A stretch of 64,000 nt of DNA from Nocardia asteroides (GTDB lineage: Bacteria; Actinomycetota; Actinomycetes; Mycobacteriales; Mycobacteriaceae): NCBI RefSeq assembly GCF_900637185.1, contig NZ_LR134352.1, positions 620,001 through 684,000 on the forward strand. The letters run 5' to 3'. The translations under genes were made by a program, and so were the position numbers. The notes beneath the pieces were generated by a model. It did not search any database. It saw only the letters and a program-made list of their open reading frames with translations, and was not told the DNA's origin. This document shows, one piece after another, positions 1-64,000 of this stretch; position 1 is the first letter of the stretch; each line of letters begins with the position of its first letter.

Positions 1-569
1 TCTCGGCGCCGCTGTTCGCCGGCGACTACGTGGTGGCCGAGGGCCACGGCAAGCTGATCATCGGCGACCGCGGCTACGACATCAACTCCTACGACCTCGA
101 GGACGGCAACCTCACCATCCGGGGCGCCAACCTGCTGGCGTTCGAGCCGGGTCTGGCGCTCAAGCAGTCGATCGTGCCCGGGTTCCTCACCCTGATCGGC
201 ACCGGCAAGTTCCTGGCCTCCTCCAACGGCCCCGTGATGTTCGCCGAGCCGCCGCTGCGGGTGGACCCCGAGGCGCTGGTCGGCTGGGCCGACTGCCCGT
301 CGCCCAGCCATCACTTCGACCAGGGCTGGATCGGCAGCTTCCTGGCGGCGGGCGCGGCCAGGATGGGCGCCAACTCCGGCGAGGAGCGCCAGTTCGACTT
401 CACCGGGGCGGGCACCGTGCTGATCCAGTCCTCGGAGAAGGTGATGAGCGACCAGGCGCTCGTCCGGACCATCGAGGGCCAGCTCCAGAGCGGCATCACC
501 GTGGGCGGGTTGCAGCGCATCCAGGGCGTGATCGCCCAGCAGTTGCAGGGCCAGCAGCACCACTACTGA
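1..569 (+). CDS. AIM24 family protein, 5'-truncated by the window edge
   Basis: The reading frame is open from the first bases and ends at TGA before 570; the true start lies outside the window. The visible 189 residues are rich in beta strands and glycines, with short stretches such as GDRGYDINSYDL and FDFTGAGTVLIQSSE that are typical of the AIM24/DUF124 family, whose C-terminal sheet normally ends in such an 'LIQ' strand. AIM24-family proteins often sit near TerD-type genes in actinobacteria, and the Ter block here begins about 1.2 kb downstream. The biochemical role of bacterial AIM24 proteins is unknown. The family call is by motif appearance only. Confidence 0.75.
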   Translation, partial: SAPLFAGDYVVAEGHGKLIIGDRGYDINSYDLEDGNLTIRGANLLAFEPGLALKQSIVPGFLTLIGTGKFLASSNGPVMFAEPPLRVDPEALVGWADCPSPSHHFDQGWIGSFLAAGAARMGANSGEERQFDFTGAGTVLIQSSEKVMSDQALVRTIEGQLQSGITVGGLQRIQGVIAQQLQGQQHHY

Positions 570-692
570 GCATCTCCCAGCAAATCTGAAACGAGAACGC
601 GCCAAAACCGGACGGCGGGTGCCGCCCGACCGCTACGGTGGGGCACGCCGAGACAACGATTCGGCGCGAGCTCGACCAGAGGAGTGGGCGCA

Positions 693-1742
693 GTGCGGCG
701 TCGCAGCATCCGGCGGATCGTGGCGGCAGCACTGTGCGCCGCCACCGCCTCGATCATCACCGGCATGCCCGCCTCCGCGGCGCCCGCCACCGCCCCCGGC
801 GTCACCCTGAGCCCGATGACCTCGCCCGACGGGTCCTTCATCGAGAAGATGGAGGTCACCGACTCCCGCCACCTGCGCCTGTACGTGCACTCGGCCGCGA
901 TGGACAAGACCTTCCCCGTCGACATCCAGCGCCCCGCCGACACCAGCAGCCCGAAACCCGCGCTGTACCTGCTCAACGGCGCGGGCGGCGGGGTCGACCG
1001 CGCGTCCTGGCAGCTGCGCACCGACGCGCTGAGCTTCCTGGCCGACAAGGACGTCAACGTCGTCCAGATCATCGGCGGCGCCTGGACCTTCTACACCGAC
1101 TGGATCAAACCCGATCCGGTTCTCGGCGTGAACAAGTGGCAGACCTACATTTCCGAGGAGCTGCCGCCCCTGATCGACGCCGCGTTGGGCACCAACGGCG
1201 TGAACGCCATCGCGGGCCTGTCCATGTCGGGCATTCCGGTGCTGAACCTGGCCATCGCCAAACCCGGCCTGTTCCGCAGCGCGGCGGTGTACAGCGGACT
1301 CACCCAGGTGAGCGATCCGGCGGGTCAGCAGGCGGTGAAGGCGACCGTGGAGATGTACGGCGGCGGCGACGCCGAGAACATGTGGGGGCCGGTCGGCGGA
1401 CCGCTGTGGACGGCCAACGACCCGCTGGTGAACGCCGAGAAACTGCGCGGCACAAATCTTTTCGTGTCCACCGGCACCGGCATCCCCGGTATCCACGATC
1501 AGCCCGGCGGGCCGTTCCGGATGGAGAAGCCCGCCGACACCCCCAAGACCGTGGCCCTGGGAGCGCTGATCGAGGGCGCGATCTTCGTGTCCTCGCACAA
1601 CCTGCGGGCCCGGCTCGACCAGCTCGGCATCCCCGGCACCTTCGTCTTCCGCGACACCGGCACCCACTCCTGGGGCTACTGGCAGGACGACCTCAAGACC
1701 TCGTGGCCGGTGCTGGCGAAGGGGCTGTTCCCGGAGTCGTAG
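693..1742 (+). CDS. Secreted Ag85-type mycolyltransferase/esterase
   Basis: An alpha/beta-hydrolase esterase of the antigen 85 family, expected to move mycolic acids onto trehalose or arabinogalactan outside the membrane. An Arg-rich n-region is followed by a hydrophobic stretch and an Ala-x-Ala-type signal peptidase site (PASAAPA, about residue 30). The nucleophile elbow GLSMSG and a C-terminal THSWGYW (catalytic His, with the HSW-x-YW pattern of Ag85 proteins) are visible. I chose GTG at 693 over GTG at 684 because the GGAG at 681-684 is then 8 nt upstream; with 684 the ribosome site would overlap the start. At 349 residues it is usual for the family. It stands alone, convergent with the Ter operon. 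Mycolyltransferase rather than generic esterase is likely but not proven. Confidence 0.88.
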   Translation: MRRRSIRRIVAAALCAATASIITGMPASAAPATAPGVTLSPMTSPDGSFIEKMEVTDSRHLRLYVHSAAMDKTFPVDIQRPADTSSPKPALYLLNGAGGGVDRASWQLRTDALSFLADKDVNVVQIIGGAWTFYTDWIKPDPVLGVNKWQTYISEELPPLIDAALGTNGVNAIAGLSMSGIPVLNLAIAKPGLFRSAAVYSGLTQVSDPAGQQAVKATVEMYGGGDAENMWGPVGGPLWTANDPLVNAEKLRGTNLFVSTGTGIPGIHDQPGGPFRMEKPADTPKTVALGALIEGAIFVSSHNLRARLDQLGIPGTFVFRDTGTHSWGYWQDDLKTSWPVLAKGLFPES

Positions 1743-1751
1743 CACCGAAGG

Positions 1752-1780
1752 ATCCCGGGTACCGCTGCGGCGCCCGGGAT
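1752..1780. terminator. Bidirectional terminator-like hairpin
   Basis: An 8-bp perfect inverted repeat (ATCCCGGG at 1752-1759 and its complement at 1773-1780) with a 13-nt loop lies in the short gap between the convergent mycolyltransferase and HAD genes. There is no long T run, as is common in high-GC actinobacteria. Confidence 0.55.
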
Positions 1781-1788
1781 TTCGCGGA

Positions 1789-2634
1789 TCAGACCGGGTC
1801 GACCGCCAGCGCGGACCGCTCGAGCGCGGCGTGGAACCACTCCAGGATCTCCACCCCGGCGAGAATCCCCGCCGTCTCGGTCACGGTCAGGTTCGGTGCC
1901 GTGAACGCCAGGTCCTCGAGCTCGCCGTGCCGGGGCCGGATCGCCTCGTCGGCCGCCACCAGCATCGGCGCGTCCAGCGCACCGTCACCCGCGGTGAACA
2001 GCCCGGCGCTCTCGGCCAGCTGTCCGGAATCCACCAGCCTGCGGCGGACTTCGGCGACGGCCAGGCTCTTGCAGACCGCGTCCGGCATCGTGTAGATCTT
2101 GCGACCCTGCTGCGAGGCCGACCAGCCACGCGCCCGGCACCACGCGTCCCATTCGGCGAGGAAACCGTCCGGCACCGCCTCGGGGCGCACGACCAGGTAG
2201 CAGAACAGCCCGTCGGCCTCGCGGTACTTGGTGACCCAGGAATCATCGATGCGGGACCGCCATTCGGCGCCGACCTCGATGAGGGTGGCGCCGGACGCGC
2301 GCACCTTCTCGTCGATCTCCGTACGCCAGATCCGGTCCGGCACACCGTCGACGAGGATGTTGCCGCCGTTGCTGGTGATGGCGTAGGGCCACGGCGCACC
2401 GGGCAGGTCGATGCGCTGGAACTGCTCGATGGTGCGGGTGGTCGTGGGGATCACCGGCGCCGCCGCGGCCAGCTCGGCGAGCCGGGCCACGGCGGTGGTG
2501 ATCATGTACGACAGCGGCTCGCCCGCGTAGTACTCCACGCACAGCTTCTCGACCGCGTCGGCGCCGCCGAACCCGTTGCGCGAGAAGATCATCGTGCGGT
2601 CGAGGTCGGTGGCGAACAACGCGTCGGCGGTCAC
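1789..2634 (-). CDS. HAD-superfamily phosphatase of the Ter-associated operon
   Basis: A 281-residue HAD hydrolase. The N-terminal motif I (FATDLDRTM, Asp nucleophile and Asp+2) and a C-terminal TAGDGALDAPML, the acidic metal-binding motif, are both present, with a long cap region between them. The start is the GTG at 2634: its GTGA overlaps the TGA of the upstream fusion gene by 4 bases, which implies translational coupling. Longer upstream start choices would only translate the overlapping gene in another frame. Published comparative genomics of Ter systems (Anantharaman, Iyer and Aravind) describes HAD, PRTase, StiP and aldolase genes as a module predicted to make a nucleoside-like metabolite; this gene fits the phosphatase of that module. 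The substrate is unknown. Confidence 0.85.
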   Translation of the reverse strand: MTADALFATDLDRTMIFSRNGFGGADAVEKLCVEYYAGEPLSYMITTAVARLAELAAAAPVIPTTTRTIEQFQRIDLPGAPWPYAITSNGGNILVDGVPDRIWRTEIDEKVRASGATLIEVGAEWRSRIDDSWVTKYREADGLFCYLVVRPEAVPDGFLAEWDAWCRARGWSASQQGRKIYTMPDAVCKSLAVAEVRRRLVDSGQLAESAGLFTAGDGALDAPMLVAADEAIRPRHGELEDLAFTAPNLTVTETAGILAGVEILEWFHAALERSALAVDPV

Positions 2635-5165
2635 TGGTCCAGCTCCTTGATCAGGCCCATACAGCTGTAGGCCAGGTCGGGGACCACTTCCACCGGGACA
2701 TTGCGCGCGGCCGCGAGCAGGCGGATGTGGGCGTGCTCGGGAGCATCCGCTTCGCGAACCAGCACCCGCCACGGTACCCGGCGCAGCAGGACGCGGGTGG
2801 TCTCACCGACGCCGGGCTTCACGAAATTCACTGTGGCGACGCCATATTCGGCGCGTACCCGCTCCACCGAGGCCCACCCGGACCAGTCCGGCGTGCGGTC
2901 CGACGCCTGGATCGCGGCCACCGCGTCCGGCACCTGGTCCCGGATCGCCGGGAAGGCCGCGGTGACGGCGTCGAGCAGCCGGTTGGAGACGTCGGCCCCG
3001 GCGAGTTCGCGATAGAACTTGGCGCCGTGGAAGTCACCCGGCCCGATCAGTGTGTCGTTGAGGACCGTGCGCGAAACCAGGCCGGAGACCGTGGAATTCA
3101 GGCAGGCCGAGGCGATCAGGAAGTCGTCGCGGGTGCCGTAGGTGCGCACACAGTTGCCCGGATCGGCCAGCACCACCAGCTCGTCGTCGAACCGCGCGCC
3201 ACCCGCCGCGTGATACGCGTCCAGCGCCGCGGTGAGCTCGTGGGTGATCGCGCCCTTGCCGGTCCAGCCGTCGACGAACACGATCGACGCCGGATCATGG
3301 TGCCGGGCAAGATAGTCCAGCGCCACGGCGTCGATGCCGCGATCACGCACGATCGACACCGCGTAGTGCGGCACGGTCAGGCGGGGCCTGCCGATCCCGC
3401 TGTCCAGCCACCGGCGCATCAGCACGCCGACCGGCGTCCCGGCCCTGGCCAGCGACACCAGCACCACGTTCTCGCCGCGCTCGGCGACGACCAGCTCGGC
3501 CACCGTCGCCACCGCCAGCGCCAGCCGTTCGGCGCTGTCGGCGAGCACCCGCTCGAACAGTTCCCGGTACTCGGCGTCGGGCTGGTACTCCACCGGCAGC
3601 GACTCGGCGTAGTGCGCGACGCCCGCCTGGATCCGGCGTTCACGCTCGGCGACGTCGGCCTCGAGGTTCACGTGCGAGAGATCCTTCAAGAGCCACGAAA
3701 CCTCGTCGGCCGCATAGGAACCGAAATCGGGGCCGTGTAGCGGCCGCGGCAGATCGGTGCCCGAGCCCGCGGCCTGCGAACTGTCGGGCGACACACCATT
3801 CGGCGTAGTTCGCTCCGCCGCCTGCGGACCACCGGCCGACGCGTCGGCAGGCGCGGTTCGCGCGGCATGCAGGGCCTGGGGGTCGGCGCTGGGGAGGACG
3901 GCCACGACGACGTCGGCGCCGGCGGCGGTCAGGACGTCCACCAGGCCGCCGGGCGCGACGAGTTCCGGGGTGTCGGCGGGCGGGTCGAGGACGACGAGCA
4001 GCACCGGATCGGCAGCACTGTCGGTCCACTGCGCGTTGTAGAGGTAGCGGTGCGCGGTCGGGTCCGGCTCGGGGGCGGTGAAACGGAAGCCGCGACGCAG
4101 CGGGTAGCCGGGCTCGTCGAGCACGTACGCCGGTGAGCGCGTGGTGGTCTGGAAGCGGGTGGGCGTGCCCGACTCGGCCAGCTCGGCGGCCAGTCGCAGC
4201 GGCAGGTACATGAGTTCCTCGTGGCCGAGCACGATCACCGGGCGACCCGCGAACTCGGTGGCCAGCCGGGCCTGGACCTCGCCCGTCGCCGCCTTCAGCG
4301 CCACGTCGAACGCGGCGACATCGGAGTTCAGCACACCGTGCCGACCGCCTTCGGGCACGTCGACGGGCCAGGGCAGGGAGATCCGGCGGAACGAACCGGG
4401 CTGCGCGGCAACCGGATTCAGCTCGGGTTCCGGCAGCGCGGTGACCGCGTCGATCAGCCCGGCGGGCAGCTCGACGCCACCGGTGGCCAGGCACACCGTG
4501 TCGATGCGGGCGCCGAGTTCGGCGGCGAACGCCTCGAACTTGGCGCGGTCGGCGGCGGTGCGCAGATCGACCAGCGAGGCGAGCACATAGTGCGTGCGCG
4601 GCGCGAAGGCGTGCAGGGCGCGGACCGCGTCGATGGCGGTGTCGCCGGTGGAGATCTCGTCGTCGACCAGCACCAGCGGCAGGTCGTCGGCGAAGATGCC
4701 GGCCGGCATGGGCTGCAGCAGATGCGAGGTGGCGTGCGAATGCCCCTCCTCGAACCCGGCCAGCGTGTCCGCCCGCGCGACCTCCCGGCGGGTGGAGTGC
4801 AGGTAGCAGCCCGCGTCGAGCCGCGCGGCCACGCAGTGGCCGAGACCCGTCGCGGTCTCGGCGAATCCGAGCACCACGCATTCGCGCGCGCCGAGGACCT
4901 CGCGCACCAGGTCACCCAGCCGGTTGCCCGCGCCGATCACCACGCGCGGGTCGGTGGGCAGGTGCTTGCCGAGCACCGTCGACACCAGCAGGTGCGCCCG
5001 GCGCGGATTGCGCCGCAGACCGGGCTGGACCAGCGTGTCGATCGAGAGTTCGCCCGGCAGCGCGTCCTCGGCGGCCGACGCGGCGAACGATTCACCGTGG
5101 CGCAGTTCGATCCCCAGCTGGGCGGTGGCCCAAGGCCTTTCGAGATCGAGTCCGAACACGCTCAT
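2631..5165 (-). CDS. PRTase-TRSP-StiP-PELOTA fusion protein (Ter-associated)
   Basis: A continuous 844-residue frame starting at ATG 5165, which overlaps the TGA of the aldolase gene (ATGA). Residues about 35-260 form an orotate-PRTase-like domain with the PRPP-binding signature VLVDDEISTGDTA near 165-177. Residues about 265-395 match the TRSP domain, and the tetrapeptide TRSP itself is present near 342-345 before a YPLRRGFRF stretch. A low-complexity linker (about 435-478) follows. Residues about 479-755 resemble the StiP 'cysteine protease' domain (starts FGSYAADEVSWLLKDLS), and the last about 85 residues the PELOTA RNA-binding domain. I recall PRTase and StiP as usually separate adjacent genes, so the fusion is notable. 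An internal GTG in the linker could also give a separate StiP product. Confidence 0.85.
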   Translation of the reverse strand: MSVFGLDLERPWATAQLGIELRHGESFAASAAEDALPGELSIDTLVQPGLRRNPRRAHLLVSTVLGKHLPTDPRVVIGAGNRLGDLVREVLGARECVVLGFAETATGLGHCVAARLDAGCYLHSTRREVARADTLAGFEEGHSHATSHLLQPMPAGIFADDLPLVLVDDEISTGDTAIDAVRALHAFAPRTHYVLASLVDLRTAADRAKFEAFAAELGARIDTVCLATGGVELPAGLIDAVTALPEPELNPVAAQPGSFRRISLPWPVDVPEGGRHGVLNSDVAAFDVALKAATGEVQARLATEFAGRPVIVLGHEELMYLPLRLAAELAESGTPTRFQTTTRSPAYVLDEPGYPLRRGFRFTAPEPDPTAHRYLYNAQWTDSAADPVLLVVLDPPADTPELVAPGGLVDVLTAAGADVVVAVLPSADPQALHAARTAPADASAGGPQAAERTTPNGVSPDSSQAAGSGTDLPRPLHGPDFGSYAADEVSWLLKDLSHVNLEADVAERERRIQAGVAHYAESLPVEYQPDAEYRELFERVLADSAERLALAVATVAELVVAERGENVVLVSLARAGTPVGVLMRRWLDSGIGRPRLTVPHYAVSIVRDRGIDAVALDYLARHHDPASIVFVDGWTGKGAITHELTAALDAYHAAGGARFDDELVVLADPGNCVRTYGTRDDFLIASACLNSTVSGLVSRTVLNDTLIGPGDFHGAKFYRELAGADVSNRLLDAVTAAFPAIRDQVPDAVAAIQASDRTPDWSGWASVERVRAEYGVATVNFVKPGVGETTRVLLRRVPWRVLVREADAPEHAHIRLLAAARNVPVEVVPDLAYSCMGLIKELDQ

Positions 5166-6373
5166 TCGGCGATCATCGCTGTCAGCAGATCCACGAAGGA
5201 CACTCCTTTGTTCGCGACACCGAACGCGCGAGCCCGGACCAGCGTCTGGCGGGCCCAACTGCGGTGCGGGCGCATCTCGTTCATCTTGTTGCGGTACTCC
5301 GAGGCCGCGACGCCGCCGACGTCGGCCTCCATGATGTGCAGCGCGTCGGCGTACTCCTCGTGCGTCACCACCGACAGGGCGTGTACGGCGGCCACGTGCG
5401 AGGGGTGGATCACCGTCTTGCCCTGGATGCCGTTGGCGCGGTCGAGGGTGATCTCGCGCAGCAGGCCGTCGAGGTCGCGGCTCACCAGGTACTGCCGGAA
5501 CGGGACCGCGTCGGACTCCTCGAACGGCGCGGTGCGCAGCAGCGGCCGGAACATCCGCTCGTGATCGGCGAAGTACTCCCACACCGGACCGGTGATGATG
5601 AAGCCGGTGCCGTCGGCGCGGCCGAGGTAGTTGACGATGTCGGCGATCACGTCGGCCACCACGCGCACGTCGTAGATGGTCAGGTCGCGGTCGCGGCGGA
5701 TGCCGAACGTGGAGCACATGTCGGTGGCGCCGATCCGCACCGCGAGCAGGTGGTCGCGGTGGTCGCGCAGCAGTTCGGCGATGCGGGAGAGCTGCTCGTC
5801 GCGGGTCTGGCGGTGCACCAGGGTGGCCGATTCGAGCACGGGCATGCCGTAGATCGGGCGCCCGAGCGTGCGGCGCGCGGCGTCGAGCGCGGCCAGGTAG
5901 GCGGGTCCGGTCTCGGCGTCGAACTTGGGGAAGACGAAGCCGGTGAGTACCTCGGCGCCCGGTCCGAGCCCGGCCACCAGCTCGGTGACGGTCTGCGGAT
6001 CCCGCACCCGCACGAACAGCATCGGGTTGGAGTCCTCGCTGCGGGCGAGCAGGTCCAGGGTGGCCACCGCGTGTTCCTTGGCGGCCTCCACCTGGTGGTC
6101 GGCCACGGCGTCCTCGAGGTCGATCACCATCGAGCACACGCCGCGGGCGGCGCGGCGGCGGATCGTCGCGGCCAGATCGGGCCGGGTGGCCGGCACGTAC
6201 AGCGTGGCGCCGAGCGCGGTCGCCAGCAGCTCGCGGTCGCCGGTGCCGAGGATCGGCTCCGGTTCGACCAGGAACAGTTCGCGCGACCGCGGCCCGCACA
6301 GTTGGCGGAAATGTCGAAGCGGGACCTGTTTACGCAGGCAGATCTCCGGCGCTACGGCGTATCCCGCGGTCAT
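5162..6373 (-). CDS. HpcH/HpaI aldolase / citrate-lyase-beta-like protein
   Basis: A 403-residue TIM-barrel protein of the HpcH/HpaI (CitE-like) family, which performs or reverses C-C bond cleavage on acyl or hydroxy-acid substrates with a divalent metal. Visible family features are LYVPATRPDL near the N-terminus, SMVIDLEDAVADHQ (acidic metal-binding region), the later GFVFPKFDAETGPAY, and a C-terminal HPSHVAAVHALS. ATG 6373 is preferred over GTG 6382 because a GAGG lies 8-9 nt upstream of it. It is the second gene of the minus-strand Ter operon, 43 nt downstream of the coiled-coil gene and overlapping the next gene by 4 nt. It is predicted to supply a carbon skeleton to the Ter-linked metabolite; the substrate is not known. 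Confidence 0.87.
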   Translation of the reverse strand: MTAGYAVAPEICLRKQVPLRHFRQLCGPRSRELFLVEPEPILGTGDRELLATALGATLYVPATRPDLAATIRRRAARGVCSMVIDLEDAVADHQVEAAKEHAVATLDLLARSEDSNPMLFVRVRDPQTVTELVAGLGPGAEVLTGFVFPKFDAETGPAYLAALDAARRTLGRPIYGMPVLESATLVHRQTRDEQLSRIAELLRDHRDHLLAVRIGATDMCSTFGIRRDRDLTIYDVRVVADVIADIVNYLGRADGTGFIITGPVWEYFADHERMFRPLLRTAPFEESDAVPFRQYLVSRDLDGLLREITLDRANGIQGKTVIHPSHVAAVHALSVVTHEEYADALHIMEADVGGVAASEYRNKMNEMRPHRSWARQTLVRARAFGVANKGVSFVDLLTAMIAE

Positions 6374-6416
6374 ACCCCCCACCTCATTTTCCGGGCCATC
6401 CCATATTTCTGTCGTC

Positions 6417-7640
6417 CTACGTGCTGTCGGTTCTGGTGTGTTTTCTCATGCGATCGACTACTCCGGCGATGAACGCCGCGACGGTATCCAGTTCGGACAC
6501 ATACGCCCAATAGTCTGGATGACGACCCGTCAGTCCGGAAGCGATGCGGTCGAGTCGTTCGGCCTGCGCATCGAGTACCGAACCCCACTCGCCGACCAGA
6601 CCCCGGTCCACCGCGAGCATCTGCGCGTCCCGCAGCCGGAATCGTACGGTGCGGGCGTGCGCGTCGGGGTCGGCACGTACCCCGCGCAACAATTCGAGGC
6701 GCCGGGTGACGGCGTCGACCAACTGCTCGGCCTCGGCGAGGTGCTGGCGCGCGGTGGCGGTCAAATCAAGGGCTGTCTCCGGGTCGTGATCGGCAGCCGC
6801 GACACGCGCGCCCACCAGCGCGGCGTCCGCGGCATCGATGCCGCGTCGGCTTTCCCGCTCATTGTTGGTCAAGTCTGCCGAACTCGCAGCGTTGAACTCC
6901 CGCAGCAGTGCCGAGTACGCGGGGCCGAGCGCGCCCGCGCGGTTGCGGACCGCGGCCAGTCTGGTCGTCACCGAGGCGATGGCGTTGGTCGCCGCCGCGG
7001 CGCGAGATGGGGCCTGCGCCAACGCTTCCGACAGTTCCGCGGTGGCCTGCTCGACCGCCGCCGCCGCGGTGCGCGCGGCCGCGACCCCACCGTGCGGATC
7101 CGTCGCCGAGGCTGTGATCAGATCCTCATTCAGCCGCCTTACACCGGCCTCGATCGAGGGGTATCCGGCGTAGCCCGACGACGCGGCCGCCGCGAGCACG
7201 CGCTCGGCCTCGGCCCGCACCTGGGCCAGCAGCTGCGGCACGGCGGCGCGCACCCGCGCCGCCTCCTCCAGGCCGGCGCGCTGCGCGTGATAGAACTCGT
7301 CGACCCCGCGCGCGGCCTCGTTGAGCCTGCGGACCAGGGCATCGGCCTTGGCGGGCCCGTCGGCGATCGGCGTGCCCGCGGCCTCGGCGGCGTCGAGTTC
7401 GTCGGTGAAACTCAGGTACTCGCCCGACGCCGCGTAGCAGCGCGCCCGCACCGGCTCCCAGATCGCGCCGACGCGGCGATCCGGGAAGACCTGCTCGCTA
7501 GCCACCACACCCGCCTCCGCCGCCGTCTGTCTGCGATCCATGTCGAGGAAGGCCGACGACGTCGCCGCCCGCGCCCCGCTGATCCACTCATGATCGGGCC
7601 CCGACCTGAACCAACCGCGTCTGCGAGGTGTCACCGTCAC
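6417..7640 (-). CDS. Ter-operon helical coiled-coil protein, function unknown
   Basis: A 407-residue, Ala/Arg/Glu-rich, almost wholly helical protein with long heptad-like stretches and no signal peptide or membrane segment. It is the first gene of the four-gene minus-strand operon and diverges from terD with 186 bp between them, so the operon and terD probably share a regulatory region. An AAGGGG lies close to GTG 7640, and a second GTG at 7634 would have better spacing, so the start could be two codons downstream. I do not recognise a named domain. Its position suggests a structural or scaffold role in the Ter complex; this is inference from context. Confidence 0.7.
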   Translation of the reverse strand: MTVTPRRRGWFRSGPDHEWISGARAATSSAFLDMDRRQTAAEAGVVASEQVFPDRRVGAIWEPVRARCYAASGEYLSFTDELDAAEAAGTPIADGPAKADALVRRLNEAARGVDEFYHAQRAGLEEAARVRAAVPQLLAQVRAEAERVLAAAASSGYAGYPSIEAGVRRLNEDLITASATDPHGGVAAARTAAAAVEQATAELSEALAQAPSRAAAATNAIASVTTRLAAVRNRAGALGPAYSALLREFNAASSADLTNNERESRRGIDAADAALVGARVAAADHDPETALDLTATARQHLAEAEQLVDAVTRRLELLRGVRADPDAHARTVRFRLRDAQMLAVDRGLVGEWGSVLDAQAERLDRIASGLTGRHPDYWAYVSELDTVAAFIAGVVDRMRKHTRTDST

Positions 7641-7826
7641 GTCCCCTTTCCGAACCGCGCGGCGACCCGACCACGCACTGCCCCGATGGTAGGAGATTCC
7701 CCGTGTTCACCTGGGCTCCAGCTCGTTCCTACGCAAGATCCGCGAAACCTATTACTGTCGTAGCCGTACCCGGCGATTCGGACATGCTGGGAAACGACAC
7801 ACCGGACTAACCGAAGGGATTCCCGC

Positions 7827-8402
7827 ATGGGTGTCAGTCTGTCCAAGGGCGGCAATGTCTCGCTGACCAAAGAGGCCCCGAACCTGACCGCGGTCGCGGT
7901 CGGCCTCGGCTGGGACGTGCGCACCACCACCGGCACCGACTTCGACCTCGACGCCAGCGCGATCGCGACCGGCGCCGACAAGAAGGTCGTCTCCGACAAG
8001 CACTTCGTGTTCTTCAACAACCTGAAGTCCCCCGAAGGCGCCATCGAGCACGCCGGTGACAACACCACCGGTGAGGGCGAGGGCGACGACGAGGTCATCA
8101 ACGTCGACCTGGCGAACACCCCGCCCACCATCGAGAGCATCTTCTTCCCGGTCTCGATCTACGACGCGGAGACCCGCTCGCAGTCGTTCGGCCAGGTCCG
8201 CAACGCCTACATCCGCGTGGTCGACCGTGCCAACGGCACCGAGCTGGCCCGCTACGACCTGTCCGAGGACGCCTCCACCGAGACCGCTATGGTCTTCGGC
8301 GAGCTGTACCGCAACGGCGCCGAGTGGAAGTTCCGCGCCATCGGACAGGGCTACGCCTCCGGCCTGGCCGGTATCGCCCGCGACTACGGCGTCAACGTCT
8401 AG
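7827..8402 (+). CDS. terD: TerD family calcium-binding stress protein
   Basis: A 191-residue TerD-domain protein. The N-terminus MGVSLSKGGNVSLTKEAP and the loops GLGWDVRTTTGTDFDLDAS and HAGDNTTGEGEGDDE, rich in Asp/Glu, are the classic TerD calcium-binding signature. Family members are cytosolic or membrane-peripheral, bind Ca2+, and are linked to tellurite, phage and oxidative stress phenotypes. A good GAAGGGA ribosome site lies upstream of the ATG. It is followed 68 bp later by the DUF475/TerC-like membrane gene on the same strand and is divergent from the biosynthetic operon. Confidence 0.95.
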   Translation: MGVSLSKGGNVSLTKEAPNLTAVAVGLGWDVRTTTGTDFDLDASAIATGADKKVVSDKHFVFFNNLKSPEGAIEHAGDNTTGEGEGDDEVINVDLANTPPTIESIFFPVSIYDAETRSQSFGQVRNAYIRVVDRANGTELARYDLSEDASTETAMVFGELYRNGAEWKFRAIGQGYASGLAGIARDYGVNV

Positions 8403-8414
8403 TCATCGTCGCGA

Positions 8415-8443
8415 ACAGGGGGCTCGTCTGATGGGCCCCCTGT
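8415..8443 (+). terminator. Intercistronic hairpin between terD and the TerC-like gene
   Basis: A 9-bp perfect stem (ACAGGGGGC at 8415-8423, complement at 8435-8443) with an 11-nt loop and no T tract. It could be a partial terminator or an RNA-stabilising hairpin that lowers downstream expression relative to terD. Confidence 0.45.
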
Positions 8444-8470
8444 CCGTGTGACACAGAAAGGTCCCTCCGC

Positions 8471-9571
8471 GTGATTACGCGCATCTTCGGTATGTCGGTC
8501 GTCATCACGGTGATCTCGCTGGTCGTCGCCTACCTCTACGGTGGCGCCACCGCGCTGGCACTGTGCGCGATCCTCGGTATTCTCGAGGTCTCGCTGTCGT
8601 TCGACAACGCCGTCATCAACGCCACCGTCCTGGAACGGATGAGCGAGTTCTGGCAGCGGATCTTCCTGACCGTCGGCGTCGTCATCGCCGTGTTCGGCAT
8701 GCGACTGGTGTTCCCGCTGGCCATCGTGTGGATCACCGCCGGACTCGGCCCGATCGAGGCGTTCGACCTCGCCCTCAACCCGCCGCCGGACGACGCGGCG
8801 TACTTCCCCGACGGCAGTCCCAGCTACGAGACCCTGCTGACCGACGCGCACCCGCAGATCGCGGCGTTCGGTGGCATGTTCCTCGCGCTGCTGTTCCTGA
8901 ACTTCATCTTCGAAGAGCGTGAGATCACCTGGCTGAGCTGGCTGGAGAAGCCGCTGGCCAAGGCGGGCAAGCTGGACATGCTGTCGGTGGTCGTCGCGGG
9001 CACCGGCCTGATCCTGACCGCGGAGTTCCTGGCCAAGGACGACGACCGCTCCACCGTGCTGGTCGCCGGCCTGCTCGGCATGATCGTCTACATCGCCGTC
9101 GACGGCCTCGGCTCGATGTTCCACACCGAGGACCTGGAGAGCTCCGGCCCGTCCACCCTGGTCAAGGCCACGGGCAAGGCCGCGTTCTTCATGTTCCTCT
9201 ACCTCGAGGTCCTCGACGCGTCGTTCTCCTTCGACGGCGTGATCGGCGCGTTCGCGATCACCTCCGACCCGATCATCATCGCGCTGGGCCTGGGCTTCAT
9301 CGGCGCCATGTTCGTCCGGTCGATCACGGTGTACCTGGTCCGCCAGGGCACCCTGTCGGAGTACGTGTACCTCGAGCACGGCGCGCACTGGGCGATCGGC
9401 GCGCTGGCGGCGATCCTGCTCGTCTCCATCGGCGTGCACGTCGACGAGCTCATCACCGGCCTGATCGGTGTCGCCTTCATCGGCGCCGCGCTCATCTCGT
9501 CCATCCTGCGCAACCGCAAGGCCGAGCCCGACGCGATCGACGAGTCGAAGGAAACCGCACCGGTCAGCTGA
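8471..9571 (+). CDS. DUF475/TerC-like integral membrane protein
   Basis: A 366-residue polytopic protein with about nine hydrophobic segments. Two acidic intramembrane motifs, ILEVSLSFDNAVINA near residue 40 and LEVLDASFSFDGVIGAF in the second half, are the paired repeats of the TerC/DUF475 family, thought to bind or transport metal ions (Mn/Ca exporters in characterised TerC relatives). The start GTG 8471 has an AGAAAGG about 9 nt upstream. It lies directly downstream of terD; TerD with TerC-type proteins is the core of Ter systems. The transported ion cannot be read from the sequence. Confidence 0.92.
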   Translation: MITRIFGMSVVITVISLVVAYLYGGATALALCAILGILEVSLSFDNAVINATVLERMSEFWQRIFLTVGVVIAVFGMRLVFPLAIVWITAGLGPIEAFDLALNPPPDDAAYFPDGSPSYETLLTDAHPQIAAFGGMFLALLFLNFIFEEREITWLSWLEKPLAKAGKLDMLSVVVAGTGLILTAEFLAKDDDRSTVLVAGLLGMIVYIAVDGLGSMFHTEDLESSGPSTLVKATGKAAFFMFLYLEVLDASFSFDGVIGAFAITSDPIIIALGLGFIGAMFVRSITVYLVRQGTLSEYVYLEHGAHWAIGALAAILLVSIGVHVDELITGLIGVAFIGAALISSILRNRKAEPDAIDESKETAPVS

Positions 9572-9600
9572 TCGGCGCGACGGCAGTACCGAAGACGCAC

Positions 9601-9637
9601 AGCGGCGGCGGATCCCGGACCGGGAACCGCCGCCGCT
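9601..9637. terminator. Bidirectional terminator hairpin
   Basis: An 11-bp perfect GC stem (9601-9611 with 9627-9637), plus an inner 5-bp stem (9613-9617 with 9621-9625) and a 3-nt loop, sits between the convergent TerC-like and GT87 genes. Confidence 0.65.
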
Positions 9638-9646
9638 GTCGTGTAC

Positions 9647-11035
9647 TCAGGCGACCGGTTGCAGTTCGCGTGCGGCGGTGCGGGTTTCCGAGGACGCGGG
9701 AGTCCGGCGGCCCCTCGCGGCCGCGCGCAGGAACAGGAAGAACAGCGCGACGAGCAGCGCGGTGCGCAGCCAGACACCGAACTGGACGACGCCCTCCATC
9801 AGGTCGACTCCCTCGCCCGCACCCAGCGCGGCGAAGTAGCGGAAGACGCCGACGCCGACCGCCACGTCGGCCACCAGATAGGCCGCGACCAGCGACCACG
9901 GCACCTCGAGCAATACCAGGAACGGAATTATCCACAGGGTGTACTGGGGCGAATGCACCTTGTGGAAAAGCAGGAATCCGCACAGCATCGCCCCGCTCAC
10001 GCCCACCCACGGGAACGCCGAGGTCCGGGTCCAGCGCCGCACCCCCAGCCACAGCGCAAGCGCGAACGACGCCACGATCAGCGCCGGTGAGGCGATGGCG
10101 ACCATGTCGTGCCAGGTGGTCGTGGTCTCCGCGTCGCGACCGAAGATCGCCTGGTGTCCCCAGTACCAGATCGAATTGGTGGTGATGTCGGCCTGGCGCA
10201 GTTGCTGGAAGGTGATCGAGGCGCGCCAGCCGTCCACGCCCGCCACCACGAACGGCAGATTCACCGCGGCCACCGTGCCCATCGCGGCCAGCAGGGTCTG
10301 CGCGGCGCCCGCGATGTCCAGCTCGCGCAGCGGCCTGCCGTCACGCGGGACGCCCCCGGTGAGCACGTACAGCGCCAGTGGCAGCACGAAGATCCCCGGA
10401 TAGAGCTTGAGGCAGAAGCCGAGCCCGAGCAGGACCGCGGCGATGATGCCGCGGGTGCGCACGGACAGCCCGGTCAGCGCGGCCATCACATAGACCGCGG
10501 CCACCGCGGCGCACACCACCGGCAGTTCCCAGTTGTGGAACGCGTAGAGCACCAGCGGCGGGCCGATCGCCCACAGCAGCGCCGCCGGACCGGCCAGCCG
10601 TGCCAGCATCCATGCCGTGAGCAGCGCGAACGGGGTGAGCAGCAGGGCCGAGTGCCACAGGTAGTCGGCGTCGTTGTCCACCCCGATCGCGCCCGCCCAC
10701 ATCAACACGCCGCTGAGCACCGGATACTCCACCGCGCCGCCGGTGAGCGCGCCCTCCTCGGTGATCCCGCCGTCCACATAGGGGAAGACGTGATTGTCGA
10801 TGTCGCGGCCGAGCCACAGGAACTGGATATCGGAATAGCAGGCATCCGAATCCTTGCGGACATCGAATATCTGGCTGCGACCGCTTTCGTCGATCGCGCC
10901 GCCCGCGCAGCGCGCCTTGTTCGCGTAGGCCAGCGCGAGGGTGAGCGCGCACAGCAGCACGATCAGGAAGGTCAGTGCCGTCGCCCGGGCGGCGGCGCGA
11001 TGCGCGCGCTGCCGCGAGTCGACGGAAGTGGTCAT
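9647..11035 (-). CDS. GT87-family polyprenyl-sugar-dependent glycosyltransferase
   Basis: A 462-residue membrane protein with about ten transmembrane helices and a large first periplasmic loop containing FDVRKDSDACYSDIQFLW and later FPYVDGGITEEG, as in GT87 (DUF2029) mannosyltransferase-like enzymes. Family members use polyprenyl-phosphate sugars to extend lipoglycans outside the membrane. In mycobacteria a GT87-type gene (Rv0051) lies in the same place beside rpsF, and the synteny is preserved here (divergent from rpsF). ATG 11035 is chosen because the protein then begins with a basic cytosolic tail; GTG 11107 would add 24 residues and has no better ribosome site. Confidence 0.82.
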   Translation of the reverse strand: MTTSVDSRQRAHRAAARATALTFLIVLLCALTLALAYANKARCAGGAIDESGRSQIFDVRKDSDACYSDIQFLWLGRDIDNHVFPYVDGGITEEGALTGGAVEYPVLSGVLMWAGAIGVDNDADYLWHSALLLTPFALLTAWMLARLAGPAALLWAIGPPLVLYAFHNWELPVVCAAVAAVYVMAALTGLSVRTRGIIAAVLLGLGFCLKLYPGIFVLPLALYVLTGGVPRDGRPLRELDIAGAAQTLLAAMGTVAAVNLPFVVAGVDGWRASITFQQLRQADITTNSIWYWGHQAIFGRDAETTTTWHDMVAIASPALIVASFALALWLGVRRWTRTSAFPWVGVSGAMLCGFLLFHKVHSPQYTLWIIPFLVLLEVPWSLVAAYLVADVAVGVGVFRYFAALGAGEGVDLMEGVVQFGVWLRTALLVALFFLFLRAAARGRRTPASSETRTAARELQPVA

Positions 11036-11205
11036 GGCGACCACACTATGCAACGTCGCCGCGATCACCCGTGCGCACCCGCGGCCGAGATCGATTTCGC
11101 TGCTCACGACCCGCTCATGTAGCCTTACCGGGTTGCTGACGCAACGAACCCTCCTGCCATGGAAAGTCCATGGCCGTTTCCTAGTCCACAGGAGGTGATT
11201 GGTCC

Positions 11206-11493
11206 GTGCGTCATTATGAAGTGATGGTCATCCTCGACCCGAGCCTGGACGAGCGCATCGTCGGGCAGTCCCTGGATAACCTGCTCAACGTCGTCAAGAC
11301 CGAGGGCGGCAAGGTCGACAAGGTCGACATCTGGGGCCGTCGTCGTCTCGCCTACGAGATCGCCAAGCAGGCCGAGGGCATCTACGCGGTCGTCGAACTG
11401 ACCGCGACCCCGGCCACCGTGAGCGAGCTCGACCGCCAGCTGGGCCTGAACGAGACGGTGCTGCGCACCAAGGTTCTGCGCAACGACAAGTAG
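11206..11493 (+). CDS. rpsF: 30S ribosomal protein bS6
   Basis: A 95-residue bS6 protein beginning [16 protein letters not shown], with the expected [10 protein letters not shown] core; it binds bS18 and the 16S rRNA central domain. The GTG start has a strong AGGAGGT upstream at about 11191. First gene of the rpsF-ssb-rpsR-rplI operon, the conserved order in actinobacteria. The leader (about 11130-11190) contains small inverted repeats that could be autoregulatory, but I could not match them to a known leader motif. Confidence 0.97.
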
Positions 11494-11587
11494 TCCGCAG
11501 AGCAAACTCTCGTTTTCGTCGGTGCCTGTCTTTAGGCTCTAGCGCGACAGCGAGACGCGGACTGCACCCCGAGCAGGAGGAACCCCC

Positions 11588-12148
11588 ATGGCAGGCGACA
11601 CGGTCATCACCGTCATCGGAAACTTGACGGCAGACCCGGAGCTTCGTTTCACGCCCGCGGGCGCAGCGGTGGCGAATTTCACCGTCGCTTCGACTCCCCG
11701 CGTGTTCGACCGCAATTCGAACGAATGGAAAGACGGCGAGGCCCTGTTCCTGCGCTGCAACATCTGGCGTGAAGCAGCGGAGAACGTCGCCGAGAGCCTG
11801 ACCCGAGGCGCTCGCGTGATCGTGAGCGGACGGCTCAAGCAGCGCTCCTACGAAACCCGCGAGGGTGAGAAGCGCACGGTCGTCGAGCTCGAGGTCGACG
11901 AGGTCGGCCCCTCCCTCCGGTACGCGACGGCCAAGGTCTCCAAGGCCGGTCGCGGCGGCGGAGGCGGTGGCTTCGGTGGTGGTTCCGGCAATGCCGGCGG
12001 TGGTGCAAGCGCAGGCGGCTACAACGCCAACAGTGGCGGCGGACAGTCGGGCGGCGGTAACGCCGGCAACGACGATCCGTGGGGTAGCGCGCCCGCGGCC
12101 GGCTCCTTCGGGGGCGGCGGCCGCATGGATGACGAACCGCCGTTCTGA
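11588..12148 (+). CDS. ssb: Single-stranded DNA-binding protein
   Basis: A 186-residue SSB. The OB fold occupies about residues 1-115 (starts [19 protein letters not shown]), followed by a Gly/Asn/Ser-rich flexible linker and the acidic C-terminal tail DDEPPF, which recruits replication and repair partners. AGGAGG lies 7 nt before the ATG. It is embedded between rpsF and rpsR, the usual place for the essential actinobacterial ssb. Confidence 0.97.
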
Positions 12149-12179
12149 GGAACGGCACTCATAGTACGGAGAGAAGACC

Positions 12180-12431
12180 ATGCCTAAAGCGCCCGCGCGC
12201 GAAAAGGTGCTGAAGAAGAAGGCTTGCACTTTCTGCAAGGAGAGCAAGTCCGGAATCGTCAATATCGATTACAAGGACACCACGCTGCTGCGTAAGTACG
12301 TCAGCGATCGCGGCAAGATCCGCGCTCGCCGCGTCACCGGCAACTGCGTCCAGCACCAGCGTGATATCGCCGTCGCCGTCAAGAACTCGCGTGAGGTGGC
12401 CCTGCTGCCTTACGTGTCGACCGCTCGCTGA
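12180..12431 (+). CDS. rpsR: 30S ribosomal protein bS18 (zinc-binding form)
   Basis: An 83-residue bS18. ACTFCKES and later GNCVQHQ supply the Cys/His zinc-ribbon ligands, so this is the zinc-containing (C+) paralogue rather than the Zur-regulated C-minus form. It pairs with bS6 in the small subunit, consistent with co-transcription. The ribosome site is GGAGAGAAG before the ATG. Confidence 0.96.
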
Positions 12432-12448
12432 GAAAGGGAGTCAGACAG

Positions 12449-12901
12449 ATGAAGCTCATCCTCACCGCTGATGTCGACAACCTCGGTGCCCCGGGCGATC
12501 TCGTCGAGGTCAAGGACGGCTACGGCCGCAACTACCTGCTGCCCCGCGGCCTGGCCATCGTGGCCACCCGTGGCGCTCAGAAGCAGGTCGAGGGCATCCG
12601 CCGGGCGCAGGACGCCCGCAAGGTGCGCGACCTCGATCACGCCAACGAGCTGAAGCAGGCCATCGAGGGCCTGGAGTCGGTCTCGCTGGCCGTGAAGACC
12701 GCCGACAGCGGCAAGCTGTTCGGCTCGGTCACCACCGCCGATGTGGCCGGCGCCATCAAGGCCGCCGGTGGCCCCGTGGTGGACAAGCGCAGCATCGAGC
12801 TGCCGAAGTCGCACATCAAGGCGACCGGCAAGCACGGCATCGTGGTGCACCTGCACCCCGACGTGGCTGCCAAGTTCAACCTCGAGGTTGCCGCGAACTG
12901 A
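12449..12901 (+). CDS. rplI: 50S ribosomal protein bL9
   Basis: A 150-residue bL9, beginning [21 protein letters not shown] with the conserved [16 protein letters not shown]-binding loop, a connecting helix and a C-terminal domain ending in [14 protein letters not shown]. Last gene of the operon, 17 nt after rpsR, followed by a strong terminator. Confidence 0.97.
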
Positions 12902-12911
12902 GTTCGCTGAG

Positions 12912-12942
12912 AACCACCCCCGTGTTCGACACGGGGGTGGTT
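12912..12942 (+). terminator. Rho-independent terminator after rplI
   Basis: A 14-bp perfect stem (12912-12925 with 12929-12942) and a 3-nt loop, followed by TTCTCG. It begins 11 nt after the rplI stop and separates the ribosomal operon from the dnaB region. Confidence 0.85.
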
Positions 12943-13050
12943 TCTCGTTGCCTTTTGTGACCGGCCATTCGATAACTGGTCGATAGCCGATGATTGCTCC
13001 GGTCCAGGTCGCCCATGGCGGCCGACGGTCGGCAACTCGCTGACCTCCCG

Positions 13051-13303
13051 TTATTCACCCTGTGGATGATTGCGGAAACCGACCGGCAGAATTGTGACTC
13101 CGGTCATAGCGTGCACCATCGCTGTTTACCCAACACGCCCGGCTGTTCACCTGAACCGACACGCCGAAACTTCTTTCATCCACAGGCGGATAGTTGGGTA
13201 AAACGGGGCCTAGCAGGGCGTTCCACCGCACTGACCTGGGTTTTCCCCACGTTTTCCACAGGAGCTGCACAACACTGGGTGAACTACCCCCAAGTTATCC
13301 ACA
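13051..13303 (+). promoter_or_regulatory. Cluster of DnaA-box-like nonamers upstream of dnaB
   Basis: The 588-bp spacer between rplI and dnaB has no convincing gene. It contains an exact TTATCCACA at 13295-13303 and three one-mismatch copies: TCATCCACA at 13061-13069 (minus strand) and at 13176-13184, and TTTTCCACA at 13252-13260. Weaker relatives such as TTATTCACC (13051) and TTTTCCCCA (13241) also occur. TTTACCCAAC (13125-13134) recurs as an inverted copy at 13193-13202. The cluster could bind DnaA for dnaB regulation or DnaA titration. An origin is unlikely without dnaA/dnaN alongside. Confidence 0.5.
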
Positions 13304-13489
13304 GTTGTGTGCACATATCGGGTTGGCGCCGCCCGAAAACGTCGCCTAGGTTCGTCGCATCGCCCTGCGCGCGGCCCCGGGAATCACGCAGGCAACCGAT
13401 TGCTGACATCCGTGTCGGTGCCCGGGAGTACAACGAGTTCATCGATGTGAAATCCCCGGTTCTGCGGGCAGAGAGGACGGTCGATTCTG

Positions 13490-16400
13490 GTGACTACCAC
13501 CGGTGACCGCGCACAGACAGACTTTCCGCCCGAACCCCCCGGTGAGGATTTCGGCCGCCAGCCACCGCACGACATGGCGGCCGAGCAGTCCGTCCTCGGC
13601 GGCATGCTGCTCAGCAAGGACGCCATCGCCGACGTGGTCGAGGTGCTGCGCCCCGGCGACTTCTACCGTCCCGCGCACCAGGCCGTCTACGACACCATCC
13701 TCGACCTGTACGGCCGCGGCGAGCCCGCCGACCCCGTCACCGTCGCCGCCGGTCTCGACCGGCGCGGCGAGCTCAAGCGCATCGGCGGTCCCCCCTACCT
13801 GGTGACGCTCACCCAGACCGTCCCCACCGCCGCCAACGCCGGCTTCTACGCCGAGATCGTCGCCGAGAAGGCCATCCTGCGCCGCCTCGTCGAAGCAGGC
13901 ACCCGCATCGTCCAGTTCGGCTACGCCGGCGCCGACGGCCAGGACATCGCCGAGGTCGTCGACCGCGCCCAGGCCGAGGTCTACGAGGTCACCGAACGCC
14001 GCACCACCGAAGACTTCATGCCGCTGGAAGAACTCCTCCAGCCCACCATGGACGAAATCGACTCCATCGCCTCCCGCGGCGGCATCTCCCTCGGCGTCCC
14101 CACCGGCTTCACCGAACTCGACGAACTCACCAACGGCCTCCACCCGGGCCAGATGATCATCGTCGCGGCCCGCCCCGGTGTCGGTAAGGCACTGGCGCTG
14201 GACACCCCGCTACCGACGCCGAACGGGTGGACCACCATGGGCGAGGTCCGCGTCGGTGACGAGCTGGTCGGGCCCGACGGCCGACCGACCCGCGTTGTCG
14301 CGACCACCGAGGTCATGTCTGATCGCCCCTGCTACGAGGTCGAGTTCTCCGACGGCACGGTGATCATCGCCGACGAGGAACACCAGTGGACCACCCTGGC
14401 GCCGACCTTGGCGCCGCACCCGGTCGTCCGCACCACCGGCGACATCGCGCACAGCCTGCGCACCCCGCGCGACCACTTCGCGCACGCGGTGCCGCGCACT
14501 GCCCGGTCCGAGGCGCGCCAGATCGTCGACGTCCGCAAGATCGATCCGCTGCCGGTTCGCTGCGTCCAGGTCGACAACACCGACCACATGTACCTCGCGG
14601 GCCGCTCCCTGGTGCCCACGCACAACTCGACGCTCGGCATGGACTTCATGCGCAGCTGCTCGATCAAGCACGGCCTGGCCAGCGTCATCTTCTCGCTCGA
14701 GATGAGCCGCACCGAGATCGTCATGCGTCTGCTCTCCGCCGAAGCCAAGATCAAGCTCGGCGACATGCGTTCGGGCCGCATGAGCGACGACGACTGGACC
14801 AAGCTCGCACGCCGTATGAGCGAGATCAGCGAAGCGCCGCTCTTCGTCGACGACTCACCGAACCTGACGATGATGGAGATCCGGGCCAAGGCGCGACGGC
14901 TCAAGCAACGCCACGACCTGAAGCTCGTCGTGGTCGACTACCTCCAGCTGATGACCTCGGGTAAGAAGGTCGAATCGCGTCAGCAGGAAGTCTCGGACTT
15001 CTCGCGAAACCTCAAGCTGCTGGCCAAGGAACTCGAAGTTCCGGTGATCGCGATCTCGCAGCTGAACCGTGGTCCGGAACAGCGAACCGACAAGCGGCCC
15101 ATGGTCTCCGACCTTCGCGAATCGGGCTGCATGCCCGCCTCGACGCGAATCCTGCGCGCCGACACCGGCGCCGAGGTATCCCTGGGCGAGCTACTCGCCA
15201 GTGGCGAACAGCCGCTCGTATGGTCGCTCGACGAGCGCATGCGAATGGTCGCTCGGCCGATGGTGAAGGTGTTCCCGAGCGGTCGCAAGGAGGTGTTCCG
15301 GCTGCGCCTGGCCTCCGGGCGCGAGGTCGAAGCCACCGGCAACCACCCGTTCCTGACAGTCGACGGCTGGATCGCGCTCGACAAGCTCACCGTCGGCGAC
15401 CGACTCGCCACGCCGCGCAACGTCCCCGAGCCGGTGCACACCACCCGACTGCCCGAGGACGAGATCGTTCTGCTCGCGCACATGATCGGCGACGGCTCCT
15501 GTGTGAAGCGCCAGCCCATCCGCTACGCCAGCGTCGACGAGGAGAACCTCACCGCTGTCACCGCAGCCGCACAGCACTTCGGTGTCAGTGCGGTTCGTGA
15601 CGAGTACGCCGCGGCCCGCGTCACCACACTGCGCCTACCCGCGCCATATCAGCTCACGCACGGCAAGCGGAATCCGATCGCCGCCTGGCTCGATTCGCTC
15701 GGCTTGTTCGGCCTGCGCAGCTACGAAAAGTTCGTTCCCGAACCGATTTTCGCGCTGCCCAATGATCAGGTCGCATTGTTCCTGCGCCACCTGTGGGCCA
15801 CGGATGGATCGGTGCGCTGGGACGCGAAGGCCCGCCAGGCGCGCGTCTACTACGCCTCGACCAGCCGTCGCCTGATCGACGACGTCAACCAGTTGCTGCT
15901 GCGTCTCGGCGTGCACGGCCGGATCAAGACCGTCCGTAAGGGCGACTACCGTCCCTGCTACCACCTGGTGATCGACGGTGGCGAGAACCAGTCGACATTC
16001 CTGCGTGATGTCGGCGTGCACGGCGCCCGCGGCAAGTCCGCCGAAGCCGTCCTCACCGAGCTGGCCCCGATGACCCGCAACCCGAATGTCGACACCGTTC
16101 CCGCCGAAGTCTGGAACCGTGTCCGAACCCTGTTGGCCGACAAGGAGATGACGCACCGCGAATTCTCCGCTGCGATGGGCTCCCGCTTCTGTGGCTCCAC
16201 CATGTGGAAGCGGTCTCCCAGCCGATCGAGGCTGGCACGCGTCGCCGCCGTCCTCGACGACGCGGACATCGATATGCTCGCCACGAACGACGTGTTCTGG
16301 GACAAGATCGTCGAAATCACCAGTCTCGGCGAACAAGACGTCTACGACGGAACCGTGCCAGGCACCCACAACTTCGTGGCGCAGGGCATTTCGGCTCACA

Positions 16401-16585
16401 ATTCACTCGAGCAGGACGCCGACATGGTCATCCTGCTGCACCGCCCCGACGCCTTCGAACGCGACGACCCCCGCGGTGGCGAGGCCGACCTCATCGTCGG
16501 CAAGCACCGTAACGGCCCCACCGCCACCATCACCGTCGCCCACCAGCTGCACCTGAGCCGCTTCGTGGACATGGCCCGGGGCTGA
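13490..16585 (+). CDS. dnaB: Replicative DNA helicase DnaB with two inteins
   Basis: A 1031-residue precursor. Removing two inteins (residues 234-379 and 547-971) leaves a 460-residue helicase of normal length. The N-terminal domain (about 25-190) contains AAEQSVLGGMLLS; the RecA-type ATPase follows, with its Walker A split by intein 1 (ARPGVGK before, STLGMDF after) and Walker B in LVVVDYLQLM. Intein 2 interrupts the conserved stretch SDLRESG / SLEQDADM. The GTG start has GAGAGGA about 12 nt upstream. The mature hexamer unwinds DNA at the fork. Because the P-loop is split, no ATPase can form until splicing, so splicing efficiency may control replication. Confidence 0.96.
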   Translation: MTTTGDRAQTDFPPEPPGEDFGRQPPHDMAAEQSVLGGMLLSKDAIADVVEVLRPGDFYRPAHQAVYDTILDLYGRGEPADPVTVAAGLDRRGELKRIGGPPYLVTLTQTVPTAANAGFYAEIVAEKAILRRLVEAGTRIVQFGYAGADGQDIAEVVDRAQAEVYEVTERRTTEDFMPLEELLQPTMDEIDSIASRGGISLGVPTGFTELDELTNGLHPGQMIIVAARPGVGKALALDTPLPTPNGWTTMGEVRVGDELVGPDGRPTRVVATTEVMSDRPCYEVEFSDGTVIIADEEHQWTTLAPTLAPHPVVRTTGDIAHSLRTPRDHFAHAVPRTARSEARQIVDVRKIDPLPVRCVQVDNTDHMYLAGRSLVPTHNSTLGMDFMRSCSIKHGLASVIFSLEMSRTEIVMRLLSAEAKIKLGDMRSGRMSDDDWTKLARRMSEISEAPLFVDDSPNLTMMEIRAKARRLKQRHDLKLVVVDYLQLMTSGKKVESRQQEVSDFSRNLKLLAKELEVPVIAISQLNRGPEQRTDKRPMVSDLRESGCMPASTRILRADTGAEVSLGELLASGEQPLVWSLDERMRMVARPMVKVFPSGRKEVFRLRLASGREVEATGNHPFLTVDGWIALDKLTVGDRLATPRNVPEPVHTTRLPEDEIVLLAHMIGDGSCVKRQPIRYASVDEENLTAVTAAAQHFGVSAVRDEYAAARVTTLRLPAPYQLTHGKRNPIAAWLDSLGLFGLRSYEKFVPEPIFALPNDQVALFLRHLWATDGSVRWDAKARQARVYYASTSRRLIDDVNQLLLRLGVHGRIKTVRKGDYRPCYHLVIDGGENQSTFLRDVGVHGARGKSAEAVLTELAPMTRNPNVDTVPAEVWNRVRTLLADKEMTHREFSAAMGSRFCGSTMWKRSPSRSRLARVAAVLDDADIDMLATNDVFWDKIVEITSLGEQDVYDGTVPGTHNFVAQGISAHNSLEQDADMVILLHRPDAFERDDPRGGEADLIVGKHRNGPTATITVAHQLHLSRFVDMARG
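14189..14626 (+). other. Class 3 mini-intein in the DnaB Walker A loop
   Basis: 146 residues, beginning ALALDTPLPTPNGW and ending VPTHN before Ser+1 of the extein. Residue 1 is Ala, so the ordinary N-terminal nucleophile is absent. The class 3 WCT triplet is visible instead: Trp in block B (DEEHQW, residue 67), Cys in block F (PVRC, residue 125) and Thr in block G (PTHN, residue 144). There is no homing endonuclease domain. Size, site and chemistry resemble the mycobacterial DnaBi1 intein, reported to respond to oxidative stress through its catalytic Cys. Confidence 0.93.
15128..16402 (+). other. Class 1 LAGLIDADG intein at the second DnaB site
   Basis: 425 residues, beginning CMPASTRILRADTG (Cys1) and ending QGISAHN before Ser+1. 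Block B is ATGNHPFLTVDGW and block F is VYDGTVPGTHNFVAQG. Two LAGLIDADG endonuclease motifs are visible, LLAHMIGDGS and FLRHLWATDGS, so the homing endonuclease is probably intact. Insertion is at SDLRESG / SLEQDAD, the conserved site used by other DnaB inteins. Confidence 0.94.
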
Positions 16586-16647
16586 TCGGCTGCCGCTCGT
16601 TGCCCGACGGGTTCTGGCTGCAGGTGCTGGATGCAGACGACGGGCGC

Positions 16648-16983
16648 TCAGTGCGGCAGGCATGCCGACGAGTCGACGGGGTTACTCGCGAGGCGCGGGG
16701 ATCGTGTGGCCCAGCTCGTGGTGCAGACGAACACCTCGTCGAGGAGAGCGGGCAGTGGCGTGCCGAGGACCGTGCTCACCGAGATCAGGTTGGACACGGT
16801 GGGGTTGGGCGGTGTCCTCGGCTCGCGGGTGCGCAGGCCCGCTTCGAGTAGCTGGTAGTACTACCTGCTGACGCCCGCGGCAAGCGCAACCTGCTCCTGG
16901 GTGAGGCCCTTGGCCACGCGCAATCCGGCCAGATGCTGTCCAAGAATCGCCACGAGCTCGCTCTCGACGGCGGATTCGGACAT
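16648..16983 (-). pseudogene. XRE-family regulator with a premature stop in its HTH
   Basis: From ATG 16983 the frame reads MSESAVESELVAILGQ..., then a helix-turn-helix GLTQEQVALAAGVSR, then TAG at 16863-16861 (codon 41), and continues in the same frame as YYQLLEAGL...NLISVSTVLGTPLPALLDE to TGA at 16650-16648. Only the one nonsense codon breaks an otherwise intact 111-residue XRE protein, so this is a recent pseudogene or a sequencing error. It is the first of three broken genes downstream of dnaB. Confidence 0.8.
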
Positions 16984-17065
16984 CTCTACGGGGCTTCCGA
17001 GCCGAGAAGTTCCGTCGACCGGCTATAACCGGCATTTCCTGCCCGGCCGGGGCAGTGAATCGGGT

Positions 17066-17400
17066 TCAGGCGGGCGCAGTCGTGAGTTTGGTCGGGTTGG
17101 TCACGGAGTAGATGCCGGTGACGGTGCCGTCGATGGCGATATCGAGGACGACGGCCAGGGGCGCGGTGCCGTCGAAGATGACCGCGCACGGGCCCCCGCC
17201 GACGATGCGTCGACTCACCCGGTAGTCGGCGAGGACCGCCGCGCGATGCCGGCGAAGTCTGCGGTGACTGTGCACGGGGTCGAGGCTGGTGGCGATGCCG
17301 GTGCCGCCACCGTCAGTCCACAGGCTGATTCCGGAGACACGACGACGAGCAGTTCAATCCCATCATCGCCCATCGCGGCGACGAATCGTTCGGCGGCGGC
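17066..17400 (-). pseudogene. SigJ-like ECF sigma factor C-terminal remnant
   Basis: The last about 60 codons read VSRRIVGGGPCAVIFDGTAPL...TGIYSVTNPTKL, the typical end of the SnoaL-like C-terminal domain of SigJ-type ECF sigma factors. Further upstream, in shifted frames, come LWTDGGGTGIA and ERFVAAMGDDGIELL, also parts of that domain. The sigma2/sigma4 DNA-binding regions are gone and at least two frameshifts are present, so no functional product is expected. Confidence 0.65.
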
Positions 17401-17589
17401 GCAGCACGTTCAGGGGTCGATTTGGCGCATGCCTGAGAACGCGGGCACGGTGTGCGGGCGCATGGGCGCGGGCACAGTGGGCGGGGCTGACGGACCACGG
17501 GTTGGCGACCGGGCGACCATCTCGGTGCGCGGTGAGCGAACATCTTATGCCTGCCAGCGCAGCCGGCTGAATTCCGCGCCGCGGCGCGA

Positions 17590-18388
17590 CCCGCGACGAT
17601 GTCGTAGACTTTCGCAGTGCGGGCACGCTGACCACCACGCCTGACGGCCATCCCCGCCAGCTGCTGTCGGCACCCGGGCTCGCGGAATTGGGGCTGAGCT
17701 CGTTCGACACCATCGAACATCCCGCCAGACTTGCCGAGGGGCCGACCATCTGAAGACCGTCATAGACGACGGCGCACTGCGCGGCACCGAACTGCCCGCT
17801 CGCACCCTGCCCACCGCGACCGCCGTGGCCGACGCCGCGCACGCGGGCGAGCTGGCCGTAATCGCCCATGCCGCCACCGAAGCCGAGGTGGGATCGCCCT
17901 TGCGGCGGGCATGGAGGGACTCACCCATGTGCGGAGGGCCGTACCGAGCGGACCGCCAAACTGGTCGAGCAGATCGCGAGAGCGGACATCTTCGTGATCA
18001 CGACTCTCGCCTACTTCGAAGCGGTCATAAACCAAGACGCCACCACCACCGACTGTGCCCAGACAGGCTCGTTCGAGGATGCCCTGCGGGTGACACGCGC
18101 ACTGCACCTCACCGGCGCACCGCCCCCTGGCCGGCACCGACGCTAATCCATATGCGCCGCGGCACGGTAGCGGGTTTCATCGCGAACTGGCGATGCGCAT
18201 CGAAGCGGGCGTGCCGACGGCGCTGCCCTAACGTCCGGGACCAGTGGACCCGCCGACCGATTCGGCCTGACCGACCCGTGGCCGGATCGCAGGGATTGCG
18301 AGCCGACATGCTGCTGTGTCACCGGCAACCAAACCGACATCGCCGCGATCACGTCCATCGCCGATGTGGGACGCCCCTGTGTCAATTA
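17590..18388 (+). pseudogene. Amidohydrolase remnant with several frameshifts
   Basis: Fragments in different plus frames line up in the order of a metal-dependent amidohydrolase: DDVVDFRSAGTLTTTPDGHP, then DHLKTVIDDGA, VADAAHAGELAVIAHAATEAE, then after a shift KLVEQIARADIFVITTLAYFEAV, then AGTDANPYAPRHGSGFHRELA, and a final NQTDIAAITSIADV. The N-terminal HxH metal half is missing and at least three frameshifts interrupt the rest. The order and spacing make an old, decayed gene clear even though no long frame survives. Confidence 0.7.
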
Positions 18389-19239
18389 TTCCTGTTGCAA
18401 TCTTTCACATCTCCGAGATACACTAGCAGCTATAGATATCACAGCCAAAGCGGGTCGAATTCTACAATAATCACAATTGAGCGGGCCCATTACTCCTATA
18501 ATCACGTCTTCGAATAGTTATCCACCAGCATGTTGGACTGCGAGACCGCCATCGATACCGATTATTGAAGTCCCGTTGATAGAGTCGCCTAAAATACTCC
18601 CCGGCGGACCGGTGTCGAGAAAAGCGATTCCAGGCGATTTATGCAACCGCTAATCGGCCAATAGTCCATCAAGCTTAAACTCCCATTCACCCCGCCGCCA
18701 GAATCACCCGTTCCCGCCTCGCAGCCTGATAGAGCTACGGGACTCGGTACACATGGTCCGTCATGCCGGCGTAGCTAGAATCCGCCTCTCATGAGGTCTC
18801 GGACCAGATTTGGAATTTGACGCTCTGCGGGCACGGCATGCTCGCGAAGTGAAAGGTAGCCAATGCTACCAACGCAACGCTACGGCTAAGTGACTTGGGG
18901 TACTTGAACAAACCCATACAGATGGCACAAACAAATCCCATTCCCCGTGGCAGCCGGACTGCGGCATATACCTTCGCCAAGACAACGTGCAGAAGGCCTG
19001 TCACCTGTAGCAAGGATACTTCAAGCACCGCGACCTACGTGGCGATTGGGTAGCCCTCGCGATGGCCACCCGAACCAACGCTCCCACGGCGGGTGATCCC
19101 GGTCGGCTAGACGCCGTCGTTCTACATGCTGGACGTCCGGGACATCACCTGGCTTGAAGGCATCGACCAACATCTCGCCACTAGTCCGCGTTTCATCGGA
19201 AAATGCAACCTGACCACAGGCCCGGTGTAAAATCACGCT
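18389..19239. other. AT-rich gene-free left flank of the genomic island
   Basis: About 850 bp with much lower GC than the neighbouring kilobases, most strikingly 18389-18620. I see no frame with a ribosome site and plausible codon use. A short plus-strand stretch near 19126-19220 (reading MLDVRDITWLEGIDQHLA) may be a remnant. The composition change marks the left edge of the island. No tRNA or obvious att repeat was found. Confidence 0.55.
19228..19233 (+). promoter_or_regulatory. Possible -10 element for leaderless TtcA-like mRNA
   Basis: TAAAAT ends 6 nt before GTG 19240. There is no Shine-Dalgarno sequence, so transcription may begin at or near the start codon. No convincing -35 box was found. 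Confidence 0.35.
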
Positions 19240-20238
19240 GTGGACATAGTGATACGAAGTGAACTGGCGGATAGGGTTGCGGGAACAATCGAACGGTACA
19301 GTCTCCTGCCGTCTACACAAATAGCGGTTGCTTGCTCCGGCGGCAAAGATTCGATGTTTGCGTGCCTTGTTCTCCGCCAGCTTGGATACGAAGTGCATCC
19401 GATTATAATTGATATGGACTTCACAAAGAATTGGGGAGGTAAAATTCGCGATCGTTTGCAAGCGCTCCACTTTTCGGCAACTATTCTTGAGCCTCGATCC
19501 CACAGTACAAAGACTTTTTTTGACCCAATTGGACTATTGTCACTTCGACAGAATCTCGATGCCCTTGATTCTATTGGACCGGACGATGTACAGACAGCGA
19601 CACCGTGCACCAACTGCTACAACTCCAAAATACTGGCACTGAAGCAGTATCTAGATGAGCTCAGAATTTCGAGGGTGGTGTTTGCCCACCACGCGACAGA
19701 TTCAGTCTCATCATTTCTGAAATCCGCGCTTATGTACATGGACCGATGGGACCAAGGAAACGAAAGATACGATCGCGATAGATTCCATCGGCTTGTCAAA
19801 GTAGTTCATGGTCAGCTTCATGAGCATCCCGCGGCGATCCTAGATCGACTTAGCCAATTGGCCGACGCTGGAGTTGCCACTACAGACGAGCCTCCAGTGC
19901 AGAGGCTGGTTTCAAATATGGAATCACCTCTTATAGTCAGACCACTATCGGCGATTTGGGAATCAGAAATAATGGCATCCAAAAACGCCAACTCTGTACC
20001 AACTGAACCATCCGGTTGTGCACACTCACTAAGTCCGTCAACGCAGACGCCGCGAGAGCTGATTCAATTCACACTCACACAAAATTGGGAGGCGACCGGG
20101 ATTTCAACTACATTTCTTGAGCTTATCGAAAGGAACATTGATTCCAATGGATTCGCCCTAAATGACGCACGCAGTAGGCGAACAGAGATACTCGGTTTGC
20201 AATACAAGCCTGCGAAAGGCGGCCTCGAGAAGCTTTAG
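19240..20238 (+). CDS. TtcA-like PP-loop ATPase (predicted Fe-S tRNA thiolase family)
   Basis: 332 residues. The PP-loop ACSGGKDSM (33-38) binds ATP and adenylates a substrate. CTNC (Cys123, Cys126) follows at the spacing of E. coli TtcA CSLC, then VVFAHHATDS where TtcA has its GHHRDD motif, then RPLSAIWESEI and Cys260, matching the third TtcA cluster cysteine. A [4Fe-4S]-dependent thiolation or related chemistry is therefore likely; the substrate could be tRNA or something else. GC is low and codons such as ATA and AGA are frequent, unlike the host. It converges on the MazG-like/TM-GAF pair with a 22-bp gap. GTG 19240 is the first start after an in-frame TAA. Confidence 0.8.
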   Translation: MDIVIRSELADRVAGTIERYSLLPSTQIAVACSGGKDSMFACLVLRQLGYEVHPIIIDMDFTKNWGGKIRDRLQALHFSATILEPRSHSTKTFFDPIGLLSLRQNLDALDSIGPDDVQTATPCTNCYNSKILALKQYLDELRISRVVFAHHATDSVSSFLKSALMYMDRWDQGNERYDRDRFHRLVKVVHGQLHEHPAAILDRLSQLADAGVATTDEPPVQRLVSNMESPLIVRPLSAIWESEIMASKNANSVPTEPSGCAHSLSPSTQTPRELIQFTLTQNWEATGISTTFLELIERNIDSNGFALNDARSRRTEILGLQYKPAKGGLEKL

Positions 20239-20260
20239 AACCAATAAGGACGATGATCAA

Positions 20261-20974
20261 TTATCGCCAGAGTCGTAGCTGATCTTTCTCCAACTTTTCA
20301 TTGACAGCGATATTCAGATCTATCTCGATCACTCTGGCTATTTCGTCAACCGAATCGAGGACCGCGCCAAGATCCTCTGCAAAGGAGCTCGCATTTTTTT
20401 GGTGCAAGCTCCGCGTTCCGCGGGGGATATGAGCAACCACAGACAGAACACGCTCTGCCAGTGTCAGACCTGCGTTCAGGGCAAGGTTAGCTGAATACTC
20501 GTCATCCGAATCGATACCCTCGACCTTAACATTCTTCGATGTCCACACATCAGATAGGTCAACAGGAAGTCGATTCGCGATGGCAGCCGAAACAAAAAGA
20601 ACATCTGCGAGCTCATCGCCGATCGAGACATTGCAACTCGGCTCCGTCGCGATTCCAGAACGGACTCTAAAGAATTTCATTACTTCAAATACTTCTTCGG
20701 TCAGAAGGAGGCACTTTTGACCAAGGGATTCGCCAGCAGTACCGCGTTCCGATTCGAGCTCTGCCACCTCTTTCTGCAGAGATACTAATAGCGTCGACGA
20801 AATTCCCCGAATGCAGCATTCGCCTCTGGCAACAGCTGCAGGTTCCATGTCGCTCACGTGCCGGCTCCGCTCGCTTCGTCGGTTGGTGTATAAATCAGGG
20901 AAGCCAGGCGCGGCCGAATCGCGTAAACCGATTGGACGTTCGATCGAATTGTGGTTGTTGTCGACAAAAATCAC
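20261..20974 (-). CDS. MazG-like all-alpha NTP pyrophosphohydrolase
   Basis: 237 residues. The metal-binding signature of the MazG/all-alpha NTP-PPase superfamily is visible: EEVFEV (Glu94, Glu97) and GDELADVLF (Glu121, Asp124), followed by a helical region ending in NEKLEKDQLRLW. Such enzymes hydrolyse canonical or modified NTPs, or alarmone-type nucleotides. GTG 20974 lies 2 nt after the TM-GAF stop, with AGGAG inside the end of that gene, so the two are translationally coupled. The N-terminal about 60 residues are not conserved-looking. Low GC, as for its neighbours. The nucleotide substrate is not predictable. Confidence 0.75.
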   Translation of the reverse strand: MIFVDNNHNSIERPIGLRDSAAPGFPDLYTNRRSERSRHVSDMEPAAVARGECCIRGISSTLLVSLQKEVAELESERGTAGESLGQKCLLLTEEVFEVMKFFRVRSGIATEPSCNVSIGDELADVLFVSAAIANRLPVDLSDVWTSKNVKVEGIDSDDEYSANLALNAGLTLAERVLSVVAHIPRGTRSLHQKNASSFAEDLGAVLDSVDEIARVIEIDLNIAVNEKLEKDQLRLWR

Positions 20975-20976
20975 GA

Positions 20977-21891
20977 CTACTCCTGCTCGGTCCGGATACC
21001 GATTGCAGCCTCATCGATCAAGCTGCCTCTCATTTGATAATCACCAATCGTTCGAACAAAATGCGGCTCCCAAACGCTCCAGGCCTCGTTCCAGAAATCT
21101 CTATCAACTTCAGCAAACATATTGATACGATTACGGGCCGTCACAGCAACGAATCCATAGAACTCTGAATTCAAGTCATAGATCGGAAACAAGGCCGTCG
21201 AATTGGTGCGATATGTGGCATCACGACCGAAATGGTCGTAGTCTGGATACTTAGAGATATCGGGAATTAGAAGTATCGGCGCTCGTTTGCCCAGATCAAC
21301 ATAGTTTCGATACAGTTTAGCAGCCTCGGTATTCTCATAGAAAGTTCTGTTCGATGCACGCTGTTGGAGACTTAGAGGTCGTTTTGTAGCCCAACACGCT
21401 ACCGTTAGTTTACCGTCACCCGCCCTCTTCATCAGGACCACCTCGACTGAAGTATTCTCTCCGAATCGTCGCTGCGACCACTGGTCCGCCAGGACGTGCT
21501 GAAAGAACGTCAGATATAATTTGACTCGACGGAGATAGCTTTCTTGCCACTCCGCATCGGTGGCTGTGACACCAAGCCGTGAGCGAATTTCGTTCTCATC
21601 GCCTAAGGCTTTGTTCACGGACCTAATCATCTCCAAAACCGCCGCGCTATGCTTGGGAAACTGCGCTTCGCGAATAGTCGTAGCAGACGCATTCAGGGTT
21701 GCAATTCCAACAATCAGAGCTACCGCTACTAGCGAAAATGAGATTTTCACAGCAGTTGTGTCTGCGTTTTTTACCAGCGCAACTAACACTGTGGTAAGGA
21801 CTACCGAAAGGACGTTGACTATCGATGTGGCGATGATCCACTCACGTTTTGTCGCTCCAAGAGCGATCCGGTCCAGCACACCACTCATCAT
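20977..21891 (-). CDS. Membrane-anchored GAF-like sensor protein
   Basis: 304 residues. Two hydrophobic helices (about 19-40 and 49-68) anchor it with a very short loop. The cytosolic part includes a helical linker and a C-terminal domain (about 110-285) whose end (STALFPIYDLNSEFYGFVAV) has GAF-domain character. The ligand is unknown. It is upstream of and coupled to the MazG-like gene, so a membrane sensor regulating a nucleotide hydrolase is a reasonable inference. The start is ATG 21891 or the next ATG at 21888; no strong ribosome site. Low GC. Confidence 0.65.
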   Translation of the reverse strand: MMSGVLDRIALGATKREWIIATSIVNVLSVVLTTVLVALVKNADTTAVKISFSLVAVALIVGIATLNASATTIREAQFPKHSAAVLEMIRSVNKALGDENEIRSRLGVTATDAEWQESYLRRVKLYLTFFQHVLADQWSQRRFGENTSVEVVLMKRAGDGKLTVACWATKRPLSLQQRASNRTFYENTEAAKLYRNYVDLGKRAPILLIPDISKYPDYDHFGRDATYRTNSTALFPIYDLNSEFYGFVAVTARNRINMFAEVDRDFWNEAWSVWEPHFVRTIGDYQMRGSLIDEAAIGIRTEQE

Positions 21892-22073
21892 GCTGCTGCG
21901 TCCAAGGTCGACAGATTATTCAGCATACGTGACCAATCTTCAACTGCCGTCGTGTCCCTGAACTATAGCCGGTGTGCGAAGGCCTGTGGTTGGGGACACG
22001 CAACTATGCTACTTGACCTGCGGCTACCGGTCCCGGCGCGAGATGTCCTGTCTTAGACGACCTTGATGGAGAG

Positions 22074-22098
22074 GACGCCTAGTCCACCATTAGGCGTC
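22074..22098. repeat. Inverted repeat at the right edge of the AT-rich island
   Basis: GACGCCTA (22074-22081) and its exact complement (22091-22098) with a 9-nt loop, about where GC content returns to the host level. It could be an operator, a weak hairpin or part of a recombination site. No matching copy was found at the left edge. Confidence 0.3.
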
Positions 22099-22175
22099 GA
22101 CTAGACCAGATAGTTGGGGCGAAAGGCTGGAGTCAGGGGTGGGGATGAAGACGTGGGCCAATCCGCGCTACACCG

Positions 22176-22454
22176 GTGCAGGCGACGGTGGTGGAGTCCG
22201 GGCATCGGGTGACGCGGACGTCGAACAATCCATTCGCCACGCATCGGGTGCGGATCGAGGTGACGTTCGTCCATCCGGAGTCGGGGGAAGAGCGGCGGAT
22301 GCGGAAGGAGTTCGCGATGAACGAGTTTCGGCGGGCTACCGCGAAGGCGATGGTGCGGCGGTTCGAGGCCGGGGCGCAGCTGCCGATGCTGGTGCGGGGG
22401 CGGGTCGGGGGTTTCGATGTGCCGCAGCGGCCGCAGTGGGTGGATCTGTGGTGA
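22176..22454 (+). CDS. Small conserved-looking hypothetical protein
   Basis: 92 residues with host-like GC-rich codons. The sequence has a beta-rich start (ATVVESGHRVTRTSNN) and a basic, helical middle (RRATAKAMVRRFEAG), with no membrane segment. It resembles the style of small actinobacterial DUF3592-like proteins but I cannot assign it. GTG 22176 lacks a good ribosome site, and the frame is open for nine more codons upstream, so it may be the 3' part of a gene truncated by the island boundary. Confidence 0.4.
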   Translation: MQATVVESGHRVTRTSNNPFATHRVRIEVTFVHPESGEERRMRKEFAMNEFRRATAKAMVRRFEAGAQLPMLVRGRVGGFDVPQRPQWVDLW

Positions 22455-22458
22455 CGGT

Positions 22459-22497
22459 GTCAGTGGGCGCGTCAGGGTGATGTCAGGGCGGTGTCAG
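22459..22497 (+). promoter_or_regulatory. Four GTCAG direct repeats at helical spacing
   Basis: GTCAG occurs at 22459, 22471, 22482 and 22493 (periods 12, 11, 11), 50-90 nt upstream of the hydrolase start. Repeats in phase with one DNA turn are typical of sites for OmpR/PhoP-type or SARP-type activators. Which protein binds cannot be told. Confidence 0.4.
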
Positions 22498-22549
22498 GTC
22501 GGCTCGCGACAGTAGTCGCATCAGAAACGAGCCGAAAGGGGTGGTCCAC

Positions 22550-23353
22550 ATGACCGCGCAGCATTCGAACGACACCGCGTGGGCCGGGATGGTCGCCGTC
22601 GACGACACCGAACTGGCTGTCACCGACAGCGGGGGCGACGGTATGCCGGTGCTCTACCTCAACGGGCAGTTCGCGACCCAGGGGTACTGGCGCAAGACCA
22701 TCGCCGAGCTGGGTCCGGGGTTCCGGCACATCACCTTCGACGAGCGGGCCCGTGGCCGCAAGTCCAAGCTGTCGGCCGATTACTCGTTCGAGGCGGCCGT
22801 GCGCGACGTGGACGCGGTGCTGGCGGCCCGCGGCGTGGAGCGGGCGCTGCTGGTGGGCTGGTCCTACGGCGCGGTCGTCGGCGCGCACTGGGCCGAACGG
22901 AATCCGGAGCGCACCATCGGCGCGGTGCTGGTCGACGGCGCCTTCCCGTACGACTGGCTCGACGACGCCATGGAGCAGCGGATCCGCACCCTGTTCAAGC
23001 GGCTGAGCTGGGTGATGCCGCTGCTGCGGCCGACCGGTCTGGCCCCGCGGATGACCGCCGCGCAGCAGGCCGAGAGCAATATCGAGCTCGGCAAGCTGTC
23101 CCGCACGAACGAACTGGGTCCGGTGCTGGACGCGATCACGGTGCCGGTGCGGTACGTGGTGGCCTCGGGTACCTCGTTCGGCAGCAAGCGCGACGAGCAG
23201 GAGAAGATCCGCAGCGGCCTGGACGCGGCGACCACCCGCAATCCGAACATCCGCATCGGCGCCAAGGTGCCGAGCAATCACGGTGCCCTGCTGCGCAAGG
23301 ACTTCCGTGCCATCGCCGATTCGGTGCGCGAGGTCGCCACGCTCGACCGGTGA
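22550..23353 (+). CDS. Alpha/beta-fold hydrolase
   Basis: 267 residues of the alpha/beta-hydrolase fold. LYLNGQF marks the oxyanion region, VGWSYGAVVG the nucleophile elbow (Ser in GWSYG), and SNHGALLRKDF near the C-terminus carries the likely catalytic His. No signal peptide. ATG 22550 is preferred: GAAAGGGG lies 9 nt upstream, whereas GTG 22541 abuts it. The esterase or lipase substrate is unknown. The GTCAG repeats upstream suggest activator control. Confidence 0.82.
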   Translation: MTAQHSNDTAWAGMVAVDDTELAVTDSGGDGMPVLYLNGQFATQGYWRKTIAELGPGFRHITFDERARGRKSKLSADYSFEAAVRDVDAVLAARGVERALLVGWSYGAVVGAHWAERNPERTIGAVLVDGAFPYDWLDDAMEQRIRTLFKRLSWVMPLLRPTGLAPRMTAAQQAESNIELGKLSRTNELGPVLDAITVPVRYVVASGTSFGSKRDEQEKIRSGLDAATTRNPNIRIGAKVPSNHGALLRKDFRAIADSVREVATLDR

Positions 23354-23355
23354 GG

Positions 23356-23736
23356 TCAGTCGAGGACGGCGTCGGCCTCCACTTCCACCAGCACATCGGG
23401 TTCGAAGAGGTAGTCGACGCCGATCGCGGACACCGGCGGCAGCGGGTCGGGAATGCCGAGTTCGGCGACGACCTGTTCGATGCCGGCGAGGAAGGCCGGG
23501 TACTTGTCGGGATGCCAGTCGGTGACATAGAACCGCAGCCGGACCACGTCGGCGAAGGTCGCGCCGACACCGGCCAGGCCGCGCGCGGTGTTGCGCAGGG
23601 CACAGGCGAGTTGGCCGGTGAGGTCACCGGGGGCGACCGGGTTGCCGTCGGCATCGCGAGCGATCTGTCCGGCCACCCGCACCTGGCGCGTGCCGGTGCT
23701 GATCGAAACATGGTGGTAGGGAACGGGAGCGAACAT
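23356..23736 (-). CDS. Rid-family (YjgF-like) protein, not canonical RidA
   Basis: A 126-residue Rid domain: VRVAGQIARDADGNPV, then NTARGLAGVGATFADVVRLRFYVTD, then a C-terminal LVEVEADAVL. Canonical RidA enamine/imine deaminases have a conserved Arg in the P-x-R segment just before the last strand; here that segment is PPVSAIG, so classical deaminase activity is doubtful. ATG 23736 overlaps the start of the divergent HxlR-like gene by 27 bp. Confidence 0.78.
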   Translation of the reverse strand: MFAPVPYHHVSISTGTRQVRVAGQIARDADGNPVAPGDLTGQLACALRNTARGLAGVGATFADVVRLRFYVTDWHPDKYPAFLAGIEQVVAELGIPDPLPPVSAIGVDYLFEPDVLVEVEADAVLD

Positions 23737-24009
23737 GTTGTCGGGGGTCAGGAGCTGGACGGGCGGTTCAACGAACTTCGCCGGGCGATTCCGGTCGTGA
23801 CGCAGAAATCGCTCACCACCGCGCTGCGGCGGCTGGAGCGCAACGGGATGGTCGAGCGGGTCGTCACGGGGACACGGCCGGTCGCCGTCGAGTACCGGAT
23901 CACGCGGATCGGCCGGTCGCTGCAGGACCTCATCGACGCGCTCTTGCACTGGGCCACCGCGACGCTGCCCGATGTCGAGTCGGCTCGAGAACGCTTCGAC
24001 GAGGACTAA
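23710..24009 (+). pseudogene. HxlR-type regulator, probably 5'-truncated
   Basis: 99 residues from ATG 23710. The recognisable HxlR winged helix runs RFNELRRAIPVVTQKSLTTA, then LRRLERNGMVERVV and a C-terminal helix. The N-terminal helix and conserved Cys-Pro start of HxlR proteins are missing, and the would-be start overlaps the Rid gene by 27 bp on the other strand. A deletion that brought the two genes together is the simplest explanation. A short functional regulator is not excluded. Confidence 0.5.
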
Positions 24010-24776
24010 CGGCGCGTCAGTTCGGCGCGCAGCTGTAGGAAGCGGAACAGGCCGGGGTGGCCGGTGACGGCTTCGTAGCGGTCGACGACCTCGTCGACGA
24101 AGGCGGGGATGTCGGCGGCGGGCAGGTGGGCGGTCCAGTCGGCGAAACCGACTGTGCACCAGCGGGTGAAGGCTTCGCGGGAGCCGAAGTCCCATTCCCG
24201 GTCGGTGACGGATCGTTCGGTGACCCGGAGGTCCGCGGCAGCCGCGATGGCGGGGAGCGCCTCGGGATCGATGTGGACGAAGGGGCGCGCGAAGCCGGTG
24301 AAGGCCGCCGACCAGCGGGGTTCGCCGGTGACCGTCATCGCGATGTCCTCGATGCTGGGGCGCTCGCCGTCGCAGACGTACTGCACGAGCACGCGGCCGG
24401 CGGGTGTGAGCGCGGCGGCGATGCGGCGGTAGGCGGTCTCCTGGTCGGTGACCCAGTGCAAGGCGTTGAACGAGACGACCAGGTCGAAGTCACCGGCGAA
24501 GGTCATGGTCGTGACATCGCCGACCTGGAAATCGACATTGGTGAGCTGGTCGTCGGCGGCGCGGGCGGTCGCGATCATCCGGGGCGAGGGGTCGAGGCCG
24601 AGCACCGAGCCGCCGGGCACCCTGGCCGCGATCAGGCGGGTGATGTAGCCGTCGCCGCAGCCCACGTCGAGCACGTTCTCGCCGCCGGTGACCTGGACGG
24701 ACTCGATCGCGGCCGTCGCCATCGCCCGCTGCAGCGCGCTGATGTGGGCGTACCCGGCGCCGTCCCAATCGGCCAC
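24006..24776 (-). CDS. SAM-dependent class I methyltransferase
   Basis: 256 residues. The SAM-binding motif I is VLDVGCGDGYI near residue 41, followed by GLDPSPRMIATAR (acidic residue after beta 2) and DFDLVVSFNALHWV (motif III/IV), as in trans-aconitate/UbiE-like methyltransferases. GTG 24776 shares its first base with the TAG of the upstream lipoprotein gene, so the two are co-transcribed and coupled. The substrate is not evident. Confidence 0.85.
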   Translation of the reverse strand: MADWDGAGYAHISALQRAMATAAIESVQVTGGENVLDVGCGDGYITRLIAARVPGGSVLGLDPSPRMIATARAADDQLTNVDFQVGDVTTMTFAGDFDLVVSFNALHWVTDQETAYRRIAAALTPAGRVLVQYVCDGERPSIEDIAMTVTGEPRWSAAFTGFARPFVHIDPEALPAIAAAADLRVTERSVTDREWDFGSREAFTRWCTVGFADWTAHLPAADIPAFVDEVVDRYEAVTGHPGLFRFLQLRAELTRR

Positions 24777-26053
24777 TACGAACCGCCCTGCGGCGGCGTG
24801 TCCTGTTTGACCGGCGGCGCGTCCTCGGGGGCGAGGTGAGCGCCGATCTTGCGGAACAGCGCGTCGCCGCCGTTGGAGTAGCCGCCGGAGGAACTGAACG
24901 CCTCGGGCAGGTAGGTGACGGCCACCGCGATGGCGATCTTCTTCGACGGCAGGTAGGCGTTGACGGCGGCGGCGCCGTAGAACAGCGGATTCTGGTAGGA
25001 CCAGTCGCCGGTGAGCCACAGGCCGAGGCCGTAGGTCTGGAATTCGTCGAGCGGGCGGCAGTTGACGCAGCCGGGGACCGCGGTGGTCTTGCCGCGCAGG
25101 TCGGTCGTGGTCATGGCCCGGTACGACTCGTCGGACAGCAGCTCGCCGGTGCCGATCGCCACGGCGGTGCGCTCGAGATCGCGGATGTCGCTGGTCTGGA
25201 TGGCGCCGTGGCTCAGGGTCCACGACGGGTTCCAGTAGGTGGATTCCTCGTAGAACGGCACGTCGGGCGCCAGGTCGAAATAGTCGCGGCGTTCGGAGGT
25301 GAACGAGTGCAGCACCGGTTCGGGGATGTAGGGCGTGAGGTTCGGGACGGTGTTCTTCAGCCCGAGCGGGTCGAGCACCTTCGCCTGGAGCGCCTCGGCG
25401 AGCGTGGTGCCGGTGACCTTCGCCAGGACCAGTCCGAGGAGCACGTAGTTGGTGTGCGCGTAGGCCCAGTTGGTGCCCGGTTCGAACCACAGCGGATCGT
25501 TGATGGCGAGGGACAATTGGTCCTCGGTGGTCCAGGCCTTGTACGGATCCGCGTAGGCGATCTCCGCGAATTTCTCGTTGCCGAGCACGAAATCGTGGTA
25601 ACCCGAAGTCATCTGGGCGAGTTGACGCAGATTCACCCGGTCGGCATCGGGAATGTCGGGCAGGTATTTCGAGAGTTTGTCGTCGAGGCTCAGTTTCCCC
25701 TCGTCGGCCAGGATCAACAGCAGCGTCGATATATAGGAGAGGGCGACGGCGCCGTTGCGGAAATGCATGGCGGTGGTGGCGGGCACGCCGGTCATGGACT
25801 CGCCCCTGGCCGCGGTGACCAGCTCCTTCCCGTCGACGGTCACCCGCACGATCACCGATTTCAGGTGCGCTTCGCGCATGTAGTCGTCGACGATCCGGAG
25901 GATGGCCTCGGCCTGCGCGGGGTCCTCGGTCGAGTAGCTCGGTGGTGCGCCCGAGGTCGACGGGGAATCCTTCGCGTTCTCGTTCGAGGAGCACGCCGCC
26001 GCCAGCAGACCCAGCGTGCAGACGATCGCCAGAACATTCCGGGAAACGGACAT
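24776..26053 (-). CDS. Beta-lactamase-fold lipoprotein lacking its catalytic Ser and Lys
   Basis: 425 residues. The signal peptide ends in a lipobox (LAAAC, Cys21), so it is a lipoprotein. The body follows class C beta-lactamase/DD-peptidase homologues (LADEGKLSLDDKLSKYLPD, WFEPGTNWAYAHTNYVLLG, ALGLWL-like region). Active family members have an S-x-x-K motif just after the first helix entry; here the same place reads GAVAL (Ala102, Leu105), removing nucleophile and base. The YSN motif is also altered to YAH. A binding or scaffold role at the cell wall is more likely than hydrolysis. Coupled to the downstream methyltransferase. Confidence 0.82.
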   Translation of the reverse strand: MSVSRNVLAIVCTLGLLAAACSSNENAKDSPSTSGAPPSYSTEDPAQAEAILRIVDDYMREAHLKSVIVRVTVDGKELVTAARGESMTGVPATTAMHFRNGAVALSYISTLLLILADEGKLSLDDKLSKYLPDIPDADRVNLRQLAQMTSGYHDFVLGNEKFAEIAYADPYKAWTTEDQLSLAINDPLWFEPGTNWAYAHTNYVLLGLVLAKVTGTTLAEALQAKVLDPLGLKNTVPNLTPYIPEPVLHSFTSERRDYFDLAPDVPFYEESTYWNPSWTLSHGAIQTSDIRDLERTAVAIGTGELLSDESYRAMTTTDLRGKTTAVPGCVNCRPLDEFQTYGLGLWLTGDWSYQNPLFYGAAAVNAYLPSKKIAIAVAVTYLPEAFSSSGGYSNGGDALFRKIGAHLAPEDAPPVKQDTPPQGGS

Positions 26054-26254
26054 CGGTCACCTTCCTGGTCAACCTGTGCGAAATACGGGAAATTCGACCG
26101 TCCTGGCGTCTTTCGGAAAATGGGATCGAACGAATTCTATGACTCGCGATACCTGCGGGAAAGAGCTGACGCACCGCAAAACCGGCGAGCGGGCGGGCGC
26201 GATCGATATCCTCGATCCGGGTGCCGGTCGCGGGCGCCGGGAAAGGCTGGCGGA

Positions 26255-27250
26255 ATGACGGCGCTGCTGCACGAACGGTTCGAGGCGTTGCGGGAGACGC
26301 TGCCGCATATCCGGCTGGGCTCGGGGCCGACTCCGGTCCGCCGGATCACCGGGGTTTCCGGGGGCAGCGCGCACTTGTGGCTCAAGGACGACGGCGCCTA
26401 CGGCGACGGCGGCTGGGGCGGGAACAAGGTCAGGAAGCTCGAATGGCTGATCCCCGACGCGATCCGGCGCGGACGACGAACCATCCTGAGCGTCGGTGGC
26501 CTCGGCACGAATTGGGGACTGGCCACCGCCCTGTACGCGCGAGAGTCGGGTCTGGCGACGGTGCTGACGCTGGTGGATCAGCCGGTGGACGAGCATGTGC
26601 GCGCGCAGCTGACGCGGCTCGAACACAGCGGGGCCACCCTGTATTTCACGCACACGAAGGCGCGCACCATCGCCGCGGTGCCGTATCTGCTGGTGCGTCA
26701 CTCCGCAGGCGGGAAGCCGCCGTATCTGCTGCCCGCGGGTGGTTCGTCGACGGTGGGTGTGCTCGGGTACGTCGAGGCCGCGCTGGAACTGGCCGACCAG
26801 GTCGCCGCGGGGGAGATTCCGGAACCGACGCATATCGTGACCGCGGTCGGGTCGGGCGGGACCGTCGCGGGGCTGCTGCTCGGGCTCGAGCTGGCCGGCT
26901 TGTCCACCAGGGTGGTGGGGGTGGTCGTCAACGATCAGCTGCGGCTGGACGCGCCGAGCCTGCTGCGGTCGGCGCGGCGCACCGAAGCGCTGTTGCGTGC
27001 GCGCGGGGCGGCGTTGCCGCGGGTGGGGCTCGCCGCGGATCGGCTGCTGCTGGTCACCGACCAGCTCGGCGCGGGCTACGGGCACCCGACCGAGCAGGGC
27101 GCGCGGGCGGCCGAACTGGCCGCGTCGGCGGGGCTGACGCTCGAGCCCGTGTACACCGCGAAGGCCATGGCGGCGGTGCGCGCACTCGACGCGGACGGCA
27201 TGTTGGGAGACGGTCCGGTCGTGTTCTTGAACACCAACGGACCCCGCTGA
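26255..27250 (+). CDS. PLP-dependent D-cysteine desulfhydrase / ACC deaminase family
   Basis: 331 residues of the tryptophan-synthase-beta-like (fold type II) PLP family. WLKDDGAYGDGGWGGNKVRKLEWL contains the PLP Lys (NKVRKLE), and AVGSGGTVAGLLLGL is the phosphate-binding loop. ATG 26255 has GAAAGG about 9 nt upstream. Members deaminate D-cysteine or 1-aminocyclopropane-1-carboxylate; the sequence alone does not decide between them. Confidence 0.85.
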   Translation: MTALLHERFEALRETLPHIRLGSGPTPVRRITGVSGGSAHLWLKDDGAYGDGGWGGNKVRKLEWLIPDAIRRGRRTILSVGGLGTNWGLATALYARESGLATVLTLVDQPVDEHVRAQLTRLEHSGATLYFTHTKARTIAAVPYLLVRHSAGGKPPYLLPAGGSSTVGVLGYVEAALELADQVAAGEIPEPTHIVTAVGSGGTVAGLLLGLELAGLSTRVVGVVVNDQLRLDAPSLLRSARRTEALLRARGAALPRVGLAADRLLLVTDQLGAGYGHPTEQGARAAELAASAGLTLEPVYTAKAMAAVRALDADGMLGDGPVVFLNTNGPR

Positions 27251-27424
27251 GCGACCTCGCTACCAGCGCCGATTCCGGCTGTTCGGCCGCGTGCCCCCGG
27301 AATCGGGGGCACCGGAGTGCTGTTCGCGCCAGTAACGATCTTTCCGGGTGGCACGACAAAGGCTGTGACAAACGGCCCGTCGGGGGGCCTGCCCACCTGT
27401 AGGTCATTCGAACGGGAACAGCAT

Positions 27425-29101
27425 ATGAATCTGCGCGAGTTCGTTGCGAAACATCGCATCGCTTCGGCTGTCGCCGCACCGGCGGCGCTGGGTGTCGCGG
27501 CCATCGTCGCCGCGTCGTTCGCGGTGACGTCGCAGCCGGAATCCCCCTCCTACCAGCTCACCACCTCGGTGACCGAGTGCCGCGAGATGGTGACCATCTC
27601 GGTGGCCGGTCGCAACGACACCCCGGTCGAGGGCACCACGGCGATGCTGCTCGACGCCAACGGCAACCCGCTGCCCGCGGCGCTGTCGGGTGATCACAGC
27701 AGCGTGTGGGTCGACCCGGTGGTCAACGCCCCGCGCGACGACCTCGCCGAGGGCGAGTACGCGGCCATCTACATCGCCTACCCGGCCGACATGCGGACCT
27801 ACGAGGACGCGGTCAACCAGGGCGTGGCCAACACCCAGCAGGTGATGCGGGAGATCTCGGCGGCCTGCCCGGACACCAAGTTCTCCATCGTCGGCTACAG
27901 CGAGGGCGCCGACGTGGTGCGCCGCGTCGCGGAGGGCATCGGCAACGACGACCCCGCCGACGGTTACGCGGTCGTCGACCCGGACGACGTGCTCGGTGTG
28001 GTGATGTTCGCCGACGCCGGCCGCCAGGCGGGCGACGGACCGTTCATCGGCGCGGAGGACCCCTTCGCCAACCCGGACGGCTTCGACCAGAAGTACCAGA
28101 ACGGCACCAAGCCGATCTCCGGCCAGGGCGTGACCACCGGCGGCGGCTTCGGCGCGCTGAACGGCAAGATCGCCTCCTTCTGCTCCGAGGGCGACCTCAC
28201 CTGCGCGGCGCCGGAGAACATCTCGCTGCTGCAGCTGGCCGCCAATGTCGGCCGGCAGATCAATGTCGACGACCTGCAGCGCGACGGTCTCACCCCGGCC
28301 ACCGGCCAGGACATGGCCTTCACGCTGGGCCGGATCGCGATGGCGGCCTTCTCCGACATCGCCGCGAACCCGAACTGGATGGCCAGTGACGAGACCTTCC
28401 TCGACGTGTTGCTGAAGGTGTCGGATCCGGACTACAAGCCGGGCCAGACCAAGGCGCCCGCCAAGGCCGACACCATCGCGGGCGAGCAGATCTCGCCGCT
28501 GGCGTACCTGCCGCAGAAGGTGTTCAACGAGATCGTCGGCCTCATCGTGACGAACCAGAACACCATTCCGGTGGCGATGAGCGACCCGTACCAGCTCACG
28601 CTGGGCCCGAACGGGACCGGTCACCACTTCGACTACTGGCGTGACTCCGACGCCGCCAACGGCAAGCCGCTGACCTCGGCCGAGTACGCGGCGGCGTGGC
28701 TGACCCACCTGGCCAAGCAGGCGCAGGCGGGCGAGACGGTGAACACCAAGTCGGCGCCGACCGATGCCGACGTGACGGCCGCCCTGGCCGCCCCGACCCA
28801 GCCGGCCACGACCACCACCGCGGCCGCGCCGAGCACCACCACCTCGGCCAAGGCGAGCACCACCGCCAAGTCCACGACCTCGACCACCCAGTCGACGACG
28901 ACGGTCGCCCCGTCCACCACCACGCCGTCGACCACGACCCCGTCGACCACCCAGGCGCCGGTGCAGGAACCGGCGACCAACCAGGCCGCGGCGCCCGCGC
29001 CGACGACCACCACCGAGGCGCCGGCGCCGACCACCACCACGGTGGCGCCGACCACGACCGTCGCCCCGACCAGCACCACCACCACGGCTCCGACGAATTA
29101 G
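27425..29101 (+). CDS. Secreted cutinase-family esterase with a Thr/Pro-rich tail
   Basis: 558 residues. A hydrophobic N-terminal segment (about 10-45) exports it. The cutinase-like alpha/beta hydrolase domain has the nucleophile GYSEGAD, a CSEGDLTC segment with the Asp between two Cys, and GTGHHFDYW with the His. The last about 90 residues are almost wholly Thr, Ala, Pro and Ser (TTTTAAAPSTTT-like repeats), typical of a wall-spanning or O-mannosylated tail. ATG 27425 precedes MNLREF. Likely acts on esters or lipids at the cell surface; longer than simple cutinases. Confidence 0.87.
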   Translation: MNLREFVAKHRIASAVAAPAALGVAAIVAASFAVTSQPESPSYQLTTSVTECREMVTISVAGRNDTPVEGTTAMLLDANGNPLPAALSGDHSSVWVDPVVNAPRDDLAEGEYAAIYIAYPADMRTYEDAVNQGVANTQQVMREISAACPDTKFSIVGYSEGADVVRRVAEGIGNDDPADGYAVVDPDDVLGVVMFADAGRQAGDGPFIGAEDPFANPDGFDQKYQNGTKPISGQGVTTGGGFGALNGKIASFCSEGDLTCAAPENISLLQLAANVGRQINVDDLQRDGLTPATGQDMAFTLGRIAMAAFSDIAANPNWMASDETFLDVLLKVSDPDYKPGQTKAPAKADTIAGEQISPLAYLPQKVFNEIVGLIVTNQNTIPVAMSDPYQLTLGPNGTGHHFDYWRDSDAANGKPLTSAEYAAAWLTHLAKQAQAGETVNTKSAPTDADVTAALAAPTQPATTTTAAAPSTTTSAKASTTAKSTTSTTQSTTTVAPSTTTPSTTTPSTTQAPVQEPATNQAAAPAPTTTTEAPAPTTTTVAPTTTVAPTSTTTTAPTN

Positions 29102-29114
29102 CACGAAACCCGAG

Positions 29115-29145
29115 AATCCCCGGCAGGCAACGCCTGCCGGGGATT
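29115..29145. terminator. Bidirectional terminator hairpin
   Basis: A 14-bp perfect stem (29115-29128 with 29132-29145) with an AAC loop, between the convergent cutinase and EamA genes. Confidence 0.75.
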
Positions 29146-29151
29146 TCGCGT

Positions 29152-30036
29152 CTAGCGGTCGGCGGGCGCGGGCAGTGTGTCCTGGACCCGGACGGCGCTC
29201 CGGGTTCCGATGATCGAGCCGATGACGACCAGTGGGAAACCGAGAGCCATCCCGATGGTCAGCGGTTCGCCGAGCGCGGCGACCCCGAGCACGATCGCGA
29301 CCGCCGGGTTGACATAGGTGATGACGGTGGCCCGCGCGGGACCGACCTCGGCGATGAGCGCGAAGAACACGAGAAACGCGGTGGCCGTGCAGATCACGGC
29401 CAGGCCGAGCACCGACCAGGCGGCGTCGGCGGGGATGTGCGTGGGCCAGGAGGCCGCGCTGAACGGCGTGTAGACGAGGGCCGCCAGCAGCAGCGACGCG
29501 GTGACCACGCCGAGCGCGGGCAGGTCGGCCAGGGTGCGGTCGTAGATGATCGGGCCAACGGCGTAACCGATGGTCGTCACCGCGACGGCGGCCAGCGCGG
29601 CCGGGTCGGTGAGGTCGAGGTCGAGGCCGACAAGCGCCGCGACACCGGCGAATCCGATGAGCAGGCCGACGGTGCGTCGTCCGTCGAAGCGGTCGTGGCC
29701 GAGCAACGTCACGATGACGACAGCGATCAGCGGAACGGCGGCCACCAGCAGGCCCACGGTGGAACTGTGCAGCGTCTGCTCCGCGTAGCCGAGCAGCACC
29801 CACGGGCCGATGATCTCGACCGCGGTGTAGGCCAGCAGCACCCGCCAGCGGGCGAGCACCCCGCGGAAGGCGTTGGTGTACAAAGCGATCGGCAACAGCA
29901 GCAGCCCGCCGATGGCGGTGCGCCCGAAGGCGACGACCACCGGGTCGAGACTCTCGACCGCGATGCGGATCATCGCGTAGGGCACGCCCCAGATCACCCC
30001 GAGCGCCAGGAACAGCACCCACCCGCGCCTACTCAC
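29152..30036 (-). CDS. EamA-family (DMT) transporter
   Basis: 294 residues with about ten transmembrane helices arranged as two EamA repeats (GWVLFLALGVIWGVPYAMIR, then a second half beginning near AAWSVLGLAVICTATAFLVFF). DMT exporters move amino acids, nucleotide-sugars or drugs; the substrate is unknown. GTG start at 30036. Convergent with the cutinase. Confidence 0.85.
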   Translation of the reverse strand: MSRRGWVLFLALGVIWGVPYAMIRIAVESLDPVVVAFGRTAIGGLLLLPIALYTNAFRGVLARWRVLLAYTAVEIIGPWVLLGYAEQTLHSSTVGLLVAAVPLIAVVIVTLLGHDRFDGRRTVGLLIGFAGVAALVGLDLDLTDPAALAAVAVTTIGYAVGPIIYDRTLADLPALGVVTASLLLAALVYTPFSAASWPTHIPADAAWSVLGLAVICTATAFLVFFALIAEVGPARATVITYVNPAVAIVLGVAALGEPLTIGMALGFPLVVIGSIIGTRSAVRVQDTLPAPADR

Positions 30037-30168
30037 CCGCCACCACCGTTCCGATCACGTCGCGCGAGCCCGCCCCGCGAATTTCATCCTATGATTCGGC
30101 ACGAGCGGCGCGAGTGGCCGGAGTGACATATTCCGTCAATATCCGGCCACCCGCTCTCGGGTGGGAGC

Positions 30169-30922
30169 TCAGACCGCGACGGGCTCGGCAGCCGGCGTGG
30201 TCCGCCCGGCCCGAGTCGCGGCCAGCAGCACCACCAGGCCCGTCGCGGCGATGCCCGCGCCGACCCACAGCGGCGAGACCCAGCCCAGTCCCGCGCCGAT
30301 CGCCAGGCCCGAGAGCCAGACGCCGAGGAAATTGCCCACATTGAAGGCCGCGATATTGGCCGAGGACGCCAGGGTCGGCGCGTCGGCGGCGTGGTCGAGG
30401 ACGCGCATCTGCAGACCCGGCGTCGCGCCGAAGCCGAAGAAGCCCATGGCGGGCAGCAACAGCAGCGCGGCGAGCTTGTACTCGGCCAGTAGCGCGAAGG
30501 CCACCAGCGACAGGCCGAGGGCCAGGGTGAGCGCGAGCAGGGTGCGGGTGAGGGCGCGGTCGGCCCAGCGCCCGCGCGCAGATCCGGGCGCGCGCTCGCG
30601 GCGGGCGCGTCGGGCACGAGGGCGGTGATGCCGGCGAGCGCGACCAGGCCGACGACGGTGATCACCGCGAAGGTGGCCCGCCAGCCCAGCAGCGCCGCGT
30701 AGCCGGGCGCGAGCGCCGAGGCGGCGTTGCCCACCGTGAACAGCACCATGAGCAGCTGCAATGCTCGTTTGGGCTGCCACCGGTTGACCACCGGCGTCAG
30801 AGCCAGCGCGCCGACGACAACGGCCAGCGCGTAGCCGGAGATGAGGTAGCCGGCGGTCGGCACGGAGACACCCATGTCGCCCGCCACCGCGGAGAGCAGT
30901 CCGGCGATGACGAACTCCGCGC
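30169..30922 (-). pseudogene. MFS transporter remnant with three deletions
   Basis: The remaining pieces read EFVIAGLLSAVAGDMGVSVP, then VNRWQPKRALQLLMVLFTVG...ALAPGYAALLGWRATFAVITVV..., then in another frame LALTLALGLSLVAFALLAEY and PGLQMRVLDHAADAPTLASS to the stop at 30169. Compared with DHA1-type MFS proteins, the start before EFVIAG is missing, the segment between APGYAALL and GWRATF is lost in frame, and a further block plus a frameshift follows ALVPDAPAASA. It abuts a broken marR on the other strand. Confidence 0.78.
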
Positions 30923-31175
30923 AGCGGCGCTGTCGGCCAGCGCCACCACCCGGTTGGTGAACCGGCTCGAGGATCGCGGCTTCCTGGTGCGGGTGCTGTG
31001 CGCCGACGATCGGCGCGGCATCTACACCGAGCTCACCGAAACCGGAAGGGCCGCCTACGAACAGGCGCGGCCGACGCATGATCGCGTACTGGAACAAGCA
31101 CTTTCGGATGCCGAGCGGGTCCCCGAACTGGCCGCCCTCGTCGGCTTCCTGCACCACGTTCCCGCACCTCGCTGA
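30920..31175 (+). pseudogene. MarR-family regulator remnant (5' end deleted)
   Basis: The frame begins abruptly at AAALSASATTRLVNRLEDRG, the recognition helix and wing of a MarR protein, and continues to a normal C-terminus (LTETGRAAYEQARPTHD). The N-terminal half and start are absent. It sits head to head with the MFS remnant, as a marR normally would with the transporter it controls, and both break at about 30920. Confidence 0.75.
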
Positions 31176-31216
31176 CCGCGACACTCCGTACGACATCGCC
31201 AGGCAACGCGCCGATC

Positions 31217-32071
31217 ATGGTGACTGTGCGGTGCCTCGGTGCAATGATCGGCGGTGTGACTCAGTGGCTCCCCCTCCTCGGCTCGCTCATCGTCGCCGCC
31301 GCAGTTCTGGTCGGCGTCATCGCCAACAACCGCACCCACCGCGAAGGCATCGCGGCCGCCGACGAGCGCGGCAGGCAGGCGCTCGACGCCGCCCAGCGCA
31401 ATGTCGAGCTGTCGAACATGGTGGGTGACCAGCGCGATCACGAGGCGTGGCGCCGGGAGGCCGTGCTCGCGGCCGTGGCCTCCATCCTGGAGACCTCGGC
31501 CTCGGTGCGCGCCGACCTGACCAATTGCGGGGATTGGGATCTGGTCACCACCGAGGAGATCGACAATGTGGGCGCGCAGATCCACAAGGTGATCTGGGAT
31601 CGCCCGAGCAGCATGCTGACCCGCCTGCGGGTGGTGGCGCATCGCCGGATCCCGAACAAGTGCGAGGACCTGCTGCGCACCCTCACCGCCGCCCAGCACA
31701 TCACGATGCAGCGGCTGAAGCTGCACATCGATGTGGAGGCCACGGTCGAGGAACTCGAGGAGATGGCCTCGCTGTGGCAGAAGGCGATGCGGCACGCGGC
31801 CGAGCAGGAGCGCGCCCTGGTGGAGACGACCCGGATCGAGCTGGGGATCGACATCGCCACGAAAGGCCCTGCGGTGGCGCCGGTTCCGGCGGCGGTGCCC
31901 GAGCCCGTCGTCGAGGAGCCCGCAGTCGAGGAACCCATCGCCGAGGAACCCGTTGCCGCGGAGGCGGCCGCCGAACCGCAGGTCGAGGAGCAGACCGCGG
32001 AACTGCGCGTGGTCGAGGTCGTCGAGGCGGACGTGGTCGAGATGCGCAAGGCCGAGCCCGCCCAGGTCTGA
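31217..32071 (+). CDS. Membrane-anchored helical protein, function unknown
   Basis: 284 residues from the longest start. GTG 31256 (VTQWLPLLGSLIVAAAVLVG) would begin directly at the single N-terminal transmembrane helix. A mainly alpha-helical cytosolic region follows (about 50-205), then a Pro/Glu/Val/Ala-rich acidic tail (VEEPAVEEPIAEEP-type repeats). I recognise no domain. It stands alone between the marR remnant and WS/DGAT. Confidence 0.65.
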   Translation: MVTVRCLGAMIGGVTQWLPLLGSLIVAAAVLVGVIANNRTHREGIAAADERGRQALDAAQRNVELSNMVGDQRDHEAWRREAVLAAVASILETSASVRADLTNCGDWDLVTTEEIDNVGAQIHKVIWDRPSSMLTRLRVVAHRRIPNKCEDLLRTLTAAQHITMQRLKLHIDVEATVEELEEMASLWQKAMRHAAEQERALVETTRIELGIDIATKGPAVAPVPAAVPEPVVEEPAVEEPIAEEPVAAEAAAEPQVEEQTAELRVVEVVEADVVEMRKAEPAQV

Positions 32072-32293
32072 GCGGAACTCCCGACAGATCAGCTCGACCG
32101 TCCAGTTCGGTTCTGCTGATTGAACATCCGGTGAACAACCGGAGACCGGCGCGATCGCCGTTTCGCATGACGAGATGGCGGACGGGCGGGTAACTTGGAA
32201 TACGGCACGTGCAGCGTCACCGTGCCGGCCCGACAGCGTGGTCGATCGTCAGCAGACTTGTACCGAACCACTCTCGTCAGGGGGCGTTCTGTC

Positions 32294-33652
32294 ATGGAGT
32301 TCATCGCGCCGTTGGATGCGCTGTTCCTGCTCGCGGAGTCACGCGAGCACCCGATGCACGTGGGATCACTGCATCTTTTCGAACCACCGGAGGGCGCGGG
32401 CCCGGACTATCTGCGCGAGTTCCGCGATGCCCTGCTCGCCGAGCAGACCCTGCGACCAACCTTCCGCAAGCGGCCCGCCACCTTGCTCGGCGCACCGCAG
32501 CTGGCCTGGACCCAGGACGGCGAGGTCGACCTGGATTACCACGTCCAGCGCAGCGCGCTGCCCGCGCCGGGCCGGATGGGTCAGCTGCTCGACCACGCCT
32601 CGAAGCTGCACAGCGCCCTGCTCGACCGGCACCGCCCGATGTGGGAGCTGCATTTCGTGGAGGGCCTGGCCGACGGCCGGTTCGCGCTCTACTCGAAGAT
32701 GCACCACTCGCTGATCGACGGCGTGTCCGCGCAGCGCCTGCTGCGCCGCACCCTCACCACCGACCAGTTCGATCCCGAGCTCAAGAAGCCGTGGAACCTG
32801 CCGCGCGCCCAGCGCCCCGACCGGCCGCGGCCGCAGCGCTCCCGGCTGGGCGGGCTGCTCGGCAATCTCTCCTCGGCCGGTTCGTCGGGCGCGGCGCTGC
32901 TCCGCGCGGCCCGCACCGGACTGGTGGAACAGCAGCTGACCCTGCCGTTCGAGGCGCCACGCACGCTGTTCAACGTGCCGATCGGCGGCGCCCGCAAATG
33001 CGTGGTGCGCACCTGGTCGATGGACCGGATAAAGCAGGTGAAGAAGGCGACCGGCACCACCGTCAACGACGTGGTGCTGGCGATGTCGGCCGGTGCGCTG
33101 CGGTCCTACCTGCTCGAACGCGACGCGCTGCCGGACAAGCCGATGATCGCGCTGGTGCCGATGTCGCTGCGCGACGCCGAGGACACCGACACCCAGGGCG
33201 TGAAGATCGCCGCGCTGCTGTGCAATCTGGGCACCGACGTCGCCGATCCGCTGGAGCGGCTGCGCGTGGTGAGCGAGTCGACCCGGCGCAACAAGGAGGT
33301 GTACCGCTCGCTCACGCCGACGCAGACCCTCGCCGTGGCCGGGCTGATGCTGAGCCCGCTGGCGGCGATGCTGCTGCCGGGGTTCGCCTCGGTGGGCACG
33401 CCGCCGTTCAACATCGTCATCTCGAACGTGCCGGGTTCGCGGGACCCGCTGTACTGGAACGGCGCGCGGCTGGACGCGAGCTACCCGTTGTCGATCCCCC
33501 TGGACGGTCAGGCCGTGAACATCACGCTCACCTCCAACGGCGACAACCTCGATTTCGGCCTGGTCGGCTGCCGCCGCACCCTGCCCGACCTGCATCGACT
33601 GCTCGATCACCTGGAGGACTCGCTGGCCGCGCTGGAGGACGCCGCCGCCTGA
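32294..33652 (+). CDS. WS/DGAT-family O-acyltransferase
   Basis: 452 residues. The active-site motif HHxxxDG is present as MHHSLIDG near residue 138, with the N-terminal PLDALFLL and C-terminal NIVISNVPGS, also family signatures. Enzymes of this family make wax esters or triacylglycerol from acyl-CoA at the membrane; several copies are usual in Nocardia and mycobacteria. ATG 32294 is preferred because AGGGG lies about 10 nt upstream and MEFIAPLDALF is the usual N-terminus. Confidence 0.92.
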   Translation: MEFIAPLDALFLLAESREHPMHVGSLHLFEPPEGAGPDYLREFRDALLAEQTLRPTFRKRPATLLGAPQLAWTQDGEVDLDYHVQRSALPAPGRMGQLLDHASKLHSALLDRHRPMWELHFVEGLADGRFALYSKMHHSLIDGVSAQRLLRRTLTTDQFDPELKKPWNLPRAQRPDRPRPQRSRLGGLLGNLSSAGSSGAALLRAARTGLVEQQLTLPFEAPRTLFNVPIGGARKCVVRTWSMDRIKQVKKATGTTVNDVVLAMSAGALRSYLLERDALPDKPMIALVPMSLRDAEDTDTQGVKIAALLCNLGTDVADPLERLRVVSESTRRNKEVYRSLTPTQTLAVAGLMLSPLAAMLLPGFASVGTPPFNIVISNVPGSRDPLYWNGARLDASYPLSIPLDGQAVNITLTSNGDNLDFGLVGCRRTLPDLHRLLDHLEDSLAALEDAAA

Positions 33653-33675
33653 AAATCGACCCCTTCCGAGATAAC

Positions 33676-33689
33676 TAGAACGTGTTACA
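33676..33689 (+). promoter_or_regulatory. KstR-type operator candidate
   Basis: TAGAACGTGTTACA fits TnnAACnnGTTnnA, the published consensus of the cholesterol-catabolism repressor KstR, at every fixed base. It lies 7 nt before ATG 33697, a repressor-like position. The match is by eye only. Confidence 0.5.
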
Positions 33690-33696
33690 GTTCGGT

Positions 33697-34815
33697 ATGC
33701 GTACCGAATTCTGCGAACAACTCGGCATCGAGTTCCCCATCTTCGCCTTCACTCATTGCCGCGACGTGGTCGCAGCGGTGAGCAACGCGGGCGGACTCGG
33801 CGTGCTCGGCGCCGTCGGCTTCACCGCCGAACAGCTCGAAGTGGAGCTGGCCTGGCTCGACGAGCACGTCAACGGCATCTACGGCGTGGACCTGGTGATC
33901 CCGTCGAAGTACGAGGGCAAGGGCGTCGAAGGCCTGACCCCCGAACAGCTGGAAAAGCAGCTGGCGCAGATGGTTCCGCAGGGCCATCGCGACTTCGCCC
34001 AGAAGATCCTGGCCGACCACGACGTGCCCGCGCTGCCCGACGGTGAGCACCACAACGAGCTGCTGGGCTGGACCGCGACCACCGCGGGCCCGCAGGTCGA
34101 CGTGATCCTCAACCACCCGAAGGCCAAGCTGGTCGCGAACGCGCTCGGCACCCCGCCCGAGGACGTCGTCAAGCGCATCCAGGACTCCGGTCGCGTGATC
34201 GGCGCGCTCTGCGGCTCGGTCAAGCACGCCATGAACCACAAGGCGGCCGGCCTGGACTTCGTGGTCTGCCAGGGCACCGAGGGTGGCGGGCACTGCGGCG
34301 AGGTGTCCTCGCTGGTGCTGTGGCCGCAGGTGATCGACGCGATCGGCGACACCCCGGTGCTGGCCGCCGGCGGTATCGGCAACGGCGCGCAGGTCGCGGC
34401 GGCGCTGGCGATGGGCGCGGCGGGCGCGTGGACCGGTTCGCTGTGGCTGACCGTCGAGGAGGCCAACGTGCCGCCCGCGCAGATGGACACCTACCTCGAG
34501 GCCACCAGCCACGACACCATCCGCTCGCGGTCGTGGACCGGCAAGCCCTGCCGCATGCTGCGCAACGACTGGACCGACGCCTGGGAGTCGGCCGACAACC
34601 CGGATCCGCTGCCGATGCCGCTGCAGATGATGGTCGCCCTCGACGGCGTCAAGCGTGGCCACCGCTACCCCGAGGCCGCCAAGGACGTGAACTTCAACCC
34701 GGTCGGTCAGGTCGTCGGCATGATGAACAAGATCGAGCGCAGCGCCGATGTGGTGAACCGCCTGGTCGAGGAGTACGTCACCGCCTACGACCGGCTCACC
34801 AAGCTCAACGGCTGA
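33697..34815 (+). CDS. NAD(P)H-dependent flavin oxidoreductase / nitronate monooxygenase family
   Basis: 372 residues from ATG 33697. TIM-barrel FMN enzyme of the nitronate monooxygenase / 2-nitropropane dioxygenase family: CEQLGIEFPIFAF start, GTEGGGHCGEVSS (FMN/catalytic loop) and AAGGIGNGAQVAAALAMGA (phosphate-binding). GTG 33682 would place the start inside the operator-like palindrome, so ATG 33697 is preferred. Some family members act in steroid degradation, in keeping with the KstR-like site; the true substrate is unknown. Confidence 0.88.
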   Translation: MRTEFCEQLGIEFPIFAFTHCRDVVAAVSNAGGLGVLGAVGFTAEQLEVELAWLDEHVNGIYGVDLVIPSKYEGKGVEGLTPEQLEKQLAQMVPQGHRDFAQKILADHDVPALPDGEHHNELLGWTATTAGPQVDVILNHPKAKLVANALGTPPEDVVKRIQDSGRVIGALCGSVKHAMNHKAAGLDFVVCQGTEGGGHCGEVSSLVLWPQVIDAIGDTPVLAAGGIGNGAQVAAALAMGAAGAWTGSLWLTVEEANVPPAQMDTYLEATSHDTIRSRSWTGKPCRMLRNDWTDAWESADNPDPLPMPLQMMVALDGVKRGHRYPEAAKDVNFNPVGQVVGMMNKIERSADVVNRLVEEYVTAYDRLTKLNG

Positions 34816-34828
34816 GTCACGCGGGGTG

Positions 34829-34850
34829 CCGGCCGGTAGCCACCGGCCGG
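34829..34850 (+). terminator. Terminator-like GC hairpin
   Basis: A 9-bp perfect stem (34829-34837 with 34842-34850) with a 4-nt loop, 14 nt after the flavoprotein stop. No T tract. Confidence 0.5.
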
Positions 34851-34991
34851 GCCGACACCGGGCGACAGAAGCCCGGAACCACCGCCCGCCTCCCCTAGAC
34901 TCGCGGTATTCCCCCGCGATGCGGGGCGGCGCGCGCGAACGGGCGTCGTCACGCACCATTGCCCCACGGTTGCGGACGGCGGTGAGCTGGC

Positions 34992-36407
34992 TTGGATCGC
35001 AAGATCGGCGCCTGGGCGGCGACCCGGCGTCGCGTCGCCCGCGCGATCGCCCTGGCTCGCGCCGACTACGCGGCCGAGACACCGCGACCCGTCGACCCGC
35101 CGGTACCCGCCGATCTGCTGAACCTGCTGTGCCGCATCGGCGTCGCGCTGGTCGGGGCGAGTGAGACCTCGGCGCGGGTGCAGGAGATCCTGGACCGGCT
35201 GTCGCGACGCTACGGCACCGACAACATCCACTTCATGGTGCTGCCCACCGCCGTGTTCGTGCGGGTCCGCACTCCGGAAGGCTCCGCGGTCGACATGCTC
35301 GACGCGTCGGTCGGCACGTTGCCGCTGGACCAGATCGCCGGGCTCTACCGGCTCATCGACAAGATCGAAGCCGACGCGCCGCCGCCGCTGGAGGCGTCGA
35401 AGGAACTCGACGCGATCCTGTCGGCGAAGCCGGGCAGCCCGCCCTGGCTGATCCTGCTCGGCCAGGTGGTGCTGACCGTGGGGCTCGGGATGATGCTCAA
35501 TCCGGCGGCCAGGGCGCTGGTCGGCTACGTGGTGCTAGGTCTGGTCGTCGGGCTGCTGACCCAGTTCGCCGACAAGGTGCGGCTGCTGTCGCTGGCGCTG
35601 CCGGTGCTCGCGGCGGCGCTGGTGGCGATGCTGGCCTTCGGTTTCCCCGGCACGCTGTCGGGTGGGCAGCCGACCCAGCTGGTGGTGCCCGCGATCGCCA
35701 CGCTGCTGCCCGGCGCCATGCTGACCAACGGCACCATCGAGCTGGCGACCGGGTCGATGGTGGCAGGCGCGAGCCGGGTGGTCTACGGCATCAACATGCT
35801 GTTCCTGCTGGCCTTGGGCCTGTACGTGGGCATCAGCCTGCTCGGTGAACTGTCGAGCGCGCCGGTGAGCCAGGCGCAGCTGGGCTGGTGGGCGCCGCTG
35901 GTGGGGGTGCTGCTGATCGGCTACGGGCACTCCTGGCGGTCGAGCGCGCCGCAGAACTCGGTGGGCTGGCTGCTGCTCGTGCTGTATCTGACCTATCTGG
36001 CGCAGTTCCTCGGCAAGACCATCTCGGGGCCGCTCACCGGCACCTTCCTGGGCGGGCTCGTCGCGGTGCCCGCCGCCTATCTGATCCAGGGCCGCACGCA
36101 CGCGCCGCCGCGGCAGGTGGCGTTCCTGCCCGCGTTCTGGATGCTGGTGCCCGGCGGCATCAGCCTCACCGGCGTCTCCGAGGTGGTGCTGCACTCCACC
36201 GGCTCGACGTCGGCCACGGGGCTGGAGGTGGTGGTGTCGGCGCTGCTGTCGGTGATGTCGATCGCGCTGGGCGTGATGGTCGGCTCCGGCCTGATGGCGA
36301 CGCGCACCCCACACATGGGACCGTTCATCGAGACGATGCTGCCGCAGACCCACCTGCCGTGGCAGCACCGGACCGAGCCGCCGGAAAAGTCCGACCCAGA
36401 CAGCTGA
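34992..36407 (+). CDS. thrE: ThrE-family threonine/serine exporter
   Basis: 471 residues. An N-terminal soluble domain (about 40-165, with HFMVLPTAVFVRVRTPEGS) is followed by about ten transmembrane helices, the fused DUF1212/ThrE_2 layout of corynebacterial ThrE. ThrE exports threonine and serine with the proton gradient. The start is TTG 34992 with GGTGAG about 6 nt upstream. Confidence 0.87.
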   Translation: MDRKIGAWAATRRRVARAIALARADYAAETPRPVDPPVPADLLNLLCRIGVALVGASETSARVQEILDRLSRRYGTDNIHFMVLPTAVFVRVRTPEGSAVDMLDASVGTLPLDQIAGLYRLIDKIEADAPPPLEASKELDAILSAKPGSPPWLILLGQVVLTVGLGMMLNPAARALVGYVVLGLVVGLLTQFADKVRLLSLALPVLAAALVAMLAFGFPGTLSGGQPTQLVVPAIATLLPGAMLTNGTIELATGSMVAGASRVVYGINMLFLLALGLYVGISLLGELSSAPVSQAQLGWWAPLVGVLLIGYGHSWRSSAPQNSVGWLLLVLYLTYLAQFLGKTISGPLTGTFLGGLVAVPAAYLIQGRTHAPPRQVAFLPAFWMLVPGGISLTGVSEVVLHSTGSTSATGLEVVVSALLSVMSIALGVMVGSGLMATRTPHMGPFIETMLPQTHLPWQHRTEPPEKSDPDS

Positions 36408-36416
36408 ACCGCCTGG

Positions 36417-37184
36417 TCAGGCGGTGGCGGCGGTGGTCTCGACCGGGGTGGCGCCGACGAGTTCGTCGAAGCGGGCGATCACCTTCTCGTGGTACAGCGC
36501 GAACAGATCCTCGAACAGGGCCAGCTGCGCCTCGGTCGGCGCCGACTCGGCGTCCCACACCGCGAGCAGCGCCCGCCAGACCAGCACGTGCAGATCGGGC
36601 GCCACCGCGAAGTAGGCGGCGATCGCCTCGGGCACCTCGACGACCATGTCGGCCACCGAATTCAGCACGGCGCGTTGCATGCTCATCCCGAGCACGCCGA
36701 GCAGCTTGCGCACCAGGGCGATCTCGGCGGTGATGATCCGCACGTGGTCGGGCACCGGCTGGCGGGCCAGCGCCTCCAGCTCGTCGACGGCGGCGGCGAG
36801 CTCGGCGGGATCGAGTTCCTTCTCGGCCTCGGTGTAACCGAGCAGCGCCTCGAGCACGATGCCGCGCTCCACCTCGACGATGTCGGTGAACATCTCCGCG
36901 GCCACGACCGGCGCGGTCACCGAGAAGCGGAACAGATGCCGATAGACATCCATGCCGCCCTCTTCGCGCACATCGCGGATGGTGAAGCCCTTGCCGCGGC
37001 GAGCCTCGACGAAACCGTAGGACTCGAGCCTGCCGAGGGTGAGTTGCGCGGTGGCCCGGTTCATCCCGAATTCGTCGGCGACCTGGCGGACCGAGGGCAT
37101 CAGGTCACCGGGCCGGTACTCGCCGGTGGCCACCCGGCGCGCCAGTTCGTCGGCGACGTCGGCGACCACCGTCCGGGCTCCCAT
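36417..37184 (-). CDS. GntR/FadR-family transcriptional regulator
   Basis: 255 residues. The winged helix (about 8-70) contains PSVRQVADEFGMNRATAQLTLGRLE; the rest is an all-helical effector domain. It converges on thrE with a 9-bp gap. The effector and targets are unknown. The 294 bp upstream show no gene and no clear promoter. Confidence 0.87.
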   Translation of the reverse strand: MGARTVVADVADELARRVATGEYRPGDLMPSVRQVADEFGMNRATAQLTLGRLESYGFVEARRGKGFTIRDVREEGGMDVYRHLFRFSVTAPVVAAEMFTDIVEVERGIVLEALLGYTEAEKELDPAELAAAVDELEALARQPVPDHVRIITAEIALVRKLLGVLGMSMQRAVLNSVADMVVEVPEAIAAYFAVAPDLHVLVWRALLAVWDAESAPTEAQLALFEDLFALYHEKVIARFDELVGATPVETTAATA

Positions 37185-37478
37185 CGAAACAACACCTCTC
37201 GGTCATCATCCGGCTACGTCCCAGACAGTTTATGCGCTCGCACTCCGGCCCGCACGCACCCGCGACCGCTGTGGGGCGGTTCACGCCGACGCGCCGATCA
37301 TCCACCCGAACCGACCGAGCGGCCTGTTCGGCAAGCAGCAGGCAACGTTCCCGAACGGCACGCGGAGTACCGGACAACCGGTGGAAACTCGCAAGACAAC
37401 GCGACTATGTGGATCAGACAGCGTTGCGCGACATCATGTTCGGTTACCCCCGCAACCTGACGGCAAAACGGCCGATCC

Positions 37479-39851
37479 TCAGATCATGTCCTTCTCACCC
37501 ATCCAGCGCATGATCGGCCAGCCCAGCAGGACGGGAATCCAGCAGGTCAGCACGCGGTAGAGCAGGACGGCGGGGACCGCGATCTCGGCGGGGACGCCGA
37601 AGGCGGCCAGACCACCGATCAGCGCCGCCTCCACCGCGCCGACGCCGCCGGGTGTGGGCGCGGCCGAGGCCAGCGTGCCGCCGATCATGGTGACGATGGT
37701 GACGGCGACGAAGTCGGTCCCGCCGCCGAAGGCCTCGACACTGACCCACAGCGCCAGCGCCTGCCCGAGCGTGATCGCCCCGCAGCCGCCCACGATCATC
37801 GAGAACCGGATCGGGTCGCGCGCCAGATCGGCCAGTTCGCCGAGCACTTCCTTGAGCTGCGGGCGCACCGAATGATTCACCCAGCGCCGCAGTGTCGGCA
37901 CGAACATGAACGCGCCGATCAGGCCGACACCCACACCGGCGGCCAGGTACAGCACCGTCGCGTCGGGCACGATGTGCGCGAGATTGGTGGAGGTGCCCGC
38001 CACGATGCTGAAGACCACCAGCAGCACCAGGTGGGTGATCACCTGCACCGACTGTTGCAGCGCCACCGCGGCGGTGGCCCGCATCGTCGTCATGCCCGCC
38101 TTCTGCAGGAAGCGCACGCTCAGCGCGAGACCGCCGACACCGGCGGGCGTCGTGGTGGCGACGAAGGTGTTGGCCAGCTGTTCCAGGAACAGATCGCGGA
38201 ACCGCGCCACCCAGCCCGCGCAGGCGCCGAGCGCGGCCGCCGCGGCGACATAGGTGATCGCCGAGATCACCAGACCGAGCAGCGCCCACCACCAGTTCAG
38301 CGTGCGCAGCTGGCTGAAGAAGGTCGGCACCTGGCTGAAGAACGGATAGGCCACGTAGACCAGCGCGAACAGCAGCACCAGCTGGATCAGCTGATTGCGG
38401 CTGAACCGGGTGAGCTGTTCGGACTGGATGCGGTCGTGCCCGGTTCGCTCGCGCACCTCCTCGCGGGCGGTGGCCATCACCTTGGTCCACTGCGGCACCG
38501 ACTTGCGGATCCCGTTCGGCATGGCCGATTTGGTCAGCCGCCGGGCCGCGGTGACGACGGCGCGCTCACCGAGCACGTCGATCGCCGCCGACACCGCCTC
38601 GTGCTTGCCGTACAGCGAGGTCGTGCTCACCAGCAGCTGGGCGATGTCGGTCTGGCGCTGGGCCTCGGAGGCGCCGAACTCGGCGGCGGCGAAACCGCCG
38701 AACAGGGTGTCGCCCTGGCTGACCCGCACGTAGTCGGGCGGCAGATCGCCCATGCTGATCTGGTTCTCGTGCAGTTTCGCCAGCGACCGCCACACCCCTG
38801 GCAGCACCTGCGCCGACAGTTTCCGGATCGGCGTTCCGTGGGGAACGGTGTGCGCGTACAGCATCCAGCCACGGTCCAGTCCGGCCACCGCGACCTGATG
38901 GCAGTCGGCCATTCCGAGATCGCCGATCGCGATGCCCATCAGCGCGCGGTGCTCCACCGCCCGGTGCATCGAACCGTGCAGCGGCGCGGTCTCGCCGGAG
39001 CGGAAGGTGATCCAGCGCCACAGCTGTTTCACCGCGCCGAAGCTGCGCTGGTTCTTGCCGTACATCTCGACGACGATCTCGCGCTCGGGCCCGTCGACCG
39101 TGGTGCCGAGCAGCAGCGGCCCCCGCCCGGCGGGCCGGTCGACCCGGAAGGCGCGCACGGTATAGCCGCGCCGGGCCAGTACCCGCACCGCCGCCTCCAG
39201 CGGTACCTCGAGCGCGGGCGTGCCGACCAGCCAGACGATCACCGCGCCCACCAGCCAGCCGACCACCAGCCCGAACATCGCCCTGGCCGGCACCACCGAG
39301 CTGACCACCAGGTGGATCGGCGCGAACATCAACAGCAGGAACCACATCCAGCGCCGCGGGCGCACCGGCAGCCAGGGGCTGGACACGGTGAGCATGGCCG
39401 CGAGCATGGCGATCCAGCGCGGATCGTCGAGGAACTGGGCCAGGAAGGTGTCGAAGCGGTCCGGTACCGGCAGATGCCATTTCGGCGTCGAGATACCGGT
39501 GCCGGTGGTGGACAGCGCCAGCAACGCGAGCAGGCCCGCCGCGGCGTAGCCGGCCAGCAGCTTCCACTGCCTGCGCAGCACCAGTTCGATCAGGATCGCG
39601 AACGGCAGGGCCAGGATGAGCATGCCGTAGACGAGATAGACCAGCGTCGACTGATCGGGGCTGAGGAAATCGACGATCTTGGACACCGAACGTTCCAGCG
39701 CGAGCCATTCCGGCCGGGTGATCAACGAGCCCGCAACCACCATACCGACCGCGATCGCCGCCAGCACGACCCGGATGATGTCGCTGGTCCGCCGGATCAG
39801 CGGCTGCAGGAGACTTCCCGTGACCGGGATCTCCCGACCGTCGACTCGCAT
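37479..39851 (-). CDS. Polytopic flippase-like protein with a degenerate kinase-like domain
   Basis: 790 residues from ATG 39851. About six N-terminal transmembrane helices, then a soluble middle (about 230-440) resembling an aminoglycoside-kinase/protein-kinase-like fold whose catalytic loop reads SMGDLPPDYVRV (Asp kept, His and Asn lost), then a C-terminal LPG_synthase_TM/flippase-like domain (about 490-780, with TPAGVGGLALSVRFLQKAG and PTPGGVGAVEAALIGGL). Possibly flips a lipid or polyprenyl-linked molecule. Start could also be 39896. Confidence 0.78.
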   Translation of the reverse strand: MRVDGREIPVTGSLLQPLIRRTSDIIRVVLAAIAVGMVVAGSLITRPEWLALERSVSKIVDFLSPDQSTLVYLVYGMLILALPFAILIELVLRRQWKLLAGYAAAGLLALLALSTTGTGISTPKWHLPVPDRFDTFLAQFLDDPRWIAMLAAMLTVSSPWLPVRPRRWMWFLLLMFAPIHLVVSSVVPARAMFGLVVGWLVGAVIVWLVGTPALEVPLEAAVRVLARRGYTVRAFRVDRPAGRGPLLLGTTVDGPEREIVVEMYGKNQRSFGAVKQLWRWITFRSGETAPLHGSMHRAVEHRALMGIAIGDLGMADCHQVAVAGLDRGWMLYAHTVPHGTPIRKLSAQVLPGVWRSLAKLHENQISMGDLPPDYVRVSQGDTLFGGFAAAEFGASEAQRQTDIAQLLVSTTSLYGKHEAVSAAIDVLGERAVVTAARRLTKSAMPNGIRKSVPQWTKVMATAREEVRERTGHDRIQSEQLTRFSRNQLIQLVLLFALVYVAYPFFSQVPTFFSQLRTLNWWWALLGLVISAITYVAAAAALGACAGWVARFRDLFLEQLANTFVATTTPAGVGGLALSVRFLQKAGMTTMRATAAVALQQSVQVITHLVLLVVFSIVAGTSTNLAHIVPDATVLYLAAGVGVGLIGAFMFVPTLRRWVNHSVRPQLKEVLGELADLARDPIRFSMIVGGCGAITLGQALALWVSVEAFGGGTDFVAVTIVTMIGGTLASAAPTPGGVGAVEAALIGGLAAFGVPAEIAVPAVLLYRVLTCWIPVLLGWPIMRWMGEKDMI

Positions 39852-40011
39852 GAGCCGCACGATACACACCGACACGCCGCCGACCCGCCGTGACATCGCA
39901 CAATCCGCAGGTCATCGTCGGCTGGGTGAAGACCGTCACAGGCCGTCACATCGGGCGGCGCCACCGCGTCCAGGAAGCAGGGAAACACTCACTCCGCCGG
40001 AAGGAACTCCC

Positions 40012-40938
40012 ATGCAGGTTCTGCTCGCAGGCGCCACCGGCGCCATCGGCCGTCCGCTGATCCGCGCGCTCACCGCCAGCGGTCACCAGGTGCGCGCCAT
40101 CGTGCGCAATCCCGACGCGCACCCGCTGGTGCGCGAGCTCGGCGCCGAGCCGGTCACCGGCGACGTACTCGACCGTGACGGGCTGCTGCGCGCCCTCGAC
40201 GGCACCGCCGCCGACGCCGTCGTCCACGAGGCCACCGCGCTGCGCGATGCCAAGGTGCAGCGCCGGATTCCGGCCGACGACCCGACCGGCCTGCTGCGCA
40301 CCGTCGGCACCGCCAATCTGCTGGCCGCCGCCGAGCTGGTGGGCGCCGGCCGCTTCGTCACCCAGTCGCTGATCCTGGGCTACGGCTACCGGGATCACGG
40401 CGACCGGCCGCTGACCGAACGCGACCCGTTCGGGGTCTACACCGGCGGCGTGGCCGACGAGGTGGTGCGCGCGACCGTCGCCGGGGAGCAGCAGGTCTTC
40501 GACGCGCCGGTCGACGGGATCGCGCTGCGGTACGGCCTGTTCTACGGCCCCGGCGCGTTCAGCGACCTGTTCGCCGACATGATGCGCAAGCACAGCCCGG
40601 TCGGCCCGCTCGGCGCGGGCGGCGTGAACAGCTGGCTGCACGTCGAGGACGCCGCCGCGGCGACGGTGGCCGCGCTCGAACGCGGCGTGGCGGGCCGCGC
40701 CTACAACCTCGCCGACGACACTCCGATCACCTGGCGCGAGTTCTTCGCCGAGGTCGCCCGCAGCCAGGGCACGCCCCGCCCGATCCGGCTGCCCGCGTGG
40801 ATGATCAAGCTGGCGGTGCCCTATATCGGTGCGCTCATGGTGGACACCTCGATGCGGATCTCGAGCGCGCTGGCGCACGAGGAGCTGGGGTGGCGGCCGC
40901 GCTACGCGAGTGTGGCGCAGGGGCTGGCCGCGCGCTGA
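40012..40938 (+). CDS. NAD-dependent epimerase/dehydratase (atypical SDR)
   Basis: 308 residues. Rossmann motif LLAGATGAIGRPL at the N-terminus; a later LRYGLFYGPGAF and the C-terminal ELGWRPRYASVAQGL are typical of extended SDRs. ATG 40012 has GGAAGGA 7 nt upstream. Standalone; substrate unknown. Confidence 0.85.
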   Translation: MQVLLAGATGAIGRPLIRALTASGHQVRAIVRNPDAHPLVRELGAEPVTGDVLDRDGLLRALDGTAADAVVHEATALRDAKVQRRIPADDPTGLLRTVGTANLLAAAELVGAGRFVTQSLILGYGYRDHGDRPLTERDPFGVYTGGVADEVVRATVAGEQQVFDAPVDGIALRYGLFYGPGAFSDLFADMMRKHSPVGPLGAGGVNSWLHVEDAAAATVAALERGVAGRAYNLADDTPITWREFFAEVARSQGTPRPIRLPAWMIKLAVPYIGALMVDTSMRISSALAHEELGWRPRYASVAQGLAAR

Positions 40939-40942
40939 GCGC

Positions 40943-41884
40943 TCAGTGCCGGGCCCGCGCGGCGACGGCGGCGCGGTCGTGGGCGGGGATCAGTTCGATG
41001 TCGCCGGGCAGGGCGTGCAGGCGGTGCACGGTCTCGAAGGCGGCGTCGCGGTCGGCGTCGAGCAGTTCGCCGAGCAGCGGCGCCTTCTCCCGGATGAGCC
41101 GCACCTGCAGGGTGCTCCACACCGCGTCGCCCGCCAGCAGTACCCGCGTGCCGTCGTCCACCGCGAGCAGCACGCCGACGCTGCCCGGCGTGTGCCCGGC
41201 CAGGTCGACCAGCAGCACCGAGCCGTCACCGAACAGGTCATGGCTGCGCGCGAAGGTGAGCACGGGCGGTCCGTCGAGTTCGTAGAGGTCGAAGACCCGG
41301 CCGCGCAGCGGGCCGCGCGCGACCCCGATCGGAGCGTGCGATCCGCCCATGGCCCAGTGGTATTCGGCGGCAGGCACCCGGATCGGTACCCAGCCGGGCA
41401 GTTCGTACAGGCCCGCGACGTGGTCCCAGTGCAGGTGCGTCGGGAGGACGAAATCGATGTCGGCGCCGTCCAATTCGTGCGCGGCGAGCGCTTCGCTGAG
41501 GCCCCGCACCGGCCGGTCGGGGGCGACCAGCAGCGGGACGGGGAACGGCAGCTCGGGCAGTACCCGCTGGTGCACGCCCGCGCAGATCGCCGGGTCCACC
41601 AGGAAGGTGGCGGCGGGGTGACGCACCAGGAAGGTCGACATGGTCAGCGGCGTCGAAGCCACCGTGCGCACGCCTTCGGCCACGATGGTGGTCGGGGCGG
41701 ACAGGTCGGCCTGCACCAGCGCGGTGAGGCCGACGGTGGTGCGCGCCGGGGGAATCGGCGCCGGCACCAGGTCGGCGAGGAAGGCCGCGTCGCGCCCACG
41801 CGGACACACCAGCCGGGGCACCGTCGCGGCAGCGGCGACGCAGCAGGCGAGAAGCGTCGATAACATCGGACTGCGCTCACCCAT
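40943..41884 (-). CDS. Metallo-beta-lactamase-fold hydrolase
   Basis: 313 residues from ATG 41884 (GGTGA 5 nt upstream). The full metal-ligand set is visible: THLHWDH, AGHTPGS (His), LLAGDAVWS (Asp) and IPAHD (His). An N-terminal hydrophobic stretch (LSTLLACCVAAAATV) may anchor or export it. The substrate could be a lactone, thioester or similar. Confidence 0.83.
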   Translation of the reverse strand: MGERSPMLSTLLACCVAAAATVPRLVCPRGRDAAFLADLVPAPIPPARTTVGLTALVQADLSAPTTIVAEGVRTVASTPLTMSTFLVRHPAATFLVDPAICAGVHQRVLPELPFPVPLLVAPDRPVRGLSEALAAHELDGADIDFVLPTHLHWDHVAGLYELPGWVPIRVPAAEYHWAMGGSHAPIGVARGPLRGRVFDLYELDGPPVLTFARSHDLFGDGSVLLVDLAGHTPGSVGVLLAVDDGTRVLLAGDAVWSTLQVRLIREKAPLLGELLDADRDAAFETVHRLHALPGDIELIPAHDRAAVAARARH

Positions 41885-42025
41885 AACTGTCACCGTAGGC
41901 GATCCCCCAGACCCCGACCACCGGTCTCTTTCCCCGGCCGGTAGCCCGATACCGATCGCGCAAACAAACGACAACATCCAGCGACCGTTCCGCTAACCCC
42001 GGCGAGATCGGCGGATGATGAGGCG

Positions 42026-42415
42026 ATGGCAGAGCAACTCGTCCAGGTGCAGTGGAAGAACGCCCCGGAAGATCACGACTATCCGGCCGCGGCCGACTAC
42101 CTCGACCTGGTGGCCGACAAGCCGGTGGTCGCGGCGATCATCGCCGATCTCCGCAGCGCACCGGTGGTCGTGAAGAAGGCGAAAGACATTCTGCGCGCGT
42201 CCCGGCTCGACGCGCTCACCCCCGACAATCCGCACGTCCGCAAGGACCTGCTCAAGATCAACGAGGGCCGGAAGCTCTCGCCGATCCTGCTGGTCCGTGG
42301 CGACTGCCGCAAGAATGTGCCGATGCTGATCGCCGACGGCTACCACCGGGTGTGCGCACTCTACTTCGCCGACGAGAACGCCGAGATCCCGGCCAAGATC
42401 GCCGCGATGCCGTGA
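42026..42415 (+). CDS. Small ParB/Srx-fold-like protein
   Basis: 129 residues. Its C-terminal half (NEGRKLSPILLVRGD, then LIADGYHRVCALYFAD) looks like the ParB/sulfiredoxin fold. The TGA overlaps the GTG of the antiporter gene by 4 bases, so the two are coupled. The function is unknown; it may modulate the antiporter. Confidence 0.7.
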   Translation: MAEQLVQVQWKNAPEDHDYPAAADYLDLVADKPVVAAIIADLRSAPVVVKKAKDILRASRLDALTPDNPHVRKDLLKINEGRKLSPILLVRGDCRKNVPMLIADGYHRVCALYFADENAEIPAKIAAMP

Positions 42416-43542
42416 CCTTCGCGACCCTGGCGCTGGTCGTCGCGCTCGGGGTGATCGGACCGCTGCTCGCCCTGCCGAAACGACTGCATCTGCCCGTACT
42501 GCTCGGCGAACTGCTGGCCGGGATCGTCTTCGGGACGACCGGCCTGCAGATCCTCGACCCCACCGATCCGATCTTCGTCTTCCTGGCCGACATGGGTTTC
42601 GCGCTGGTGATGTTCGCGGCGGGCACACACGTGCCGGTGCGCGATCCCGCCGTACGCGGCGCGCTCGGCGCCGGCATCGTGCGGGCGGCGCTGGTCGGCG
42701 TGGTGGCGGCGGTCGCGGGGTGGGCGGTGGCGGCGGTCTTCGACATCGGGCATGCCGCGATCTACGCGGTGCTGATGGCGTCGTCCTCGGCGGCCATGGC
42801 CCTGCCGATCATCGACTCGCTGCGGTTGAGCGGTCCGCCGGTGCTGGCGCTGACGGCCCAGGTCGCCATCGCCGACACCGCGTGCATCGTCGCCCTGCCG
42901 CTGGTGATCGACCCGGGCAACGCGGCGCGAGCCGCGCTCGGTGCGGTGGTGATCGCGGCGTGCGGCGGCGTGATGTTCCTGATCCTGCGCTACGTGCAGA
43001 AGACCGGCGCGCAACGGCAGGTGCATGAAGTCTCGGAGGAACGGAAGTTCACCTTGGAGCTGCGGGTGAGCCTGGTGCTGGTGTTCGCGCTGTGCGGCGT
43101 GGCCAGCGCGATGCATGTCTCGATCATGCTCGGCGGCTTCGTGGCTGGACTGGCGGTGGCAGGCATCGGCGAACCCCGCCGGGTCGCCAAGCAGGTGTTC
43201 GCGATCAGCGACGGACTACTGGCGCCGCTGTTCTTCGTCTGGCTCGGCGCGAAGCTGAATCTGCGCGAATTCGGGGAGCACCCGCAGTTCATCCTGCTCG
43301 GCGTCACGCTCGGACTCGGCGCGGTCGTGGTGCACTGGTCGACGCGGCTGATCGGCCAGCCGTTGGCCTACGGCACGCTGGCGGCGGCCCAGATCGGGGT
43401 GCCGGTCGCGGCGGTGACGGTGGGTAGTCAGCTGGGTGTGCTCGTGCCCGGCGAGGGGTCGGCGATCATGCTGGCCACCCTGTGCACGATCGCGGGCGCG
43501 ACCGTGGCGGCGAGCCGGCTGGCGGCGAAGGCGCCGGTCTAG
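42412..43542 (+). CDS. Kef-type cation:proton antiporter (CPA2)
   Basis: 376 residues with about 12 transmembrane helices and the family pattern (LPVLLGELLAGIVFG, SSSAAMALPIIDS, GAKLNLREF). No TrkA-N domain, so it is a membrane-only form. GTG 42412 overlaps the previous stop (GTGA). Its 3' end overlaps the convergent S4 gene by 4 bp. Confidence 0.87.
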   Translation: MTFATLALVVALGVIGPLLALPKRLHLPVLLGELLAGIVFGTTGLQILDPTDPIFVFLADMGFALVMFAAGTHVPVRDPAVRGALGAGIVRAALVGVVAAVAGWAVAAVFDIGHAAIYAVLMASSSAAMALPIIDSLRLSGPPVLALTAQVAIADTACIVALPLVIDPGNAARAALGAVVIAACGGVMFLILRYVQKTGAQRQVHEVSEERKFTLELRVSLVLVFALCGVASAMHVSIMLGGFVAGLAVAGIGEPRRVAKQVFAISDGLLAPLFFVWLGAKLNLREFGEHPQFILLGVTLGLGAVVVHWSTRLIGQPLAYGTLAAAQIGVPVAAVTVGSQLGVLVPGEGSAIMLATLCTIAGATVAASRLAAKAPV

Positions 43543-43931
43543 TCGGCGCGACCCATCAGTCGATCGGTTTCGCGGCGTTCCCGCTTGGTCGGCCTGCCCG
43601 CTCCGCGTTCACGCTGCGGAATGGAGGCGAGCAGTTCCTTCGACGGGGGCGGCGGGCTGCGGTCGATCATGCACTGCGCGGCGATCGGTGGTCCGACGCG
43701 CTTGTGGATGATCCGTTCGACGATGACGATCCGCTCTATCCCGCCGTGCCGGATCTTCACCTCGTCACCGAGCTTCACCTGCTGAGCGGGCTTCACGGTG
43801 ACGCCGTTGATCCGCACGTGTCCGGCTCGGCAGGCTTCCGCCGCGGCCGACCGGGTCTTGAACAATCGAACCGCCCAGGTCCAGGAGTCCACACGGGCCT
43901 GGGTGGTGGAACGTTGTTCTGCGGGGCTCAC
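43539..43931 (-). CDS. S4-domain RNA-binding protein, Hsp15-like
   Basis: 130 residues. The S4 domain (about 12-70: RVDSWTWAVRLFKTRSAAAEACRAG, split by me as RVDSWTWAVR and LFKTRSAAAE) is followed by a basic tail, as in heat-shock protein 15, which recycles stalled 50S subunits. Length is typical. Confidence 0.85.
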   Translation of the reverse strand: MSPAEQRSTTQARVDSWTWAVRLFKTRSAAAEACRAGHVRINGVTVKPAQQVKLGDEVKIRHGGIERIVIVERIIHKRVGPPIAAQCMIDRSPPPPSKELLASIPQRERGAGRPTKRERRETDRLMGRAD

Positions 43932-43934
43932 CCC

Positions 43935-44558
43935 TTAGACGATACGGCGAGCCGTCACGACGTCGTCGGCGCTGAGGTGGGTGTAGGACACCGGGGTGCC
44001 CGACTGCACCGCGTTCAGCAGCTGGCCGTTGCCCGCGTAGATGCCGACGTGGCCGCCACCGTTGGTGATGACGATGTCACCGGCCTGCAGGTTGTCGAAC
44101 GAGACCGGCGCGCCGACGTGCGACTGCTCGAAGCTGGTGCGCGGCAGTTCGATACCGGCCTGGCGGTACGCCCACTGCACGAGGCCGGAGCAGTCGAAGC
44201 TCGACGGGCCGGCGGCACCCCAGGAGTACACGGCGCCCAGCTTGGTGCGGGCGGCGTCGAGAGCGACGTTGCCCGCGCTCTGCTGCTGCTGGAAGGGGTT
44301 GTCGAAGTTGACCGACGGCAGTTGCGGAGCTGCCTGGCCCTGCGGCGCCACCATCGACTGCAGCTGCTTCTCCAGCTGCTGCGCGGGCTGCTCGAGCTCG
44401 GGCGGCAGGTCGAAATTGCCGAGACCGGGAATGTTGATCGTGGCGGCCTGCGAAATCGCGGGCATCGCACCGGTAGTGGCGGCCACTGCACCCATGACGA
44501 GCGCACCCTTGACGGAATTCGGCAGTCGAGAATCCCGCTGCAAGCTGTGTTTACCCAC
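43935..44558 (-). CDS. Secreted NlpC/P60 cell-wall endopeptidase
   Basis: 207 residues. Signal peptide about 1-38 (GALVMGAVAATTGAMPAIS). A Gln/Pro-rich linker precedes the NlpC/P60 catalytic domain (about 95-207): FDCSGLVQWAY has the catalytic Cys, GGGHVGIY the His and the third polar residue follows. It cleaves D-Glu-mDAP bonds in peptidoglycan. GTG 44558 has GGAG about 10 nt upstream inside a predicted stem (see the leader entry). Confidence 0.9.
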   Translation of the reverse strand: MGKHSLQRDSRLPNSVKGALVMGAVAATTGAMPAISQAATINIPGLGNFDLPPELEQPAQQLEKQLQSMVAPQGQAAPQLPSVNFDNPFQQQQSAGNVALDAARTKLGAVYSWGAAGPSSFDCSGLVQWAYRQAGIELPRTSFEQSHVGAPVSFDNLQAGDIVITNGGGHVGIYAGNGQLLNAVQSGTPVSYTHLSADDVVTARRIV

Positions 44559-44564
44559 CGAGAC

Positions 44565-44638
44565 GAGTCTCCGATCTTGCTGCTCTCCCGCCGCTGCGCC
44601 GAAATCGCTTGGCGATGACGACTATTCGACGGAGACTC
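44565..44638 (-). promoter_or_regulatory. Structured leader that can hide the NlpC/P60 ribosome site
   Basis: On the minus strand the Shine-Dalgarno segment CGGAGACTC (44573-44565) is fully complementary to GAGTCTCCG (44638-44630) 56 nt upstream. A further 6-bp hairpin lies at 44648-44665. The RNA can therefore mask the GGAG. It could be a riboswitch or thermosensor. I could not match it to the c-di-AMP (ydaO) consensus often found before such genes. Confidence 0.4.
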
Positions 44639-44827
44639 AATGGCGCCGCTTCTCTGACGAAGCGACAGACTCCACTAAGTCACGAGAAGATTACGGCCTG
44701 TGATGCGGCCTGTCCAGCGAAGCACGCAAGTTGTTTTCCCGCAGCCGTGAAAGCCCAGAACACAGGCTTCGCCCCCGGCGTGTCGCCACGCGTCACGAAT
44801 CTATCGCGCCGCGCGGCGGAAGCGTTA

Positions 44828-45118
44828 TCAACCGCGTCCGGCGCGCCGCGCCAGCGTTCGCTCGAGCTCGCCGATCCGGGCGCGCGCGTCGGCCAGGTCG
44901 ATCTCCAGCCTGCCGAGGGCGATCAGCAGCGGCGCGAGCGCGAGCGCGGGCAGCACCTGCGGGTCGTCGCCGCCGGGCTCGGTGGCCGCGGCGCGCAGGA
45001 AGACCCGGATCGACTCGGTCAGGTGCGCGTCCGGCGGCAGCTCGACGAGGTCGAGGAATTCCAGCGACGAGGTCGCCTGACGCTCGCCGCTGGAGTCCCA
45101 CTGCGGTTCCTCGGACAT
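44828..45118 (-). CDS. Small acidic hypothetical protein
   Basis: 96 residues from ATG 45118. Begins MSEEPQWDSSGER; contains two amphipathic helices, the last LGRLEIDLADARARIGELE, likely coiled coil. No membrane segment. It diverges from the Orc1-like ATPase gene with about 107 bp between. Host-like codon use supports a real gene; function unknown. Confidence 0.6.
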   Translation of the reverse strand: MSEEPQWDSSGERQATSSLEFLDLVELPPDAHLTESIRVFLRAAATEPGGDDPQVLPALALAPLLIALGRLEIDLADARARIGELERTLARRAGRG

Positions 45119-45225
45119 GCCACTCCGTTCCGTCGACGCACTCGTCTTCCTGTCGATAGCAGTATCTAGGACACAGCGCAGAGTTACCGAGATTCGCCTG
45201 GCGATCCGCGCTACGGTTGTCCGGC

Positions 45226-46407
45226 ATGGACCCCGTGCGCAATCCCTACGCACCCGGCGCCGGCCAGCGTCCACCCGAATTGGCCGGACGGGACAAGCAA
45301 CTGGCCGCCTTCGACATCGTGCTCGAGCGGGTCGCCCGCGGCAGGCCCGAGCGCAGCGTGATGCTCACCGGACTGCGCGGCGTCGGAAAGACCGTGCTGC
45401 TCAACCAGCTTCGCTCGGCCGCCATCTCGCGCGGCTGGGGCACCGGCAAGATCGAGGCCCGACCGGACCAGGACCTGCGCCGTCCGCTGTCCTCGGCGCT
45501 GCACATGGCGGTGCGCGCGATCGCGATGGCGCACCGCAATCCCGAGCACGTCGACGACTTCCTCGGCATCCTCAAGGCCTTCGCCCTGCGCGCCACCGCC
45601 GACAAGGGCATGCGCGAACGCTGGCAGCCCGGCATCGACGTGCCCGCGGTGACCGGCCGGGCCGATTCCGGCGACATCGAGATCGACCTGATCGAGCTGT
45701 TCAAGGAGGCCGCGGCGCTGGCCGCCGACATCGGCGTGGGGATCGGCATCTTCATCGACGAGATGCAGGACCTGGGCCCGGCCGACGTGTCGGCCATCTG
45801 CGGCGCGTGCCACGAGCTGAGCCAGGACGGGGCGCCGCTGATCGTCGTCGGCGCTGGGCTGCCGCATCTGCCCGCGGTGCTCTCGGCGTCGAAGAGCTAT
45901 TCGGAGCGGCTGTTCAGCTATCACCGCATCGACCGGCTCGACCGGCAGTCGGCCGACCTGGCGCTGATCGCTCCGGCCGAACGCGAGGAGGTGAAGTTCA
46001 CCGAGGACGCGCTCGACTCGCTATACCAGAAGGCCGACGGCTACCCGTATTTCGTGCAGGCCTACGGCAAGGCCGCCTGGGATCAGGCGCCGGACAGCCC
46101 GATCACCGCCGAGGACGTCGACGTGGCGGCGCCCGCCGCCGAGGAGGAACTGGCGGTCGGCTTCTTCGGCTCCCGGTACGAGCGGGCCACCCCGGCCGAA
46201 CGCGAGTACATGCGCGCCATGGCCGACCTGGCGGGCGACGACGGCCCGGTCGCCACCGCCGCGGTGGCCGCCGAGCTGGGCCGCAAGCCCGCCTCGGTCT
46301 CCCCCGCGCGGGACGGCCTGATCAAGAAGGGGCTCATCTATTCGGCCGAGCGCGGCACGATCGGCTTCACGGTCCCGCACTTCGGCCGCTACCTCCGGAG
46401 CGTATGA
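45226..46407 (+). CDS. AAA+ ATPase, Orc1/Cdc6-like
   Basis: 393 residues. Walker A is GLRGVGKT (about 48-55), Walker B GIFIDEMQDL, followed by an arginine-finger region and a C-terminal winged-helix-like domain (LGRKPASVSPARDGLIKKGL). Bacterial members of this group are standalone ATPases of unknown role. ATG 45226 is used; a start 9 nt upstream is possible. Confidence 0.82.
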   Translation: MDPVRNPYAPGAGQRPPELAGRDKQLAAFDIVLERVARGRPERSVMLTGLRGVGKTVLLNQLRSAAISRGWGTGKIEARPDQDLRRPLSSALHMAVRAIAMAHRNPEHVDDFLGILKAFALRATADKGMRERWQPGIDVPAVTGRADSGDIEIDLIELFKEAAALAADIGVGIGIFIDEMQDLGPADVSAICGACHELSQDGAPLIVVGAGLPHLPAVLSASKSYSERLFSYHRIDRLDRQSADLALIAPAEREEVKFTEDALDSLYQKADGYPYFVQAYGKAAWDQAPDSPITAEDVDVAAPAAEEELAVGFFGSRYERATPAEREYMRAMADLAGDDGPVATAAVAAELGRKPASVSPARDGLIKKGLIYSAERGTIGFTVPHFGRYLRSV

Positions 46408-46420
46408 CCATCTTCAAAGC

Positions 46421-46438
46421 TCTAGCGAATGCGCTAGA
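46421..46438. repeat. Short palindrome upstream of a hydrolase gene
   Basis: TCTAGCG (46421-46427) and its complement CGCTAGA (46432-46438) with a 4-nt spacer; GCGCTAGA recurs at 46499-46506. In a 244-bp spacer with no gene. Could be an operator or a hairpin after the ATPase gene. Confidence 0.35.
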
Positions 46439-46651
46439 CAGCAGAAGATTCTCCCGGCGAACTCGCCGACCAGCCCCATCTATCGATTTCTTGGTTCGGC
46501 GCTAGAGTTCCGTAGATTCTCCTGCATAACGGCGGGCCCCCGCCCGGATTCGGTTGCGCATCGGCTGCATAACGCCAGGATTGGCGCGCTAACGCCCCGG
46601 AAATCTGTTTCGAAACACGGGGTACAGCGCTCCAGCAGCACAGGAGGCGTC

Positions 46652-47602
46652 ATGTCGGAGAACATCGCCATCGCCGCACCGGCGGGCCGTCGGGCCACCG
46701 TCGTCGCCGACGACGGCGTGCCGATCGCGGTCCGCCTCTTCGGCAGCGCCGACGCCGCGGTCACCGTCGTCTTCGTGCACGGACACTGCCTGCACACCGA
46801 ATCCTGGTCCTTCCTGCGCGAGCATCTGCTCCGGCACTGGGACGCCGACACCAGGATGGTCTTCTACGACCACCGCGGGCACGGCGAATCCGGTCACGCC
46901 GGCCACGAGACCTACACGATCGACCAGTTGGCGGCCGACCTCGACGCGGTCCTGCGCGCGGTCGCGCCCACCGGCCCGGTCGTCCTGGTCGGCCATTCGA
47001 TGGGCGCGATGGTCCTGCTGGCCTACGCCCGGCTGTTCCCCGCGGCAATCGGCGAGCGCATCGCGGGGATCGGGCTCATCTCCGGCGCCGCCGCCGGGCT
47101 CACCGAGGTGGGCCTCGGCAGGCTGCTCAACCGGCACGCCGTGGCGTCGCTGCAGCGGGTGGTGCTGCACGCGCCCGGCGTGCTGCAGGCCTCGAAGCGC
47201 TTCTCGCGCTGGATCTTCGGGCCGCTGATCCGCGAGGCGAGCACCGGGACCCGGCGGGTGAACCCGCGGGTCTGGGCGATCGCGACCGCGATCCTCAACG
47301 ACACCCCGCTGCTGACCATGTCGGGTTTCCTGAGCTCACTGCGCGACTTCGACGAGGCGCGCACCCTGCACCGGCTGGGCGATCTGCCCGCCCTGGTGCT
47401 GGCGGGCTCGGCCGATCTGATGGTTCCGTTCGCGCATTCGGTGGTACTCGCCTCGCAACTGGCGGGCGCCGAGCTGGTCCGGCTGGAGGGGGCGGGACAC
47501 GGCGTCATCCTCGAGCGCGCCGAAGAGGTCGCGCACTCGATCGCCGGCCTGGTCGAGCGCGCCGCGGCGGGCATCGGCAAGAACTACGCCGTGGCGGGCT
47601 GA
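46652..47602 (+). CDS. Alpha/beta-fold hydrolase
   Basis: 316 residues. FVHGHCLHTESW (HG motif), VFYDHRGHGES, nucleophile VGHSMGAM and C-terminal GAGHGVILE (His) are the classical series. AGGAGG lies 7 nt before the ATG. No signal peptide. The substrate is unknown. Confidence 0.87.
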   Translation: MSENIAIAAPAGRRATVVADDGVPIAVRLFGSADAAVTVVFVHGHCLHTESWSFLREHLLRHWDADTRMVFYDHRGHGESGHAGHETYTIDQLAADLDAVLRAVAPTGPVVLVGHSMGAMVLLAYARLFPAAIGERIAGIGLISGAAAGLTEVGLGRLLNRHAVASLQRVVLHAPGVLQASKRFSRWIFGPLIREASTGTRRVNPRVWAIATAILNDTPLLTMSGFLSSLRDFDEARTLHRLGDLPALVLAGSADLMVPFAHSVVLASQLAGAELVRLEGAGHGVILERAEEVAHSIAGLVERAAAGIGKNYAVAG

Positions 47603-47688
47603 CCCCGGAGTTACCGGACGGCAACCGCCGATCCGGGCCAACTACGGGCGCAAACGGAAAAGCTCGGTTATTGTGGTGGAGATCACGT

Positions 47689-47704
47689 TGTGTGGTGAGT
47701 CACA
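47689..47704 (+). promoter_or_regulatory. CRP-like site
   Basis: TGTGT-N6-TCACA is one mismatch from TGTGA-N6-TCACA. A weaker second match (TGTGG-N6-TCACG) lies about 17 bp upstream. About 90 nt before the 96-residue gene. Confidence 0.3.
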
Positions 47705-47792
47705 CGGCTCGGTGCAGTGCGGCCCGGGAGTTTTCGGGCGTACCCGTGATCCGGACGAGTCGGTATGCCCGCCATATACACAGGAGGTAACG

Positions 47793-48083
47793 ATGACACG
47801 CAGCGATATCGCGGAACTGCGCTACGCGGTCGGTCAACTCCGGCAATCGATCGGCGCACTGCGCTCCAACTACGGCGACGCGGCCACCGTGCGCAGGCTG
47901 GAGAACGACCTCGAGCGGCTCGTCATCGACGCCGAGGAGTTCGAGCAGGCACCGCCGCCGGAGCTCGCCGTCCCCCGCAGGGCGGAACCGATCTACGTCC
48001 CGGACAGCAAGTCCGACGAGGCCGCCTGGATGGGCGCGCAGGACGAGGGCCTGGGCTTCCACTCCCGCCCGCGGACCAAGTAA
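47793..48083 (+). CDS. Small helical hypothetical protein
   Basis: 96 residues. Begins MTRSDIAELRYAVGQLRQS, a likely coiled coil; the C-terminal half is polar (AEPIYVPDSKSDEAAWMGAQ). AGGAGGT sits 6 nt before the ATG, so translation is supported. Function unknown. Confidence 0.68.
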   Translation: MTRSDIAELRYAVGQLRQSIGALRSNYGDAATVRRLENDLERLVIDAEEFEQAPPPELAVPRRAEPIYVPDSKSDEAAWMGAQDEGLGFHSRPRTK

Positions 48084-48147
48084 CAACCGAAGACCTGTTC
48101 ACCGGCGCGACGGCTCTGCCACCCAGGGTCGTCGCGCCGACCCCTGT

Positions 48148-49332
48148 TCAGGCCCGGTGTCTGCCCGGCCGCCGCCCACTCCGGACGCCGTGGAACCTGG
48201 CTCCGCGCGGGGTCTCGGCCGGTTCCGGCGCGTCCGCCGATTCGAACAGCGCGGCGATGCCGTGGTCGTGCCCCAGCGCGATGGCCTCCAGCCCGTAGCG
48301 GCCGCCGGTGCGGCCGAGTTCGTGCAGCATCGTCGTCATGATCCGCAGGCCGGTGGCGCCGACCGGATGACCGAGGGCGATGTCGGAGCCGTTCACATTG
48401 AGCCTGCCCAGCGGATCCAGCTCCCACTCGGTGGCCAGCGCCAGCACCTCCACCGCGTACCCCTCGTTGATCTCGAGCAGGTCGATCTCGTCGAGCGAGC
48501 AGCCGGTGCGGGCCAGCAGTTTCGCCACCGCGGGCGCGGCGCCGAGCGCGGGGCCGACGCTGTCGCAACCGGCCGCCGCCCAGCCCGCGAGGAAGGCCAT
48601 CGGGGTCAGGCCGAGTTCGTCGAGCCGGTCCTCCGCCACGACCAGGCAGGCCGAGGCGCCGAGCCGGTGCGCGCTCATGTTCCCCACCGTCACCACGCCC
48701 TCGGCGAGCAGCGGCCGCAACCCGGCCAGCGTGTGCGTCGACAGGTCGTCGCGCACGCCCTCGTCGCGCGTGATCCCGTGCTCGGCCACGCCCGCGGCCA
48801 CCCCCACCGGCACCACCTCGGCCGCGAAGGCGCCCTGCCGCCAGGCCCGCGCCGCCTTGCGATGACTGGCCACCGCGAACTCGTCGGCCGTCGTGCGGTC
48901 GATGCCGTAGTAGTGCGCGAGCCGTTCGGCATTGCGCAGGCCCGCCGTCCCGCCCGGCAGGGTCGACGGGGTGGCCGCGCACTCGACCCCGCCGGCGACG
49001 ACCACGTCGGCGGCTCCGGTCTGCACCATCATCGCGGCCGTGATCACCGCCTGCAGCCCGCTGCCGCCGTGCCGGTCGGTGAGGAATCCGGGCACCGCGA
49101 ACGGCAGCCCGGCCCCGCGCGCGGCCAGCGCGCCGATGGCGGGAACGTCGGCGAGCCCGCCGTCGACACAGGCCATCGCGACGTCCTCGATCCGCAGCGG
49201 GTCGATCCCGGAACGCTCGAGCACGGCCGATAGCACCGTGGTCGCCAGCCACTCGGCGGGCATCCCGGACAGCGCGCCGCCCTCCACGCCGCTCGGCGTT
49301 CGGACGGGCGCCACGATCGCGGCTCTTCTCAT
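48148..49332 (-). CDS. Thiolase-like protein lacking both catalytic cysteines
   Basis: 394 residues from ATG 49332. Thiolase fold throughout: SGVEGGALSGM start, INEGYAVEVLAL (NEA-like), ALGHPVGATGLRI (GHPxGxTG His). The nucleophile motif N-R-x-C-x-S-G reads DRHGGSG here (Gly89 in place of Cys), and the C-terminal Cys loop reads ALGHDHGIAALF. Without either Cys it cannot be an ordinary thiolase. It may be a binding subunit or a different enzyme, as seen for some lipid-transfer/aldolase partners in steroid catabolism. It diverges from the sdh operon. Confidence 0.82.
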   Translation of the reverse strand: MRRAAIVAPVRTPSGVEGGALSGMPAEWLATTVLSAVLERSGIDPLRIEDVAMACVDGGLADVPAIGALAARGAGLPFAVPGFLTDRHGGSGLQAVITAAMMVQTGAADVVVAGGVECAATPSTLPGGTAGLRNAERLAHYYGIDRTTADEFAVASHRKAARAWRQGAFAAEVVPVGVAAGVAEHGITRDEGVRDDLSTHTLAGLRPLLAEGVVTVGNMSAHRLGASACLVVAEDRLDELGLTPMAFLAGWAAAGCDSVGPALGAAPAVAKLLARTGCSLDEIDLLEINEGYAVEVLALATEWELDPLGRLNVNGSDIALGHPVGATGLRIMTTMLHELGRTGGRYGLEAIALGHDHGIAALFESADAPEPAETPRGARFHGVRSGRRPGRHRA

Positions 49333-49392
49333 GGGTGACAGGGCACCACAGCTTTGTTGCACCGGGATGACCGGTTGTCACGGGAATGATCA

Positions 49393-49408
49393 TGTGACCG
49401 AGATCACC
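49393..49408. promoter_or_regulatory. CRP-like site between the thiolase-like and sdh genes
   Basis: TGTGA-N6-TCACC, one base from the symmetric CRP consensus. It lies in the divergent intergenic region, 149 nt before the anchor gene. Mycobacterial CRP is known to control the equivalent sdh1 operon. Confidence 0.5.
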
Positions 49409-49541
49409 ACCGTGTTCCGGAGGGCGTTGGGTGAGACCCGGCTCGAGCGGCGAGAACACAGGCGTATGGTGCTCCACATCACAATTCATCGCGGTGGGGA
49501 ATGATCAACCGCCGCACGGCCTAGATCAGCGAGGCATCCAC

Positions 49542-50372
49542 GTGAGTGCCGCACCGACCGCCACCCCGTCGTCCGGGACCGGCGTCTTCAGCAAGACGCG
49601 GGCCCGTATCGCCGCACGGACCCTGCGTACCGATCGATGGTGGCTGCCACCCTTGCTCACCGCGCTCGGGCTGGGCGCCTTCGTCGTGTACGCGACGATC
49701 AGATCCTTTGTGCGCACGGCCTATTGGGTGCCGCAGTACCACTATCTGACGCCGTTCTACTCCCCCTGTCTGAGCGATTCCTGCGTGCCGGGCTCGAGCC
49801 ACTTCGGCACCCCGTTCGGCGAGCTGCCGATGTGGATCCCGCTGGGCTTCGTGGTCCTGCCGTTCCTGCTGGGCTTCCGCCTGACCTGCTACTACTACCG
49901 CAAGGCCTACTACCGGTCGGTGTGGTTCTCCCCGCCCGCCTGCGCCGTGGCCGAACCGCACGCGCGCTACACCGGGGAATCGCGGCTGCCGCTGATCATC
50001 CAGAACTCGCACCGTTACTTCTTCTACGTCGCGCTGCTGGTCTCGCTGATCAACACCTGGGACGCGATCACCGCATTCCACGGCGAGACCGGCGGATTCG
50101 GCTTCGGCCTCGGCAACATCGTGCTCACGGTCAACGTGATCCTGCTGTGGGCCTACACGCTGTCGTGCCACTCGTGCAGGCACATCGCAGGCGGCAGGCT
50201 TAAGCACTTCTCCGCCCACCCGGTGCGCTACTGGTACTGGACCCAGGTCTCCAAGCTCAACACCCGCCACATGGCGCTGGCCTGGACCACGCTGGGCACC
50301 CTCGTGCTCACCGACTTCTACGTGATGTTGGTTGCCAGCCAGACCATTTCGGACCTGCGGTTCGTCAACTGA
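49542..50372 (+). CDS. Succinate dehydrogenase membrane anchor subunit (Rv0249c-like)
   Basis: 276 residues, about five transmembrane helices, with His-rich segments (HSCRHIAGGRLKHFS) that may bind heme or quinone. Size and position match Rv0249c of the mycobacterial Sdh1. GTG 49542 has GAGG 7 nt upstream. First gene of the operon; it attaches the catalytic subunits to the membrane and passes electrons to menaquinone. Confidence 0.87.
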   Translation: MSAAPTATPSSGTGVFSKTRARIAARTLRTDRWWLPPLLTALGLGAFVVYATIRSFVRTAYWVPQYHYLTPFYSPCLSDSCVPGSSHFGTPFGELPMWIPLGFVVLPFLLGFRLTCYYYRKAYYRSVWFSPPACAVAEPHARYTGESRLPLIIQNSHRYFFYVALLVSLINTWDAITAFHGETGGFGFGLGNIVLTVNVILLWAYTLSCHSCRHIAGGRLKHFSAHPVRYWYWTQVSKLNTRHMALAWTTLGTLVLTDFYVMLVASQTISDLRFVN

Positions 50373-50400
50373 ATCGCGTCGACTCCAGGAGCTAGTTCGA

Positions 50401-52335
50401 ATGTCAGAAGTGGAACAGCACGACTACGACGTCGTGGTGATCGGGGCGGGCGGCGCGGGTCTGCGCGCGGTGATCGAGGCCCGCGAGCAGGGTCTGTCGG
50501 TGGCGGTGGTGTGCAAGTCGCTGTTCGGCAAGGCGCACACCGTGATGGCCGAGGGCGGCTGCGCGGCGTCGATGGGCAATGCCAACGAGAAGGACAACTG
50601 GCAGACCCATTTCCGCGACACCATGCGCGGTGGCAAGTTCCTCAACAACTGGCGGATGGCCGAGCTGCACGCCCGCGAAGCCCCCGACCGGGTGTGGGAG
50701 CTGGAAACCTATGGCGCGCTGTTCGATCGGACCCCGGACGGCCGGATCAGCCAGCGCAACTTCGGCGGCCACACCTATCCGCGGCTGGCGCACGTCGGCG
50801 ACCGCACCGGTCTGGAACTCATCCGCACCATGCAGCAGAAGATCGTGTCACTGCAGCAGGAGGACTACGCCGCCACCGGCGACTACGAGGCCAGGATCAA
50901 GGTCTTCGCCGAGTGCACCATCACCGAGCTGCTCACCGACGGCGGCCGCATCGCAGGCGCCTTCGGCTACTGGCGCGAGTCGGGCGGGTTCGTGCTGTTC
51001 AAGACGCCCGCCGTGGTGCTGGCCACCGGTGGAATCGGCAAGTCCTACAAGGTGACCTCCAATTCCTGGGAGTACACCGGCGACGGGCACGCGCTGGCGC
51101 TGCGTTCGGGCGCCACGCTGATCAACATGGAGTTCCTGCAGTTCCATCCCACCGGGATGGTCTGGCCGCCGAGTGTGAAGGGCATCCTCGTCACCGAGGG
51201 CGTGCGCGGCGACGGCGGCGTGCTCAAGAACTCCGAGGGCAAGCGGTTCATGTTCGACTACATCCCGCCGGTGTTCAAGGGCCAGTACGCCGAGTCCGAG
51301 GCCGAGGCCGATCAGTGGTTGCGCGACAACGACTCCGCGCGCCGCACCCCCGACCTGCTCCCCCGCGACGAGGTCGCCAGGGCGATCAACGAGGAGGTGA
51401 AGGCGGGGCGCGGCACCGAGCACGGCGGCGTGTACCTCGACATCGCCTCGCGCATGCCCGCCGACGAGATCGTGCGCAGGCTGCCGTCGATGCACCACCA
51501 GTTCAAGGAACTGGCCGACGTCGACATCACGGCCGAGCCGATGGAAGTCGGTCCCACCTGCCACTACGTGATGGGCGGCATCGAGGTCGACCCCGATTCC
51601 GGCGCGGCGGTGGTGGCCGGATTGTTCGCCGCCGGTGAGTGTTCCGGCGGCATGCACGGCTCGAACCGGCTCGGCGGCAACTCGCTGTCGGATCTGCTGG
51701 TGTTCGGCAGGCGGGCCGGACTCGGCGCCGCGGCCTACGTCAAACAGCTCCCCGACCGGCCGGTCCCGGCCGACGCCGATATCGCGGCAGCAACGAAAAC
51801 CGCACTGGCGCCGTTCGATCCACCCGCGTCGGGCGAGGGGGAGAACCCCTACACCCTGCACGCCGAACTCCAGCAGACGATGAACGACCTGGTCGGCATC
51901 ATCCGCAAGGAGCACGAGGTCCGCGAGGCCATCGAGAAGCTGGAACAGCTGCGCGCCAGGTACGCCGCGGTCGCGGTGACCGGCGCGCGCCAGTTCAATC
52001 CCGGCTGGCACCTGGCCCTGGACCTGGCCAACATGCTGCTGGTCAGCGAATGCGTGGCGCAGGCCGCGCTGCTGCGCACCGAGAGCCGCGGCGGCCACAC
52101 CCGCGACGACCATCCGGGCATGAACCCGGACTGGCGCAACAAGCTGCTGGTGTGCGCGATCGACCCGGCCACCGCGCGGCGGCAGGTGCCCGCGGTGACC
52201 GTCACCCCGGCCGATCAGCTGCCGATGCGGGACGACCTGCTCGCCCTGTTCGAGCTGACCGAACTCGAGAAGTACTACACCGAGCAGGAATTGGCCGCGC
52301 ATCCGGCGGCGGGCTCGACCGAGGGAAAGGCGTAA
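50401..52335 (+). CDS. sdhA: Succinate dehydrogenase/fumarate reductase flavoprotein subunit
   Basis: 644 residues. FAD-binding GAGGAGLRAVIEAREQG at the N-terminus; the NFGGHTYPR and HGSNRLGGNSL segments and QFHPTGM are typical of the active site. It oxidises succinate to fumarate. ATG 50401 has AGGAG about 9 nt upstream. Middle gene of anchor-sdhA-sdhB, equivalent to Rv0248c. Confidence 0.95.
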   Translation: MSEVEQHDYDVVVIGAGGAGLRAVIEAREQGLSVAVVCKSLFGKAHTVMAEGGCAASMGNANEKDNWQTHFRDTMRGGKFLNNWRMAELHAREAPDRVWELETYGALFDRTPDGRISQRNFGGHTYPRLAHVGDRTGLELIRTMQQKIVSLQQEDYAATGDYEARIKVFAECTITELLTDGGRIAGAFGYWRESGGFVLFKTPAVVLATGGIGKSYKVTSNSWEYTGDGHALALRSGATLINMEFLQFHPTGMVWPPSVKGILVTEGVRGDGGVLKNSEGKRFMFDYIPPVFKGQYAESEAEADQWLRDNDSARRTPDLLPRDEVARAINEEVKAGRGTEHGGVYLDIASRMPADEIVRRLPSMHHQFKELADVDITAEPMEVGPTCHYVMGGIEVDPDSGAAVVAGLFAAGECSGGMHGSNRLGGNSLSDLLVFGRRAGLGAAAYVKQLPDRPVPADADIAAATKTALAPFDPPASGEGENPYTLHAELQQTMNDLVGIIRKEHEVREAIEKLEQLRARYAAVAVTGARQFNPGWHLALDLANMLLVSECVAQAALLRTESRGGHTRDDHPGMNPDWRNKLLVCAIDPATARRQVPAVTVTPADQLPMRDDLLALFELTELEKYYTEQELAAHPAAGSTEGKA

Positions 52336-52337
52336 CG

Positions 52338-53084
52338 ATGGGGTACGACGCCCGGTTCCGGGTCTGGCGCGGTGATCTCGACGGTGGCGGTCTGGAGGAC
52401 TTCACCGTGCTGGTCAACGAGGGCGAGGTGGTGCTCGACATCATCCACCGCCTGCAGGCCACCCAGGCGCCCGATCTGGCGGTGCGCTGGAATTGCAAAG
52501 CGGGCAAATGCGGTTCGTGCTCGGCGGAGGTGAACGGCAGACCGCGGTTGCTGTGCATGACGCGCATGTCGACGTTCACCCAGGACGAGGTGATCACGGT
52601 GACGCCGATGCGCACCTTCCCGATCATCAAGGACCTCGTCACCGACGTCTCGTTCAATTACCAGAAGGCAAGGGAGATTCCGTCGTTCGCGCCGCCGCCG
52701 GACCTGGCGCCGGGCGAGTACCGGATGAAACAGGTCGACGTGGAGCGCTCGCAGGAGTTCCGCAAGTGCATCGAGTGTTTCCTGTGCCAGAACACCTGCC
52801 ACGTGGTCCGCGACCACGAGGACAACAAGCAGGCATTCGCCGGGCCGCGCTATCTGATGCGGATCACCGAATTGGAGATGCATCCGCTCGACACCGGTGA
52901 CCGGCGGGAGCTGGCTCAGGAGGAGGCGGGCCTGAGCTACTGCAATATCACCAAATGCTGTACCGAGGTCTGCCCGGAACATATCAAGATCACCGACAAC
53001 GCGCTGATCCCGCTGAAAGAGCGGGTGGTGGACCGTAAATACGATCCGATCGTCTGGCTGGGCAACAAACTGTTCCGGCGGTGA
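52338..53084 (+). CDS. sdhB: Succinate dehydrogenase iron-sulfur subunit
   Basis: 248 residues. A [2Fe-2S] ferredoxin-like N-terminus (CKAGKCGSCSAEVNG) and two C-terminal cysteine clusters (CIECFLCQNTC and CNITKCCTEVCPE) for the [4Fe-4S] and [3Fe-4S] centres. It relays electrons from FAD to the anchor. Starts 2 nt after the sdhA stop. Equivalent to Rv0247c. Confidence 0.95.
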   Translation: MGYDARFRVWRGDLDGGGLEDFTVLVNEGEVVLDIIHRLQATQAPDLAVRWNCKAGKCGSCSAEVNGRPRLLCMTRMSTFTQDEVITVTPMRTFPIIKDLVTDVSFNYQKAREIPSFAPPPDLAPGEYRMKQVDVERSQEFRKCIECFLCQNTCHVVRDHEDNKQAFAGPRYLMRITELEMHPLDTGDRRELAQEEAGLSYCNITKCCTEVCPEHIKITDNALIPLKERVVDRKYDPIVWLGNKLFRR

Positions 53085-53091
53085 CGTGCGG

Positions 53092-53125
53092 CGCTGTGTG
53101 GTCCCGCGGGCGAGACCACACAGCG
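53092..53125. terminator. Terminator hairpin after sdhB
   Basis: A 12-bp perfect stem (53092-53103 with 53114-53125), 10-nt loop, between sdhB and the convergent small membrane gene. Confidence 0.7.
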
Positions 53126-53133
53126 ACCACCAC

Positions 53134-53331
53134 TTACAACACGGCAACCGTCCCTACTGCGACTAGTCCGACCAGTAATCCGATGAACAGCGCGCCGAGA
53201 AAAGAGCCGGTGAGCACGTAGATTCCGATCGCGGATACTCCGAAGAGCAATACGACGATCAGGCGCTCCACCCCGTCCTCAGGCGCCAGCCTCCGGTACC
53301 GGGGTGGCATCTTCTTCAACCCTCGGTCCAT
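53134..53331 (-). CDS. Small two-helix membrane protein
   Basis: 65 residues from ATG 53331 (MDRGLKKMPPRYRRL); a downstream ATG at 53310 has GAGG better placed. A basic N-terminus is followed by two hydrophobic helices (LIVVLLFGVSAIGIYVL and LGALFIGLLVGLVAVG). Function unknown. Confidence 0.6.
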   Translation of the reverse strand: MDRGLKKMPPRYRRLAPEDGVERLIVVLLFGVSAIGIYVLTGSFLGALFIGLLVGLVAVGTVAVL

Positions 53332-53370
53332 AACCCAGGGATACCCGGCCGTGTCTTGATCCAAACGTGA

Positions 53371-53586
53371 TCAAGGACGATCGAACTCGCCGTCGTGCAC
53401 GCCCGCGGTGAAGGCGGACCATTCGCTGGGCGTGAAGATCAGCACCGGTCCGCCCGCATTCTTGCCGTCCCGCAGCGCCACGTAACCGTCCGGCAGCATG
53501 GCCACCTCGACACTGCTGCCCTCCCCCGCGGCACCGGCGCGCAGCCAGGTGGCGCCGGAGGTGTCGATATCGCGCTTGCTGTTCAC
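53371..53586 (-). CDS. DUF397 protein (second copy)
   Basis: 71 residues from GTG 53586, which overlaps the previous stop as GTGA. DUF397 pattern: GATWLRAGAAGEGSSVEVAM, then VALRDGKNAGGPVLIFTPSEW. Such proteins pair with XRE-DUF5753 regulators in actinobacteria. Third gene of the cassette. Confidence 0.88.
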   Translation of the reverse strand: MNSKRDIDTSGATWLRAGAAGEGSSVEVAMLPDGYVALRDGKNAGGPVLIFTPSEWSAFTAGVHDGEFDRP

Positions 53587-53801
53587 CGTGCGCCCAGCGC
53601 GCAGGCGAAGGCGCCGCTGTCGATGCTGTCGGTGAAGGCGTCCCAGCTCGGGCCGTCGAAGACCAGGGCGGGGCCGGCCGGGTTCTTGCTGTCGCGTACG
53701 CCGACGCGTCCGCCGTAGAGGAACGCCACTTCGACGCAGTCCTTGCCCGCGCCGCTGCGCGTGCTCTTGAACCAGTGTGCGTCGACGAGATCGAAACTCA
53801 T
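53583..53801 (-). CDS. DUF397 protein (first copy)
   Basis: 72 residues. WFKSTRSGAGKDCVEVAF and VGVRDSKNPAGPALVF are DUF397 signatures. Its ATG overlaps the XRE stop (ATGA) and its own stop overlaps the next DUF397 start, so all three genes are coupled. Confidence 0.9.
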   Translation of the reverse strand: MSFDLVDAHWFKSTRSGAGKDCVEVAFLYGGRVGVRDSKNPAGPALVFDGPSWDAFTDSIDSGAFACALGAR

Positions 53802-54715
53802 GCCACATACTCCTTCGCGACCTGCCGCAGCAGGTGTCTACTGGGTTGACAGTCCAGCGCATGACGCTGGAGGCACTCGTGCGCCCGGTCGTACCTTCTG
53901 ACATCCGCGCGTCGTTCCAGGTAGAGATCGCCGGTGAAGCCTTCGGCGTACACCACCGGTGGTTCGACCGGTTGCCCCTTGCTGTCGGTGCCGAACTCGA
54001 GAACCGTGAAAGGTCCGGTGGAGACTCCGAGTGGAACACCGGCGGCAAACGGCAGGATACGCAGTGTCACGTTGCTTCGCGTACTGATGTCGGCAAGGTG
54101 TCGCAACTGCGCAGCCATCACCTTTGCATCACCGACGATGCGATGCAATACCGATTCGTGCAAAACCACATCGATCTCGGCGGGTGAATGCTTACGGGTG
54201 ATCAGCGCTTGTCGCTGCAACCGTAATGCGACGCGTCGATCCAGTTCGTCGACCGAATCCTGGGGATAGCCCAGTTGATTCAGCGCACGCGCGTAGTCGG
54301 CGGTCTGCAACAGGCCCAGGACCAATTCGGACTGATAAGCACGTAACCGACGTGCGGATGCCTCCAAACCCACATAGATATCGAAGTTTTCGGGAATGAG
54401 GTCACCGTAGGCGTGCCACCAGCTCTTCACCGCCGCCTGTTGCGCCAGTCCGGCCAGCCCTTCGGCGAGATCGTCGGGAATACCGTATATCCGGCACAAC
54501 TCGTTGATGTCGATCGTCCGGATTCGGTCGGCCTGACCCTTTTCCAGCCGCTGCAGGGTGCTGGCGCCCCATTCCATCAACCGGGCCGCCTCGGCGATGG
54601 TGAGCCCGGCCTGCGTGCGCCAGTCGCGCAGATAGCGGCCGAGCTGGCGACGCGGCAGCGTCGAGGACACCCCCGCCGGGGCACCACCCGTTCCGATCGA
54701 TGCGCTCGTTGCCAC
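53798..54715 (-). CDS. XRE-family regulator with DUF5753 domain
   Basis: 305 residues. N-terminal HTH (about 25-80: AGLTIAEAARLMEWGASTLQ), then the DUF5753 domain (from about 110; ELVLGLLQTADYARAL). GTG 54715 has AGGAGG about 10 nt upstream. These regulators control development or antibiotic production in Streptomyces together with the downstream DUF397 protein(s). Confidence 0.9.
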   Translation of the reverse strand: MATSASIGTGGAPAGVSSTLPRRQLGRYLRDWRTQAGLTIAEAARLMEWGASTLQRLEKGQADRIRTIDINELCRIYGIPDDLAEGLAGLAQQAAVKSWWHAYGDLIPENFDIYVGLEASARRLRAYQSELVLGLLQTADYARALNQLGYPQDSVDELDRRVALRLQRQALITRKHSPAEIDVVLHESVLHRIVGDAKVMAAQLRHLADISTRSNVTLRILPFAAGVPLGVSTGPFTVLEFGTDSKGQPVEPPVVYAEGFTGDLYLERRADVRRYDRAHECLQRHALDCQPSRHLLRQVAKEYVA

Positions 54716-54897
54716 AGCCCCGCTCCCTCCTGTGTTCGCAACCCGTCACGACCCACAGCCCCGGCGTGACGGCGGATTTCGTCCACTATGGGGAATCCTG
54801 CACTCCCGCTTGGATCCTGTGCTGGGAATTCGCGGGGAAATCTCGGGATCGGCGTGTACACACCGGTAGCCGAGCGGTTGCGTGCTGTCCTTGATCC

Positions 54898-55104
54898 ATG
54901 CAATTGAGCGATGTGAACATGCATATTGCCGCTGCACTGCTGGGTTGCGGCACCGATCCGGGCCCGATGGACGCCGAACAGGCGCATGCCGCAATGCAAT
55001 TGCATCTCGACTGCACCGTCGACGAGTGCCGGGTGCGCAGGCGCGCCCGCACCACCCTGGTCGAGGCCGGACACTGCGTGCTCGAGCAGCGGGCGATCCG
55101 CTAG
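54898..55104 (+). CDS. Small Cys-containing hypothetical protein
   Basis: 68 residues: MQLSDVNMHIAAALLGCGTD, then HLDCTVDECRVRRRARTTL. Three or four Cys and a basic stretch, no membrane segment. No Shine-Dalgarno sequence; possibly leaderless. Ends 4 nt into the convergent glycosylase gene. Function unknown. Confidence 0.5.
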   Translation: MQLSDVNMHIAAALLGCGTDPGPMDAEQAHAAMQLHLDCTVDECRVRRRARTTLVEAGHCVLEQRAIR

Positions 55105-56048
55105 CGGTGCCGATGGTCGGTGATCGGGGTGCGCGGGCCGAACTTCGGTTTGATCGCCTGGCCGCTCAGGGCGAGCAGGCGCACCGCGCGATAGCGGTGT
55201 GGCCGTAGCGGTTCCAGATACTCCACCATCGCGTCGTCGTCGATCGGATGACCGAGCAGGCTCCAGCCGACCGTCGCGGCCAGGTGATAGTCGCCGACCG
55301 AAAGCGCGTCCGCGTCGCCGAAGGCGCGTTGCGCGGTCTCGGCAACCGTCCAGACACCGATGCCGGGCAGGCTGCGCAACCGGCGCGCGGCCTCCTCTGG
55401 GGGCAGCGTGGCCGTGCGCTCGATCGAGTCGGCGACCCTGGCCGCGCGCACGATGGTCTGCGCGCGCTGCGGTCCGACATTGGCCCGGTGGTACTTCCAG
55501 GACGGGATGTGCTGCCAGGTGCGCGCGTCGGGCGCGACCATCAGTCCGGCCGGCGCCGGACCGGGCGCCGCGGTGCCGAATTCGCGCACCAGGCTGCGCC
55601 AGGCGGCGAACGAGGACTTGGTGTGCACCTTCTGTTCCAGGATCGCGGGCACCAGCGATTCGAATACCAGCCCGGTCCGCAGCATCCGCAGTCCCGGCAC
55701 CACGCGATGGGCTTCGACCAGCTTGGGATGCTCGGGGGCGAAATCGGCGAGGTCCTCGTCGAGGCACAGCATGCGCTCGAGACCGTCGATGAACTCCGCC
55801 GCGCCGGGACCCCAGGCGCTGGCCCGCGCGCCGTCGCGCCCGTCCTGGGCGAGCCGGAAGGTGACGACGCCGGTCGGCATCCGGGAGGCGTGCCAGTGCG
55901 CGCCCGTGGCGTCGACGTGATGGCAGGGATCGCCGCCGCCGCGCCGCAGCGGGACGACCGTGAGGCCCACGTCGAACGGCCTGCTCGACCGGACCGTCCT
56001 GGACAGCCCGGCCGTCGTCGGCTCGGGGTCGAGGATCTGATCGCGCAC
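55101..56048 (-). CDS. AlkA-type DNA-3-methyladenine glycosylase (HhH-GPD)
   Basis: 315 residues from GTG 56048. The helix-hairpin-helix (LRSLPGIGVWTVAETAQRA) and the catalytic Asp in SVGDYHLAAT mark the HhH-GPD superfamily. It removes alkylated bases during base-excision repair. The start is uncertain; longer frames exist upstream but without family homology in their first residues. Confidence 0.8.
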   Translation of the reverse strand: MRDQILDPEPTTAGLSRTVRSSRPFDVGLTVVPLRRGGGDPCHHVDATGAHWHASRMPTGVVTFRLAQDGRDGARASAWGPGAAEFIDGLERMLCLDEDLADFAPEHPKLVEAHRVVPGLRMLRTGLVFESLVPAILEQKVHTKSSFAAWRSLVREFGTAAPGPAPAGLMVAPDARTWQHIPSWKYHRANVGPQRAQTIVRAARVADSIERTATLPPEEAARRLRSLPGIGVWTVAETAQRAFGDADALSVGDYHLAATVGWSLLGHPIDDDAMVEYLEPLRPHRYRAVRLLALSGQAIKPKFGPRTPITDHRHR

Positions 56049-56166
56049 CCGACCATTGTGCGCGCCCGCCCCGGCAACGACGTCGATTCGTAATATTCGC
56101 CACGTCACGGGCGATATCTCCCCGACCGGCAAACAGTCGGCATCCCGTCGACGCAGGAGGTAACCG

Positions 56167-56271
56167 ATGATCACGAACGCGCTCAACTGGCTGCTGGCGG
56201 CTTGGGGAAGCGGGTCCGCGGGCAGCTCGGGTTACCACATCCCGCCGGGAACGCTGCCCCACGGGAGCTGA
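56167..56271 (+). CDS. 34-residue small ORF with a perfect ribosome site
   Basis: ATG 56167 to TGA 56271. AGGAGGT ends 6 nt before the ATG, a near-ideal Shine-Dalgarno. The product starts MITNALNWLLAAWGSGS and ends HIPPGTLPHGS: a short amphipathic or hydrophobic helix, then a Gly/Ser/Pro-rich tail. It lies alone between divergently placed genes. Could be a membrane-active peptide or a leader. Too short for usual gene calling. Confidence 0.5.
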   Translation: MITNALNWLLAAWGSGSAGSSGYHIPPGTLPHGS

Positions 56272-56330
56272 GCGGGTCCTTCCGCGACATCTGAACCAGG
56301 TCGACACCCGGCGCGCCGTGGTTCGGCCGG

Positions 56331-59303
56331 TCAGGACGGTGTGTCCCGCCTCGGCGCTGGCCCGCTTCGGCCGCTCGCGGTCTCGGCTCCCGCACCGCGC
56401 GGTGGTCCGGGGGTTGGATCGAGCAGGTAGGACGCGAGTGGGATGCCTTCGACGGCGGCGAGCTGCGCGGCCTGGGTACGGCAGGAGAACCCGTCGGCCA
56501 GGAAGACGGTGCCGGGGTCGGCCGCGCGCAGGGCCGGGAGCAGGGAGTTCTCCGCGACGGCGACCGAGACATCGTAGTGGCCTTTCTGCATGCCGAAGTT
56601 CCCGGCCAGCCCGCAGCAGCCGGCGAGTTCCGCGACGGTGACGCCCATCGCGGCGAGCAGTTCACGCTCGGCCGCGAAGCCGCCGACCGCGTGCTGATGA
56701 CAGTGCGGCTGCACGACGACCGACTCCCCGGTGCGCCGTGGTGGCCGCCAGCCGGGCTGGTCGAGCAGGAATTCGGCCAGGGTCCGCACCGACGCCGCGA
56801 CCCGACGTGCGCGGGGGTCGTCGGGCAGCAGGTCGGGCAGGTCCGCCCGGAGCGTGGCGGTGCAGGACGGCTCGAGGCCGATGATCACCCCGCCCCGCGT
56901 CACGTGCTCGGCGACCGCGTCGAGGGTGGCACGCAGGCGAGCGCGCGCCCCGTCGAGCTGGCCGGTGGTGATCCAGGTCAGGCCGCAGCAGACGCGGGCG
57001 GTCGGGATCAGGACCCGGCAGCCGAGTTGTTCGAGGATCGCCGTCGCCGCGAGGGCATTGCCCGGGTCGAAGGTGTCGGTGAACGAGTCGACCCAGAGCA
57101 TCACCTCGACAGTTTCGACCCGCGCCGGGCCGTCGCCGAGGGCGGTCGGGTTCCGCTCGGTGTGCTGGGGTGGGATCAGGTTTCGGTGGGTGGTTCGCCG
57201 CAGGGCGAGGGTCAGCGGTTCGGTGCGCTGGTTGCCGCCGAGTTCTGCCCAGATCCGCCGGAAGGGCGTGGCGGCGAGGGGTGGGGCGTCGCGTCGCGGG
57301 TCGATACCGACGGCGCGCATGCCGGTGCGGCGCAGGAAAGGCTGGGCCGCGAGGGTGTTGGCCAGGCGTGGAAAGCGCTGGGCGACAGCGAGCCAGCGGG
57401 GGAGCTGCCCCAGGACGTAGTGGTCGAGGGGGCGGCGGCGGCCGAGGTAGCGCCGGTACAGGGCCTCGGATTTGTAGGTGGCCATGTCGACGCCCGCCGG
57501 GCAGTCGGATCCACACGCCTTGCAGGACAGGCACAGGTCCAGTGATTCCTCGACGGCCGGTGCGCGCCAGTCGAGTTCGCCGCGCACGACTTCCTGGAGC
57601 ACGCGGGCGCGGCCCCTGGTGGTGTCCTTCTCGTCGGCGGTCGCCAGGTACGACGGGCACATGAATCCGCCCGCGGCGCGAGTGTCGGCCCGGCACTTGC
57701 CGATTCCTACACATCTGTGCACAGCTGTGGACAGATCGCCCCCATCGTGGGGCAGCGCGAAACCGCCCGCCGACGGCAGGGGTCGCAACCCGGCCACGCG
57801 GAGATCGGCGTCCACCGGATTCGGCGCGATCAGCACGCCCGGATTGAGCAGGCCGTCGGGATCGAACAGCGCCTTGAAGTCCGCGAAGGCGGCACGGGCG
57901 GCGGGGGAGTACATCACCGCCAGCAGTTCGGATCTGGCGCGGCCGTCACCGTGTTCGCCGGACAGCGAGCCACCGTGCCGGACGACGAGTTCGGCGGCGT
58001 CGAACAGGAACTCCCGGAATCGCTGCGGCGCGTCGGTGATCGGAAGATCGAGCCGCACGTGGATGCAGCCGTCTCCGATGTGGCCGTACAGCAGGCCGTC
58101 GACCTCGTATCGGCCGGTGAGCTGGGCGAATTCGCGCAGGTAGGCGCCCAGCCGCTCGGGCGGGACGGCGGCGTCCTCCCAGCCGGGCCAGGCCGGTGCG
58201 CCCTCCGGTGTCCGGCCGGCCAGTCCCGCGCCGTCGGCCCGGATTCGCCAGAGTGCCGCGGTGGCACCGGGATCGGTGACGATGCGGTGATCGTCGGCGT
58301 GCGCTTCCCGGCACAGCCGCTCGGCCGCGGCCAGTGCCTCGGCCGGGGTGGCCCCCGCGGTCTCGACGAACAACCAGCCTCGCCCGCGCGGCAGTTCGGG
58401 CACGGTGCCACGGTGGGCCCGTACCCGGTCGACCAGGCCCGCGTCGATGCCCTCCACCGCGATCGGCGCGCAGCTCGTCACGGCCGCGACATCGTCTGCC
58501 GCCGTCGCGATATCGCGATAGCCGAGCACCGTCAGCACGGTCGCGCCCGGCAGCGGCGTGAGGTCCACTTCGGCCTCGAGCAGCAGCCCGCAGGTGCCCT
58601 CGGTGCCGACGAAGGCCTTGGCGATCGACGAACCCCGTTCCGGGAGCAGATGTTCCAGCCCGTAGCCGGAGGCCTGGCGCTCGAATCGGCCGAGTTCGGT
58701 GCGCAGCACCGCGAGATTCGCGGTGGTGAACGCGGCCAGGCCGGGCACCGCGGCCGGGTCGGCGCCGAGCACCCGCAGCGTGCCGGTGCCGTCGACGACG
58801 CGCAGTTCCCGCACCGTGTCGGAAGTGCGGCCCCAGGCCAGCGCGTGCGGCCCGCAGGCGTTGTTGCCGATCATCCCGCCGAGGGTGCAGCGATCCTGGG
58901 TGGACGGGTCGGGACCGAACCGCAACCCGTCGGGCCGCAGCCGTCGTTGCAGCTCGGACAGCACGACACCGGGCCGCACCCGGGCCGTGCGCGCCACCGG
59001 ATCGACCTGCACCCCGCGCAGGTGCCTGCTGAAATCGACCACGATGCCGGGGCCGACGGCATTGCCCGCCACCGAGGTGCCCGCACCGCGCGCGGTCACC
59101 GCCAGGCCGTGCTCGCGCGCGAACAGGACCGTCGCGATCACGTCGTCGTCACGGCGCGGGAACACCACGAGGGTGGGCCGCACCCGGTAGTTGGAGGCGT
59201 CGGAGGCGTACTCGGCGCGGCGGCGGACCGACGCGTCCACCGGACAGGCGATCCGGGCCCGCAGGGCGTCGGCGAGCAGCTCCGCATTCCGGTCGGCATC
59301 CAC
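56331..59303 (-). CDS. FAD-linked oxidase / Fe-S oxidoreductase fusion (GlcD-GlpC type)
   Basis: 990 residues. N-terminal FAD-binding PCMH domain (ARGAGTSVAGNAVG, GGMIGNNACGPHA), FAD-linked C-terminal domain (YGHIGDGCIHVRL), then ferredoxin-like cysteines (CLSCKACGSDCP) and two CCG-type domains (VCCGLTW, LAGCCGLAGNFG). The layout is that of D-2-hydroxyglutarate/D-lactate dehydrogenases of the YdiJ type, oxidising 2-hydroxyacids and passing electrons to the chain. The exact substrate is unknown. Confidence 0.9.
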   Translation of the reverse strand: MDADRNAELLADALRARIACPVDASVRRRAEYASDASNYRVRPTLVVFPRRDDDVIATVLFAREHGLAVTARGAGTSVAGNAVGPGIVVDFSRHLRGVQVDPVARTARVRPGVVLSELQRRLRPDGLRFGPDPSTQDRCTLGGMIGNNACGPHALAWGRTSDTVRELRVVDGTGTLRVLGADPAAVPGLAAFTTANLAVLRTELGRFERQASGYGLEHLLPERGSSIAKAFVGTEGTCGLLLEAEVDLTPLPGATVLTVLGYRDIATAADDVAAVTSCAPIAVEGIDAGLVDRVRAHRGTVPELPRGRGWLFVETAGATPAEALAAAERLCREAHADDHRIVTDPGATAALWRIRADGAGLAGRTPEGAPAWPGWEDAAVPPERLGAYLREFAQLTGRYEVDGLLYGHIGDGCIHVRLDLPITDAPQRFREFLFDAAELVVRHGGSLSGEHGDGRARSELLAVMYSPAARAAFADFKALFDPDGLLNPGVLIAPNPVDADLRVAGLRPLPSAGGFALPHDGGDLSTAVHRCVGIGKCRADTRAAGGFMCPSYLATADEKDTTRGRARVLQEVVRGELDWRAPAVEESLDLCLSCKACGSDCPAGVDMATYKSEALYRRYLGRRRPLDHYVLGQLPRWLAVAQRFPRLANTLAAQPFLRRTGMRAVGIDPRRDAPPLAATPFRRIWAELGGNQRTEPLTLALRRTTHRNLIPPQHTERNPTALGDGPARVETVEVMLWVDSFTDTFDPGNALAATAILEQLGCRVLIPTARVCCGLTWITTGQLDGARARLRATLDAVAEHVTRGGVIIGLEPSCTATLRADLPDLLPDDPRARRVAASVRTLAEFLLDQPGWRPPRRTGESVVVQPHCHQHAVGGFAAERELLAAMGVTVAELAGCCGLAGNFGMQKGHYDVSVAVAENSLLPALRAADPGTVFLADGFSCRTQAAQLAAVEGIPLASYLLDPTPGPPRGAGAETASGRSGPAPRRDTPS

Positions 59304-59439
59304 CCGACCAGCTTATTTCCCCGTGTTCGCCGTCGGCGGAACCGTGGGCGGGCGGAAAGTATTTGCGATCAACCTTTGTTGAGGTTTTAGTGTCGGTGGG
59401 CAGGAGTTCGATGGGTGGGGAGCGAAGAGGAGCAAGCCA

Positions 59440-61326
59440 GTGAGTATCGAATCGGTGGCCTACAGCCAGATGTACCGGCGGATGAACGCGCCGGAGGAAC
59501 AGCGGCCGTTCCGCCTCGCCACCGCGCGCCGCATCCTGCGTTTCGCGGAACCACACTGGCGGCGGATCTCGGGATTCCTCGTGCTCAGCGTGCTGGCGGC
59601 GGTACTGGGCGTGGCCACGCCGGTGCTGGCGGGCCGGGTCGTCAACGACATCGTCGGCGGTTCCGCGCCGCGCACGGTGGTCCTGCTCGCGCTCGCCATC
59701 GCCGGCCTGGCGATCCTGGACGCGGGGCTCGGCATCGTCATCCGCTGGCTCTCGGCCCGGATCGGCGAGGGCCTGATCCTGGACCTGCGCACCGCGGTGT
59801 TCGACCACGTGCAGAAGATGCCGGTGGCGTTCTTCACCAGGACCAGGACCGGCGCCCTGGTGAGCAGGCTCAACAGCGATGTCATCGGCGCGCAGCGCGC
59901 CTTCAGCGACACCCTGTCCGGCGTGGTCACCAATATCGTCACGCTGGTGCTGACGCTCGCGGTGATGCTCAGCATCTCCTGGCAGATCACCCTGCTGGCG
60001 CTGGTGCTGCTGCCCGTCTTCGTCATCCCGGCCCGCCGGGCCGGCAACCGGCTGGCCGCCATGCAGCGCGAGGCCGCCCAGCTCAACGCCGCCATGAGCA
60101 CCCAGATGACCGAGCGCTTCTCCGCCCCCGGCGCCACCCTGGTGAAGCTGTTCGGCAGGCCGCAGCAGGAGTCCTCGGAGTTCGCGGTGCGCGCCACCCG
60201 GGTCCGTGACATCGGCGTCCGCACCGCGATGCTGCAGACCACCTTCGTCACCTCGCTCACCCTGGTCTCCGCGCTGGCCCTGGCCCTGGTCTACGGCCTG
60301 GGCGGCTGGTACGCCCTGCAGGGCAGCCTGGACGCCGGCTCGGTCGTCGCGCTGTCGCTGTTGCTGACCCGCCTCTACACCCCGCTCACCGCCCTGGCCA
60401 GTGCGCGGCTGGAGATCATGTCCGCGCTGGTGAGCTTCGAGCGCGTGTTCGAGGTGCTGGACCTGAAGCCGCTGATCGAGGACGCGCCCGGCGCGGTCCC
60501 GGTCGCCGACGGGCCGGTCGCGGTGGAGCTGGACGCGGTGAACTTCGGGTACCCCTCGGCCGACAAGGTGTCGCTGGCCTCGCTCGAGGACGTCGCCACC
60601 CTGGACACCAGGGGCGGGGTCGAGGTGCTGCACGAGGTGTCGCTGCGGGCCGAGCCGGGCCAGCTGATCGCGCTGGTCGGCTCCTCGGGCGCCGGTAAAT
60701 CCACCATCGCGCAGCTGGTGTCGCGGCTCTACGACGTCGACTCGGGCGCGGTCCGGCTCAACGGCGCCGACGTGCGCGAGCTCACCACCGAGTCCATCCA
60801 GCGCACGGTGGGCCTGGTCACCCAGGACGGGCACCTGTTCCACGACACGATCCGCGCGAATCTGCTGCTGGCCCAGCCGGAAGCGACCGAGGAGCAGCTG
60901 TGGGACGCGCTGCGCCGGGCCCGGCTCGGCGAACTGGTCGACTCGCTGTCCGACGGTCTGGACACCGTCGTCGGCGAACGCGGCTACCGGCTCTCCGGCG
61001 GTGAACGGCAACGCCTCACCATCGCCCGCCTGCTGCTCAAGCAGCCGCGCGTGGTGATCCTCGACGAGGCCACCGCCTCGCTGGACTCCACCTCCGAGGC
61101 CGCGGTGCAGGAAGCCCTCACCGAGGCACTGCAGGGCCGGACCGCGCTGGTGATCGCGCACCGGCTCTCCACGATCCGCTCGGCCGACCAGATCGTGGTG
61201 CTCGAGCAGGGCCGCATCGTCGAGCGTGGCACCCACGCCGACCTGCTCAACGCCGACGGCCGCTACGCCGAGCTGTACCGCACCCAGTTCGCCGACGAAC
61301 CGGTGCCGGTCACCAGCGTGGTCTGA
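59440..61326 (+). CDS. ABC exporter (fused membrane-ATPase half transporter)
   Basis: 628 residues. Six transmembrane helices in about 45-335, then the nucleotide-binding domain: Walker A GSSGAGKST, signature LSGGERQRL, Walker B VVILDEATASLD and H-loop IAHRLST. Functions as a dimer to export a lipid, peptide or drug. GTG 59440 has GAGGAG about 9 nt upstream. Confidence 0.93.
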   Translation: MSIESVAYSQMYRRMNAPEEQRPFRLATARRILRFAEPHWRRISGFLVLSVLAAVLGVATPVLAGRVVNDIVGGSAPRTVVLLALAIAGLAILDAGLGIVIRWLSARIGEGLILDLRTAVFDHVQKMPVAFFTRTRTGALVSRLNSDVIGAQRAFSDTLSGVVTNIVTLVLTLAVMLSISWQITLLALVLLPVFVIPARRAGNRLAAMQREAAQLNAAMSTQMTERFSAPGATLVKLFGRPQQESSEFAVRATRVRDIGVRTAMLQTTFVTSLTLVSALALALVYGLGGWYALQGSLDAGSVVALSLLLTRLYTPLTALASARLEIMSALVSFERVFEVLDLKPLIEDAPGAVPVADGPVAVELDAVNFGYPSADKVSLASLEDVATLDTRGGVEVLHEVSLRAEPGQLIALVGSSGAGKSTIAQLVSRLYDVDSGAVRLNGADVRELTTESIQRTVGLVTQDGHLFHDTIRANLLLAQPEATEEQLWDALRRARLGELVDSLSDGLDTVVGERGYRLSGGERQRLTIARLLLKQPRVVILDEATASLDSTSEAAVQEALTEALQGRTALVIAHRLSTIRSADQIVVLEQGRIVERGTHADLLNADGRYAELYRTQFADEPVPVTSVV

Positions 61327-61331
61327 GCGGA

Positions 61332-61366
61332 CGGCCGGTGGGCTACAGCGCCGAGCCCACCGGCCG
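61332..61366. terminator. Terminator hairpin overlapping the gntR 3' end
   Basis: A 13-bp perfect stem (61332-61344 with 61354-61366) with a 9-nt loop, between convergent genes; it includes the last codons and stop of the GntR gene. Confidence 0.65.
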
Positions 61367-62038
61367 CAACGCGGTGACGATGGCCAGGGTCGGGGCGCGG
61401 CCCGCCTCGGTGTGGCCGAGCATCGCGTACTCGGCCAGCCGCTCGTCGCCGGAGCAGATGGCGTCGATGAGGTGGCGGTGTTCGTCGCGCTGCTGTTCGG
61501 CGCCGCGCTCGGTGGTCAGGAAGAACAGCCAGGCCATCCGCGCCAGGATGGTCCGCATCAGCTGGGTGAGCAGGCTGTTGCCGGACAGTTCCACGATCGC
61601 GCCGTGCAGCCGGGCATTGGTCTCGGCCAGGTGCAGCGGGTCCCGCGAGTCGGTGGCCCGCTGCGCGTCGCGCAGGGCGGCGAGCAGGGGAGCGCTGTCG
61701 TGGCCCTGCCGGATGCGGGCGGCGGCCAGCCGGGCGGCCAGCGGCTCCAAGCCGATTCGCACGTCGAACAACTCGTCGACCGCCGTGCGATCCCACGACC
61801 GCACCACCGCGCTGCGCCGGGGCAGCGCGCTGACGATGCCGTCGAATTCCAGCAGCGCCAGCGCCTCGCGCACCGGCAGCCGCGAGCTGCCGAGCTCGGC
61901 GGCCACCCGCGCCTCGGGTAACTTCTCCCCCTCGCGGTAGCGGCCGGTGATGATGGCGCGCCGCAGCTCGTCGTAGATCCGCCGGGTCTGGGAGGTGTCG
62001 TCGACGAGGTCGACCTGCCGATGTTGGTCTCGGGCCAC
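61343..62038 (-). CDS. GntR-family regulator with FCD domain
   Basis: 231 residues. Winged helix about 15-80 (EARVAAELGSSRLPVREALALLE), then an FCD all-helical ligand domain whose acidic/His metal ligands include LHGAIVEL and DEHRHLIDAI. GTG start at 62038. It may control the adjacent reductase, whose end lies 39 nt from its start. Confidence 0.88.
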   Translation of the reverse strand: MARDQHRQVDLVDDTSQTRRIYDELRRAIITGRYREGEKLPEARVAAELGSSRLPVREALALLEFDGIVSALPRRSAVVRSWDRTAVDELFDVRIGLEPLAARLAAARIRQGHDSAPLLAALRDAQRATDSRDPLHLAETNARLHGAIVELSGNSLLTQLMRTILARMAWLFFLTTERGAEQQRDEHRHLIDAICSGDERLAEYAMLGHTEAGRAPTLAIVTALRPVGSAL

Positions 62039-62076
62039 CCGGCCAGTCTACGAATACCGCTGCGGCGGACCGGTGT

Positions 62077-63072
62077 TCAGAACTCGCCCGCGACCCCGAC
62101 CACGGTGCGACCGGAGTGGGTGCCGTCCTTGATCGACTGCAGCACCGTGCCCACCTCGGCGATCGGGGTGAACGACTCGATCGTCGAAAGATGCTGGGGA
62201 CGCAGCTCTTTGCCCAGCGCGGTCCACAGCGCGCGGCGCTTCTCGATCGGCAGGAACACCGAGTCGATGCCGATCAGGCTCACCCCGCGCAGGATGAACG
62301 GCAGCACGGTGGCGGGCAGCTCCGCGCCGCCGGTCAGTCCGCTGGCCGCGACGGCGCCGCCGTAGCCGATGGAGCTCAGGACGTGGGCCAGCGAGGCGCC
62401 GCCGACGCTGTCGACCGCCGCGGCCCAGATCGCCTTGTTGAGCGGGCGCGGTTTGGCGTCGGGATCGAGCGGGAGCCTGCCGATGACCTCGTTGGCGCCG
62501 AGTTCGGCGAGCAGGTCGTTCGAGCCGGTCTTGCCGGTCGAGGCGATCACCTCGAAGCCCAGGCCGGACAGGATGTCGATGGCGACGGTGCCGACGCCGC
62601 CGGTCGCGCCGGTGACCAGCACCGCGCCGTCGTCGGGGGTGAGGCCGCGGTCGAGCAGGGCCTGCACGCTCATGGCGGCGGTGAAGCCCGCGGTGCCGAT
62701 GGTGGCGGCGTCGCGAGTGTCGAGGCCGTCCAGGCGCACCACCCATTCGGCGGGCACCCTGGCGTATTCGGCGAAGCCGCCGTTGCGGGACACACCCAGC
62801 TCGTAGCCGTGCGCGATCACCTGGTCGCCGGGGGCGAAATCGTCGACCTCGGACGCGACCACCTCACCGGTGAGGTCGATACCGGGCACGATCGGGTAGT
62901 TCCGCACCACGCCGCCACGCGGGGTGATCGCCAGCAGATCCTTGTAGTTGGCGCTCGAATAGTGGACTTTGATCGTCACCTCGCCGGTGCCGAGGAAATC
63001 CTCCCCGACCTGCTCGCGAGCGAGCACGATCCCACCGTCGTCTTCCCGGGCAACCATCGCGGAGTAATCCAT
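62077..63072 (-). CDS. AcuI/YhdH-type acrylyl-CoA reductase (MDR family)
   Basis: 331 residues from ATG 63072. Zinc-free medium-chain reductase: SSANYKDLLAIT, PGIDLTGEV, and the NADPH motif VTGATGGVGTVA. Characterised relatives reduce acryloyl-CoA to propanoyl-CoA. Likely co-transcribed ahead of the GntR gene. Confidence 0.88.
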   Translation of the reverse strand: MDYSAMVAREDDGGIVLAREQVGEDFLGTGEVTIKVHYSSANYKDLLAITPRGGVVRNYPIVPGIDLTGEVVASEVDDFAPGDQVIAHGYELGVSRNGGFAEYARVPAEWVVRLDGLDTRDAATIGTAGFTAAMSVQALLDRGLTPDDGAVLVTGATGGVGTVAIDILSGLGFEVIASTGKTGSNDLLAELGANEVIGRLPLDPDAKPRPLNKAIWAAAVDSVGGASLAHVLSSIGYGGAVAASGLTGGAELPATVLPFILRGVSLIGIDSVFLPIEKRRALWTALGKELRPQHLSTIESFTPIAEVGTVLQSIKDGTHSGRTVVGVAGEF

Positions 63073-63124
63073 CGCCCGAGCATACGAGGCGAACCGTGTC
63101 CGCGCGTGGACCAATCGTTCCTGA

Positions 63125-64000
63125 TCAACCGTCCTGATCGGGCGGGAGCAGTTCCAGGCGGACGCCGAGCAGGCGGATGGGCCGGTCCAGTTCGAAGCGG
63201 TCGACGATGGCCAGCGCGGTCTCGACGATGGTGGCGATGTCGGTGGTCGGGCGGGGGAGTTTCTGCTGCTTGCTGCGGGTGTAAAAGGTCTTGGTGCGGA
63301 CGGTGACCGCTACGCGGGTGCTGATCCGCCGGTGCGCGAGCATCTCCTCGGCGACCTCGGTGGCCAGCCGCGCGACCTCGCGGCGGATCTCGGCGGGGTC
63401 GGTGAGATCGTGCGGGAAGGTCTCGGACTTGCTGCGGCCCACCGGGATCCGCGGAGTGGTGGAGAGCTCGGTGTCGCCTTTGCCGTGACCGAGGACGCGC
63501 AGGTAAGGACCGGTGTTGGGCCCGAATTCCGCGGCCAGGCGGCGGGGGTCGGCGGCCATCAGGTCGGCGACGGTGCCGATGCCGAGTTCGGCCAGGCGCT
63601 TGGCGATCCGGGCGCCGACACCCCACAGCGCGTCGGTGGGGCGGTGGCCCATGAGCTCGGTCCAATTCGAGGCGGTGAGCTCGAAGACGCCCGCGGCGGC
63701 GCCCGGGTCGTGCTCGGGTTCGGCGGAGGTCTTGCCGGTCGACTTGGCGAAGCCGGTGGCCAGCTTGGCGGTGAGCTTGTTGTCGCCGATGCCGACCGAG
63801 CAGGTGAGCCCGAGTTCGCGCACAGCGGCGCGGATTTCGCCCGCGAGCCGCCACGGATCGCCGTCGGTGGCGACGAACGCCTCGTCCATCCCCCACACCT
63901 CGACCGGGCCGGCGACCCGGCCCAGCGTCGCCATGATCTCGTCGGAGGCGACTTCGTAGGCGGCCATGTCGACCGGCAGGAAGACGCCGTCGGGGCATTT
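63125..64000 (-). CDS. dinB: DNA polymerase IV (Y family), 5' end outside the window
   Basis: The frame runs from the window edge; 291 residues are visible. KCPDGVFLPVDMAAYE and VWGMDEAFV (the catalytic Asp-Glu pair) belong to the palm; TCSVGIGDNKLTAKLAT and LWGVGARIAKRLAELGI (HhH of the thumb) follow, then the little-finger domain. It makes error-prone translesion DNA. About the first 80 residues lie outside. Confidence 0.92.
   Translation of the reverse strand, partial: KCPDGVFLPVDMAAYEVASDEIMATLGRVAGPVEVWGMDEAFVATDGDPWRLAGEIRAAVRELGLTCSVGIGDNKLTAKLATGFAKSTGKTSAEPEHDPGAAAGVFELTASNWTELMGHRPTDALWGVGARIAKRLAELGIGTVADLMAADPRRLAAEFGPNTGPYLRVLGHGKGDTELSTTPRIPVGRSKSETFPHDLTDPAEIRREVARLATEVAEEMLAHRRISTRVAVTVRTKTFYTRSKQQKLPRPTTDIATIVETALAIVDRFELDRPIRLLGVRLELLPPDQDG

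Follow-up and report, generated by a model that had tools for sequence, protein, structure and literature searches.

An AT-rich insert in Nocardia asteroides carries a candidate nucleotide-based immune cassette

Three genes of a small AT-rich insert in Nocardia asteroides, here designated A, B and C, look like an unnamed bacterial immune system that works on nucleotides. The insert was analysed within a 64,000-nucleotide stretch of the genome (the window). The linkage of the A, B and C families is real, and the cassette is sporadically distributed and found in a defence-type context. A defence role is likely: that the cassette is a defence or conflict module of some kind, whatever its mechanism, can be regarded as probable. 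Unusual nucleotides, or PP-loop enzymes drawn from tRNA biology, are already the basis of several recent immune systems; the present case, if true, would bring sulfur chemistry into nucleotide-based immunity. The theme of the cassette recurs with changing parts in actinobacterial, Sphingopyxis and Bacteroidales loci, and the cassette itself is a concrete, small and testable set of genes.

The features referred to below are these:

About 18389..22100, no strand: AT-rich insert, with dnaB (13490-16585) on one side and on the other a chromosomal flank (from ~22250) that congener G1234 shares; from the GC profile.
19240..20238, plus strand: gene A (332 aa), a TtuA/TtcA-like sulfurtransferase, namely a PP-loop ATPase in which three Cys are invariant; ORF, profile match to TtuA PH0300.
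19336..19353, plus strand: PP-loop SGGKDS, A residues 33-38; invariant in 12/12 aligned sequences.
19606..19617, plus strand: C-x2-C of A (C123, C126), predicted [4Fe-4S] ligands; invariant 12/12, aligned with the TtuA CxxC in a weak segment.
20017..20019, plus strand: third Cys of A (C260), predicted [4Fe-4S] ligand; invariant 12/12, aligned with a TtuA Cys in a weak segment.
20261..20974, minus strand: gene B (237 aa), an all-alpha NTP pyrophosphohydrolase whose model is two-module and dimeric-dUTPase-like; ORF.
20977..21891, minus strand: gene C, two membrane helices and a GAF domain, 304 aa; ORF, helices from sequence, GAF fold from the model.
20980..20984, minus strand: ribosome-binding-like AGGAG ahead of gene B, within C at its 3' end; from sequence.

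The insert and its chromosomal site

The first-pass annotation described three ORFs in an AT-rich island, and both are confirmed: the four 1-kb windows spanning 18001-22000 have a GC content of 0.50-0.58, the remaining 60 one of 0.62-0.75. It also called their codon use unlike that of the rest of the window, as the figures confirm: GC3 is 0.495 in the cassette versus 0.893 in four neighbouring genes, and AGA, ATA and TTA occur 11.4, 13.7 and 6.9 times per 1000 codons versus 0, 1.4 and 0 in the same neighbours. The transfer first claimed, from a source of different composition, is supported. A comparison of low-GC with high-GC ORFs sets foreign-like beside native-like genes, not this site beside other sites, and that limit weighs against the mechanism favoured below. 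The layout is likewise as first seen: facing genes A and B have 22 bp between their stops, and C is separated by 2 nt from B, whose GTG start codon has the AGGAG ahead of it within C.

What occupies this site in other members of the genus? In one congener (G1193) dnaB and an alpha/beta hydrolase are 755 bp apart, without the cassette; in another (G1234) the window's own site holds IetAS (IetS at 7.5e-295, IetA at 7e-144). The stretch 16586-19240 has no tblastx match (E<=1e-8) in 42 congener loci. There are no tRNA genes within the 64-kb window, and of 28 repeat families the 20 listed include no convincing flanking direct repeats of the kind that would mark an attachment site. Between 16500 and 22600 Rfam yields no match at E<=0.5; promoter-like sites (3 versus 3.5 expected, sd 1.6) and terminator-like sites (6 versus 3.4 expected, sd 1.9) give no clear signal.

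The three proteins

Searched against solved structures, the A1 profile reaches TtuA PH0300 at 3.4e-20, a U34-tRNA thiolase at 2.3e-5 and Cap9 at 4e-4. A search for relatives of A gave 25 matches, 24 of them non-self, and an alignment of the window sequence with 11 relatives (n=12) has 38 invariant columns. The SGGKDS loop and the three Cys singled out by the first-pass annotation are among the invariants in all 12 sequences, as are the Asp of an HHxTD motif and a C-terminal R-x2-R-x3-LG-x2-YK; the other two of the five Cys (32 and 42) vary. A has the SGGxDS PP-loop and the C-x2-C plus third Cys of the TtcA/TtuA type, and C123, C126 and C260 fall opposite Cys residues of TtuA in segments where the profile match is weak. 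It is a probable Fe-S sulfur-inserting enzyme, with a predicted [4Fe-4S] cluster and a putative small-molecule substrate; that TtcA and TtuA act on tRNA counts against the latter.

Is A, then, simply a tRNA thiolase? It could thiolate host or phage tRNA, with B and C sensing or tuning, and protection would come through altered translation or through repair of phage- or toxin-damaged tRNA. The nearest solved structures, which include tRNA thiolases, are what one would expect of such an enzyme, but A scores far below the curated cut-offs (35.6 versus 450 bits for TtuA, 24.7 versus 272 bits for TtcA) and is no true equivalog of either; its identification as an ordinary TtcA was dropped on this account. 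TtuA has zinc fingers requiring more Cys than the five that A possesses, and the partners found for A are nucleotide and deoxynucleoside enzymes. All told, tRNA thiolation is an unlikely explanation. The profile's reach to Cap9 raises another: A might attach a modified base to some protein, C being one candidate, and so switch that protein on, in the manner of the QueC-family Cap9 of type IV CBASS, for which Cap9/Cap10 deazaguanylation, described in two papers (PMC11996544, PMC13279940), provides the precedent. Conjugation is highly improbable, however: A is far closer to TtuA and shares its three-Cys pattern, and reading through the neighbours inspected turned up no transglycosylase-like partner.

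B had been described as a MazG-type NTP pyrophosphohydrolase. The class stands; the simple MazG does not. By its model B is a two-module dimeric-dUTPase-like NTP-PPase of all-alpha fold, 18% identical to the best structure; in sequence it resembles iMazG and dCTPase, in fold dimeric dUTPase, and Pfam MazG comes just under its gathering cut-off (20.0 bits versus 22). The metal-binding motif EExxE ... ExxD (E93, E94, E97, E121, D124) is invariant in 15/15 sequences. One can ask whether B is itself the effector, draining a pyrimidine dNTP in infection, while C serves as membrane sensor of infection and A is regulatory. The fold, the dCTPase/MazG kinship and the retained catalytic acidic residues would all suit such a role; a plain dUTPase, however, would deplete no needed dNTP, and B is missing from the seven distant loci considered below, two of which have a kinase/deoxyribosyltransferase-like fusion. 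That distribution fits B as an accessory rather than the effector, and nucleotide depletion is quite unlikely.

C has hydrophobic helices at 19-37 and 48-66, and its model has a GAF fold by fold search, in line with the two-helix membrane GAF-like protein first proposed. The Pfam GAF profile does not match C (its Bacteroidales relative scores 17.0 versus 22.4 bits), and weak Pfam matches (Peptidase_C36, 13.8 bits) were judged to be chance. The cassette might instead serve stress or housekeeping and have no part against invaders: A and B would handle damaged or thio-nucleotides, and C would be a redox or small-molecule sensor. In favour of this, the fold search places free methionine sulfoxide reductases, and many sensors of small molecules, among the GAF neighbours of C, and some relatives of A lie in ordinary-looking neighbourhoods (see below); on the other side stand the rarity of A in its genus, the foreign base composition of the cassette, the defence genes around one relative and the IetAS that a congener has at this site. 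A role of this kind is improbable.

Linkage, distribution and changing partners

The co-occurrence check proposed by the first-pass annotation was run, and the families are repeatedly co-located, not never adjacent. Relatives of A and C share contigs in 5 cases, A and B in 6, and B and C in 4, counted as length coincidences, where ~0.03 are expected for each pair and the maximum in 20,000 jittered draws is 2. Pairwise distances are correlated for A and C (r=0.89; 1/720 permutations as high) and for A and B (r=0.99; 1/5040), which could alternatively be caused by shared host ancestry. Micromonospora profundi has both A (Q3V37_25750) and C (Q3V37_25740).

Carriers are few. A is present in 1/150 genomes of the genus and 1/394 of the class, and C in 1/298 of the order, the one in every case being the present genome; in the phylum 4/396 genomes pass 1e-10, namely this one and three partial matches of 42-53 bits, which are excluded from the carrier count. 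The viral contigs searched with A, B, C and the Sphingopyxis kinase fusion gave none; 72,556 plasmid records contain no match to A, C, Sphingopyxis A or Sphingopyxis TM-GAF, and 50,697 phage records none to A.

The first reading of the cassette holds for transfer, linkage, composition and context; the exact trio, on the other hand, is found in none of seven genome loci of A relatives, which have a B-profile match in 0/7 and a C match in 2/7. The two are Sphingopyxis (L004; C profile 55.4 bits) and Bacteroidales (L005; 42.6 bits), and in both a deoxynucleoside kinase/deoxyribosyltransferase-like fusion abuts C; the one in Sphingopyxis has, in its second half, a weak likeness to CMP/hydroxymethyl-CMP hydrolase (1.1e-4). 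In L002 and L003, which have no match to C, A is accompanied by a deoxyribosyltransferase-like protein, a P-loop kinase-like protein and a trypsin-like/TPR protein, the last possibly an effector swapped for C. A search of solved structures with the deoxyribosyltransferase-like protein of Acrocarpospora gave nothing at E<=0.01. The surroundings of L004 (a phage-type integrase, a nucleotidyltransferase-HEPN protein, type I restriction, Septu PtuA/PtuB) and the IetAS of the congener bear out the defence-type context. No comparable cassette surrounds the A relatives of L006 (a Clostridia MAG) and L007 (an unclassified MAG), and A is therefore not exclusively a cassette gene. L008 was dropped as a member of the A family (28% over residues 9-165 only); a neighbour there is GAF-HD-GYP-like by eye and is not counted as evidence. 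An Acinetobacter plasmid stretch that is deoxynucleoside-kinase-like was likewise dropped as a related cassette: it comes with thymidylate synthase and dfrA45, and neither A nor C is annotated. The wider pattern is A with changing nucleotide enzymes and possible effectors.

The mechanism that we favour is a mobile anti-invader, probably anti-phage, module based on (deoxy)nucleotide chemistry; as a whole it is offered tentatively, as an account that could well be wrong. 1) A would hold an Fe-S cluster through C123, C126 and C260. 2) Its PP-loop would adenylate a pyrimidine ring oxygen and then exchange the oxygen for sulfur, generating a modified nucleotide. 3) B would hydrolyse (deoxy)NTPs to NMPs, in the direction either of substrate supply or of product clearance. 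4) C, anchored by its two membrane helices, would use its GAF domain to bind this nucleotide and would then act at the membrane, stopping growth or phage production; defence would be the presumptive outcome. A more specific proposal, rather unlikely as it stands, makes this the first immune system with a sulfur-modified nucleotide: A would make a free 2-thio-pyrimidine (deoxy)nucleotide, partners (the dUTPase-like hydrolase, or the kinase/deoxyribosyltransferase-like fusion) would alter its amount or the form it takes, and it would be read by effectors that can replace one another (membrane GAF or trypsin-like protein), as an alarm signal or as a poison of phage DNA synthesis.

Comparison with known systems

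The first-pass annotation knew of no named system with this make-up, and this agrees with PADLOC 2023, which has 0 families at E<=1 for A, B and C. The open-licence PMC literature yielded no paper with the composition of the trio, and the trio is not described in passages of PMC7159879 and PMC10853773. Among individual components, the TtuA/TtcA Fe-S PP-loop tRNA thiolases share the SGGKDS loop, the C-x2-C with third Cys and the HHxTD Asp with A, which differs in its scores far under their cut-offs, its invariant C-terminal motif and its company of nucleotide enzymes. B is set apart from dimeric dUTPase, MazG and dCTPP1 by its 18% identity to the best structure and its Pfam MazG score just under the cut-off. 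LarE belongs to a different pathway, and we know of no membrane GAF or dUTPase-like partner for it. Like A it is a three-Cys PP-loop enzyme; it has a [4Fe-4S] cluster and, according to PMC9283937, puts sulfur into a nucleotide cofactor precursor (nickel-pincer nucleotide), a precedent for a free nucleotide substrate. Kongming, as PMC12948488 describes it, employs dITP as signal with participation of a deoxynucleotide kinase: the idea of a non-canonical deoxynucleotide signal is common to it and to the proposed cassette, and L004 and L005 contain a deoxynucleoside kinase, but no deaminase or NADase was noticed here, the comparison being with the published description. Type IV CBASS Cap9, QatC (QueC-family) and DndC lie apart from A, which is on the TtuA/TtcA branch; they are PP-loop enzymes recruited to anti-phage systems, just as is proposed for A.

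Layout and genomic site of the cassette

An AT-rich insert in the window holds three open reading frames, together termed the cassette:

19240-20238, + strand: gene A, ORF in the insert, PP-loop enzyme (332 aa)
20261-20974, - strand: gene B, ORF in the insert, all-alpha, dUTPase-like NTP pyrophosphohydrolase (237 aa)
20977-21891, - strand: gene C, ORF in the insert, two membrane helices and a GAF domain (304 aa)
20980-20984, within gene C: AGGAG

The layout is as the first-pass annotation described it: genes A and B point towards each other and end 22 bp apart, a gap of 2 nt separates C from B, and AGGAG lies inside C. The deviant codon use that it noted is also borne out: four neighbouring genes have a GC3 of 0.893 and no AGA codons, vs a GC3 of 0.495 and 11.4 AGA per 1000 codons in the cassette. 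The host genome is a single contig of 6.98 Mb. The ~2.6 kb between dnaB and A (16586-19239) show no convincing gene and, by tblastx, no similarity to 42 congener loci; they are possibly decayed genes. DnaB (13490-16585) itself holds intein sequence (Intein_splicing 1.3e-22, LAGLIDADG_3 5.4e-26), probably two inteins as judged by eye; in the congeners listed, its open frame is 466-1295 aa long.

Five congener stretches were taken around the alpha/beta hydrolase, two of them also including dnaB. In congener G1193, 755 bp separate dnaB from the hydrolase and the cassette is absent; in G1234, the closest of the fetched congeners by dnaB, IetS and IetA directly follow dnaB (L042:4076-7641), occupying the position held by the cassette in the window. 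A low-GC set was made of all 42 ORFs of at least 150 aa, with GC <0.645 and ending no more than 6.5 kb from dnaB, in 42 congener stretches; it is not purely foreign (the G1193 hydrolase is included). In this set PADLOC (E<=1e-15) matched IetA, IetS, ShosA/PsyrA, TnsB (a transposition protein) and restriction-methyltransferase models, one member each; ten members were also checked one by one. PADLOC matched none of 42 ORFs taken from the 139 of higher GC. By these sequence matches, the foreign-like genes at this one site, next to dnaB, include defence genes.

Protein A and its changing partners

No Pfam family matches protein A above its cut-off. A profile from a 25-row alignment of A matches TtuA (PH0300) at 3.4e-20; C123/C126 align with the TtuA CxxC and C260 with its third Cys, in weak segments (8.5 and 7.3 bits). 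All 12 aligned A sequences, among them those from Sphingopyxis, Bacteroidales and two other MAG relatives, keep these Cys, SGGKDS and the HHxTD Asp. A scores far under both the TtuA and TtcA equivalog cut-offs, and its sequence therefore places it on a branch of its own, close to the Fe-S PP-loop sulfurtransferases. Of the earlier "TtcA-like ATPase", SGGKDS and the three Cys survive; A is not itself a TtcA.

Fe-S binding by A is predicted. Passages of PMC7138817 describe Fe-S-dependent tRNA sulfur transferases (TtuA making s2T, TtcA s2C, ThiI s4U), and RNA thiolation by A is one rival reading; protein conjugation by A is another. For LarE, passages of PMC9283937 show that sulfur can be inserted into the precursor of a nucleotide cofactor by a PP-loop enzyme with three Cys.

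A search of genome contigs with A gave seven loci, four of which carry these features:

L004:8687-9877 (Sphingopyxis): deoxynucleoside kinase + deoxyribosyltransferase-like domain fusion, with C relative (kinase 1.3e-29)
L005:1876-3129 (Bacteroidales): the same fusion, with C relative (kinase 5.1e-28)
L002:11867-13606 (Acrocarpospora): trypsin-like/TPR protein close to A, Pfam below cut-off
L003:11879-13621 (Nonomuraea): trypsin-like/TPR protein close to A, a neighbour reading (Pfam scan on L002 copy only)

A relative of C lies close to A in 2/7 loci (L004, 55.4 bits; L005, 42.6 bits; among 1150 ORFs). The deoxyribosyltransferase-like half of the L005 fusion is above the Pfam cut-off; the second half of the L004 fusion has a weak likeness to CMP/hydroxymethyl-CMP (hmCMP) hydrolase, nothing more. 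A NUDIX protein adjoins A in L004. In L002 and L003 (2/7) a deoxyribosyltransferase-like protein comes after A; the L002 copy, the one scanned, passes the Pfam cut-off. The trypsin-like/TPR proteins there are perhaps an alternative effector. L003 has a P-loop kinase-like protein, below cut-off, and the L002 kinase-like gene is broken into two frames. Around L006, L007 and L008 no comparable cassette was seen, and a B profile matched in 0/7 loci. With a C relative and kinase fusion in two loci, other partners in two and B in none, A is by sequence the constant element, whereas nucleotide enzymes and possible effectors vary. In L006:9995-11384 (Clostridia MAG) and L007:9986-11374 (unclassified MAG) the A relatives are directly followed by similar small proteins of unknown family, of which the L006 copy was scanned.

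One flank of the L004 cassette holds a phage-type integrase and a nucleotidyltransferase-HEPN protein; the other holds a PIN protein, a type I restriction subunit (3.7e-36), PtuB (4.9e-62), PtuA (1.1e-105) and a specificity subunit (1e-102). The Septu PtuA/PtuB genes are thus sandwiched by type I restriction and specificity subunits (L004:14114-20367). A role of the cassette in stress metabolism is a further rival reading.

Distribution and linkage

In overlapping genome samples, A was found in 1/150 genomes of the genus and 1/394 of the class, and C in 1/298 of the order, each time the window's own genome; A occurred in 2/250 genomes of the family of L002 and 1/249 of that of L004, all loci already known.

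Protein searches matched 25 sequences for A, and 20 and 15 for the other two proteins. Identical longest-contig sizes, a proxy for co-location, are shared by A and C 5 times, A and B 6 times, B and C 4 times (the window's own proteins removed), and two sizes are common to all three lists; jittering sizes by a factor of 0.8-1.25 gave a mean of ~0.03 per list pair and a maximum of 2 in 20,000 draws. Distances correlate for A-C (r 0.89, 6 shared pairs, 1/720 permutations) and A-B (r 0.99, 7 shared pairs, 1/5040 permutations), which common host ancestry could also produce.

A proposed nucleotide signal and known systems

The simplest single story, and the one we favour, suggested by partners that handle (deoxy)nucleotides and by a ligand-binding GAF fold tethered to the membrane in C, is a thio-pyrimidine nucleotide route. 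A would make a sulfur-modified pyrimidine nucleotide; a partner enzyme (the dUTPase-like hydrolase, or the deoxynucleoside kinase + deoxyribosyltransferase-like domain) would adjust its amount or form; and C would act on it, or a trypsin-like protein in place of C. Sequence, model fold and genomic context are what is seen of this mechanism; we infer the Fe-S cluster, substrate, signal and outcome. A rival reading is dNTP depletion by the cassette.

The first-pass annotation knew of no named system of this kind, and none emerged: PADLOC 2023 models match neither A, B nor C, and no system of A-B-C composition was found in the open-licence PMC literature, outside which most subscription papers lie. 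We rate the cassette a variant of nucleotide-based conflict systems, new as such; thio-nucleotide immunity, a categorically new reading, we think possible but less likely. Kongming, according to PMC12948488, uses dITP as its signal, the same principle of a nucleotide signal as is proposed for the cassette.
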